From a virus: a stretch of DNA of 35,790 bases. The notes under the pieces are model-generated. The model made no database searches. It was given only the letters and a program-made list of their open reading frames with translations, and had not been told where the DNA came from. The position numbers and the translations under genes were made by a program. Location of the stretch: positions 1 to 35,790 of the IMG/VR virus record IMGVR_UViG_3300020411_000074; one strand, given 5' to 3'. Each line of letters opens with the position of its first letter. The first letter of the stretch is position 1. Shown piece by piece: positions 1 through 35,790 of the stretch.

Positions 1-28
1 AGAAGTTCCTAGTTTTTAAGAGGTAATT

Positions 29-622
29 ATGAATAAATGGATAGGTATTAGTCTGGGAGGAATCTTAGGCATAACACATATAGGTATGATTGGTATGATT
101 GCTACTCAGAAAGGTAGTAAATTACCTAAGATTGATATACCTCATGGTGACTATACTTCTTATGTTATCTCAGCAAGCGAAGAAGGATATAAAATAAGTT
201 ATTCAGCAAACGATCCAAAGACAGCATTCATTACTAGAGATATTAAAGAGAAAGGTGGATTCCTAGGACTTGCAAATAATACTACTAAGGTTACAGAAGA
301 GTACTTCATGGATGGTCAGATCAATCAGGGAGGACCTGTATCTAACAATAGGTCTTGGATAGATATGCCACCTGGTTTGACTGCAGGTCAGGCAGCTGCA
401 ATAGATGAGATCAGAAAAAGTGAAGCATGTATCGAAGCAGTCGGTGCAGCAAAAGGAACTGGGAGACTGGTTGGGACTAGCATTGGTGCTGCTGCTGCTC
501 CTAGTCTTTCCTCTATTCCCTTTGTTGGTTGGGTTGCTGCAGGTTGGGTAGCAATGTTTGGTGGAGATCAAGGTGCAGATATAGGTGGTAACATGGCAGA
601 AGATTTAAACAAGAACTGCTAA
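29..622 (+). CDS. Conserved hypothetical membrane-associated protein
   Basis: 197 residues. The N-terminus (about residues 4-26) is one hydrophobic, Gly-rich segment, a membrane anchor or uncleaved signal. The middle (30-130) is polar and looks globular. The C-terminal third (about 140-190) is rich in Gly and Ala with small-residue spacing and an aromatic stretch, suggesting a second membrane-active segment of glycine-zipper type. An AAGAGG ribosome site precedes the ATG. The stop overlaps the next start (TAATG). I recognise no functional domain; membrane association is inference. A role at the cell envelope or in the virion cannot be told apart. Confidence 0.8.
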   Translation: MNKWIGISLGGILGITHIGMIGMIATQKGSKLPKIDIPHGDYTSYVISASEEGYKISYSANDPKTAFITRDIKEKGGFLGLANNTTKVTEEYFMDGQINQGGPVSNNRSWIDMPPGLTAGQAAAIDEIRKSEACIEAVGAAKGTGRLVGTSIGAAAAPSLSSIPFVGWVAAGWVAMFGGDQGADIGGNMAEDLNKNC

Positions 623-1104
623 TGCAGACTGTTGATAATTTTTTAAGTGCTGAAGAGTTCAATGATTTGGAGTCTCGCATACTAGGAGACCATATTGATT
701 GGTATTGGAATGATGGTATTACTCATGAGGGTGATGGGTTATTCCAATTTACTCATACTATATTTGATGCACCTAAAGATCAGAAGAGTCCTTTGTTCTA
801 TCATTGCAAATCAATATTAAATAAACTAGGTGGTGCTGTTTATAGAATAAAAGCAAACCTAACTATTAAAACTGAATCACATACATACACTGGTTATCAT
901 ACAGATTTTACTGAAGAGGAATTTGTAGGACAGACTGGTGTTTTTTATATGAATACTAACAATGGATGGACTGAGTTTAAATCTGGTATAAAGGTAAATA
1001 GTATTGCAAACCGCATGTTAATATTTGATTCTAAGTACGAACATGTAGGTGTAACATCTACTGACAGTAATCGTAGAGTCGTTCTAAATTTTAATTTTAA
1101 GTAA
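622..1104 (+). CDS. 2OG-Fe(II) oxygenase-like protein
   Basis: 160 residues. A double-stranded beta-helix dioxygenase is suggested by H93-x-D95 (in GYHTDF), a distal H141 (in YEHVGV) and R151 ten residues later followed by an alternating beta strand. These are the usual iron ligands (His, Asp, His) and the Arg that binds the 2-oxoglutarate carboxylate. Such small oxygenases are common in T4-like cyanophages; their substrates (protein, nucleic acid or sugar) are mostly unknown. Start and stop overlap both neighbours by one base (TAATG), so translation is probably coupled. Family assignment is fairly sure, substrate unknown. Confidence 0.75.
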   Translation: MQTVDNFLSAEEFNDLESRILGDHIDWYWNDGITHEGDGLFQFTHTIFDAPKDQKSPLFYHCKSILNKLGGAVYRIKANLTIKTESHTYTGYHTDFTEEEFVGQTGVFYMNTNNGWTEFKSGIKVNSIANRMLIFDSKYEHVGVTSTDSNRRVVLNFNFK

Positions 1105-1346
1105 TGGATTTTCAAAAAATAACTACAGGAGTAACAGCAGCAGCAGTTGTAGGGACTGGTGCAGTAGTTGGTGGTGGTCAAGTTATTGACAATATGAATG
1201 ACGGTCCTGCCAAGAGACAAGAAGCACAATTAGAAGAGATAAGAAAAGTTATCAGAGAAGAGATTTATATACAACTAGTAGAGAACTGGCCAAAGACTTC
1301 AGGTCCTGTGAAAGGTTATCAAGTTAATCCTATACCTAAGAAGTAG
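1104..1346 (+). CDS. Small membrane-anchored hypothetical protein
   Basis: 80 residues. Residues 7-28 form an Ala/Val/Gly hydrophobic segment, probably one membrane span. A charged amphipathic helix follows (about 35-60, rich in Glu, Arg, Lys) and then a Pro/Lys tail. The start overlaps the preceding stop. The 3' end overlaps the 3' end of the convergent minus-strand gene by 11 bases, so the two units meet tail to tail. I see no clear terminator between them. No family recognised. Confidence 0.65.
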   Translation: MDFQKITTGVTAAAVVGTGAVVGGGQVIDNMNDGPAKRQEAQLEEIRKVIREEIYIQLVENWPKTSGPVKGYQVNPIPKK

Positions 1347-2178
1347 GTTTTCTAGGAGGCAATCCTTTTTTCTTACGATACTCATCCGTTATAATATCTT
1401 GACGAGTGGGTTTCGTAACTTTTTTACCTAATTTTTTCTGAACGGTATTAGATAGTTTTTTGATAATTGGTTTAAAGACTCTTAGTGCTAAGTCTGCTAA
1501 TGGTTTAGCAAAGATAGCAGATGCTGTTGCGACTGTTGCTATTATTGCAGTGGTGCTGACTGCTCCTGCTGAAGGTACAAACTGTTCCACTGCAGGAACT
1601 GGTTCCCAAATCGTTTCACAGATCAATCCATCAGGTGTTAGTTTATATTCTTTAACTTGCTCATCACCTTTCTGGTTTCTATCACCTATACGTCTAGCAT
1701 TAGGTGGAGGACACTCTATTTCTTTGTCAGTAGGAGGTGTCTTTGGTGGTGTTACATCTGTCTCAGGGGGTTCTGGTAAATCATTACTAGTATCAATACC
1801 TTCTGCTTCTTCTGGTTCAACGTATACTGTTTGCCAAGACAATTCTCTAGCATCATACTCAGGTGGTTCATAGTATGGCATACCACCATCACATAATACT
1901 ACGTTCTGTTTAGGATCATCATTTACTAGTTGTTTATTCTTATTAACAGGATTCTTTGCGTTCTCTTTATTGACTTTTACACAACCTGGCATGTTTACAA
2001 TAGGAGTTCCTATCAATGTTGTTACTGGAACTTCTATTGGTAAAGCACTGTACGGTGAGTAGACCCAATTATGTTGAATGGGTCTAATACCTATGTAATT
2101 ATTTCCAACAGGACGAATGGTAATATTAGGTATACCTGCATTATTTAATTGTATATTTTGTATTTCATTTATCGGCAT
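1336..2178 (-). CDS. Hypothetical protein with Pro-rich linker and membrane segment
   Basis: 280 residues from the ATG at 2178. A GTG at 2187 is in frame, but AGGTGAT sits at good distance before the ATG. The N-terminal 90 residues are beta-rich with Asn/Ile/Pro. Residues about 95-165 are acidic and Pro-rich with repeated PPE/PPT. A hydrophobic Ala/Thr/Ile segment lies near 205-230. The last 50 residues are strongly basic. It overlaps the upstream gene by 14 bases and is the last gene of the minus-strand block. The long low-complexity linker suggests an extended structural or surface protein, which is inference only. Confidence 0.7.
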   Translation of the reverse strand: MPINEIQNIQLNNAGIPNITIRPVGNNYIGIRPIQHNWVYSPYSALPIEVPVTTLIGTPIVNMPGCVKVNKENAKNPVNKNKQLVNDDPKQNVVLCDGGMPYYEPPEYDARELSWQTVYVEPEEAEGIDTSNDLPEPPETDVTPPKTPPTDKEIECPPPNARRIGDRNQKGDEQVKEYKLTPDGLICETIWEPVPAVEQFVPSAGAVSTTAIIATVATASAIFAKPLADLALRVFKPIIKKLSNTVQKKLGKKVTKPTRQDIITDEYRKKKGLPPRKPTS

Positions 2179-3028
2179 TGATATCACCTATTGACATTTC
2201 AAAGTCTTTGGGATCATTGCTATTAGGTTGTTTCCATTTAGGTTGTGGTGTTACATGTTGATGTGGTATCACTTGACCACCAGGAGCTGTTACTACTACG
2301 TCAGCACATATGGTATGGTAAGGAGATTTAGGATGGAAAAATATTCCACCCTTTTTTAATTCACCACAGTTTTTCAATCTTGCTAATTCAAAGTCTAATC
2401 TCTTATTAGCTACGTTTTGATTTTGTAAATCTATCTGAGCCTGTGCTGCCTCATGGCATTGTTTAGTTAACTTCTTATTCATAGGTATTGATAGGGTAGC
2501 AGACAATCCTATATTAAATGATTGGTTTGCTTTCATATCAGTACGAATAGGTTTTCTCCATAAAACTTGACCAGGATTATCAGGTCTACCGTCAGGTCCG
2601 TCTACATCAACTCTGATATCCATGTCAGCACCATCTTCAAACCATCTACTACCGTCATCTTTGGTTCGGGTATCATACCATGTTTCCCAAGGGTAGTTCT
2701 TAACCGTAATAGTTTGTGTGGTTGTCCGACCTGTAAAGTCAGTAGCATCATATTGTGGTTCGTAATATACGTCCTCCCAAGGATCCTTTCTTGAATCTGC
2801 AAATTGAATGTATGGTGTAACGTTAAGTGTACTACCTTGACACTGAACACCACCACCATAGGTATTAGTTATATACGGTCCCTGTAAAACTTGTATAGCT
2901 TGATTGGTCACTGAGCCACTGGAATTTGCTATTGGATTCGCTGTGGCAGAAACACCTCCGACACTTTCTGCTAGTACTACTGTTGGAGATAAAAGACTAG
3001 TTATGGTCGCTATTGCGTAAACGTACTT
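2165..3028 (-). CDS. Hypothetical secreted protein, start codon unresolved
   Basis: The convincing part begins at a signal-peptide-like stretch (YVYAIATITSLLSPTVVLA, then E) and runs about 270 residues to the TGA at 2165. It has a Trp/Tyr/Asp-rich middle, a Gln/Asn-rich helix and a Cys-containing C-terminal domain. No ATG, GTG or TTG lies in frame just before the signal segment. The nearest in-frame ATG (3328) would add about 100 residues that are only another reading of the upstream gene. An ATA at 3013 overlaps the upstream TAG, and the upstream gene is in the +1-base-back frame, so a non-AUG start or a -1 frameshift fusion is possible. Probably a surface or virion protein by context. Confidence 0.6.
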   Translation of the reverse strand, partial: KYVYAIATITSLLSPTVVLAESVGGVSATANPIANSSGSVTNQAIQVLQGPYITNTYGGGVQCQGSTLNVTPYIQFADSRKDPWEDVYYEPQYDATDFTGRTTTQTITVKNYPWETWYDTRTKDDGSRWFEDGADMDIRVDVDGPDGRPDNPGQVLWRKPIRTDMKANQSFNIGLSATLSIPMNKKLTKQCHEAAQAQIDLQNQNVANKRLDFELARLKNCGELKKGGIFFHPKSPYHTICADVVVTAPGGQVIPHQHVTPQPKWKQPNSNDPKDFEMSIGDINADK

Positions 3029-3489
3029 GTTGTGTCGGTGACGCTTTGGATAGTAGTGGTACGCTGTATTATTGTCTGGTTGGTCATCCCTGGACCTTGA
3101 TAGCTCTGAGTGAATTGGAACGCTTCTCCTGGTGTTGTCATGGTGAAGTTGTTCGCTTGAGTGAAGTCTAAACTGTCGAAGGAACTTGTTACAGTTCCTG
3201 ATACGTTTACTCCACTTGCTGAAGTTGCTGATTGTGAAGGAGTCACTGTCACTGTGGAAGTGTTCACTGGTGGGTTGAGTGCTTCTCCATTGTTTGAAAC
3301 CCCGACCCCTGTTACTGAGTATTCCCATCCTGTACGATAATCTATTGAAAATATGGTCTCCTGGACCGTGGATTCAGTTTCCGTGTGGCTTGTCATGGAG
3401 CCTTGTTGGAAATTTGGTACGACTGGAACCGCAAGGGTTCTCAGTGGTATACCCATGAAACATATCACTAGTAGTACTATACGTTTCAT
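3010..3489 (-). CDS. Secreted Ser/Thr-rich hypothetical protein
   Basis: 159 residues. The N-terminus is a textbook Sec signal peptide: Lys-Arg, a hydrophobic core and a likely cut near residue 20 (after LAV or TLA). The mature part is low complexity, dominated by Ser, Thr, Val and Gln with alternating patterns expected of beta strands. No Cys occurs in it. It sits between two other signal-peptide proteins on the minus strand. The stop overlaps the region where the next ORF must begin. No family recognised; virion fibre or envelope-associated protein is inference. Confidence 0.7.
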   Translation of the reverse strand: MKRIVLLVICFMGIPLRTLAVPVVPNFQQGSMTSHTETESTVQETIFSIDYRTGWEYSVTGVGVSNNGEALNPPVNTSTVTVTPSQSATSASGVNVSGTVTSSFDSLDFTQANNFTMTTPGEAFQFTQSYQGPGMTNQTIIQRTTTIQSVTDTTSTFTQ

Positions 3490-3506
3490 AATATTATATA
3501 GTCGCT

Positions 3507-4019
3507 TTATCTGATTGTGATTTCTGTGACGAATTGTCCAGTAGCTGAAGTTCCACTTCCACCTGCTGTTAGTGTCATTGCTCCAGATGTACCAAGGGTT
3601 CCAGCTAAGGTATCTTTAGTACCAGGTGCTGTAGAAACTATGTTACTGTAACCTAATACATCACCTACATCAGCAGCAGTAGTAACAATAGCATCACCAG
3701 TTGTTATATTCTGAGTGAAACTATATGAATTTCCTTGAGTTGTCTGTGCTACATCAGGAAGTGCAAAAGTTGCTACACCTGCAGTGCTTACAGCAGAGAT
3801 ACCACCTAAGTTACTAGCAGCACTACCACCAGACGGTGTAATAGTTGTGCTGACACCAGATCCACTGGTGCTATAAGAGTTACCTGCTCGTGATACCTGA
3901 GTATAGCCCGCATCAACCTGTAGTTGAACAGAGCTAGTCAGTTTATGAGTGAGGTCTGCTCTCGCTGCCATTGGACTCATCAAACCAATCATACCGAAAA
4001 AGATTAATGCTTTCTTCAT
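3507..4019 (-). CDS. Secreted Ser/Thr/Gly-rich hypothetical protein
   Basis: 170 residues. Residues 1-21 form a clear Sec signal peptide (MKKALIFF... ending in AARA before Asp). The rest is Ser/Thr/Gly/Ala-rich with beta-like alternation, ending TEITIR. A short AGAAG ribosome site precedes the ATG. This is the first gene of the minus-strand block and diverges from hsp20 across 4020-4177. Its composition resembles its downstream neighbour, so they may be diverged duplicates or partners. Function unknown. Confidence 0.75.
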   Translation of the reverse strand: MKKALIFFGMIGLMSPMAARADLTHKLTSSVQLQVDAGYTQVSRAGNSYSTSGSGVSTTITPSGGSAASNLGGISAVSTAGVATFALPDVAQTTQGNSYSFTQNITTGDAIVTTAADVGDVLGYSNIVSTAPGTKDTLAGTLGTSGAMTLTAGGSGTSATGQFVTEITIR

Positions 4020-4125
4020 TTTCTTCTAAGTAGATATAACTATCTGATCTATATAGGTGTCGAGAACCCCCTAGAAATGTTCGGAATGTACCGTTTGCTT
4101 ATACCTGAGTCTATGGTTAAATAGT

Positions 4126-4148
4126 ATTGTCGCCTTCGGGGACACAAT
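4126..4148 (+). promoter_or_regulatory. UUCG-tetraloop hairpin in the hsp20 leader
   Basis: TGTC-G-CC-TTCG-GG-GACA can fold with a UUCG tetraloop and one bulged G; ATTGT/ACAAT offers an outer pairing. It lies 30 bases before the hsp20 start in the divergent intergenic region and lacks a T-run, so it is more likely an mRNA-stabilising 5' hairpin or processing site than a terminator. A near-identical CTTCGGGGACA core recurs at 28610-28618. I see no convincing -35/-10 pair in 4020-4125. Confidence 0.45.
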
Positions 4149-4177
4149 TTACACTCGCTTACTTAAGGAGAACCATT

Positions 4178-4606
4178 ATGGAAAAAATAGAAAGGTATCG
4201 CTCTACCGATTTACCAGATCTTTTAGATAAGATTTCAAGAAACAGTATTGGACTAGACAACTACTTCGATCAGTTTTTTAATATTCCTTCTTCCAACTAT
4301 CCACCTTATAATTTAATTAACTTGAATAATCATGAGTCTAGACTAGAGATTGCTCTAGCAGGATTCAAAAAGGAAGAGGTAAAAGTCTACACAGAATATG
4401 GAAAACTAGTAGTAGAAGGAACTAAACCAGAAGAGAAACAAACCACAGAGTACTTCCACAGAGGACTAGCACGTAGAAACTTTAACAAATCTTGGACACT
4501 ATCTGAAGACTGTGTAGTTGATGAAGTTACATTTGAGAACGGATTACTTACAATAGAGCTAAAGAAAATTGTTCCAGAAAAACATGCACGTAAAGATTAC
4601 ATCTAA
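4178..4606 (+). CDS. hsp20: Hsp20 / alpha-crystallin small heat-shock protein
   Basis: 142 residues from the ATG at 4178, which has a strong TAAGGAG at 4164-4170; the frame stays open upstream to a TTG, but that has no such site. The alpha-crystallin domain spans about residues 38-135. It contains the beta-sandwich pattern, a LVVEGTK strand and the family's closing motif FENGLLTIELKK (A/G-x-L-type). Hsp20 proteins are ATP-independent chaperones that hold unfolding proteins. Phage-borne copies are typical of T4-like cyanophages, where they are thought to protect photosystem or capsid proteins during infection (role inferred). Confidence 0.95.
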   Translation: MEKIERYRSTDLPDLLDKISRNSIGLDNYFDQFFNIPSSNYPPYNLINLNNHESRLEIALAGFKKEEVKVYTEYGKLVVEGTKPEEKQTTEYFHRGLARRNFNKSWTLSEDCVVDEVTFENGLLTIELKKIVPEKHARKDYI

Positions 4607-4614
4607 ATAGGTGT

Positions 4615-5250
4615 ATGGAATTACATCATGAAGAAAACTACTGGTGGGATCTGTTTAGTTGGAAAGAACTAGAACTCCTCATCAACTTAAGACCACTCAT
4701 GTCTACCGACAGGGTGGTTCTTTTGCATTCAAAAAAAGGATATGAATGGAATTTAGATACTTGGTCTACACAAGATTCAGTTCCTGCTTCAGTTATTAAA
4801 GAAGTATTGGAGACTGGGTTTCTGTATATCAAAGAAGCATCTAGGTTTACCAGAAAGATTAATGAACTAGCAAAGGAAATAGAAAAAGAATATGGGTATC
4901 AAACTGATGCTCACATCTATGCAACTCTAAACCCAGACTTACCTCATCCTCTAGGTGCTCACATAGATGACAATGATAATGTTATAGTACAATGTGAAGG
5001 TGCAACTAACTGGAAGGTATGGGATAAGATGGATGTTATACCTGATAGTAGAAAGGATTGGGTAAATCTAGATTTGGATAAACCTCCTGCACTAGATGTA
5101 ACGTTACTACCAGGTGATGCTGTGTGGATTCCAAAATACCATCCGCATCTTGCAACTTCTGAAGATGATAGACTATCAGTGAGTTTTCCTTCAAGGGGTG
5201 AAAAAGGTGTTACATTCCAAGACAGAGAATGGTCAACTTTAGATAGATAA
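4615..5250 (+). CDS. JmjC/cupin-type oxygenase-like protein
   Basis: 211 residues. An iron site is suggested by H116-x-D118 (GAHIDDND) and H178 in KYHPHLAT. A GDAVWIPKYHPH strand-turn follows the pattern of cupin_4/JmjC ribosomal oxygenases, and DDRLSVSF comes after it. Family members hydroxylate protein side chains using Fe(II) and 2-oxoglutarate. A CTAAATA motif overlaps the end of hsp20 just before the start, possibly a late promoter. It precedes pstS by 20 bases. Substrate unknown. An iron-free structural relative cannot be excluded, though all three ligands are present. Confidence 0.7.
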   Translation: MELHHEENYWWDLFSWKELELLINLRPLMSTDRVVLLHSKKGYEWNLDTWSTQDSVPASVIKEVLETGFLYIKEASRFTRKINELAKEIEKEYGYQTDAHIYATLNPDLPHPLGAHIDDNDNVIVQCEGATNWKVWDKMDVIPDSRKDWVNLDLDKPPALDVTLLPGDAVWIPKYHPHLATSEDDRLSVSFPSRGEKGVTFQDREWSTLDR

Positions 5251-5270
5251 GAAGGTTTATTAAAAGAACT

Positions 5271-6233
5271 ATGAAAGCATTAGCAGTTGCATTACTTCCT
5301 TTACTACTGACAAGTAGTTGTGCGAATGCAAGAACAAGATTGAGTGGTGCAGGTGCATCATTTCCATCTAAGATCTATACTCGTTGGTTCTCAGACGTAG
5401 CAAAGTCTGGTGGAGCAAGAGTAAACTATCAGGCAGTTGGTTCTGGTAGTGGAAGAAAAGCATTTATTGACGAGACCGTAAACTTCGGTGCGTCTGATGA
5501 TCCTATGAAACAAAAGGACATAGACAAAGTAACAAGAGGTTTAGTACAAATTCCTATGACAGGTGGAACTATTGCTTTTGGTTATAACAATCCTGACTGT
5601 GATCTTAAGTTAACTCAACAACAGGCAGTTGAAGTTGCTATGGGTATCATTACTAACTGGAAGGAAGTTGGATGTAATGATCAGAAGATGACTTGGGCAC
5701 ATAGATCTGATGGAGCTGGAACTACCAAGGCATTTACAAATAGTATGCAAGCATTCTCAGAAACTTGGACATTAGGTACAGGCAAATCTGTAGCGTGGCC
5801 AACAGGTGTGGGTGGTAAAGGTAATGCAGGAGTAGCAGGAATTATTAAGAATACACCTGGTGCTATCGGTTATGTAAATCAATCTTATATTGATGATGAT
5901 GTAAGACCTGCAGCATTAGAAAACAAGTGGGGTGACTTTGTAAAACCATCTGTTGATGCAGGAGCAAAGGCACTTAATGGTATTGAACTTGATGAGAACC
6001 TTGCAGGTACAAATCCAAATCCAGAAACAGAAGGAGCATATCCTATTGCTACATTGACTTGGATACTTGCATATGAAACTGGTAATGGTAGAAACACTGA
6101 AGCAATCAAGACAACTCTGTCAACTCTATTGAGTGATGAGTATCAGGACAAAGCACCTAAGTTAGGTTTCGTTCCTCTTAAGGGTGACATTCTTGAGAAG
6201 GCAAGAACAGCAGTTGACAAGATCGGCAAATAA
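5271..6233 (+). CDS. pstS: PstS phosphate-binding protein
   Basis: 320 residues. It has a signal peptide (residues 1-20, ending near CANA), then the conserved start of mature PstS (RLSGAGASFPSKIYTRWF). The phosphate-binding segments GSGSGRKAFIDETVNFGASDDPM and HRSDGAGTTKAFT are also present. PstS is the periplasmic high-affinity phosphate receptor of the PstSCAB transporter. Cyanophage copies are host-derived, and some are known to be induced in phosphate-starved hosts through PhoB. Only 20 bases separate it from the previous gene, and I could not find a convincing Pho box there. Transcription may therefore start further upstream. Confidence 0.96.
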   Translation: MKALAVALLPLLLTSSCANARTRLSGAGASFPSKIYTRWFSDVAKSGGARVNYQAVGSGSGRKAFIDETVNFGASDDPMKQKDIDKVTRGLVQIPMTGGTIAFGYNNPDCDLKLTQQQAVEVAMGIITNWKEVGCNDQKMTWAHRSDGAGTTKAFTNSMQAFSETWTLGTGKSVAWPTGVGGKGNAGVAGIIKNTPGAIGYVNQSYIDDDVRPAALENKWGDFVKPSVDAGAKALNGIELDENLAGTNPNPETEGAYPIATLTWILAYETGNGRNTEAIKTTLSTLLSDEYQDKAPKLGFVPLKGDILEKARTAVDKIGK

Positions 6234-6248
6234 GTATATAATCCTAGT

Positions 6249-6476
6249 ATGATTGAATTAACTCTTACTTCACTTCTAATGTTCATGGGAGGAAACTTCT
6301 GTGAATATGCTCAAGAAGGGCATGATGATTACAAGTCATTGCTAATGGCGTACAGTGATGCTAGTGCAGAGTATGGAGTAGAGGAAGTTAAGAAAGTGAT
6401 TGAACAGTCTGGAGATATTAAACTCCAAGCAAAAGCAGTTATCTTACTTAAGTGTCCTCAAGTCATTCTAAAGTGA
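6249..6476 (+). CDS. Small hypothetical protein
   Basis: 75 residues. A hydrophobic N-terminus (about 3-16) leads into a helical, charged remainder, with two Cys (residues 18 and 69) that could form a disulfide if exported. It starts 15 bases after pstS and is followed by a terminator, so it is the last gene of the hsp20-pstS unit. No family recognised; co-transcription with pstS is inferred from spacing. Confidence 0.65.
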   Translation: MIELTLTSLLMFMGGNFCEYAQEGHDDYKSLLMAYSDASAEYGVEEVKKVIEQSGDIKLQAKAVILLKCPQVILK

Positions 6477-6494
6477 TATATAGTATACAACTGA

Positions 6495-6520
6495 AGAGAC
6501 CTCCAAGGGGTCTCTTTTCT
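6495..6520 (+). terminator. Rho-independent terminator after the pstS unit
   Basis: AGAGACC and GGTCTCT pair perfectly over 7 bp around a short loop and are followed by TTTCT. It separates the pstS unit from the replication genes. Confidence 0.85.
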
Positions 6521-6533
6521 ATTGGAATAAACT

Positions 6534-6764
6534 ATGAATTACTACTTGAATTGTAAACCTAATAATTATACAGGTGATTACGATTTAATAACTTTAGACT
6601 TGCCAAGTGACATGTCTGGTGATATAATGAAATACGTTAGACCTTTGGCAGAGGAATACAACAAATCTGAAACCAGAGTTCTGAAGGACATCATTAAAAA
6701 TTCTATCTACGAAATCGAAAGGAGAGAAAATGAGCGTAAGAATCGTAAGAACAAAAAATGGTGA
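6534..6764 (+). CDS. Small hypothetical protein upstream of the polymerase genes
   Basis: 76 residues. The N-terminal half is polar with a beta-like DLITLDLP segment; the C-terminal half is one long charged helix ending in a very basic tail (ERKNRKNKKW). The 3' end overlaps the next gene by 35 bases, where the basic tail also carries that gene's AAAGGAGAG ribosome site. A basic nucleic-acid-binding helix is possible but not shown. Confidence 0.65.
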   Translation: MNYYLNCKPNNYTGDYDLITLDLPSDMSGDIMKYVRPLAEEYNKSETRVLKDIIKNSIYEIERRENERKNRKNKKW

Positions 6765-7152
6765 AGACATCATTTGCGATCTTTATGAGGTAACTACTAA
6801 AGAAAAACCAGAAGAACCTGTTGCGTTTCAATTATCACATCCATACAATGTATGGTTGGAGGGTGTTGATGAACCTAGAGTTCTTATCGAAACAGATGCA
6901 CAACCAGAGGTTCAAAAACTTCCTGATCCCCAAATTCATTTCAGACCTTGGGCACCTTTATCAGTATCTAAAAAAATTATGATAAAGATGGATGAAGTCG
7001 TATCAGCATACGAAACTTATCCAGAGGTTATTAAAAAGTACAATCATCTAGTGGAGGCAGACAGTGGAAGAGGAGATGCTACAACAGCAGATCAAAGTGA
7101 TCTTATTGAGACAAAGGAAGGAATACCTGTTGGGGAAGGTGACGGAGCTTGA
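6730..7152 (+). CDS. Conserved hypothetical protein upstream of gp43
   Basis: 140 residues, with a strong ribosome site. Residues 1-30 (SVRIVRTKNGEDIICDLYEV) have the strand-turn-strand look of the first Sm/Lsm motif, and beta strands continue to about 75. A helical segment (SKKIMIKMDEVVSAYETYPEVIKKY) follows, then a disordered acidic tail. I recognise this as a gene type common in cyanophages near the polymerase but know no function. The Sm-like fold is only a hypothesis. It overlaps the next gene by 89 bases. Confidence 0.75.
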   Translation: MSVRIVRTKNGEDIICDLYEVTTKEKPEEPVAFQLSHPYNVWLEGVDEPRVLIETDAQPEVQKLPDPQIHFRPWAPLSVSKKIMIKMDEVVSAYETYPEVIKKYNHLVEADSGRGDATTADQSDLIETKEGIPVGEGDGA

Positions 7153-7321
7153 CGAGGAGCCAAGCTTATTGATTGAAAATTGTTTTGAGATTATTTCTGA
7201 TACAGAGATAAGACCATTTCCATCATTCACATCCCAACGTGACATGTTCTTGACATCCGAGACAGTCTTGACTATACTTGATCCTAGTCCTGCTATTGAG
7301 AAACTTTACAAAAAACAGTGA
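7064..7321 (+). CDS. Small conserved phage protein preceding gp43
   Basis: 85 residues from a GTG at 7064, which has GGAGG six bases before it; an ATG at 7076 is also possible. The conserved-looking part is the second half (DEEPSLLIENCFEIISD ... MFLTSETVLTILDPSP), alternating beta strands similar in style to its upstream neighbour. It overlaps that neighbour by 89 bases and the gp43 start by 4 (GTGA). Tight coupling to the polymerase suggests a replication or regulatory accessory, which is inference. Confidence 0.65.
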   Translation: MEEEMLQQQIKVILLRQRKEYLLGKVTELDEEPSLLIENCFEIISDTEIRPFPSFTSQRDMFLTSETVLTILDPSPAIEKLYKKQ

Positions 7322-9798
7322 GCAAGTTTTATACTAACATCCAACTAGCAGGAGATACAATCCTGTATAGAGGGTATGAGAATGGAAAACCTGTGCAGTT
7401 TCGTTCTCATTTTTCTCCTACATTATATGTCTTATCAAAAAATAAAGAGAAGTTTCAAACTCTTGATGGAAGATATGTCTCACCTGTTAAGTTTGACAAA
7501 CCAAGAGAAGGTAGAGAATTTATTCGTCAGTATGATGGTGTAGAAGGTTTTGAAGTTCATGGGTATGAACGTTTCGTATATCAATATATCAGACAAGAGT
7601 TTCCTGATGACGTAGATTATAATGTCAATCAGATAAAGATGTACGCAATGGACATCGAGGTTCAATGCGAAAACGGTTTCCCTGATGTAGAAGCAGCAGC
7701 AGAAGAAATGCTATCAATCACCATTAAAGATATGGTGACTAAAAAGTTTTACATCTGGGCAGTCAAAGATTTTAATACAGAACACCAGAAGTTTATATTT
7801 GATACTGAACGTGAGATGCTTATGCATTTCATAGACTGGTGGGTGAAACACACCCCAGATATCTTGACAGGATGGAATGTAAACCTTTATGATGTACCAT
7901 ACATATGTCGTAGGGTTAAAAGAATCCTAGGTTCCAAATGGATGAACTCTATTTCACCTTGGAATCGTGCAAATGAGAGGGAAGTTTATGTCCAAGGACG
8001 CAAGAACTATGCTTATGATGTTAGTGGGGTTAACATTCTTGACTATCTCGACCTTTACCGTAAGTTTACTTATAGTAACCAAGAATCCTATCGACTTGAT
8101 CACATCGCTCATGTCGAGTTAGGACAACGTAAGGTTGACCATAGTGAGTATGAAAACTTCAAAGATTTCTATACATCAGATTGGCAGAAGTTTATTGAAT
8201 ATAACATTCAAGATACAGAATTGATTGATCGTCTTGAAGAGAAGATGAAGTTATTAGATCTTGCCATAACTATGAGTTATGATGCCAAGGTTAACTTTGA
8301 AGATGTGTACTCACAGGTTCGTATGTGGGATACAATGATCTACAACTATCTTACTGATAGAAATATTGTTGTCCCCCCTAAGAAGGGTGCAAAGAAAGAT
8401 GAAAAGTATGCAGGTGCCTATGTTAAAGAACCGATACCAGGAAAGTATGATTGGGTGGTTAGTTTTGACCTTAATAGTCTGTATCCTCACCTTATCATGC
8501 AGTACAATATCTCGCCAGAAACACTCTGGGAGACTAGACATCCCAGTGCGAGCGTTGAAAGGATTTTAAATGAAGAGATAACCATCGAAGATGATGTATG
8601 TGTATGTGCTAATGGTGCACAGTATCGTAAAGACATACAAGGTTTCTTACCTGAGATGATGGATAAGATCTACAAAGAACGTACGATCTATAAAAAGAAA
8701 ATGCTCGCAGCAAAACAAGCATATGAAAAAGCACCGACTGATAAACTACAAAGAGATATCTCCAAGTTTAATAACATTCAGATGGCGAGAAAGATCCAAC
8801 TTAATAGTGCTTATGGTGCTATTGGTAATCAATACTTTCGCTATTACAACCTTGCCAACGCAGAAGCTATTACTCTATCTGGTCAGGTTTCTATTCGTTG
8901 GATTGAAGGACGTATGAATAAATATCTAAACAAGATTCTTAAGACGGAGGATGTAGATTATGTCATTGCAAGTGATACTGATAGCATATATCTTAATCTC
9001 GGTCCTTTGGTTCAAAGTGTATACAAGGGGAGAGAGAAGGATGATAAAGTCATCGTTAGCTTCCTTGATAAGGTGTGTGATGTGGAATTTGAGAAATATA
9101 TTTCGGATTCTTATCAAGCGTTGGCCAACTACGTAAACGCTTATGACCAGAAGATGTTTATGAAACGTGAGACCATTGCCAACAAAGGTATATGGACTGC
9201 AAAGAAAAGATATATTTTAAATGCATGGGACATAGAAGGTGTAAGATTTGATCAACCTAAACTAAAAGTTATGGGTATTGAAGCGGTCAAGTCTAGTACA
9301 CCTGGTGCATGCAGAGAGAAAATTAAAGAGTGCTTGACTGTTATCATGAATGAAGGAGAAGAGGCAGCACAGGAGTTCATTGCAAACTTTAAAGATCACT
9401 TCAACGAGTTACCTGTTGAAGACATATCATTCCCCAGAGGATGCAATGGGATAAATAAATGGGCGAACCCATCCAGTATCTATAGTAAAGGAACACCCAT
9501 TCATGTTCGTGGTGCGTTGTTATACAACCACTACAATAAGAAGAATAACTTAATGCACAAATATCCCCTTATACAAGACGGTGAAAAAATTAAATTTGTT
9601 TATTTAAAAACACCTAATAAGTTTGGAGAAAATGTAGTGTCATTTATCAGCACCTTCCCAAAGGAGTTTGGACTTGACAAACAGGTGGATTATGAGTTAC
9701 AATTTGAGAAGAGTTTCCTTGACCCAATAAAGGTTATATTAGATACAATAGGATGGAAGTCGGAAAAGGTAGCAAGTTTGGAGTTTCTTTTTGGATGA
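7318..9798 (+). CDS. 43: T4-like family B DNA polymerase, gp43
   Basis: 826 residues, full length for cyanophage gp43. The N-terminal 3'-5' exonuclease shows ExoI D112-I-E114, ExoII TGWNVNLYDVPYI (D192) and ExoIII YNIQDTELI (D299). The polymerase domain shows motif A FDLNSLYPHLI (D384), motif B KIQLNSAYGAIGNQYFRY (492-509) and motif C SDTDS (553-556). All catalytic acids are present, so the enzyme should both polymerise and proofread. The start is a GTG giving MSKFYTNIQL, and there is no nearby ATG. It would work with the clamp and clamp loader (outside this window), gp41 and gp61. Confidence 0.98.
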   Translation: MSKFYTNIQLAGDTILYRGYENGKPVQFRSHFSPTLYVLSKNKEKFQTLDGRYVSPVKFDKPREGREFIRQYDGVEGFEVHGYERFVYQYIRQEFPDDVDYNVNQIKMYAMDIEVQCENGFPDVEAAAEEMLSITIKDMVTKKFYIWAVKDFNTEHQKFIFDTEREMLMHFIDWWVKHTPDILTGWNVNLYDVPYICRRVKRILGSKWMNSISPWNRANEREVYVQGRKNYAYDVSGVNILDYLDLYRKFTYSNQESYRLDHIAHVELGQRKVDHSEYENFKDFYTSDWQKFIEYNIQDTELIDRLEEKMKLLDLAITMSYDAKVNFEDVYSQVRMWDTMIYNYLTDRNIVVPPKKGAKKDEKYAGAYVKEPIPGKYDWVVSFDLNSLYPHLIMQYNISPETLWETRHPSASVERILNEEITIEDDVCVCANGAQYRKDIQGFLPEMMDKIYKERTIYKKKMLAAKQAYEKAPTDKLQRDISKFNNIQMARKIQLNSAYGAIGNQYFRYYNLANAEAITLSGQVSIRWIEGRMNKYLNKILKTEDVDYVIASDTDSIYLNLGPLVQSVYKGREKDDKVIVSFLDKVCDVEFEKYISDSYQALANYVNAYDQKMFMKRETIANKGIWTAKKRYILNAWDIEGVRFDQPKLKVMGIEAVKSSTPGACREKIKECLTVIMNEGEEAAQEFIANFKDHFNELPVEDISFPRGCNGINKWANPSSIYSKGTPIHVRGALLYNHYNKKNNLMHKYPLIQDGEKIKFVYLKTPNKFGENVVSFISTFPKEFGLDKQVDYELQFEKSFLDPIKVILDTIGWKSEKVASLEFLFG

Positions 9799-9947
9799 CT
9801 ATTTTTATTGTTGAATATAAAAAAGCATTTGGTGCAGGTGAGCACATGCAGGAAAAGGAATTTCACGATGAGGTAGAAGCACGTTGGTTTGAAAAAGCAA
9901 AGCAACGTTCTAATCACATCACTAAACTTACTAAACGTTCCCCTTAA
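9795..9947 (+). CDS. Small basic protein between gp43 and uvsX
   Basis: 50 residues. The ATG overlaps the gp43 stop as ATGA and the stop ends one base before the uvsX ATG, so the three genes are read as a chain. The N-terminus is hydrophobic and beta-like ([12 protein letters not shown]). The rest is a charged, basic helix rich in Lys, Arg, His and Glu. Position and fixed spacing argue it is real. Function unknown. Confidence 0.7.
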
Positions 9948-9948
9948 C

Positions 9949-10956
9949 ATGAATTTTCTCAAAGATGTAGCAACGGAGATTGACAATGAATATGCTGCAC
10001 TTGTCAGCGACGGAGTTTCAGCTGGTGATACAAGCGGTTTTATCGACACTGGTAGCCATGTATTTAATGCTTTATTATCTGGGTCGATCTATGGAGGCAT
10101 CCCAGGAAACAAGATCACTGCTCTCGCAGGAGAGTCAAGTACTGGTAAGACTTATTTTTGTCTCGGCATCGTTCAGCATTTCCTTGAGTCTGATCCCGAT
10201 TCTGGTGTCATATATTTCGAGTCCGAATCTGCCCTTTCTAAAGAGTTAATAGAGAGTAGAGGTATAGACTCATCACGTATGTTGATAGTTCCTATTACTA
10301 CTGTCCAAGAATTTAGAACTCAAGCAATAAGAATTTTAGATAAATACCTTCAACAGAGTGATCGCAAACCATTAATGTTTGTGTTAGACTCTCTTGGTAT
10401 GCTTTCCACAACGAAAGAAGTTGAAGACGCTGAAGCAGGTAAAGAAACACGAGACATGACTCGTGCTCAAATTGTTAAGTCAATCTTTAGAGTTTTAACT
10501 TTAAAACTTGGAAAAGCAAATGTTCCCTTAATAGTTACAAATCACACTTATGATGTCGTCGGATCTTATATCCCTACTAAAGAAATGGGAGGAGGCTCTG
10601 GTCTCAAGTACGCCGCGTCTACGATCATTTATCTTTCTAAGAAAAAAGAAAAGGATAAGACGGAAGTTGTTGGTAACATTATTAAGGCTAAGACGGCTAA
10701 AAGTAGACTTACAAAAGAAAACTCCGACATAGAAACTAGACTGTTCTATGATGAAAGAGGTCTAGACAAATACTATGGACTCTTAGAATTAGGTGAGAAG
10801 TATGGAATCTTTGAACGCAAAGGAAATAGGATCGTTGTTGGTGATAGCAGTGTATATCCTTCTGCAATACTTAAGGATCCAGAAACATATTTCACCGAAG
10901 AGATAATGGAGAAACTAGACGTAGCTGCTGCCAAAGAGTTTAGTTATGGCAACTAG
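9949..10956 (+). CDS. uvsX: UvsX recombinase (RecA-like)
   Basis: 335 residues from the ATG at 9949; the frame is open upstream, but an earlier start would overlap the preceding gene. Walker A is GESSTGKT (61-68), Walker [10 protein letters not shown] (141-149). A Gly-rich [11 protein letters not shown] loop matches the L2/RecA region. UvsX coats single-stranded DNA and drives strand invasion, which T4-type phages use both for repair and to start replication late in infection. It follows gp43 directly and precedes gp41, keeping replication and recombination in one unit. Confidence 0.97.
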
Positions 10957-11512
10957 ATTATCAGATTATATTAAGACATATGATGACAAACTTGATAAGT
11001 CTTTTTGTGAAACTATCATTAACACGTTTCATGAATCCGACAGCATATATGTTGATCGAGAGCAGCGACCAACTTTCCGAGAGTTAAATATATCAGAAAG
11101 GTATTTGAATAAAGATCCTAAATGGATGTCTATTCAAGCAAGACTATCTGACATCTTAACTGTAAGTGCTAAAAGTTATATTAATTATTTGGATGTAGGA
11201 CCTGACTTTCCTGCACAGTACGGATTTGAACAGTTCCGTATGAAGATGTATGATAATAATGGTAAAGATCAATTCAAAGATCATGTTGATGTTGGAGACT
11301 ATGCTTCTGCTAAAAGGTTTCTTGTTATGTTTCTATATCTAAATGATGTAGAAGAAGGAGGAGAAACAAATTTCCCTAAACTTGATGTTGCAATAAAACC
11401 GAAATGTGGTAGAATACTTTTGTTCCCTGCTAATTGGCAGTATAGACACTCAGGACTACCACCAGTGTCATCTCAAAAATACATTGTTGGTTCTTATTTA
11501 CACTACACATGA
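10946..11512 (+). CDS. Prolyl-4-hydroxylase-like 2OG-Fe(II) oxygenase
   Basis: 188 residues. H113-x-D115 (KDHVDV), distal H168 (YRHSGLPP) and K178 ([12 protein letters not shown]) give a complete iron and 2-oxoglutarate site in the prolyl-4-hydroxylase layout; [15 protein letters not shown] is a classic strand of the same family. It is inserted between uvsX (11-base overlap) and gp41 (ATGA overlap). Such enzymes hydroxylate proteins, or in some phages may act on nucleic acid; the target here is unknown. Its place inside the replication unit suggests early expression. Confidence 0.88.
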
Positions 11513-12876
11513 ATCTAGAAGTTACCATACTGAATAATCTGATATCAAATGAAGAGTTTACCCGCAAGGTATTACCTTTCTTGAAGTCAGATTATTTTAC
11601 TGTACGATCATACAAGATAATCTTCGCTGAAATCCATGAGTATATTTCTAATTACAATGCATTGCCTTCTCTGAATGCATTGAGTATTGAGTGTCAAGAA
11701 AGAACTGATTTATCAGAGAGTCAGTTCAAAGATATTATGGAGGTATTAAGTGGCTTATCCAATGAGAAAGCAGAACTGGATTGGATCATTGATTCAACGG
11801 AAAAGTGGTGTCAGGAAAGAGCGATTTATCTCTCACTTATGGAGAGTGTCAAGATCGCAGATGGACAGGATGAAAAGAGGGATAAGGGGGCTATTCCACA
11901 AATACTAAGTGATGCATTAGGTGTGTCGTTTGACCAAAATGTAGGTCATGATTACTTACAGAACTACGAAGAAAGATACGACTTCTACCATAAGACTGAG
12001 GAAAAGATTCCTTTTGACTTGGAGTTCTTTAACAAGATTACAAAGGGTGGTCTTCCTAACAAGACTCTCAATGTTGCTCTTGCAGGGACTGGTGTGGGTA
12101 AGTCTCTTTTTATGTGCCATGTCACTAGTAGTTGTTTGCTCCAAGGTAAGAACGTTCTCTATATTACTATGGAGATGGCAGAGGAAAAGATTGCCGAAAG
12201 AATAGATGCTAATCTATTGAACGTTCCTATTCAAAAATTACATGACTTACCAAGAGCAATGTACGAGAATAAAATATCTGCATTAAGTAAGAAGACTCAA
12301 GGTAAATTAATTATCAAAGAATATCCTACAGCATCTGCACATGTAGGACATTTCAAAGCATTATTAAATGAATTAGAACTGAAGAGAAATATTAAACCTG
12401 ATATTATATTCGTAGACTATCTAAATATCTGTGCCTCTCAGAGGTATAAAGGATCTATAGTAAACTCGTATACCTATGTTAAAGCGATTGCTGAAGAACT
12501 CCGTGGTCTTGCAGTTGAGACTAATGTACCTATCGTCACCGCTACTCAGACGACTCGTTCTGGCTTTGGGAGTAGTGATGTTGATCTTACTGATACAAGC
12601 GAAAGTTTTGGGCTTCCCGCAACTGCTGATCTTATGTTTGCTCTTATTTCTACGGAGGAATTGGAAGAACAGAATCAAATAATGGTCAAGCAATTAAAGA
12701 ATAGATACTATGATCCTACTTTGAACAAAAGATTTTGCTTAGGTATTGACAGATCTAAGATGAGGTTGTATGATGTTGATGAAGCACAGAAAGATCTCGT
12801 TGACGCAGGTGTTGAAGATAAGATCATTAAAAAAATTTCTGGTAAAAAATCCTTCGCTGAATTAAAGTATGATTGA
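11509..12876 (+). CDS. 41: Replicative DNA helicase, gp41
   Basis: 455 residues, DnaB-like. An N-terminal helical domain (1-150) is followed by a RecA-type motor with Walker A AGTGVGKS (192-199) and Walker B DIIFVDYLNI (about 300). The H3 region is TATQTTRSGFGSSDVDLTD, and arginine-finger-like LKNRYYDP follows near 405. The hexamer moves 5' to 3' on the lagging strand and recruits gp61 primase, encoded 8.5 kb downstream. The start overlaps the preceding stop as ATGA. Confidence 0.96.
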   Translation: MNLEVTILNNLISNEEFTRKVLPFLKSDYFTVRSYKIIFAEIHEYISNYNALPSLNALSIECQERTDLSESQFKDIMEVLSGLSNEKAELDWIIDSTEKWCQERAIYLSLMESVKIADGQDEKRDKGAIPQILSDALGVSFDQNVGHDYLQNYEERYDFYHKTEEKIPFDLEFFNKITKGGLPNKTLNVALAGTGVGKSLFMCHVTSSCLLQGKNVLYITMEMAEEKIAERIDANLLNVPIQKLHDLPRAMYENKISALSKKTQGKLIIKEYPTASAHVGHFKALLNELELKRNIKPDIIFVDYLNICASQRYKGSIVNSYTYVKAIAEELRGLAVETNVPIVTATQTTRSGFGSSDVDLTDTSESFGLPATADLMFALISTEELEEQNQIMVKQLKNRYYDPTLNKRFCLGIDRSKMRLYDVDEAQKDLVDAGVEDKIIKKISGKKSFAELKYD

Positions 12877-13270
12877 TTTTCTAAAGTATACAAAGTTTGT
12901 TAATGCTGTAACTTCTAATGAAAGTAAGTACGGTGGGCATTTCCAAGATCGTCTAAGAGAATTATATTCTAAAGACTTCTCTTCACATAGAGCATTGACT
13001 GCTGCACTAGGATTATGTGCTGAGTCAGGAGAATTTACTGAAATAGTAAAGAAGATATTATTCCAAGGTAAACCAGTTACTCAAGAGAATCTAACTCATA
13101 TGAAACGTGAACTAGGTGATATCATGTGGTATTTTATACAGGCATGTATAGCACTAGATGTATCACCAGAAGAGATTATAGAAATGAATGTAGATAAGTT
13201 AAAGAGTAGATATCCTGGTGGAGAGTTTGATGTTCATTACTCAGAAAATAGAAAGGAAGGAGATCTATGA
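12869..13270 (+). CDS. mazG: MazG-type nucleotide pyrophosphohydrolase
   Basis: 133 residues, one all-alpha NTP-PPase domain. The metal-binding motif is AESGEFTEIVKKI (E52, E55, E58) followed by KRELGDIMWYF (E81, D84). Cellular MazG hydrolyses NTPs. Cyanophage MazG was proposed to lower ppGpp, but purified phage enzymes prefer dGTP and dCTP, so a role in recycling host nucleotides is likely. It overlaps gp41 by 8 bases. The end carries a strong AAGGAGAT ribosome site for the next small gene. Confidence 0.93.
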   Translation: MIDFLKYTKFVNAVTSNESKYGGHFQDRLRELYSKDFSSHRALTAALGLCAESGEFTEIVKKILFQGKPVTQENLTHMKRELGDIMWYFIQACIALDVSPEEIIEMNVDKLKSRYPGGEFDVHYSENRKEGDL

Positions 13271-13419
13271 ACTGTTGGCATTGTCAGACTGAATTGATCT
13301 GGGGTTGTGATTATAGTATGGATGAGATAAATGATGGTGATGAATCTGAATATGATTTCTATTCAACATTTACATGTCCTAAGTGTGAATCATATGTAGA
13401 AGTGTTTCATCACAAATAA
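13267..13419 (+). CDS. Mini zinc-ribbon protein
   Basis: 50 residues. Two CxxC pairs (CWHC at 3-6 and CPKC at 37-40) separated by an acidic Asp/Glu/Tyr loop form a zinc ribbon. The ATG overlaps the mazG stop (ATGA) and the stop overlaps the next ATG (TAATG). AAGGAG stands just before the start. Zinc ribbons of this size often bind nucleic acid or a polymerase subunit. No partner can be named. Confidence 0.8.
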   Translation: MNCWHCQTELIWGCDYSMDEINDGDESEYDFYSTFTCPKCESYVEVFHHK

Positions 13420-14147
13420 TGGCATACTTAGTTCATCCTCTACCACCTAGAAAAGTCTGGGTGAAGAAAGAATATCTATACGATCTTGAGAAAGGATACG
13501 GTGAATTGACACCTGGTCTATGGATTTCTGTACGAAGCATACAGGCAAAGGCATTATACTTTGAGACATTACTAACTGACTACGGTGCACTGTTTGACAA
13601 GTTACCATTGAGTGCATTTGTATGGAAAGAAGATATAGATTGGGATAATCAATTACCATTAGATGTATTAGAACTATGGGATTGTTTTGATTATAATATT
13701 ACTGTGGTAGAGAAACCCATACTAGGTAGATGTCAGTTCTTTGGTAAGGATAGAAAGATGCATGCAGGAGAGTATGAGTTTACTATTGATACTGCACATC
13801 CAGACTTCTCTGTATTAGATACTAACTTCTCAGAGCATGATCCTGAGCATAAGACATTTAATATTATTGCACTAGACAATGGACAGTTTGCTGCACAACC
13901 AAACAATAGATGTCAGTTCTTTGATAACAGTTTAGTTGATAATGATAATCTAAAGATACCTGATTTCAAGGTGTGTACACAGAACTATGCAGTAGAGACA
14001 CTACCTAAATGGTGGTCAGTAGGACATACAGATGAGTGGGCATACAAAACACAAGAGGAAGAACCAGAAGTATACTGGTCAAGTAAGGCATTAGATGACT
14101 TAGATGAAATAAATAAAAATAAAAACGATGGCGAAGGCAAAGATTGA
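13419..14147 (+). CDS. Conserved hypothetical protein
   Basis: 242 residues, acidic overall with many Trp, Phe and Asp. The segment GRCQFFGKDRKMHAGEYEFTIDT (about 103-125) partly recurs as NNRCQFFDNSLVD (about 162-174), which suggests an internal duplication of a beta unit. The tail is highly charged. Starts on the zinc-ribbon stop and overlaps the next gene by 20 bases. I do not recognise a function; it belongs to the conserved block following mazG. Confidence 0.75.
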   Translation: MAYLVHPLPPRKVWVKKEYLYDLEKGYGELTPGLWISVRSIQAKALYFETLLTDYGALFDKLPLSAFVWKEDIDWDNQLPLDVLELWDCFDYNITVVEKPILGRCQFFGKDRKMHAGEYEFTIDTAHPDFSVLDTNFSEHDPEHKTFNIIALDNGQFAAQPNNRCQFFDNSLVDNDNLKIPDFKVCTQNYAVETLPKWWSVGHTDEWAYKTQEEEPEVYWSSKALDDLDEINKNKNDGEGKD

Positions 14148-15255
14148 TGCCAACCGAGGAGATTTATTTGAAGCATTTTTTGCAGCAGCAGTAGCAGCAA
14201 GATTTGTTAAGAGGATGGAGAAAAAAACTGAGAGGAAACTACCTCTAGTTGAAGGTAAAGATGTTGATAAGGTTCTCACTGAAATGATGAAGAGAGGATA
14301 TAAGAAAAAAGTAAATGATGTTGGCAGTGCAATTATGGATACTGTATCAGTTAGTGTTTCTATACCTGCAAAGGCAACAGCATTTCTACAGAAGAAAGAG
14401 AACTGGAAAAAGGTAACTGATCTTAGGGATGGTGCTATTAGATTTGTTAATGGTAATCAAAAGATTAATATACAATCAAAAGATCTATCTCTCAATGTCA
14501 AAGATGATACTATAAAAGTAATAGCAGCAGGAACAGAAGATCAGAAAGGTACTAAGGCAGACGTTAAGGTAGAAATAAAATCAAAAGATAAAAAATATAA
14601 GACTACAGATTACTCTCTTAAAGTATCTGGTGGTGAACAGTTCCATCAGGTATCTGGATTAGGATTTGATAAGTTTGTCAATATATTTGGTGAGATGGGA
14701 CTGAGTGTCAAAGAATCTCAAGCGATATATGAGAAGAAATTAACCGAGTTCTTTGACAATGAAGTATACACTAAGAAATATTCTAGTAGAGAAGATGCTG
14801 AGAAAACTGGTGGCGGTGATAACTTAAAAGAATCAGCAAAGGTTGTATATGAACAGGCACAAAGAACACTTGAGAAAGGATTGAACGCAAACTTTGCATC
14901 AGATGTAAAGAAAAAGTTTGCAGACTATATTGTATTTGGATTGTCTAGAAATGTAGAGACTGAACTAGTTAAATTTGAGAGTGAAAAAGAAGTTAAAAGT
15001 TTTGTTATCAATGAACAGTTCAAAGAACAACTACTACAAGGACGTTATACTACTGAACTAGTTAAGACAGGTAGTCCTACTGTTAAAATATATCGTGCAG
15101 ATGATACTGGTAAGAAATTAGCAGGTAAAGAAAACTTTATCATGCAGATCAGATATAAACTTGAGGTTGCTAGTAGTTCATCTCAAGGTACTAAAGTATA
15201 TAAATTCTATCCAAGGCACTATCTAGAGGCACAACCAGGTATGTTTTCACTTTAG
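14128..15255 (+). CDS. Conserved hypothetical protein, possible PD-(D/E)xK nuclease
   Basis: 375 residues, Lys-rich. The N-terminus (DANRGDLFEAFFAAAVAARF) is a helix typical of restriction-enzyme-like proteins. Near 145-175 a D...VEIKSK strand (D with E-x-K) is followed by DYSLKVSGGEQFHQVSG, the strand pattern seen in several type II nuclease families. The C-terminal half is helical with a final beta region. No confirmed homology is available to me, so nuclease is a low-confidence suggestion. It overlaps the previous gene by 20 bases and ends 39 bases before the next. Confidence 0.7.
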   Translation: MAKAKIDANRGDLFEAFFAAAVAARFVKRMEKKTERKLPLVEGKDVDKVLTEMMKRGYKKKVNDVGSAIMDTVSVSVSIPAKATAFLQKKENWKKVTDLRDGAIRFVNGNQKINIQSKDLSLNVKDDTIKVIAAGTEDQKGTKADVKVEIKSKDKKYKTTDYSLKVSGGEQFHQVSGLGFDKFVNIFGEMGLSVKESQAIYEKKLTEFFDNEVYTKKYSSREDAEKTGGGDNLKESAKVVYEQAQRTLEKGLNANFASDVKKKFADYIVFGLSRNVETELVKFESEKEVKSFVINEQFKEQLLQGRYTTELVKTGSPTVKIYRADDTGKKLAGKENFIMQIRYKLEVASSSSQGTKVYKFYPRHYLEAQPGMFSL

Positions 15256-15294
15256 CCTAAATAATATTTGAGAGCGACCTCATTCCTATTATAA

Positions 15295-16452
15295 ATGAAG
15301 AAATTTAGTTTATTCCTTGCTGAAGCAGAAAGAACAATGGCAGCAAAGGAAGCAGAAAAACGAAATCTTAGACACGTGGGTTACGGAAAGTATGCCGATC
15401 AAGCTGGCAATGTAACACACATGTCAAAAGCAGGGAAGCTTGTAAGACTTACAGCAGCAGAATTAGCAAAAGGAGATGCAACCAATGGAGGAGAAGAAAC
15501 GACATCTGGCGATGGTCAGGTCGATCAAGGTAGCATATCTATTACTTTTGGAAGATTTAATCCTCCAACTACAGGACATGAGGCACTCATAAAAAAAGTA
15601 GCAGAGAGTGCAAAAAATGGAGAGTATCGAATATACCCCTCAAGGACGCAGGATGATAAGAAGAATCCCCTTGACCCTTCGACGAAGGTTAAGTTTATGC
15701 ATAAGGCGTACCCAGATCATACGAACGCTATTGTCTCTAATGAAGAAATGCGTACAATATTTGATGTTCTGGAAGCGTTAGACTCAGAAGGATATAGTGA
15801 TGTTAATATTATTGTAGGTGGTGATAGAGTTAGTGAGTTTAATTCACTAGCACAGAAATATAATGGACAAGCTTATACATTTGAAAACATAATGGTGACA
15901 TCAGCAGGTGATAGAGATCCTGATGGTGAAGGCATAGAAGGTATGTCTGCATCTAAACAACGTAAGTTGGCATCTGAAAATAATTACGCTGAGTTTGAAA
16001 AGGGATGTCCTAAAGGATTAAAACCAAAAGACAGACAGGAACTGTTTAATACACTCAAAGGAGCAATGAAAGTTGAAGAGTGTGTAGATGATTTTAATGA
16101 AGTTTCGTTTCATTTATATGAGATAGCACCTAAATTAGATCCGAAGGGGCTGCGTGAAGCATACCTCACAGAAGGACTATTTTCTATAGGTAGTTATGTC
16201 GAGAACCTCAACACAGGGATCATTTCTAAAGTTGTTAGTCGTGGCAGCAATTACGTCATCTCTATTGATGAGCATGATAATATATTTCGCAGTTGGTTAA
16301 AAGACTTAGTAGAAACAGATTTTGATGAATCCCAATGGTCTGAACCTGCTACACGTGAGTTCGGAACAGATAGTTTAGATGCTTACGTGCGTAAATTAAC
16401 GCCAGGACAATTTCTAAAGAAGATAAATAAAAAGGAGAAAGTACTGCAATGA
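15295..16452 (+). CDS. Nucleotidyltransferase-like protein with capsid-targeting-like leader
   Basis: 385 residues. Residues 81-95 (ISITFGRFNPPTTGH) are the ATP-binding TxGH motif of the cytidylyltransferase/NMNAT superfamily. GMSASKQR (216-223) takes the place of the ISSTxxR motif, and IIVGGDRVSEF lies between. These enzymes transfer AMP or CMP to a phosphate group; here the acceptor is unknown. Residues 1-11 (MKKFSLFLAEA) resemble the T4 capsid-targeting leader of internal proteins, with LAE/A as a gp21-type cleavage site. Residues 260-385 are a separate C-terminal domain. A CTAAATAAT motif lies 30 bases upstream. Confidence 0.85.
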   Translation: MKKFSLFLAEAERTMAAKEAEKRNLRHVGYGKYADQAGNVTHMSKAGKLVRLTAAELAKGDATNGGEETTSGDGQVDQGSISITFGRFNPPTTGHEALIKKVAESAKNGEYRIYPSRTQDDKKNPLDPSTKVKFMHKAYPDHTNAIVSNEEMRTIFDVLEALDSEGYSDVNIIVGGDRVSEFNSLAQKYNGQAYTFENIMVTSAGDRDPDGEGIEGMSASKQRKLASENNYAEFEKGCPKGLKPKDRQELFNTLKGAMKVEECVDDFNEVSFHLYEIAPKLDPKGLREAYLTEGLFSIGSYVENLNTGIISKVVSRGSNYVISIDEHDNIFRSWLKDLVETDFDESQWSEPATREFGTDSLDAYVRKLTPGQFLKKINKKEKVLQ

Positions 16453-16976
16453 CAATGAAGACCTTTACTGACATACAATTACCTGATATGAGCGATGCAT
16501 ATCGTCAGGTGCAAGCCATAGCTGAAAAGAAAGCAAAGAAAGATTACGATGGTGATGGCAAGATCGAAAGTGGATCAGAAGAACATGCAGGAGCAGTTCA
16601 TAATGCTATCCAAAAGAAGAAAGGTCTAAAACCTGACGGAAAAGACACTCGTAAGGAAGAGGTAGAAGTAGATGAAGCTACACTAGCAACAGCACGTAAG
16701 AATATTGGTAGAGATCCTAAGAAAAAATCTTGTTGGAAAGGTTACACAGCAACAGGCACTAAGATGAAGGATGGTAGAGCAGTACCTGATTGTAAGAAAG
16801 AAGAGGTAGAACAAATTGATGAGATATCTGCAGACCTAGCACTCAAAGCTTCTAAAAAAGCAGACATAGAGAGAGGAAAGGCAGCACATGCAGGTGACAA
16901 AGAAAGAGCAGTGTCTAAATTACAGCAAGCAAAACGTTTATACAAGAAGCAAGCCGCAAAAAGATTAGGAAAGTAG
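16449..16976 (+). CDS. Lys-rich protein with EF-hand-like loop
   Basis: 175 residues, very basic and probably extended. DYDGDGKIESGSEEH (33-47) has the spacing of an EF-hand calcium loop (D-x-D-G-D-G-x-I-x-S). SCWKGYTATGTKMKDGRAVPDC (about 93-114) is a Cys-bounded module. EEVEVDEATL and EEVEQIDEIS are two acidic linkers separating modules. It overlaps the previous gene by 4 bases (ATGA). Modular Lys-rich proteins of this kind occur in T4-like cyanophages, but their role is unsettled. A packaged DNA-binding or scaffold-core protein is inference. Confidence 0.75.
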   Translation: MTMKTFTDIQLPDMSDAYRQVQAIAEKKAKKDYDGDGKIESGSEEHAGAVHNAIQKKKGLKPDGKDTRKEEVEVDEATLATARKNIGRDPKKKSCWKGYTATGTKMKDGRAVPDCKKEEVEQIDEISADLALKASKKADIERGKAAHAGDKERAVSKLQQAKRLYKKQAAKRLGK

Positions 16977-16978
16977 TA

Positions 16979-18844
16979 ATGCTTAGTTTTAAATCTCTAT
17001 CTGAAAAGAAAACTAAAATCAAAATCAATCCCAAAAAAGAAGACATAACTGAAGGTTCTGGGGATGATGTTGATTTGAAAAAGAATCACGGTGATGACTG
17101 TGATTGTATGAAGTGTGAGTCAAAACGTCGTAAGGAAGACATTGATGAGGCAAAGGTTGACAAGTTAGTACCAGATCATAAGAGATCAGGTAAGAGACTA
17201 GAACGTTATGGTAATCCTCATGGATCTCTTGCACTTGGCGGTGGTATCCAAAGAGATAGAAGAGCAGATCATGCAGAGAGAAGAGGTAAGAAAACTAGAG
17301 GATTGAAAGAAGTCATTCAGATGACTAAGAAAGCATACAACAAACTTCACAAAGATTTTAAGAGTGATGATCCTAAGAAACCTAGGACTACAAAGTATGT
17401 GCCAGGTAAAGGAACAGTATCAATGCCTGTCAAGTTTGTTGATGAAGCAAAGGTAGATAAAGGACGTAGTGATTATGGTAAAGCATCTATAAGAAACTAT
17501 AGAAGAAAAGGACCAGGTCATGATGATCCTGGTATGTTTGACCCAGAAGGTAAGAGAGGTAAGACAATAGAACTACGTCGAAAAGAGCACAAAGAACGTA
17601 GAGGTGTTAAAGGTGCAAAGGTTCCTGCGTACAAGAGGGAAGATGTAGAAATGGAAGGAACATCTTATGGTATCTTTAAAGGTGATGGTAAACCTAAAGG
17701 TGCAATGGCAGCATTTGTTAAGAAAGCTAAGAAGAAAAAGGATGCCATAATGTCTGTAGGTACTCCTCCAACAGTAAAGGAAAGTAAGGGACATAAGGGT
17801 GATGACTCATTTATAGAAGGTGAAACAGGAAGTAAGAGAGCAAGAAGAAATACAACCTCTGCTATGAATAGATCTGGTATGGGTATGGCTAAACCAGAAC
17901 GTGAACAAAAAGAAAGACGAGAGAGACATAAGGCAGACAGAGGAAAGAAAACTAAGGGAACTAAGGCAGGACATAGTGGTAGTGCATATCCACAGAGGAG
18001 TCATACTATAGACACAATGTATCCTCATAAGAAGGAAGCACGTCTTAAAGCAAAAGCTGCAGCAAGAAAGAAACTAAAAGAGATGATGGAGGGAGCAGCA
18101 TGGACAAAAAAGTCAGGTAAGTCTGCCTCTGGTGGACTTAATGAAAAAGGAAGAAAGTCCTACGAGAAAGAAAATCCTGGTTCAGATCTCAAAGCACCTG
18201 TAACTGACCCTAATCCAAAGAAAGGTGGTAAGGCAGAAGGCAGACAAAATTCATTCTGTAAGAGAATGAAGGGTATGAAAAAGAAACTTACCTCAGCTAA
18301 GACTGCAAGAGATCCAGATTCAAGAATTAATAAGTCACTTAGAAAATGGAGATGTAATGAGAGCGACACTCTAGAAAAGTTCTCATCCTTAAGTCTTATA
18401 GATAGTGTACAAACTCAGGAGAATGTCTATGGTAGTCAAGAAAAAATCTCAGAAAAGACAACAGAAGAGACAAAACTTGACAAAACGGTTGACGAAGCAA
18501 CCAGATATAAAAAAGAAACTGGTAACTACGTAAAGGGCGGGACTAAAAAACCTACCTCTCCAAAGAGAAAAGACGCAGCATTAGACGCAGTGCTATCAAA
18601 AATTACAAGCAAGTATGGTAAGAATGCCATCATGCGACAGGGTAGTAAACAGTCTAAGAAAGTTAAAGGTGCGAAATCTACTGCAGGAACTGGTAAATAC
18701 AAGAAGGCAGCAGATGATAAGAAGCAACTGAAGAAAGATGCTAAGGAAATGGGTTATGGTAAGGATACCAAAGGGTATATCGAAACCAAAGCTAGATACG
18801 GTAGCAAAGAAAACATGAAGAAAGGTCGCGGTTTAGGAACTTAG
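16979..18844 (+). CDS. Large Lys-rich modular low-complexity protein
   Basis: 621 residues, over a quarter Lys plus Arg, with little hydrophobic core. Modules include a Cys knuckle (DDCDCMKC, about 39-46), twice DEAKVDK (about 57 and 158), and several RRGKK/RGVKG/RGKKTKG repeats. A unit from about 370 to 460 (AWTKKSGKSASGGLNEKGR ... NKSLRKWRC) matches my memory of the phage domain DUF6321. A C-terminal Lys/Gly domain follows. Acidic KEDIDEA/KREDVEMEG linkers separate modules. Such a protein should bind nucleic acid strongly. Internal head protein or DNA-condensing factor is inference. Confidence 0.75.
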   Translation: MLSFKSLSEKKTKIKINPKKEDITEGSGDDVDLKKNHGDDCDCMKCESKRRKEDIDEAKVDKLVPDHKRSGKRLERYGNPHGSLALGGGIQRDRRADHAERRGKKTRGLKEVIQMTKKAYNKLHKDFKSDDPKKPRTTKYVPGKGTVSMPVKFVDEAKVDKGRSDYGKASIRNYRRKGPGHDDPGMFDPEGKRGKTIELRRKEHKERRGVKGAKVPAYKREDVEMEGTSYGIFKGDGKPKGAMAAFVKKAKKKKDAIMSVGTPPTVKESKGHKGDDSFIEGETGSKRARRNTTSAMNRSGMGMAKPEREQKERRERHKADRGKKTKGTKAGHSGSAYPQRSHTIDTMYPHKKEARLKAKAAARKKLKEMMEGAAWTKKSGKSASGGLNEKGRKSYEKENPGSDLKAPVTDPNPKKGGKAEGRQNSFCKRMKGMKKKLTSAKTARDPDSRINKSLRKWRCNESDTLEKFSSLSLIDSVQTQENVYGSQEKISEKTTEETKLDKTVDEATRYKKETGNYVKGGTKKPTSPKRKDAALDAVLSKITSKYGKNAIMRQGSKQSKKVKGAKSTAGTGKYKKAADDKKQLKKDAKEMGYGKDTKGYIETKARYGSKENMKKGRGLGT

Positions 18845-18860
18845 GTGCTATAATAGAGAT

Positions 18861-19133
18861 ATGAATATACTACCCGACGAATTTAATCCAGTTGTACTTA
18901 AAGAGAAGTATGGTGACACTTTTGATGACGAAAAATATAGACAGGCATCAAAGAAAAAAGAAGCTGAACTGAAAAAGAAGAAAGGCATCATGATGCATGG
19001 CAAGAAAAAGTATGCAGAGATTGTTGCTAAAGGTAAAAAAGCAAAAGAAAAGATCAGAGACCCTAGAGGAATTAAGTTTAAAGATAAGAAGGGCGAAGGT
19101 TATATGAAGGGCGGTAAAAAAACATACGCTTAG
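18861..19133 (+). CDS. Small Lys-rich protein
   Basis: 90 residues. The first 25 residues are acidic and structured-looking (ILPDEFNPVVLKEKYGDTFDD). From about 28 on it is mostly Lys, Glu and Gly, ending in KGEGYMKGGKKTYA. It continues the Lys-rich series of the two previous genes and starts 16 bases after them. No family recognised. Confidence 0.65.
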   Translation: MNILPDEFNPVVLKEKYGDTFDDEKYRQASKKKEAELKKKKGIMMHGKKKYAEIVAKGKKAKEKIRDPRGIKFKDKKGEGYMKGGKKTYA

Positions 19134-19168
19134 TCTCATATATAGTGTGAAGTAATTATTATTAGATC

Positions 19169-19366
19169 ATGCTATCATTTCTACTACCATTCGCTAAGAA
19201 AATTGTTGCAGACGCAGTAAATAAAATTCCAGATGACGGAGAGTTGGGTGAAAAACTCATCGACCTTTGCATTATCGTTCTGGAAAAGGCAGTTAAACTG
19301 ACTAAAACTACTGCTGATGACAAACTACTAGAGACAGTTAAGTCTGCTTTGCAAACACGTAGTTAA
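19169..19366 (+). CDS. Small helical hypothetical protein
   Basis: 65 residues. The N-terminus is hydrophobic (MLSFLLPFAKKIVADAV). A second hydrophobic helix (KLIDLCIIVLEKAV) follows an acidic turn, and the C-terminus is a Thr/Asp/Lys helix. The double helix hairpin could be membrane-active, and holin has to be considered, but nothing proves it. Last gene before a terminator. Confidence 0.65.
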   Translation: MLSFLLPFAKKIVADAVNKIPDDGELGEKLIDLCIIVLEKAVKLTKTTADDKLLETVKSALQTRS

Positions 19367-19374
19367 ACATACCA

Positions 19375-19405
19375 AAATAGGGGGTCTTGAACCCCTATTT
19401 TTTAT
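19375..19405 (+). terminator. Rho-independent terminator
   Basis: AAATAGGGG and CCCCTATTT pair over 9 bp around an 8-base loop, followed by a T-run that merges into the TATAAATA late promoter. Ends the Lys-rich block. Confidence 0.9.
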
Positions 19406-19410
19406 AAATA
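19403..19410 (+). promoter_or_regulatory. T4-type late promoter (TATAAATA)
   Basis: An exact TATAAATA, the sequence read by the gp55-type late sigma factor with gp33 and the clamp. It lies directly after a terminator and 36 bases before the start of a probable virion protein, the expected place for a late promoter. No -35 box is required for this class. Confidence 0.8.
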
Positions 19411-19445
19411 ATCTCAGATAGGAATAAGCTAGGAGTACTGAAAAA

Positions 19446-20018
19446 ATGGCACTATACGGTGTAACCGATGCTGATGAAGCAAAGCCAAAGTGGGCTGTAA
19501 GGGGTGGAGCAGTTGATCCATCAAATATCTTTGCAACTTCACAAGGTTGGGTTCTTCGTCACTATAAGAAAGGAGATCAATCAGAATACTGGGATGAGAT
19601 TTTAGTCGCAGTTGATGGTTTGGTTGGAGCAGGTTCAAGAGGAACCAACACCCTAGGTGGTGCTGATATTACTGCAGTATTCTTTGAAGAGAGTACATAC
19701 GCAGCAGCAGCGACTGGAACTGTTGTAGTTATCTACAATGAGCTAGTTGATGTAACTGCAGGTGCTACTCTTGTGGTAACCAATACTACTGATAGTGCTA
19801 GTATTACTGCTACATATGCTAGAGGAACAGGTACTAACCGTATCGAGTTTGACTTTACATGTGCTGCAGCAAGTAAGGTACATACTATTGGTGCTCAAAC
19901 AATCTCTGGAACAATCGTTGACGCAGGTACTTCTACCGCATCAGACAAAGTATTCGTTCTAGGTGATACAGTCGGAGCAGGTGGTTCTGGTTCTACCAAG
20001 ACAATTACTACAACTTAA
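19446..20018 (+). CDS. Probable virion structural protein
   Basis: 190 residues with an AGGAG ribosome site and its own late promoter. Residues 1-60 contain Trp-rich strands (KWAVRGGAVDPSNIF, GWVLRHYKK, EYWDEILVAVDGLVGAG). From 65 on it is Ala/Thr/Gly-rich with alternating strands, ending GSGSTKTITTT, much like beta-sandwich or fibre proteins. No enzyme motifs. Late promoter plus composition support a structural role; the exact position in the virion is unknown. Confidence 0.75.
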   Translation: MALYGVTDADEAKPKWAVRGGAVDPSNIFATSQGWVLRHYKKGDQSEYWDEILVAVDGLVGAGSRGTNTLGGADITAVFFEESTYAAAATGTVVVIYNELVDVTAGATLVVTNTTDSASITATYARGTGTNRIEFDFTCAAASKVHTIGAQTISGTIVDAGTSTASDKVFVLGDTVGAGGSGSTKTITTT

Positions 20019-20021
20019 TAA

Positions 20022-20384
20022 ATGAAATTTGACGAACTGAATGAGGAGACCTACATTCTGTTCGCCATCAAACATTATGAGAATCCTCATTGTGTCACAC
20101 GTGAGGATTTTGATGAAGACATGAAGCGTTTTAAGTATCTAAAACGACTCTTAAAACGTTATGTTAGAGGGGGTCCGTTGAGGACTCATCTTATTATTAA
20201 CCATCTTATCATCCTTTATAATGTATTTGGCGAGGCAGCAACTCCCCTTATCTTTTATAGACTCGAACGAGAGTATTGGTCAATACTCAAAACTATATTA
20301 ATCTATTTGAATAAATATCCAGTAGGGATGCTTCCCGACTTGGATGTAGATGAAGACATCAACGACGAGCTTACAAACATATGA
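20022..20384 (+). CDS. Conserved phage protein of unknown function
   Basis: 120 residues, mostly helical. The features I recognise as conserved among marine T4-like phages are the opening MKFDELNEETY, a central KRFKYLKRLLKRY basic helix and HLIINHLIILYNVFG followed by an aromatic helix. The tail is acidic (DLDVDEDINDEL). It starts 3 bases after the probable virion gene and overlaps the next by 4 bases (ATGA), so it is probably late-transcribed. Function not known to me. Confidence 0.75.
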   Translation: MKFDELNEETYILFAIKHYENPHCVTREDFDEDMKRFKYLKRLLKRYVRGGPLRTHLIINHLIILYNVFGEAATPLIFYRLEREYWSILKTILIYLNKYPVGMLPDLDVDEDINDELTNI

Positions 20385-20959
20385 ACGAAGAAATGATGAC
20401 AACGGGTACAGGAGGTTTTAGCGGTAGTGCTAATGCCAAAGGTCCTGTTGCAGGTTTCGATCCTGTTATGAAGTTCAGAAAAAAGATGGCAAAGCGAAAG
20501 AAGATCAAAGAAGACAATGAAATAGATCGCCCTATTGATATGAGTGGTCGCTCTAGATTATTTCAATATAAAGTTAATATACCAAAGGTCGGTGAAACTA
20601 TAGTATATGCAAATTCACCTGCACAACTGACACAGAAACTTCGTCTGTTGATCAACCCTCGTTACAGAGGAGACATCAAGATTGAAAGAATATTACCTGC
20701 CAATGCTGCTAAGTTCTTTATGGACAAGCGTATGGCACACATGAAAAACGTTGACACCACTGCACAGGCAAACAAACGTCTGTATGCTAAGGAAGAATTA
20801 GAACAGAAGTTCAAGAATCAACAAGCACAAGCTAAGGTAGCAATAGAAAAGAAAAAGGTTCAGCTGAAGAAGCAACAACTTCAGAAGCAACTACAAATGA
20901 AGACACAAAGTTTAAAGAAACAAGCGAGAGCAGGGACAGAACAAGACGAGACAAGGTAA
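20381..20959 (+). CDS. Conserved hypothetical protein with coiled-coil tail
   Basis: 192 residues. A Gly-rich start leads to a basic helix (KFRKKMAKRKKIKE). Next comes a small beta domain (about 62-107, YKVNIPKVGETIVYANSPAQLTQKL). The long Lys/Gln helix (about 130-185) has heptad-like repeats (QQLQKQLQMKTQSLKKQ) and is a likely coiled coil. Overlaps both neighbours (ATGA and TAATG). Not recognised; a structural or assembly role would fit. Confidence 0.7.
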   Translation: MNEEMMTTGTGGFSGSANAKGPVAGFDPVMKFRKKMAKRKKIKEDNEIDRPIDMSGRSRLFQYKVNIPKVGETIVYANSPAQLTQKLRLLINPRYRGDIKIERILPANAAKFFMDKRMAHMKNVDTTAQANKRLYAKEELEQKFKNQQAQAKVAIEKKKVQLKKQQLQKQLQMKTQSLKKQARAGTEQDETR

Positions 20960-21351
20960 TGTCTGACATAAATGCAGCAATAATAGAAAGACTCGAAAAA
21001 GTAGTTGACACTCTTCAAGAAAACAGTGTGAAGATGGGTCAACTTCTTGCTGTACACAATGAGAAATTAGATAAGCAAGACAAAGTAGATGAAGTTTTGT
21101 TCGAGAAGTTAGATAATTTAAACAGAGATATTAATAGAGAAACAAATGCAATTAAGAAAGGTTGTGAAAGGGATATACGTAAGGTTGATGACCGTCTTAG
21201 ACTCATTGAAAAAAAGATGTGGTCTATTTTTGGTGCTCTTACTGTTGTATCTTTCCTCGTGTCTGCACCAGGACAAGCACTCCTTAAAAACTTGACAAAC
21301 AATAACAATACAAGTATGATAAGCGGACATACCGTCCATCTTAGTGACTGA
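20959..21351 (+). CDS. Coiled-coil protein with one membrane span
   Basis: 130 residues. Residues 5-88 are a long heptad-bearing helix (ERLEKVVDTLQENSVKMGQLL ... DRLRLIEKKM). One hydrophobic segment (about 89-107, SIFGALTVVSFLVSAPGQAL) follows, then a polar Asn-rich tail. Such an architecture is seen in phage membrane proteins such as holin-like or spanin-like factors, but no lysis partner is next to it. The 3' end overlaps the primase start by 8 bases. Confidence 0.65.
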   Translation: MSDINAAIIERLEKVVDTLQENSVKMGQLLAVHNEKLDKQDKVDEVLFEKLDNLNRDINRETNAIKKGCERDIRKVDDRLRLIEKKMWSIFGALTVVSFLVSAPGQALLKNLTNNNNTSMISGHTVHLSD

Positions 21352-22357
21352 ATTTGTTGATGCACATTATGTAAATCTACTTTCTAACAGACTAGACAAG
21401 TTTGTCAGGAAGAAAACAGATGTATACAACTTCCGATGCCCTTACTGTGGTGATTCACAGAAACACAGGAACAAGGCAAGGGGGTATTTTTTTCGTGTAA
21501 AAACAGATTTAGTTTACAAGTGTCATAACTGCGGTGTTGGTAGAACTCTACCTAATTTTCTTAAAGACAACGCTCCTGACCTCTATGATGAGTACATCAT
21601 GGAGAGGTATAAGAGTGGAACAACAGGTAAAGGATCGTATGTTCCTAAACCAAAATTTAACAAACCAGTTTTTAAGAAGAAGGAAGATCTCGAAAGTATT
21701 TCTTCTCTAAATAATGAGCACCCTGCCGTAAAATATCTTGCAGATAGACAAATTCCTAAAAAATTTTGGAACGAACTCTTTTACACAAAAGACTTCTGTA
21801 CTTGGGTTAACAAAAACAAACCATCGTTTACTCAAATCAAAAACGATAAACCTAGGATCGTTATCCCATTCATTAAACCAAGCGAAAAAGAAGATGGAGG
21901 ATATCATGAAGGATGGTTCGGATTCCAAGGACGATCCCTCGACCCCAAAGACCAACTAAGATATATCACTATCATGTTGGATGAAAATCAATCAAAAGTA
22001 TATGGACTCCATAGAATTAATCCACATGAAAAAGTCTACATCGTCGAAGGACCCTTCGACTCGCTCTTCTTGGAAAACTCGGTTGGCATGGCTGGCTCCG
22101 ACATTGATCCTAGGTCGTATAATTGGAGCGATTATATTTGGGTTTATGATAACGAACCTCGTAACAGAGAAATCGTCAAACGAATCTCAACCACCGTTGA
22201 TAGAGGAGACAAGGTAGTAATATGGCCAAAACAAATACAACAAAAGGATATTAATGACATGCATCTAGCTGGACATAACGTTCAGTCTCTGGTAGAATCT
22301 AATACATACCACGGACTTCAAGCAAAAATCAAATTATCTGAGTGGAAAAAAGTATGA
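21344..22357 (+). CDS. 61: DNA primase, gp61
   Basis: 337 residues from a GTG at 21344. An N-terminal zinc module has CPYC (residues 27-30) and CHNC (56-59). The Toprim-like core follows, with KVYIVEGPFDSLFLEN (Glu) and WVYDNEPRNREIV (Asp), matching T4 gp61 in length and order. It makes the pentaribonucleotide primers used by gp43 on the lagging strand together with gp41. The stop overlaps the nrdA start (ATGA). Confidence 0.95.
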   Translation: MTEFVDAHYVNLLSNRLDKFVRKKTDVYNFRCPYCGDSQKHRNKARGYFFRVKTDLVYKCHNCGVGRTLPNFLKDNAPDLYDEYIMERYKSGTTGKGSYVPKPKFNKPVFKKKEDLESISSLNNEHPAVKYLADRQIPKKFWNELFYTKDFCTWVNKNKPSFTQIKNDKPRIVIPFIKPSEKEDGGYHEGWFGFQGRSLDPKDQLRYITIMLDENQSKVYGLHRINPHEKVYIVEGPFDSLFLENSVGMAGSDIDPRSYNWSDYIWVYDNEPRNREIVKRISTTVDRGDKVVIWPKQIQQKDINDMHLAGHNVQSLVESNTYHGLQAKIKLSEWKKV

Positions 22358-24648
22358 CAAACGTAGTTAAGAGAAATGGTGAGACTGCACCCTTAGATTT
22401 AGAAAGAGTACACCACATAGTAGAACATGCTTGCAGAGGTCTTGCAGGTGTCTCTGAATCTGCAGTAGAAATGAACTCTGGTCTACAGTTTTTTGATGGT
22501 ATTAAGACAGAAGACATTCAAGAAATTCTTATCCGTTCTGCTAATGATTTAATTACATTAGAGAACCCTAACTATCAGTATGTTGCTGCTAGACTTCTTT
22601 TATTTGGATTAAGAAAGGAAGTATATAAAGGACATCCAGATAAACATCCTACTTTAAGATCACATGTAGACCTTTGTATTGAGAAGGGTCTCTATGACTC
22701 CTCAATAGTAAAGAAGTTTACTGATAAAGAGTGGGAACTATTAGATTCTTACATTGATCATGATAGAGACTACCTATTTACCTATGCAGGTATACGTCAG
22801 GTAGTAGATAAATATCTTGTACAAGATCGTAGCACTGGTAAGGTCTTTGAGACACCACAATTCATGTATATGATGGTGGCAGCAACTCTCTTTCAAGATG
22901 ATGATAAGTTCTATCGACTCGAGTACATTAAAAAGTATTATGACGCAATCTCAAAACACAAAATCAACATCCCAACACCGATCATGGGAGGAGTTAGAAC
23001 CCCCATTCGTCAATTTGCAAGTTGCGTTTTGGTTGATTCTGATGACACCCTCGATAGTATCTTTAGCAGTGATATGGCTATTGGCAAATATGTCGCTCAG
23101 AGGGCAGGTATTGGTATCAACGCAGGTAGGATCCGTGGCATCAACAGTAAAATCAGGGGTGGAGAAGTTCAACATACTGGTGTCGTCCCCTTCCTTAAAA
23201 AATTCGAGAGCACTGTACGATGTTGTACGCAAAACGGTATCAGAGGTGGTTCAGCAACAGTCCACTTCCCAATCTGGCACCAAGAAATAGAAGACATCAT
23301 TGTTCTCAAGAACAATAAAGGAACAGAAGATAATAGGGTTAGAAAATTAGACTATAGTATTCAGTTAAGTGGTCTCTTCTACAAGAGGTTCATATCTGAT
23401 GGAGACATTACTTTGTTTTCACCACACAATGTACCAGGTTTGTATGAGGCATTTGGTCTACCAGAGTTTGATGAATTGTATGAGCAGTATGAACAGGATG
23501 AAACAGTTCCTAAGAAGACTATTAAAGCACAGACACTAATCCTTAACATGCTTAAGGAAAGAGCAGAGACTGGTCGTATCTATTTGATGAATATAGATCA
23601 TTGTAATAGTCACTCATCATTCAAAGACAAGGTTAATATGAGTAACCTATGTCAGGAAATCACATTACCTACAGACCCCATTCAACATATTGATGGTGAT
23701 GGTGAGATTGCATTGTGTATTCTATCTGCTATCAACGTAGGTAAGATTAATAGACTTGAAGAACTAGATGATTTATGTGATCTTGCAGTCAGAGGATTAG
23801 ATGCATTGATAGACTATCAACAGTATCCTGTAAAGGCAGCAAAACACTCTACAATCAACCGTAGATCTTTGGGTATAGGATACATTGGTTTAGCACATTA
23901 CCTTGCTAAGAACGGTGCTAAGTATGACTCACCAGAGGCAGTAAAATTAGTACATGATCTGACAGAAAGATTCCAGTATGCATTGCTACATTCATCTAAT
24001 ATGCTTGCTATGGAAAAAGGTGCTTGCGGTTATTTCGGTAAGACAAAATACGCTCAGGGAATACTACCAATAGATACATATAAGAGCGAGGTAGATGAGA
24101 TAATATCAAATGACCTATCATGTGATTGGGAGTATCTCAGGGGGAGGATCATGGAGTACGGACTCAGGCACAGCACGTTGTCCGCACAGATGCCTTCGGA
24201 GAGCAGTTCCGTTGTGTCAAATGCAACCAATGGAATCGAACCACCTAGAGACTACTTGTCCATTAAAAAATCAAAGAAAGGACCTCTTAAGCAAATTGTT
24301 CCGTCTTATCAGTCCTTGAAGAATAACTATACTCTTTTGTGGGATATGAAATCCAACGAAGGATATATAAAAATCACTGCTGTAATGCAGAAGTTCTTCG
24401 ATCAAGCGATCAGTGGTAACTGGTCTTATAATCCTGAGAACTATCCTGACAATGAAGTGCCTGTTAGTGTAATGGCAAATGATCTTCTAACAACATACAA
24501 GTATGGGTGGAAGACATCTTACTATCAGAATACATATGATGCTAAGAAAGATGGTGATGAAGTTGTTAGTCAAACTGACACTGTTGATAATCTAATCGAA
24601 AACCTACTATCCACCGAGGAGGAAGAGTGTGAGTCCTGTAAAATCTGA
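22354..24648 (+). CDS. nrdA: Ribonucleotide reductase large subunit (class Ia)
   Basis: 764 residues from the ATG at 22354; a GTG four codons earlier is possible, but ATGA overlap with gp61 favours the ATG. An ATP-cone-like N-terminus (about 1-90) comes first. The active site shows Cys in RQFASCVLVD, NLCQEITLPT (the Asn, Cys, Glu triad) and EIALCILSAINVG. The radical-transfer YYQNTYD lies near the end, and a CESC pair at the extreme C-terminus is re-reduced by glutaredoxin or thioredoxin. It converts NDPs to dNDPs with NrdB, giving dNTPs for phage replication. Confidence 0.98.
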   Translation: MTNVVKRNGETAPLDLERVHHIVEHACRGLAGVSESAVEMNSGLQFFDGIKTEDIQEILIRSANDLITLENPNYQYVAARLLLFGLRKEVYKGHPDKHPTLRSHVDLCIEKGLYDSSIVKKFTDKEWELLDSYIDHDRDYLFTYAGIRQVVDKYLVQDRSTGKVFETPQFMYMMVAATLFQDDDKFYRLEYIKKYYDAISKHKINIPTPIMGGVRTPIRQFASCVLVDSDDTLDSIFSSDMAIGKYVAQRAGIGINAGRIRGINSKIRGGEVQHTGVVPFLKKFESTVRCCTQNGIRGGSATVHFPIWHQEIEDIIVLKNNKGTEDNRVRKLDYSIQLSGLFYKRFISDGDITLFSPHNVPGLYEAFGLPEFDELYEQYEQDETVPKKTIKAQTLILNMLKERAETGRIYLMNIDHCNSHSSFKDKVNMSNLCQEITLPTDPIQHIDGDGEIALCILSAINVGKINRLEELDDLCDLAVRGLDALIDYQQYPVKAAKHSTINRRSLGIGYIGLAHYLAKNGAKYDSPEAVKLVHDLTERFQYALLHSSNMLAMEKGACGYFGKTKYAQGILPIDTYKSEVDEIISNDLSCDWEYLRGRIMEYGLRHSTLSAQMPSESSSVVSNATNGIEPPRDYLSIKKSKKGPLKQIVPSYQSLKNNYTLLWDMKSNEGYIKITAVMQKFFDQAISGNWSYNPENYPDNEVPVSVMANDLLTTYKYGWKTSYYQNTYDAKKDGDEVVSQTDTVDNLIENLLSTEEEECESCKI

Positions 24649-24658
24649 ACCCAAAGGA

Positions 24659-25789
24659 ATGACCGTATTTAATAGAGCAAAAGTAGAAACACCTAAACAA
24701 CCAATGTTTTTTGGAGCACCATTGAGTGTTCAACGTTATGACAATTATAAGTATCCTACATTCGATAGGTTGACACAACAACAGTTAGGATATTTCTGGA
24801 GACCAGAAGAGGTCTCACTACAGAAAGATCGTGCAGATTATCAGAATCTTACAGACAATCAGAAGCATATCTTTACTAGTAATTTGAAGTATCAGATCAT
24901 GCTTGATAGTGTACAAGGACGTGCACCAGGTATGGCTTTTATACCTTACTGTTCTCTACCAGAACTAGAAGCATGTATGCAGGTGTGGCAGTTTATGGAA
25001 ATGATTCATAGTAGATCATACACATACATCATTAAGAATGTATATGCTAATCCTTCAGAAGTATTTGATACTATACTTGATGACGATAAGATCATGTCAA
25101 GATCAGAATCTGTAACTCAATCATATGATGAGTTCATACAGTACGCACAAGAGTATAGTAATGGTAGTTTATGGCAGAAGAACGCAAAGGATTCTCCTAC
25201 TGCTAGGTGGACAGCAAAAGATTTAAAAAGAAAATTATATCTTGCAGTTGCTAACGTTAATATCTTAGAGGGTATTAGGTTCTATGTAAGTTTTGCATGT
25301 TCATTTGCTTTCGGTGAGAACAAACTCATGGAAGGATCAGCAAAGATACTATCTCTTATCTCTAGAGATGAATCTCAACATCTAGTTCTTACTCAACAAA
25401 TATTAAAAAATTGGGAAAAGGGTGACGATCCAGACATGGTAGAGATAGCTAAAGAGGAAAAGGAAACTGTTTCTAAGATGTTTGAGAACTGTGTCAACGA
25501 AGAGAAGGCATGGGCAGACTATCTATTTAAAGATGGTAGTATGATTGGTCTAAATGCCAAACTGTTATATAATTATGTGGAGTGGATTGCTAACCGTCGT
25601 ATGAAAGCGATTGGTTTAAAACCTATCTACGATCAACCATTAAGGAATAATCCTTTACCTTGGACTGAACACTGGTTAAACAGTAAAGGTCAACAAAACG
25701 CACCTCAAGAAACGGAGATAGAATCTTATGTCGTTGGAGGAATCAAGCAAGATGTCAAATCAGACACCTTCGCAGGATTTAAACTTTAG
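24659..25789 (+). CDS. nrdB: Ribonucleotide reductase small subunit (class Ia)
   Basis: 376 residues from the ATG at 24659, preceded by AAAGGA; a GTG at 24629 would overlap nrdA. Diiron ligands and the radical site sit at D83, E114, H117 and Y121 (in LDSVQGR and MEMIHSRSYTYI). This is one residue off the E. coli numbering 84/115/118/122. ISRDESQHLVLTQ supplies the later Glu and His ligands. The C-terminus (TFAGFKL) is the short tail that docks onto NrdA. It makes the tyrosyl radical for NrdA; the genes are 10 bases apart. Confidence 0.98.
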   Translation: MTVFNRAKVETPKQPMFFGAPLSVQRYDNYKYPTFDRLTQQQLGYFWRPEEVSLQKDRADYQNLTDNQKHIFTSNLKYQIMLDSVQGRAPGMAFIPYCSLPELEACMQVWQFMEMIHSRSYTYIIKNVYANPSEVFDTILDDDKIMSRSESVTQSYDEFIQYAQEYSNGSLWQKNAKDSPTARWTAKDLKRKLYLAVANVNILEGIRFYVSFACSFAFGENKLMEGSAKILSLISRDESQHLVLTQQILKNWEKGDDPDMVEIAKEEKETVSKMFENCVNEEKAWADYLFKDGSMIGLNAKLLYNYVEWIANRRMKAIGLKPIYDQPLRNNPLPWTEHWLNSKGQQNAPQETEIESYVVGGIKQDVKSDTFAGFKL

Positions 25790-25943
25790 TTTGGAAGAAT
25801 GTAAGAAAGCAATCATAGATGCTGCTGAAGAGTATGATAGATTGCTAGAAAAAGCAGGTAACGAATCACCTCCCGAAGGTACAGCAGAGGCAATGTGGGA
25901 GATGGAAAAGAAAATGTGGAGACAAAGGGAGCAACAACAATGA
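25752..25943 (+). CDS. Small acidic helical protein
   Basis: 63 residues from the ATG at 25752 (GGAGG 11 bases before it; an ATG at 25728 lacks any ribosome site). It overlaps the nrdB 3' end by 38 bases. Mainly a charged helix (SLEECKKAIIDAAEEYDRLLEKAG) followed by a second one rich in Glu, Met, Trp and Arg. No family recognised. Confidence 0.6.
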   Translation: MSNQTPSQDLNFSLEECKKAIIDAAEEYDRLLEKAGNESPPEGTAEAMWEMEKKMWRQREQQQ

Positions 25944-26104
25944 AATCATATCACATTTACCTAGAAGACAAGTGTCTGTTCAAAGATTTAAGTCAAGAAG
26001 AGTTTGACGTTGTATGGGGTAGGATATACAAGTCTTACTTTAAGGATGAACTTACCTACTCTGTGGTCAATAATGACTTAGCAACAGCAGAGCAAAGTTA
26101 TTAA
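25940..26104 (+). CDS. Small conserved-looking phage protein
   Basis: 54 residues. ATGA overlap with the previous gene. The sequence (KSYHIYLEDKCLFKDLSQEEFDVVWGRI) suggests strand-turn-helix, then a short strand and acidic tail. Last gene before the 26.1-26.5 kb RNA region. I believe similar proteins are common in cyanophages but know no function. Confidence 0.65.
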   Translation: MKSYHIYLEDKCLFKDLSQEEFDVVWGRIYKSYFKDELTYSVVNNDLATAEQSY

Positions 26105-26117
26105 GTAAAAATACCTG

Positions 26118-26146
26118 TTGACAAATAATTAGGGTACTGTTATATT
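26118..26146 (+). promoter_or_regulatory. Consensus sigma-70 promoter for the 26.15 kb RNA
   Basis: TTGACA (26118-26123), a 17-base spacer, TATATT (26141-26146). Predicted transcription start is near 26153, at the foot of the first RNA hairpin. A perfect -35 with optimal spacing marks an early, host-polymerase promoter. Confidence 0.88.
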
Positions 26147-26150
26147 ATAA

Positions 26151-26410
26151 ATGTGCTGATCAACACATCGGGAGTGACTGAATAAACTTACTGGCATATA
26201 GCTAGTTAAGGTGATGAGACACAGGTGGTGCTGCTCCGAAAGGAGAATCGACTTACCAGTCGGGTCTTAGGCAGAGATGTTTTTCTAAACTGTAGAAATG
26301 CCCATCTCTTGTTGGTATACAGGATTCCAACCTCCCCCTTTACCCAACAACATTACAAAAAGCGTAGGGTTAATTCCCTAATTGGAGGGTTCGCATCCTC
26401 TTTTTATTTT
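26151..26410 (+). ncRNA. Structured non-coding RNA of unknown class
   Basis: No credible gene fits here, but the stretch folds densely. Stems are ATGTG/CACAT (26151-26168); CTTACTGGC with GCTAGTTAAG; and an enclosing TGAGAC/GTCTTA (26215-26220 with 26264-26269). The last closes a junction with CTCC-GAAA-GGAG (26234-26245) and CGACT-TACC-AGTCG (26249-26262). Further on come AGAGATG/CATCTCT with an inner TTTCT/AGAAA (26273-26309), two competing GTTGG pairings (26309-26350) and TAGGG/CCCTA (26365-26380). GGAGG/CCTCT followed by TTTTATTTT (26384-26410) looks like a terminator. It starts right at the 26118 promoter. The manA and wcaG RNA motifs are reported from cyanophages; I could not confirm either. 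Confidence 0.7.
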
Positions 26411-26443
26411 ACTAAATAATTATGTCATGTAATCATGACATTA

Positions 26444-26489
26444 CGTTCATCTTGATACATTCAAGACGCAAGTAAGCCGACTCGGAACG
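26444..26489 (+). promoter_or_regulatory. Glutamine-II (downstream-peptide) riboswitch-like aptamer 1
   Basis: P1 is CGTTC/GAACG (26444-26448 with 26485-26489). P2 is TCTTGA/TCAAGA (26450-26455 with 26461-26466) with a TACAT loop. The linker GACGCAAGTA and the closing GGAACG agree with the consensus I remember for the downstream-peptide glutamine riboswitch of marine cyanobacteria and their phages. A perfect 8-bp hairpin (26422-26441) precedes it, and a near copy follows four bases later. Confidence 0.75.
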
Positions 26490-26493
26490 GGTA

Positions 26494-26691
26494 CGTTCAT
26501 CCCTATGATTCCCACATTAATTGCCACTGCTATTACATTCTCCTGTGGAGATATCAATACTCTAGTAGATCGTGCTAAGTCATACCCTGACCTTAGCAAA
26601 GAAGATAGACAAGAGATCATTGATTTGTATTACGACTTTGGTATGACTCAGGGTCTAGATTGTAGGGACGCAAAAGCCGACTGAAGGAACG
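26494..26691 (+). promoter_or_regulatory. Glutamine-II riboswitch-like aptamer 2 with an ORF inside P2
   Basis: P1 CGTTC/GAACG (26494-26498 with 26687-26691) and P2 TCCCTA/TAGGGA (26500-26505 with 26663-26668) repeat the layout of aptamer 1. The 3' half, GACGCAAAAGCCGACTGAAGGAACG in two parts, is nearly the same as that of aptamer 1. Here the P2 loop is 157 bases rather than 5 and holds a 59-codon ORF. GAAGGAACG matches the family consensus better than aptamer 1 does. A ribosome site and a DUF4278-like gene follow. Confidence 0.68.
26505..26684 (+). CDS. Small secreted-looking protein encoded within riboswitch-like aptamer 2
   Basis: 59 residues. The N-terminus (MIPTLIATAITFSCG) is hydrophobic, like a short signal or lipoprotein-type segment. 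The rest is a charged helix (VDRAKSYPDLSKEDRQEIIDLYYDFG) and ends in CRDAKAD. The ATG shares its A with the last base of the P2 5' strand. The codons for DAKAD and the stop are the conserved 3' aptamer bases. No strong ribosome site precedes it. Coding-like composition supports a real gene. Function unknown. Confidence 0.6.
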   Translation: MIPTLIATAITFSCGDINTLVDRAKSYPDLSKEDRQEIIDLYYDFGMTQGLDCRDAKAD

Positions 26692-26723
26692 GATTAAACA
26701 TCCAACTACTTTAGGAGAACCAA

Positions 26724-26846
26724 ATGGCACAAGTCACATACAGAGGTGTTAAGTATGACACCGACAGAAACAAAACTCAGCATAGCAATAAGGTCGAACT
26801 AACTTACCGTGGTGTAAGACAGGTTAAAGAACTTACTAACGTATAA
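26724..26846 (+). CDS. DUF4278-like mini protein with two YRG motifs
   Basis: 40 residues. VTYRGVKYD near the start and LTYRGVRQV in the second half are two copies of the LTYRGxxY signature of the short cyanobacterial DUF4278 family. TAGGAG stands 6 bases before the ATG. It lies about 30 bases after the second riboswitch-like aptamer, the position of the 'downstream peptide' in that riboswitch class. Function of the family is unknown; control by the aptamers is inferred from position. Confidence 0.7.
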   Translation: MAQVTYRGVKYDTDRNKTQHSNKVELTYRGVRQVKELTNV

Positions 26847-26932
26847 TGATTGTTACAGCAGAGATAATGATTGCAGCAGCAATCTTTCTCACAATCATAA
26901 ACGCTGAGATTCAACTACTTTATAGGAAGTAA
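26846..26932 (+). CDS. Tiny membrane peptide
   Basis: 28 residues (MIVTAEIMIAAAIFLTIINAEIQLLYRK), one hydrophobic helix with a basic end. The ATG overlaps the preceding stop (TAATG) and a terminator follows. Single-span peptides of this size occur repeatedly in this phage (see 29848-30312). Real expression is plausible but not provable from sequence. Confidence 0.5.
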   Translation: MIVTAEIMIAAAIFLTIINAEIQLLYRK

Positions 26933-26952
26933 ATTGTTTGTTTCAAAACACT

Positions 26953-26978
26953 GACCCCTTTTGACAGGGGTCTTTTTT
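26953..26978 (+). terminator. Rho-independent terminator overlapping the talC promoter
   Basis: GACCCCT/AGGGGTC, 7 perfect bp, then six T. The loop bases with the first base of the 3' arm read TTGACA and double as the -35 of the next promoter. Confidence 0.88.
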
Positions 26979-26993
26979 ATGGTATAATAAATA
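26961..26993 (+). promoter_or_regulatory. Composite early/late promoter for talC
   Basis: TTGACA (26961-26966), a 16-base spacer, TATAAT (26983-26988). The -10 runs on into ATAAATA (26987-26993), one base short of the T4-type late consensus. It would allow both host sigma-70 and phage late polymerase to start 20-25 bases before talC. Confidence 0.75.
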
Positions 26994-27012
26994 TTGGAAA
27001 TAATAATATGAA

Positions 27013-27666
27013 ATGAAAATCTTTTTAGACTGCTCTGATCCTGATTTCATCAAAGATGCTTTTGATACAGGATTAGTTGATGGTATTACTACCAACCCTA
27101 GTTTGATGCTAAAGAATGGACATGATCCAGTCACAGTAATCAAACAGATTTCAGAGATCTTTCCTTTCCACTCAAGTATTTCAGCAGAAGTTGTAGGTGA
27201 AACTACAGAAGAAATGCTAGACATGGCAGATGAGTACGTAGATATAGGACCTAATATTACTATCAAGGTTCCTTTAACACCTGCAGGTCTAAAAGCATGT
27301 AAGAGTTTATCAGAGGATGACATCCCTGTTAACGTTACACTATGTTTTTCTACAGCACAAGCAATACTAGCATCAAAGGCAGGAGCAACATATGTTTCTC
27401 CTTTTGTTGGTCGTGTATATGATCAATCATTTGATGGATTAAAACTTATAGAGGAGATAGCAGATGTCTACGCTACACATCAATCTAAAACCCAAGTCCT
27501 TGCAGCATCTATTAGGGAAGTCGGTCAAGTATCCTCTGCTTTTAGAGTGGGTGCTGATATATGCACTATTCCTCCCAAAGTTTTTACAGGAATGTACAAA
27601 CATATTCTCACAGATAAAGGGTTAGAATTGTTTGATGCTGACTGGTCAAAACTGGTGGGTGGTTAA
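27013..27666 (+). CDS. talC: Transaldolase (TalC / fructose-6-phosphate aldolase-like)
   Basis: 217 residues, the short TalC type. It is a TIM barrel with the FLDCSDP start, DGITTNPSLM and the Schiff-base Lys K85 in NITIKVPLT; SPFVGRVYD and AASIREVGQV are later conserved barrel strands. It moves a dihydroxyacetone unit between sugar phosphates in the pentose phosphate pathway. In cyanophages it is thought, together with phage CP12, to shift carbon from the Calvin cycle to NADPH and ribose-5-phosphate. Own promoter at 26961. Confidence 0.97.
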   Translation: MKIFLDCSDPDFIKDAFDTGLVDGITTNPSLMLKNGHDPVTVIKQISEIFPFHSSISAEVVGETTEEMLDMADEYVDIGPNITIKVPLTPAGLKACKSLSEDDIPVNVTLCFSTAQAILASKAGATYVSPFVGRVYDQSFDGLKLIEEIADVYATHQSKTQVLAASIREVGQVSSAFRVGADICTIPPKVFTGMYKHILTDKGLELFDADWSKLVGG

Positions 27667-27831
27667 GTGAACGGACGATTGGATAAGGTAGCAATGTTAG
27701 CACGTGTGATGCGTATCAAAGATGGTATTCATACACACGTCTGGTATCCTCATTGGACAGAGAATGAGAGAGCAGCAGCACAGATGGCACTTAATAATGT
27801 CTTAGATGTACTTGACGAATACTGGGAGTAA
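27667..27831 (+). CDS. Small conserved-looking protein after talC
   Basis: 54 residues from a GTG directly after the talC stop. A basic helix (RLDKVAMLARVMRIKDGIHT) is followed by HVWYPHWTENERAAAQMALNNVLDVLDEYWE. Two His/Trp pairs flank a Pro-turn. No family recognised. Direct abutment on talC implies co-translation. Confidence 0.6.
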   Translation: MNGRLDKVAMLARVMRIKDGIHTHVWYPHWTENERAAAQMALNNVLDVLDEYWE

Positions 27832-27835
27832 TCCA

Positions 27836-28000
27836 ATGCAAAAGAAAAATCTTAAAGTCTTAATAGACGACATCGAAAGAGCACTAGCAGAGTTAAAGTC
27901 TGAAGTCTATTCCGATACTAGTGCGTATCGTATAAGTAGTGATACTGATAGACACACTACTTACCTTGACATCAACGACGAAGACGGAATCTGCGACTGA
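27836..28000 (+). CDS. Small acidic protein
   Basis: 54 residues from the ATG at 27836. The first half is a helix (LKVLIDDIERALAELKSEV); the second is Ser/Asp-rich with a strand (HTTYLDIND) and an acidic end (EDGICD). The 3' end overlaps the start region of the GIY-YIG-like gene. Not CP12: the paired Cys of that protein are absent. Function unknown. Confidence 0.6.
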   Translation: MQKKNLKVLIDDIERALAELKSEVYSDTSAYRISSDTDRHTTYLDINDEDGICD

Positions 28001-28427
28001 TTATGAAAACCCCTGGTTATATCAAGGTGCAACTTTCTCTACTGACGATATTGGTGATTTCGTCGGTTTCGTCTACCGCATTACAAATCTACAAAATGGG
28101 AAGGTCTACATCGGAAGAAAGTATTTCTACCAGAAACGAAAACCTAAAGGAGGCAAGCGACGTGTTACGTCAGAGTCTGACTGGAAGCGGTATTACGGAA
28201 GCTCTGCAGAACTTAAACAAGACATTAAAGAATTTGGAAAACAAATATTCAGAAGAGAAATTATAAGCCTACATAAAACACAGGGACGAGTTAACTATGA
28301 GGAGACTCGTCAACTCTTTCTTAACAATGTACTTACGGAGGCAGACACCGATGGCACACCTAAATTCTACAACAGCAACATACTTGGTAGGTACATGCGT
28401 AAAGACTATTTTAATGGTTGCGACTAA
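27939..28427 (+). CDS. GIY-YIG-like nuclease family protein
   Basis: Up to 162 residues. DFVGFVYRITNLQNGKVYIGRKYF (about 40-63) carries the GIY...YIG-type strand pair (GFVY and VYIGRK), followed by SDWKRYYGSS, LKQDIKEFGKQIFRREII and a conserved YEETRQLFLNNVL helix holding the candidate catalytic Glu. Small GIY-YIG proteins in phages are often free-standing homing endonucleases. The start is uncertain: the ATG at 27939 overlaps the previous gene by 62 bases, a TTG lies at 27966, and the conserved region begins near TDYENPW. Confidence 0.75.
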   Translation: MILIDTLLTLTSTTKTESATDYENPWLYQGATFSTDDIGDFVGFVYRITNLQNGKVYIGRKYFYQKRKPKGGKRRVTSESDWKRYYGSSAELKQDIKEFGKQIFRREIISLHKTQGRVNYEETRQLFLNNVLTEADTDGTPKFYNSNILGRYMRKDYFNGCD

Positions 28428-28448
28428 CTAATCTTTATAGTATAATAA

Positions 28449-28603
28449 CGGTTAGCAATAGGTATCCTCCATGAAAGACGAGTTTTATATTGATCTTTGT
28501 AACGAATGGATGACAGAGGAGTACATTGATTTAGTTATAGATCAGTTACATCACTTTGCTGAAATAGGCATGGAGGATGAGGGTTCGACTCCTTCCTAAC
28601 CGA
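28449..28603 (+). ncRNA. tRNA/tmRNA-like RNA element wrapped around a small ORF
   Basis: A 7-bp acceptor-like stem CGGTTAG/CTAACCG (28449-28455 with 28596-28602) is followed by a discriminator A (28603). A canonical T-arm GAGGG-TTCGACT-CCTTC (28579-28595) stacks directly on it. A perfect 10-bp stem ATCCTCCATG/CATGGAGGAT (28464-28473 with 28569-28578) adjoins the T-arm. An 8-base linker CAATAGGT replaces the D-arm, and no anticodon arm of normal size exists. Missing D-stem and a long helix next to the T-arm are the layout of the tmRNA tRNA-like domain. CCA is not encoded, and the third pair is G-C, not the G-U needed for alanine. TATAAT (28441-28446) lies just upstream. Confidence 0.6.
28471..28599 (+). 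CDS. Small acidic protein encoded inside the tRNA-like element
   Basis: 42 residues: MKDEFYIDLCNEWMTEEYI then DLVIDQLHHFAEIG and a short EDEGSTPS tail. The amphipathic, acidic helices look like real protein rather than chance. The ATG lies in the 5' strand of the 10-bp stem and the TAA in the 3' acceptor strand, so translation and the RNA fold exclude each other. No ribosome site is visible (CCTCC precedes the ATG). Alternatively the coding look is accidental and the loop is a tmRNA-like insert. Confidence 0.5.
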   Translation: MKDEFYIDLCNEWMTEEYIDLVIDQLHHFAEIGMEDEGSTPS

Positions 28604-28604
28604 T

Positions 28605-28616
28605 TCCCTTCGGGGA
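28605..28616 (+). promoter_or_regulatory. UUCG hairpin after the tRNA-like element
   Basis: TCCC-TTCG-GGGA, followed by CAACGG, which could extend the stem with CCG of the acceptor strand. It shares CTTCGGGGACA with the hsp20 leader hairpin (4126-4148). No T-run; processing or stability element more likely than terminator. Confidence 0.4.
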
Positions 28617-28641
28617 CAACGGTTCATTAAGGTAAACTCTT

Positions 28642-28833
28642 ATGGAAAGATTCTCACCAAGCATCCAAATTCTAAGGGATGCAGTCGATAGAAAGATTAT
28701 TCTCGACATCGAATATCCAGTAATCTATAACAAGATTATGAGATTCTTAGAGACAAAAGGTGTTCAATTCTACGGTGATGTAGATGAGAACTACGACATT
28801 TTTTTAAACCAACTAGAAAAGGTACTACTATGA
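28642..28833 (+). CDS. Small hypothetical protein
   Basis: 63 residues, helical and fairly hydrophobic (QILRDAVDRKIILDIEYPVIYNKIMRFLETKGVQFYGD), ending DIFLNQLEKVLL. Overlaps the next start by 4 bases (ATGA). No recognisable family. Probably co-transcribed with its neighbour. Confidence 0.6.
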   Translation: MERFSPSIQILRDAVDRKIILDIEYPVIYNKIMRFLETKGVQFYGDVDENYDIFLNQLEKVLL

Positions 28834-29129
28834 CTTGCGGATTACTACACACTAAATTAGATACAGCAATCTCTGCTGTAAAGGAAGCATTAAAAGAAGC
28901 TTTAGACAGTCCAGACTTTGATAAGGATGCACTAGATGAGATGTGGATGATTCATTCCAGACTAACATCTGTAGTAGATAAACTACCACAACACAATCAT
29001 GATGATGAGTCAATCTCTATTGAGTCACCATTAGATGCACCTGACATATCAGGATATAACTTCGATCTATATAAAAACGATCCGTTATCAGGAACGGTAA
29101 CATTTCCTGTATCAGAGGAGGCTAAATAG
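28830..29129 (+). CDS. Hypothetical acidic helical protein
   Basis: 99 residues. A helix with heptad spacing (HTKLDTAISAVKEALKEALD) leads to a second helix (DALDEMWMIHSRLTSVVDKL), then a His/Asp/Glu-rich turn and an extended Ser/Pro tail. Starts on ATGA and ends 75 bases before a strong terminator. Between them (29130-29204) there are only weak hairpins (ATACCA/TGGTAT). Function unknown. Confidence 0.65.
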   Translation: MTCGLLHTKLDTAISAVKEALKEALDSPDFDKDALDEMWMIHSRLTSVVDKLPQHNHDDESISIESPLDAPDISGYNFDLYKNDPLSGTVTFPVSEEAK

Positions 29130-29204
29130 ATAGGTCTTTGCCAATAGACATACCAAAAACTAGATGGTATAGCGAGATAGGCATTATACATTAGTCTAAC
29201 TTAT

Positions 29205-29236
29205 AAGGGTCATCAGAAATGATGATCCTTTTTTTA
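29205..29236 (+). terminator. Strong rho-independent terminator
   Basis: AAGGGTCATCA-GAAA-TGATGATCCTT, 11 bp with one G-U pair and a GNRA loop, followed by a T-run. Closes the talC to 29129 unit. Confidence 0.92.
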
Positions 29237-29270
29237 TGCTGATTCATATATATTTTTTGTATTTGGGGGG

Positions 29271-29299
29271 TTGACATAACTTAATCTTTTATATATAAT
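29271..29299 (+). promoter_or_regulatory. Consensus sigma-70 promoter for the hli cluster
   Basis: TTGACA (29271-29276), 17-base spacer, TATAAT (29294-29299): a perfect match to the bacterial consensus, 24 bases before the first hli start. Predicts strong early expression by host polymerase. Confidence 0.93.
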
Positions 29300-29323
29300 A
29301 TTGTTACGTTTCTTAACAAAACT

Positions 29324-29524
29324 ATGACAACAGTTACAGAATCAGGTGGAAGACAGAACATGTACCCAACTGAAACACGTCCATATTTGGATGAATCTTA
29401 CGAGGGTTATGGTCCTACTGCTGAAAAACTCAATGGTAGACTGGCTATGCTTGGTCTCGTAACAGGATTCATCTCATACTACTTCTCAGGAAGTTTCTTT
29501 TTCTTTGGAATCTTAGGATTCTAA
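29324..29524 (+). CDS. hli: High-light-inducible protein (Hli)
   Basis: 66 residues. AEKLNGRLAMLGLVTGFI (about 33-50) is the chlorophyll-binding helix (ExxNGRxAMxG); the soluble N-terminus is Tyr/Pro-rich and the end is Phe/Gly-rich. Hli proteins are one-helix relatives of light-harvesting proteins. They bind chlorophyll and carotenoid in the thylakoid and dissipate excess energy, which protects photosystem II during infection. First gene after a perfect early promoter. Confidence 0.95.
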   Translation: MTTVTESGGRQNMYPTETRPYLDESYEGYGPTAEKLNGRLAMLGLVTGFISYYFSGSFFFFGILGF

Positions 29525-29600
29525 AGCGTAACAGTTCTGTTACACATTTCACACGATGAAATTTCAATCACAATTCACAATCACAAAGAGGTACAAACTC

Positions 29601-29708
29601 ATGACTCCAGAAGCAGAAAGATTTAACGGTTGGGCAGCAATGCTCGGTTTCGTAGCAGCAGTAGGTGCATACGCAACAACAGGTCAAGTAATACCAGGTA
29701 TTTTCTAA
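29601..29708 (+). CDS. hli: Short Hli protein
   Basis: 35 residues: AERFNGWAAMLGFVAAVGAYATTGQVIPGIF is one chlorophyll-binding helix. ERFNGWAAMLG keeps the Glu and Asn but has Trp-Ala in place of Arg-Leu or Arg-Ala. The AYATTGQxIPG ending is typical of phage-type Hli. AAAGAGG lies 10 bases before the ATG. Preceded by a 7-bp GTAACAG/CTGTTAC hairpin (29528-29543). Stop overlaps the next ATG. Confidence 0.88.
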   Translation: MTPEAERFNGWAAMLGFVAAVGAYATTGQVIPGIF

Positions 29709-29848
29709 TGACACCATCAACAAAGAAAACAATCGAAAGAGAAAAGCTTGTTGCTGAGAAACTTAACGGTAGATTAGCAATGCTTGGCATCATCGCAGGG
29801 ATTGGTGCTTACCTAACAACAGGACAACTTATACCAGGTTTCGTATAA
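29708..29848 (+). CDS. hli: Hli protein
   Basis: 46 residues from the ATG overlapping the previous stop (TAATG). Basic N-terminus, then VAEKLNGRLAMLGIIAGIGAYLTTGQLIPGFV with the complete ExxNGRxAMxG motif. It shares its AY-TTGQ-IPG end with the previous gene, so the two probably arose by tandem duplication. Acts in the thylakoid as above, possibly as a heterodimer with its neighbour. Confidence 0.93.
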   Translation: MTPSTKKTIEREKLVAEKLNGRLAMLGIIAGIGAYLTTGQLIPGFV

Positions 29849-29928
29849 TGACCAAAGAAAAAACTGCAGGACTTACTATACTACTATCAATATTTGCAGT
29901 GGTAAGTTCTGTTCCAGTTTTTGTATAG
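29848..29928 (+). CDS. Tiny single-span membrane peptide
   Basis: 26 residues (MTKEKTAGLTILLSIFAVVSSVPVFV): a short basic start and one transmembrane helix. TAATG overlap with the hli stop. Size and build recall the small subunits of photosystem II or cytochrome b6f, but I cannot assign it to any. Confidence 0.6.
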   Translation: MTKEKTAGLTILLSIFAVVSSVPVFV

Positions 29929-29982
29929 TTTTCAAAACTTTACAAAACTAAATACTTACTCGTAACAAAAATACACAATCTA

Positions 29983-30159
29983 ATGGACACATTGTCAGCA
30001 ACAAATGAAATCTCTCCGATAGCAGCAATCTTATGGTGCTTCTATCCTATATCAGCATTAGTTTTAGTCAATTTGTTCTTATCATTTGGACAGGATGATG
30101 ATGACGATGATCAAGGCGGTGGACTTATGGTTCCTGCATATCAAGGAGCAGCATCATGA
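29983..30159 (+). CDS. Small membrane protein with acidic loop
   Basis: 58 residues. One transmembrane helix (about 13-36, PIAAILWCFYPISALVLVNLFLSF), then a run of six Asp (39-44), then a Gly-rich tail. Build resembles small photosystem subunits. Overlaps the next start by 4 bases (ATGA). No specific homologue recognised. Confidence 0.6.
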   Translation: MDTLSATNEISPIAAILWCFYPISALVLVNLFLSFGQDDDDDDQGGGLMVPAYQGAAS

Positions 30160-30233
30160 AGTATCAAGTATTATTCGTTACAGTACTAGCAATCACAGCA
30201 TTAACAAATGTCTCTCAATACGTTATTCAATAG
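30156..30233 (+). CDS. Tiny membrane peptide
   Basis: 25 residues (MKYQVLFVTVLAITALTNVSQ and five more), a single hydrophobic helix. Starts on ATGA of the previous gene and overlaps the next by 26 bases. Supported mainly by position in the chain. Confidence 0.45.
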   Translation: MKYQVLFVTVLAITALTNVSQYVIQ

Positions 30234-30312
30234 TCCTTACTATCAACTATATGAATTTGCATTCTTTTGTGCAGTAGGTTTCTCAGCAGGTTCACTGGGG
30301 TTACTATCATGA
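30208..30312 (+). CDS. Tiny membrane protein
   Basis: 34 residues. LYEFAFFCAVGFSAGSLGLLS is one transmembrane helix behind a short polar, aromatic start. Ends on ATGATGA with the next gene's start. Overlaps the preceding peptide by 26 bases, so at least one of the two may be a minor product. Confidence 0.5.
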   Translation: MSLNTLFNSPYYQLYEFAFFCAVGFSAGSLGLLS

Positions 30313-30677
30313 TGGCAGATCATTTATCTCTCTCATACCATGATGTAATGGAAGTGTATAAAAGACCTATGTCTGTGAGATTTATTCCTCGCATATTAGG
30401 ATGGACTGTTACATTCTCAATCCTATTCATAGTGTTACCTAAAATAGCATACGCTGAAACACTATGGGTTCAAGTACCTCAATGGTCTGATGACTGGGAA
30501 AAATGTGCAGTAGATGTTCCTGACTCAGCATGTCATTGGTATGTTGCTAACGCAGACAATACTTTTGGTGAAGGGTTTGACTGGGAGAGTGCACCTTGGT
30601 ATAGTGCAGAAGGATTAAAAGACGTTGCACCTATACAGAAAGAGACAGTCGTTCAGAAGTTGCAAAACGTTGGTTAA
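30309..30677 (+). CDS. Membrane-anchored extracytoplasmic hypothetical protein
   Basis: 122 residues (ATG at 30309 or 30312). A positively charged start is followed by a hydrophobic segment ending IAYA before Glu (about 31-50), a signal peptide or anchor. The exported part is Trp-rich (LWVQVPQWSDDWEKC) with two Cys that could form a disulfide, and Asp/Ser stretches. Belongs to the hli unit, so a lumenal thylakoid protein is conceivable (inference). Confidence 0.7.
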   Translation: MMADHLSLSYHDVMEVYKRPMSVRFIPRILGWTVTFSILFIVLPKIAYAETLWVQVPQWSDDWEKCAVDVPDSACHWYVANADNTFGEGFDWESAPWYSAEGLKDVAPIQKETVVQKLQNVG

Positions 30678-30685
30678 TATGCTAA

Positions 30686-30693
30686 TATAAATA
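30686..30693 (+). promoter_or_regulatory. T4-type late promoter (TATAAATA)
   Basis: Exact TATAAATA 22 bases before the next ATG, in the 38-base gap after the hli unit. Would drive the 30716-33823 oxygenase/halogenase unit late in infection. Confidence 0.75.
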
Positions 30694-30715
30694 TTGATAG
30701 AATTTTAATTTTATT

Positions 30716-30907
30716 ATGTCTGCAGATAAAGAAAATGCAATCACATGGGTTGCAACAAGAAAGGTAGATGATTACCTTGAGTACTTAGTATCATCAACTG
30801 CATGGAACCCAGACAAGAGGTTCGCAAAAATATTTGATACAAAAACAAAAGCAAGAGCATTCTTAAAAGAGTGTGGAGAAAAAGGAACTGTTCGTAAACA
30901 CGCATGA
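30716..30907 (+). CDS. Small hypothetical protein
   Basis: 63 residues. Two strands and a helix (ITWVATRKVDDYLEYLVSS, KIFDTKTKARAFLKECGEKG) with a basic end. Sits behind the late promoter and overlaps the following oxygenase start (ATGA). No family recognised. Confidence 0.65.
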   Translation: MSADKENAITWVATRKVDDYLEYLVSSTAWNPDKRFAKIFDTKTKARAFLKECGEKGTVRKHA

Positions 30908-31488
30908 CAGTAAGGAAGATCCCTTTAATCACACCAATAGCATTATCAAGCGTTCCAAATCATAAATCCATTAAGTCTGACTTGATGGATTTAATTAATT
31001 CTTGTGACGCAAGAAGAATTGTAGATGAGAATTGTAATACTTTAGACATTACTAGGTGTGACTATGATATGGAAATACCTCATGAGGATTTTGTAGAGAA
31101 CCCAAGACCTTGGGTTGATTATCTGCGACCACATCTAGTTCCTGTTATCCAAGAGATACATCAAGAGTTAGGATTTGATACTCTAAAAGTACATAAGATA
31201 TGGTTTCAACAGTATGAAACTGAGTCAATACATGGATGGCATATGCATACTGATGCTCAATGGACTAGTGTATATTATCTTGATCTTCCAGATGAATCAC
31301 CACGAACAGAGATATTAAATCCATTTACACAGAATGATATACAAACACTAGAGATTAAAGAAGGTGACGTTGTTATGTTTCCAAGTTATGTGATACATCA
31401 GGCACCTAGAAATAAGGGGGTTGACACTAAGACTATAATAAGTTGGAACAGTGACGCTGACATTAGACCTGGTTATGAAGTTCAATAG
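30904..31488 (+). CDS. 2OG-Fe(II) oxygenase (2OG-FeII_Oxy_5 type)
   Basis: 194 residues. H115-x-D117 (HGWHMHTDAQW), distal H165 (PSYVIHQAPRN) and the K-T-I-I-S-W-N strand (176-182) define the site. GDVVMFPSYVIHQ is the characteristic strand of this group, which often acts on unknown small or macromolecular substrates in T4-like cyanophages. It overlaps the halogenase start by 14 bases, so both are made together. Whether they act on one substrate is unknown. Confidence 0.85.
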   Translation: MTVRKIPLITPIALSSVPNHKSIKSDLMDLINSCDARRIVDENCNTLDITRCDYDMEIPHEDFVENPRPWVDYLRPHLVPVIQEIHQELGFDTLKVHKIWFQQYETESIHGWHMHTDAQWTSVYYLDLPDESPRTEILNPFTQNDIQTLEIKEGDVVMFPSYVIHQAPRNKGVDTKTIISWNSDADIRPGYEVQ

Positions 31489-32989
31489 TATTGTAATTGT
31501 AGGTGGTGGTAGTGCAGGATGGATGACTGCTGCTACTTTAGTTAAAGTATTCCCAGACAAAAAGATAACAGTAATAGAACCAGAGGAACAGTCTGGTATT
31601 GGTGTAGGTGAGAGCACTACACAATTAATGAGAAGGTGGCAAGAATTATTAGAGATACCTAATGAAGATTTTATAACCAAGTTTGATGGAACTAATAAAC
31701 TTGCTATAAGATTTGAGAATTTTCATAATAAAGGTGACTCATTTTACTATCCCTTTGGTCGTATAGATCAGAGGCATTACAATGTACAAGAATGGTTTGC
31801 ACATCAGTATCTAAGTAAGAAACCTTTTGAAGATTTTGTAAATGATATGTCACCCATATCAGAATGCTTAGAGAACAATACAGTTCCAGAACAGATTGAC
31901 TTTTGGAAATTAGATAAGGATGCTGCATGGCACTTTGACACTCATAAATTCTATACCTATTTGCGTGATGAATATTGTATACCTAAAGGAGTAAATGTAA
32001 TCAAGGGAGAAGTTTACTACACTCTATTAGATGAAGAGAAGTATATTAAAGGTGTTGTATTAGGTAATGATGTAACAGTTATAGGTGATCTATACTTTGA
32101 TTGTTCTGGATTCAATCGTATATTGATGCAGGATGCACTCAAAGTTCCTTGGGTTGAGTTTAATAATAAAACATATACTGATAGTGCATGGGCAGCACAG
32201 AGACCTTACAAAGATAAGGAAAAAGAATTAAAGTTATACACAAACTCAGTTGCTATGTCTAGTGGATGGGTATGGGAGATACCACATTGGAATAGTATAG
32301 GAACTGGATATAATTATTCTGGTGAACACATTGATAAGTATGATGCACTAGCAGAGTTTAAAAAATATCTTGGTCCTGTTGCAGAAGAGATGGAGTTTAA
32401 ACATATCAAGACTAGGAATGGTATGAGTGAAAGGATGTGGGTACGTAACTGTGTCAGCATAGGATTGAGTGGTGCATTTATAGAACCATTAGAATCAAAT
32501 GGATTGATGAGTATACATGAGTTCCTACTTGTGTTCTGTAACATTGCTGAAGGTAAAGATACACTCAATAGTTTTGATGCACATTCATTTAATCATGTGT
32601 GTAGAGAACAGTTCTTATACTTTGCAGACTTTATTACTTTACACTATGCTATGACTGCTAGAAATGATACTGCCTTCTGGCATGACATACAGATGCAAGA
32701 CTTTACTGATAGTCCTTTACTGAAACAGGTATATGATATACGTGGAGGATCTTTCTGGAATCTACCTGACACACTTACCTTTGAGAATTTAAACGCTACT
32801 CTTTATATGATTGCAGGACATAAAATCAATCCATATACTCAGGTCAAGTTATCTAACATGAAGTTTTGGGATGAGGGATTTAATATAAAGACAGAGAATT
32901 TAGGTAGTGTTATTCAAAGATACAATGAGATAAAGAAAGGTCTACAGTTCCCATCAGCAGTAGAGTACTATGGAAATTATCACAGATAA
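31475..32989 (+). CDS. Flavin-dependent (tryptophan-type) halogenase
   Basis: 504 residues from the ATG at 31475. FAD binding GxGxxG-type VIVGGGSAGWMTA (8-19), GVGEST (43-48), the catalytic Lys K75 in NKLAIRF, the halogenase signature GWVWEIP (264-270) and GAFIEPLES (333-341) with the conserved Glu. These enzymes use FADH2, O2 and chloride or bromide to halogenate aromatic rings such as the tryptophan indole. All key residues are present. A partner flavin reductase is not seen here. Substrate in infection is unknown. Overlaps both neighbours. Confidence 0.93.
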   Translation: MKFNSIVIVGGGSAGWMTAATLVKVFPDKKITVIEPEEQSGIGVGESTTQLMRRWQELLEIPNEDFITKFDGTNKLAIRFENFHNKGDSFYYPFGRIDQRHYNVQEWFAHQYLSKKPFEDFVNDMSPISECLENNTVPEQIDFWKLDKDAAWHFDTHKFYTYLRDEYCIPKGVNVIKGEVYYTLLDEEKYIKGVVLGNDVTVIGDLYFDCSGFNRILMQDALKVPWVEFNNKTYTDSAWAAQRPYKDKEKELKLYTNSVAMSSGWVWEIPHWNSIGTGYNYSGEHIDKYDALAEFKKYLGPVAEEMEFKHIKTRNGMSERMWVRNCVSIGLSGAFIEPLESNGLMSIHEFLLVFCNIAEGKDTLNSFDAHSFNHVCREQFLYFADFITLHYAMTARNDTAFWHDIQMQDFTDSPLLKQVYDIRGGSFWNLPDTLTFENLNATLYMIAGHKINPYTQVKLSNMKFWDEGFNIKTENLGSVIQRYNEIKKGLQFPSAVEYYGNYHR

Positions 32990-33623
32990 AACTATCTTTG
33001 ATATAAACAACCCATACCCAGAGACTTTTAAGGTCGGTGAGTTAGAGGTATTAATATTCAATGACTTCCTAAAGAAACCTGATGAGTATAAGAAACTCTT
33101 AAGTCAGATACCTGCCTTTGAATCTGATTACTTTTATCCTACTGCATCACCTGGTTGGAGACAGTTAATACCATACGAGTTCTTTCTTAAGATGGAAAGT
33201 TTACTTAGTAACTGGGTAGGATTTAATCCTTGGGTAGAACAATCATTCACTAACATCTATAAGGATAGGATGAGATGTAACTGTAAGGCATGGTATCCTC
33301 ATCATGATAGTAAAGAATACGTATTGAATCTATGGTTGAGTGAAGGTGCAGGTGGCACAGCATTTTATACTTGGAACAATTATGCTCAAGGTATAGATTT
33401 ACCAGAACATGTACAAGAAAAGATTTTTAGTAAACAAGTTCGTGGTTCATATGAGTATGAAGAGTTTGTTGGTGATGAAAACTGGAGGATGTATCACCTT
33501 GAACCTATACAATATAACCGTGCTATCTTCTATAATGGAAACTATTTTCACTCAGCATATATGCCGAAACACTCATATGTCAATGATATCAGGCACTCTC
33601 TAGTACTCATGGGGAATAAATAA
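32970..33623 (+). CDS. DUF6445-like 2OG oxygenase-fold protein
   Basis: 217 residues. H111-x-D113 (YPHHDS), distal H194 (GNYFHSAY) and R208 (DIRHSLVLM) give an iron/2OG-type site in a jelly-roll pattern (YVLNLWLSEGAGGTAFYTW). From memory, proteins of this kind (DUF6445) are encoded beside tryptophan halogenases in free-living bacteria, and here it overlaps the halogenase by 20 bases. It may modify the halogenated product or a carrier; this is inference. Confidence 0.78.
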   Translation: MEIITDKTIFDINNPYPETFKVGELEVLIFNDFLKKPDEYKKLLSQIPAFESDYFYPTASPGWRQLIPYEFFLKMESLLSNWVGFNPWVEQSFTNIYKDRMRCNCKAWYPHHDSKEYVLNLWLSEGAGGTAFYTWNNYAQGIDLPEHVQEKIFSKQVRGSYEYEEFVGDENWRMYHLEPIQYNRAIFYNGNYFHSAYMPKHSYVNDIRHSLVLMGNK

Positions 33624-33631
33624 AAAATAAA

Positions 33632-33823
33632 ATGACAATACCAGCTCCAAAGAAATTACCTTATGATGTTTGGTTTGATCTTAATCCATTGAAGGGATCG
33701 AAATATATACAAGAACCTGTCTACGAATCATGTGACATTTCTATGCACGAGGAAATGTATAAACTCTCTACTAAATCGGGCACAACCATTGGGGGATCTA
33801 GACTAAGTAAATTTACTCAATAA
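33632..33823 (+). CDS. Small hypothetical protein
   Basis: 63 residues, Pro/Lys at the start, Trp/Tyr in the middle (YDVWFDLNPLKGSKYIQEP), Ser/Thr/Gly-rich end. Starts 9 bases after the DUF6445-like gene and is the last gene before the psbA promoter. No transmembrane part. No family recognised. Confidence 0.6.
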   Translation: MTIPAPKKLPYDVWFDLNPLKGSKYIQEPVYESCDISMHEEMYKLSTKSGTTIGGSRLSKFTQ

Positions 33824-33868
33824 GGGAAACTTATAATATTCATTAAGTATTGTAATATTTGTATGGTC

Positions 33869-33898
33869 TTGACAAGGTAACATTTCTTCATATATAAT
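33869..33898 (+). promoter_or_regulatory. Sigma-70 promoter for psbA
   Basis: TTGACA (33869-33874), 18-base spacer, TATAAT (33893-33898). Predicted start near 33905, giving a leader of about 145 bases. A read-through from the upstream late unit is also possible, as no terminator is visible in 33824-33868. Confidence 0.88.
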
Positions 33899-33904
33899 AT
33901 TAGT

Positions 33905-34048
33905 CGGTGAGGATTCCCTCACCATAATGCTCCCGCTAACCAAGACCTATGGGAGGATAAATTACGTCTTTCATATCCAGTAGCGAGGGGTTACTGGAAA
34001 TAAGTTTCGCATCTACCCTAGGTGCCCTACTTAAAAATCGTCTTACTA
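33905..34048 (+). promoter_or_regulatory. Structured psbA leader (possible PhotoRC-type element)
   Basis: GGTGAGG-ATTC-CCTCACC (33906-33923) stands at the predicted 5' end; CTCCC/GGGAG (33930-33934 with 33951-33955) and CCAGTA/TACTGG (33977-33982 with 33992-33997) follow. Conserved RNA motifs PhotoRC-I and PhotoRC-II are known upstream of psbA in marine cyanobacteria and phages. Position fits, but I cannot align the consensus. No clear ribosome site precedes the ATG. Confidence 0.5.
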
Positions 34049-35140
34049 ATGACAACCTCAAATCTAACACGCAGCAGACAGGGTGGTCTCCTACAGGGAT
34101 GGCCAGAGTTCTGCGAGTGGGTAACATCTACAAACAACAGACTATATGTTGGTTGGTTCGGTGTTCTCATGATCCCATGCTTACTCACAGCAGCAGCATG
34201 TTTTATCGTTGCTTTCATAGCAGCACCTCCAGTCGATATCGACGGAATCAGAGAACCAGTAGCGGGTTCTTTCTTATATGGTAACAACATCATTTCTGGT
34301 GCTGTAGTACCATCTTCAAACGCTATAGGTCTACACTTCTACCCTATATGGGAAGCAGCAACCGTTGATGAATGGTTGTATAATGGTGGTCCTTATCAGT
34401 TGATTATCTTCCACTTCTTAATCGGAATCTCTGCCTACATGGGTAGACAGTGGGAACTATCATACAGACTAGGAATGAGACCTTGGATATGTGTAGCATA
34501 TTCAGCACCTGTATCTGCAGCATTTGCAGTGTTCTTAGTATACCCATTTGGTCAGGGTTCATTCTCTGATGGTATGCCTCTAGGAATTTCAGGTACGTTC
34601 AACTTCATGTTCGTGTTCCAAGCAGAGCACAACATACTAATGCATCCTTTCCATATGGCAGGAGTAGCAGGTATGTTCGGTGGTAGTCTCTTCAGTGCAA
34701 TGCACGGTAGCTTAGTTACTTCATCTTTGATCAAGGAAACTACAGAAACAGAGAGTCAAAACTACGGCTATAAGTTCGGACAAGAAGAAGAAACATACAA
34801 CATAGTAGCAGCACACGGTTACTTTGGTCGTCTTATCTTCCAGTATGCTTCTTTCAACAACTCACGTTCACTACATTTCTTCTTGGCAGTGTTCCCTGTT
34901 GTATGCGTATGGTTAACCTCTATGGGTATCTGTACAATGGCATTCAACCTAAACGGATTCAACTTCAACCAATCAGTTGTAGATGCTAACGGAAAAATCG
35001 TCCCAACATGGGGAGATGTTCTTAACAGAGCAAACCTAGGTATGGAAGTAATGCATGAAAGAAATGCACACAACTTCCCACTTGATCTAGCAAGTGCAGA
35101 GTCAACAACAGTTGCTCTAACTGCTCCATCAATAGGTTAA
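34049..35140 (+). CDS. psbA: Photosystem II reaction-centre protein D1
   Basis: 363 residues from ATG 34049. Five transmembrane helices in the D1 order; Y165 (TyrZ), D174, E193 and H202 correspond to D1 positions 161, 170, 189 and 198, so numbering is shifted by four because the N-terminus ([15 protein letters not shown]) is longer. The C-terminal [27 protein letters not shown] includes the CtpA cut after A348. The phage copy replaces damaged host D1 during infection. No intron interrupts it. Own promoter and terminator. Confidence 0.98.
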
Positions 35141-35187
35141 TAAATACGATTGAGACCTTTCGTGGAATCTCTACAATCGGAACTTAC

Positions 35188-35210
35188 AGGCACCTTCGGG
35201 TGCCTTTCTT
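35188..35210 (+). terminator. psbA terminator
   Basis: AGGCACC-TTCG-GGTGCCT, 7 bp with a UUCG loop, then TTCTT. The 86-base gap after psbA contains only this and the TATAAATA motif. Confidence 0.9.
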
Positions 35211-35215
35211 ATAGG

Positions 35216-35223
35216 TATAAATA
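35216..35223 (+). promoter_or_regulatory. TATAAATA motif, possible late promoter
   Basis: Exact TATAAATA, but the next ATG (35227) is only 3 bases on, so transcripts would start at or after that codon. It may serve leaderless expression, drive the second gene (35408), or be accidental. Confidence 0.45.
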
Positions 35224-35226
35224 ACT

Positions 35227-35457
35227 ATGGAACTACCAAAGATCCCAAGCGATCAATTAACTCCTCAATTAAAAAAGATCGTTGGCAATAAAGATTTAGA
35301 GTTTGATTCCATTGTTGACCCAATGGATGTCATAGACATAGATTTTAATTCAGACGAATACAGAGAGAGTAGAATTGATATTGGAAAACAAATACTAACA
35401 ATACGAAATGAGCGACAGAAAAACAGCAAAAAAATTAATAAAATTAGCGAAGAATAA
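35227..35457 (+). CDS. Small acidic conserved-looking protein
   Basis: 76 residues. ELPKIPSDQLTPQLKKIVGNKD, then an acidic strand region (SIVDPMDVIDIDFNSDEYRES) and a basic C-terminal helix (ILTIRNERQKNSKKINKI). Overlaps the next gene by 50 bases. Function unknown; probably in the early or middle unit after psbA. Confidence 0.65.
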   Translation: MELPKIPSDQLTPQLKKIVGNKDLEFDSIVDPMDVIDIDFNSDEYRESRIDIGKQILTIRNERQKNSKKINKISEE

Positions 35458-35566
35458 TCCACATCTCTATTCACAATCTGATGTGCTGTACGCTAAACTA
35501 ATTAAAAAGGCATCCAAGAGTGACAGTTCACAAACTGGCACAGTTGACACAAAAAAGAACGTGTGA
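35408..35566 (+). CDS. Small basic helical protein
   Basis: 52 residues (MSDRKTAKKLIKLAKNNPHLY then SQSDVLYAKLIKKASK), ending in a Ser/Thr/Lys tail. Two basic amphipathic helices with a break at NNPHLYS. The 3' end contains the -35 box of the next promoter. I think related small proteins are common in cyanophages; function unknown. Confidence 0.65.
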   Translation: MSDRKTAKKLIKLAKNNPHLYSQSDVLYAKLIKKASKSDSSQTGTVDTKKNV

Positions 35567-35577
35567 TATAATAAATA
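35544..35577 (+). promoter_or_regulatory. Composite early/late promoter
   Basis: TTGACA (35544-35549), 17-base spacer, TATAAT (35567-35572) running into ATAAATA (35571-35577). Same composite as at 26961-26993. Drives the leader and secreted protein that follow. Confidence 0.78.
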
Positions 35578-35608
35578 CCAACATAACGAAGGACTCGAAA
35601 GATCGTAA

Positions 35609-35671
35609 CCCTGCGTAATGCAAAGACCCCCATGTCGGGGTGGTCTAACATCCGCAGGATTTTTTTCTGCG
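35609..35671 (+). promoter_or_regulatory. Attenuator-like structured leader
   Basis: CCTGCG/CGCAGG (35610-35615 with 35653-35658) encloses AGACC/GGTCT and CCCC/GGGG and is followed by ATTTTTTT, a terminator. CTGCG returns at 35667-35671 and can pair with the same CGCAG strand, which would break the terminator. Sits between the promoter at 35544 and the start at 35690. Confidence 0.6.
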
Positions 35672-35689
35672 AGACACTCTAAAAAACAA

Positions 35690-35790
35690 ATGAATTTTAA
35701 ATCAACAATAGCTGCAGTAGCAGCAACTCCTCTTCTAGTATCTGGTGCAGCTTTTGCTGGTCCATATGTTAACTTAGAAGCAACAGGTTC
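35690..35790 (+). CDS. Secreted protein, 5' part only (cut by window end)
   Basis: The first 33 codons are visible: MNFKSTIAAVAATPLLVSGA then AFAGPYVNLEATGS. A signal peptide with AFA/GP cut (about residue 23) is followed by a strand typical of the first beta strand of outer-membrane barrel proteins (GPYVNLEA). A porin-like or OmpA-like protein is a guess; the rest lies outside the window. Its own composite promoter and leader suggest regulated expression. Confidence 0.75.
   Translation, partial: MNFKSTIAAVAATPLLVSGAAFAGPYVNLEATG

Follow-up and report, generated by a model that had tools for sequence, protein, structure and literature searches.

This locus raises the question of why a small phage open reading frame (ORF) should be wrapped in a fold resembling the tRNA-like domain of tmRNA, and of where such a fold comes from. 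The window, namely the whole stretch of DNA analysed (35,790 nt), is part of a T4-like cyanophage genome (Kyanoviridae), with P-SSM4/P-RSM3 and P-SSM3 as the nearest isolates. The element lies on the + strand between two genes of the same orientation that serve as syntenic anchors: a gene of the SegE-type GIY-YIG endonuclease family upstream (T4-GC_213, 27939–28427; PF19835, E = 1.8e-54) and the T4-GC_249/PHROG 552 gene downstream (28642–28833). It should be noted that the upstream gene is called ‘NAD synthetase’ in GenBank cyanophage records and in PHROG 447 and a SegE-type GIY-YIG endonuclease in Pfam (PF19835); the ‘NAD synthetase’ label looks like a wrong annotation.

The whole element covers 155 nt (28449–28603), as defined by its fold, by the match to our model R1 (152.3 bits, the window sequence being among those used to build R1) and by a descriptor and its null, given below. 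The sequence-only reading had described a 7-bp acceptor, a T-arm, a perfect 10-bp helix and a short GG-containing linker in place of the D-arm, arranged around a 42-codon ORF, and all of these are present. The acceptor 5′ strand (CGGTTAG, 28449–28455) pairs with the 3′ strand (CTAACCG, 28596–28602) in the fold, and this pairing recurs in the other members. The 8-nt linker (CAATAGGT, 28456–28463), with its D-loop-like GG, reads TAATATGGA/T in the other members according to alignment A2, where the GG is invariant; in the lineage of the window the T of an upstream ATG has been lost and the GG kept. The 10-bp helix, which resembles the P2 helix of tmRNA, is refined by the minimum free energy (MFE) fold to 28464–28473 (ATCCTCCATG) and 28569–28578 (CATGGAGGAT), a position that places the whole AUG of the ORF inside the helix. 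It is followed in the fold by the T-arm (GAGGG-TTCGACT-CCTTC, 28579–28595), which contains one G·U pair. The ORF (28471–28599) thus starts in P2, takes up the loop and the larger part of the helices and stops within the acceptor 3′ strand (TAA, 28597–28599). The discriminator position (28603) is an A in the window and a G in two members. Neither a D-arm nor an anticodon arm is found in the fold and, as had been remarked, a G3–U70 pair and an encoded CCA are both absent. A UUCG hairpin (TCCC TTCG GGGA, 28605–28616) occupies the trailer, and a similar hairpin is found at the equivalent place in the tRNA-bearing relatives described below.

The tRNA-like structure at 28449–28603 is not a chance fold. 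Its MFE is −47.5 kcal/mol (z = −4.07), and none of 200 shuffles is equally stable. A descriptor combining a 7-bp acceptor, a linker of 6–10 nt, a 9-bp P2, a T-stem of at least four pairs and a TTCRANN loop matches the window once on the + strand and not at all on the − strand, and none of 150 dinucleotide-shuffled versions of the window contains a match; this descriptor was written after the element had been seen, so that it provides a consistency check, the independent test being conservation. When 60 nt of upstream and 70 nt of downstream flank are included, the energy model favours other pairings in most members, and the tRNA-like fold lies 0–7.5 kcal/mol above the MFE. Two of the searches proposed by the sequence-only reading give neither a tRNA nor a tmRNA: ARAGORN reports none at the element or elsewhere in the window, and cmscan, an Infernal-type search, finds no tRNA or tmRNA family (RF00005 included), with cut-offs of E ≤ 10 for the window stretch and E ≤ 5 for five members. 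A match to PhotoRC-I (RF01716) covering the T-arm and the UUCG hairpin (28566–28617) was discarded, with 17.4 bits compared with a gathering cut-off of 45, and RF01716 has no match in 13 isolate phage genomes. PhotoRC-I itself might hold a tRNA 3′ end plus a hairpin.

Six further distinct element sequences were found at the same locus on marine viral contigs, namely L011, L051 (identical in L053, L139 and L167), L073 (L108), L353 (L128), L351 (L145) and L356 (L375), and the element of L009 and L010 is identical to that of the window. All seven distinct sequences sit between the SegE-like gene and T4-GC_249, on separate viral contigs, and de novo folding of the six other members gives the same closed acceptor and P2. 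The acceptor is paired at 7/7 positions in every member and exists in four forms (CGGTTAG/CTAACCG, GGATCAG/CTGATTC, GGGTTAG/CTAACCC and GGGTCAG/CTGACCC), with two-sided changes at three of its seven pairs (1, 3 and 5). Pair 3 is G–C in the window, L011, L351 and L356 and A–U in L051, L073 and L353, and the covariation of pair 5 doubles as a swap between UAA and UGA stop codons. The single two-sided change in P2 is at pair 2 (U–A to G–C), and in L351 the helix is longer by 3 bp through matched insertions in its two strands (ATCCTCTGACAT/ATGTTAGAGGAT). For the covariation set of seven sequences, all metagenomic and with some changes common by descent, the score in alignment A2 (94.8% of cells paired) is 0.264, compared with 0.160 ± 0.020 after shuffling (0/500) and 0.014–0.126 for slid controls; the insertion of L351 is not structure-aligned in A2, and the A2 counts are therefore conservative. 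Covariation is confined to the acceptor and P2. The T-stem has no two-sided change and its pair 3 is U·U in three members, L356 has one mismatch in P2, and the T-loop TTC(R)A is invariant among members. Covarying stems in relatives had been set beforehand as a test, their absence, combined with purifying selection at the protein level only and the lack of a discrete RNA of this size, being named as grounds for giving the structure up; since they are found in the acceptor and P2, these grounds do not apply. With its T-arm and acceptor joined by a stemless D region, its T-loop consensus and its covariation, the element has the structural features of a tRNA-like structure in the broad sense.

None of the cultured phages among the isolates checked carries the element, and one pattern scan across the GTDB genomes added no other member. 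On the tree built for the SegE-like gene, the element appears in three separated places, one of them beside phages with a tRNA at the locus. This scattered placement is consistent with either an element of old date followed by losses or exchange through recombination, which the neighbouring SegE-type endonuclease could promote.

The ORF belongs to the T4-GC_663/PHROG 1329 family (E = 1.6e-6 for PHROG 1329). It is in frame in all members, with its AUG inside P2 in every one of them, and its product ends in GS(T/I)PS. Outside the helices, the pN/pS ratio between the window and L011 is 0.15 (5.5 synonymous and 4.5 nonsynonymous differences). With both the fold and the ORF conserved, selection appears to act on the RNA as well as on the peptide. 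The T-loop of L011 reads TTCAATT in place of TTCGACT, a change that stays within the tRNA T-loop consensus and yet turns a Thr into an Ile in the peptide; this change, a single data point, points to an RNA-level constraint at the T-loop.

The origin of the element is best approached from related phages. In about 20 of them, referred to here as tRNA-type relatives, a real tRNA-Arg(UCU) overlaps the same small ORF at the syntenic position. The order at these loci, that of ordinary cyanomyoviruses, is a consensus sigma-70 promoter (17-nt spacer), a leader, in most cases with a Shine–Dalgarno sequence, T4-GC_663, tRNA-Arg(UCU), a small hairpin and T4-GC_249. The tRNA-Arg is present in the isolates S-IOM18, S-CAM8, ACG-2014g, S-RIM2, S-B64, P-RSM1 and metaG-MbCM1, and neither the tRNA nor the element is found at the locus in P-SSM4, P-SSM3, P-SSM7 and contig L012. 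In L001, L002 and L006, T4-GC_663 stops at a TAA in the anticodon loop of tRNA-Arg, and this overlap of protein and tRNA genes is seen in several cyanophage genera. Model matches of 19–47 bits in tRNA-type phages were left out of the members, as mainly the ORF is aligned and P2 pairing is poor; in some of them, the T-arm and 3′ acceptor strand of the complete tRNA are aligned as well. In the element members, the ORF is flanked on both sides: the 5′ acceptor strand with the linker TAATATGG comes before it, and the T-arm and 3′ acceptor strand come after its tail. This 5′ piece is similar both to the beginning of the tRNA (CTGGGTCAGTAG) and to the former leader (GGGTAGTC), so that either may have been its source.

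Given that its syntenic counterpart is a tRNA-Arg(UCU) overlapping the same ORF, the element is most likely a remodelled tRNA-Arg, and its tRNA-like part most likely descends from this tRNA rather than from tmRNA. The two kinds of locus share their position, promoter and small ORF, homology in the T-arm and acceptor, and a similar trailer hairpin. They differ in that the tRNA is complete and placed after the ORF, whose stop, at the loci read, falls within the anticodon loop, whereas the element has lost the D- and anticodon arms and has its 5′ acceptor strand in front of the ORF. CCA does not follow the tRNA-Arg either in those relatives that were read. A permuted tRNA was also considered and set aside, as the strand order does not fit. 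Finally, contig L357 (1471–1577) has the small ORF and the promoter region without a tRNA or a tRNA-like element and may represent a more advanced stage of loss.

A candidate sigma-70-type promoter (TTGCGA-17-TATAAT, 28418–28446, + strand), predicted by consensus scan only, lies directly upstream of the element, and the 17-nt spacing and near-consensus hexamers are kept in all members and tRNA-type relatives. The −10 box ends 1–2 nt 5′ of the first acceptor nucleotide; in most tRNA-type phages it ends 4 nt before the leader GGGTAG, and the Shine–Dalgarno AAGGGAG of their leaders is absent from the element members. With a predicted start about 7 nt past the −10 box, i.e. inside the acceptor, the greater part of the acceptor 5′ strand would be missing from the RNA, which could not close the acceptor, and the complete fold therefore needs read-through RNA from upstream; read-through is an assumption of what follows. 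The promoter spacer (28418–28455 region of the window) also contains a stretch that partly repeats the acceptor 3′ strand, with CTGACCC matched at 7/7 positions in L356, 6/7 in L351 and L051 and 5/7 in the window, and that might form a competing hairpin. Energy minimisation suggests a four-strand attenuator, in which the promoter-spacer copy and a trailer copy compete for the acceptor strands. When the competing strands, upstream and downstream, were compared for complementarity with their own and with swapped acceptors, the result was not clearly above background.

To our knowledge, tmRNA is the only widely known RNA in which a reading frame is enclosed within a tRNA upper half, and its own descent from tRNA has been deduced rather than seen. 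The element resembles tmRNA in its 7-bp acceptor, its T-arm, its stemless GG-containing D region, the P2 helix replacing the anticodon arm and the ORF in the loop. It differs in that its ORF has its own AUG in P2 and stops in the acceptor, the total being 155 nt, in the absence of G3–U70 and of an Ala-type or hydrophobic degradation tag, in having no Rfam or ARAGORN match and in its genomic origin. Measured against the definition of a tmRNA, it has the tRNA-like domain and lacks G3–U70, a start-less tag ORF and a model match; measured against that of a tRNA, it lacks the anticodon arm, the D-arm and a match to RF00005. The earlier description of a tmRNA-like fold around an ORF that is nevertheless not an ordinary tmRNA therefore holds. 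Acceptor pairs 1–3 and the discriminator differ among members (C–G/G–C, G–C/G–U, G–C/A–U and A/G, respectively), which makes conserved aminoacylation by one synthetase unlikely. Small phage RNAs with a tRNA-like domain cut by host RNase P exist in the phi80-induced M3 and the P1/P7 C4 RNAs, for which we know of no wrapped conserved ORF and no recent tRNA-Arg ancestor. In plant RNA viruses, the 3′ tRNA-like structures of the TYMV/TMV type lie in the 3′ untranslated region and several are aminoacylated (PMC4810235). They share with the element the viral mimicry of tRNA and an acceptor/T-arm-like domain joined to a message, but they enclose no ORF, whereas the element has its ORF inside and variable identity elements. 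No description of such an element was found in the literature, within open-licence papers. We would class it as a tRNA-like RNA of tmRNA-like topology and probably independent origin, and claim no role in ribosome rescue for it.

From the anatomy of the element, its conservation and covariation, the tRNA-Arg synteny and the conserved ORF, all of which are read from sequence, we infer a mechanism to which we give a probability of about 0.4: a tRNA-derived, tmRNA-shaped domain would let host tRNA-end enzymes define and protect a small mRNA, with P2 hiding its AUG. The ancestral cyanophage locus would have consisted of a promoter, the small ORF and an overlapping tRNA-Arg. A rearrangement would have placed the 5′ acceptor strand and a U8–A9-like linker before the ORF and left the T-arm and 3′ acceptor strand after it, the D- and anticodon arms being lost and a P2-like helix joining the two tRNA halves. 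In the read-through RNA, the acceptor/T-arm minihelix and the GG/T-loop elbow might be read as a tRNA end, the candidate readers being host RNase P, RNase Z and the CCA-adding enzyme. Processing would then define and protect the ends of an mRNA of ∼155 nt and part it from the downstream gene. As the fold would bury the AUG in P2, and ribosomes would have to melt P2, the T-arm and the acceptor to reach the stop, folding or processing and translation would be mutually exclusive. In a broader formulation, suggested by the sequence-only reading, the element may act through mimicry or recruitment, with EF-Tu, RNase P or the CCA-adding enzyme as partner, or it may be a translational switch. A bolder one, namely an independent tmRNA-like invention in which a phage tRNA-Arg became a tRNA–mRNA chimera matured by tRNA enzymes and carrying its own initiated ORF, seems to us doubtful.

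Other explanations share part of this evidence. The fold might act as a cis-regulatory switch only, setting the translation of the small ORF and/or of the downstream gene in competition with flanking hairpins, with no tRNA enzyme involved. The AUG always within P2, the leader Shine–Dalgarno missing in members and the alternative pairings with the flanks, equally stable or more so, in the read-through RNA would all suit such a switch, but a canonical T-loop, a 5-bp T-stem, an acceptor of exactly 7 bp and a GG linker are left unexplained by it, and the competing strands fit their own acceptors not clearly better than swapped ones; we regard it as rather unlikely. That the tRNA-like upper half is kept and the decoding half discarded would instead recall a tRNA mimic acting in trans, a discrete RNA serving as a decoy or effector that binds EF-Tu, a synthetase, the CCA enzyme or a host defence directed at tRNAs, with the peptide incidental. 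The variable acceptor pairs and discriminator, which would bear its identity, speak against this, and an ORF kept in frame under purifying selection argues that the peptide is not incidental, so that we judge such a mimic improbable.

A further possibility is that the element is a remnant, a tRNA-Arg minus its 5′ two thirds, its upstream pairing being an unselected by-product of leader likeness (GGGTAG versus GGGTCAG). Leaders of the tRNA type do start with GGGTAGTC past the −10 box, one base off GGGTCAG, and the whole module has been lost in some related lineages (P-SSM4 and L012). However, the two-sided changes in the acceptor and P2, the matched 3-bp insertion in P2 and the persistence of the element in three clades that stand apart in the tree of the neighbouring gene are not what a remnant would lead one to expect; this reading is disfavoured by the covariation and we hold it to be very unlikely. 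A decayed tmRNA, which the sequence-only reading had put forward, or an unrecognised standard one would have the same topology (tRNA upper half, stemless D region, P2 and internal ORF), but G3–U70, a hydrophobic degradation tag and any tmRNA model match are wanting, the ORF has its own start codon and the syntenic ancestor, present in the ∼20 relatives, is a tRNA-Arg. A decayed tmRNA was rejected on the synteny and the lack of model matches, and we give this whole explanation hardly any credence.

The locus has several implications. Related phages carry, at the same syntenic position, either the presumed ancestral state (the small ORF with an intact tRNA-Arg overlapping it) or the remodelled one, which opens the transition from one to the other to direct study. 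If tRNA enzymes do process the element, then these phages would cut and protect an mRNA by tRNA maturation, and translation and processing would compete within one fold. If the chimera were real, it would form a bifunctional RNA class of its own, new to biology, and would serve as a model from nature for the way in which tmRNA could arise from a tRNA. Standard tRNA and tmRNA annotation misses the element. Elsewhere in the window, two other structured RNAs were observed: the manA motif at 26152–26341 (RF01745, 180 bits), which belongs to the cis-regulatory RNAs, and a PhotoRC-II RNA (RF01717) at 33919–34011, directly 5′ of a psbA-like gene.
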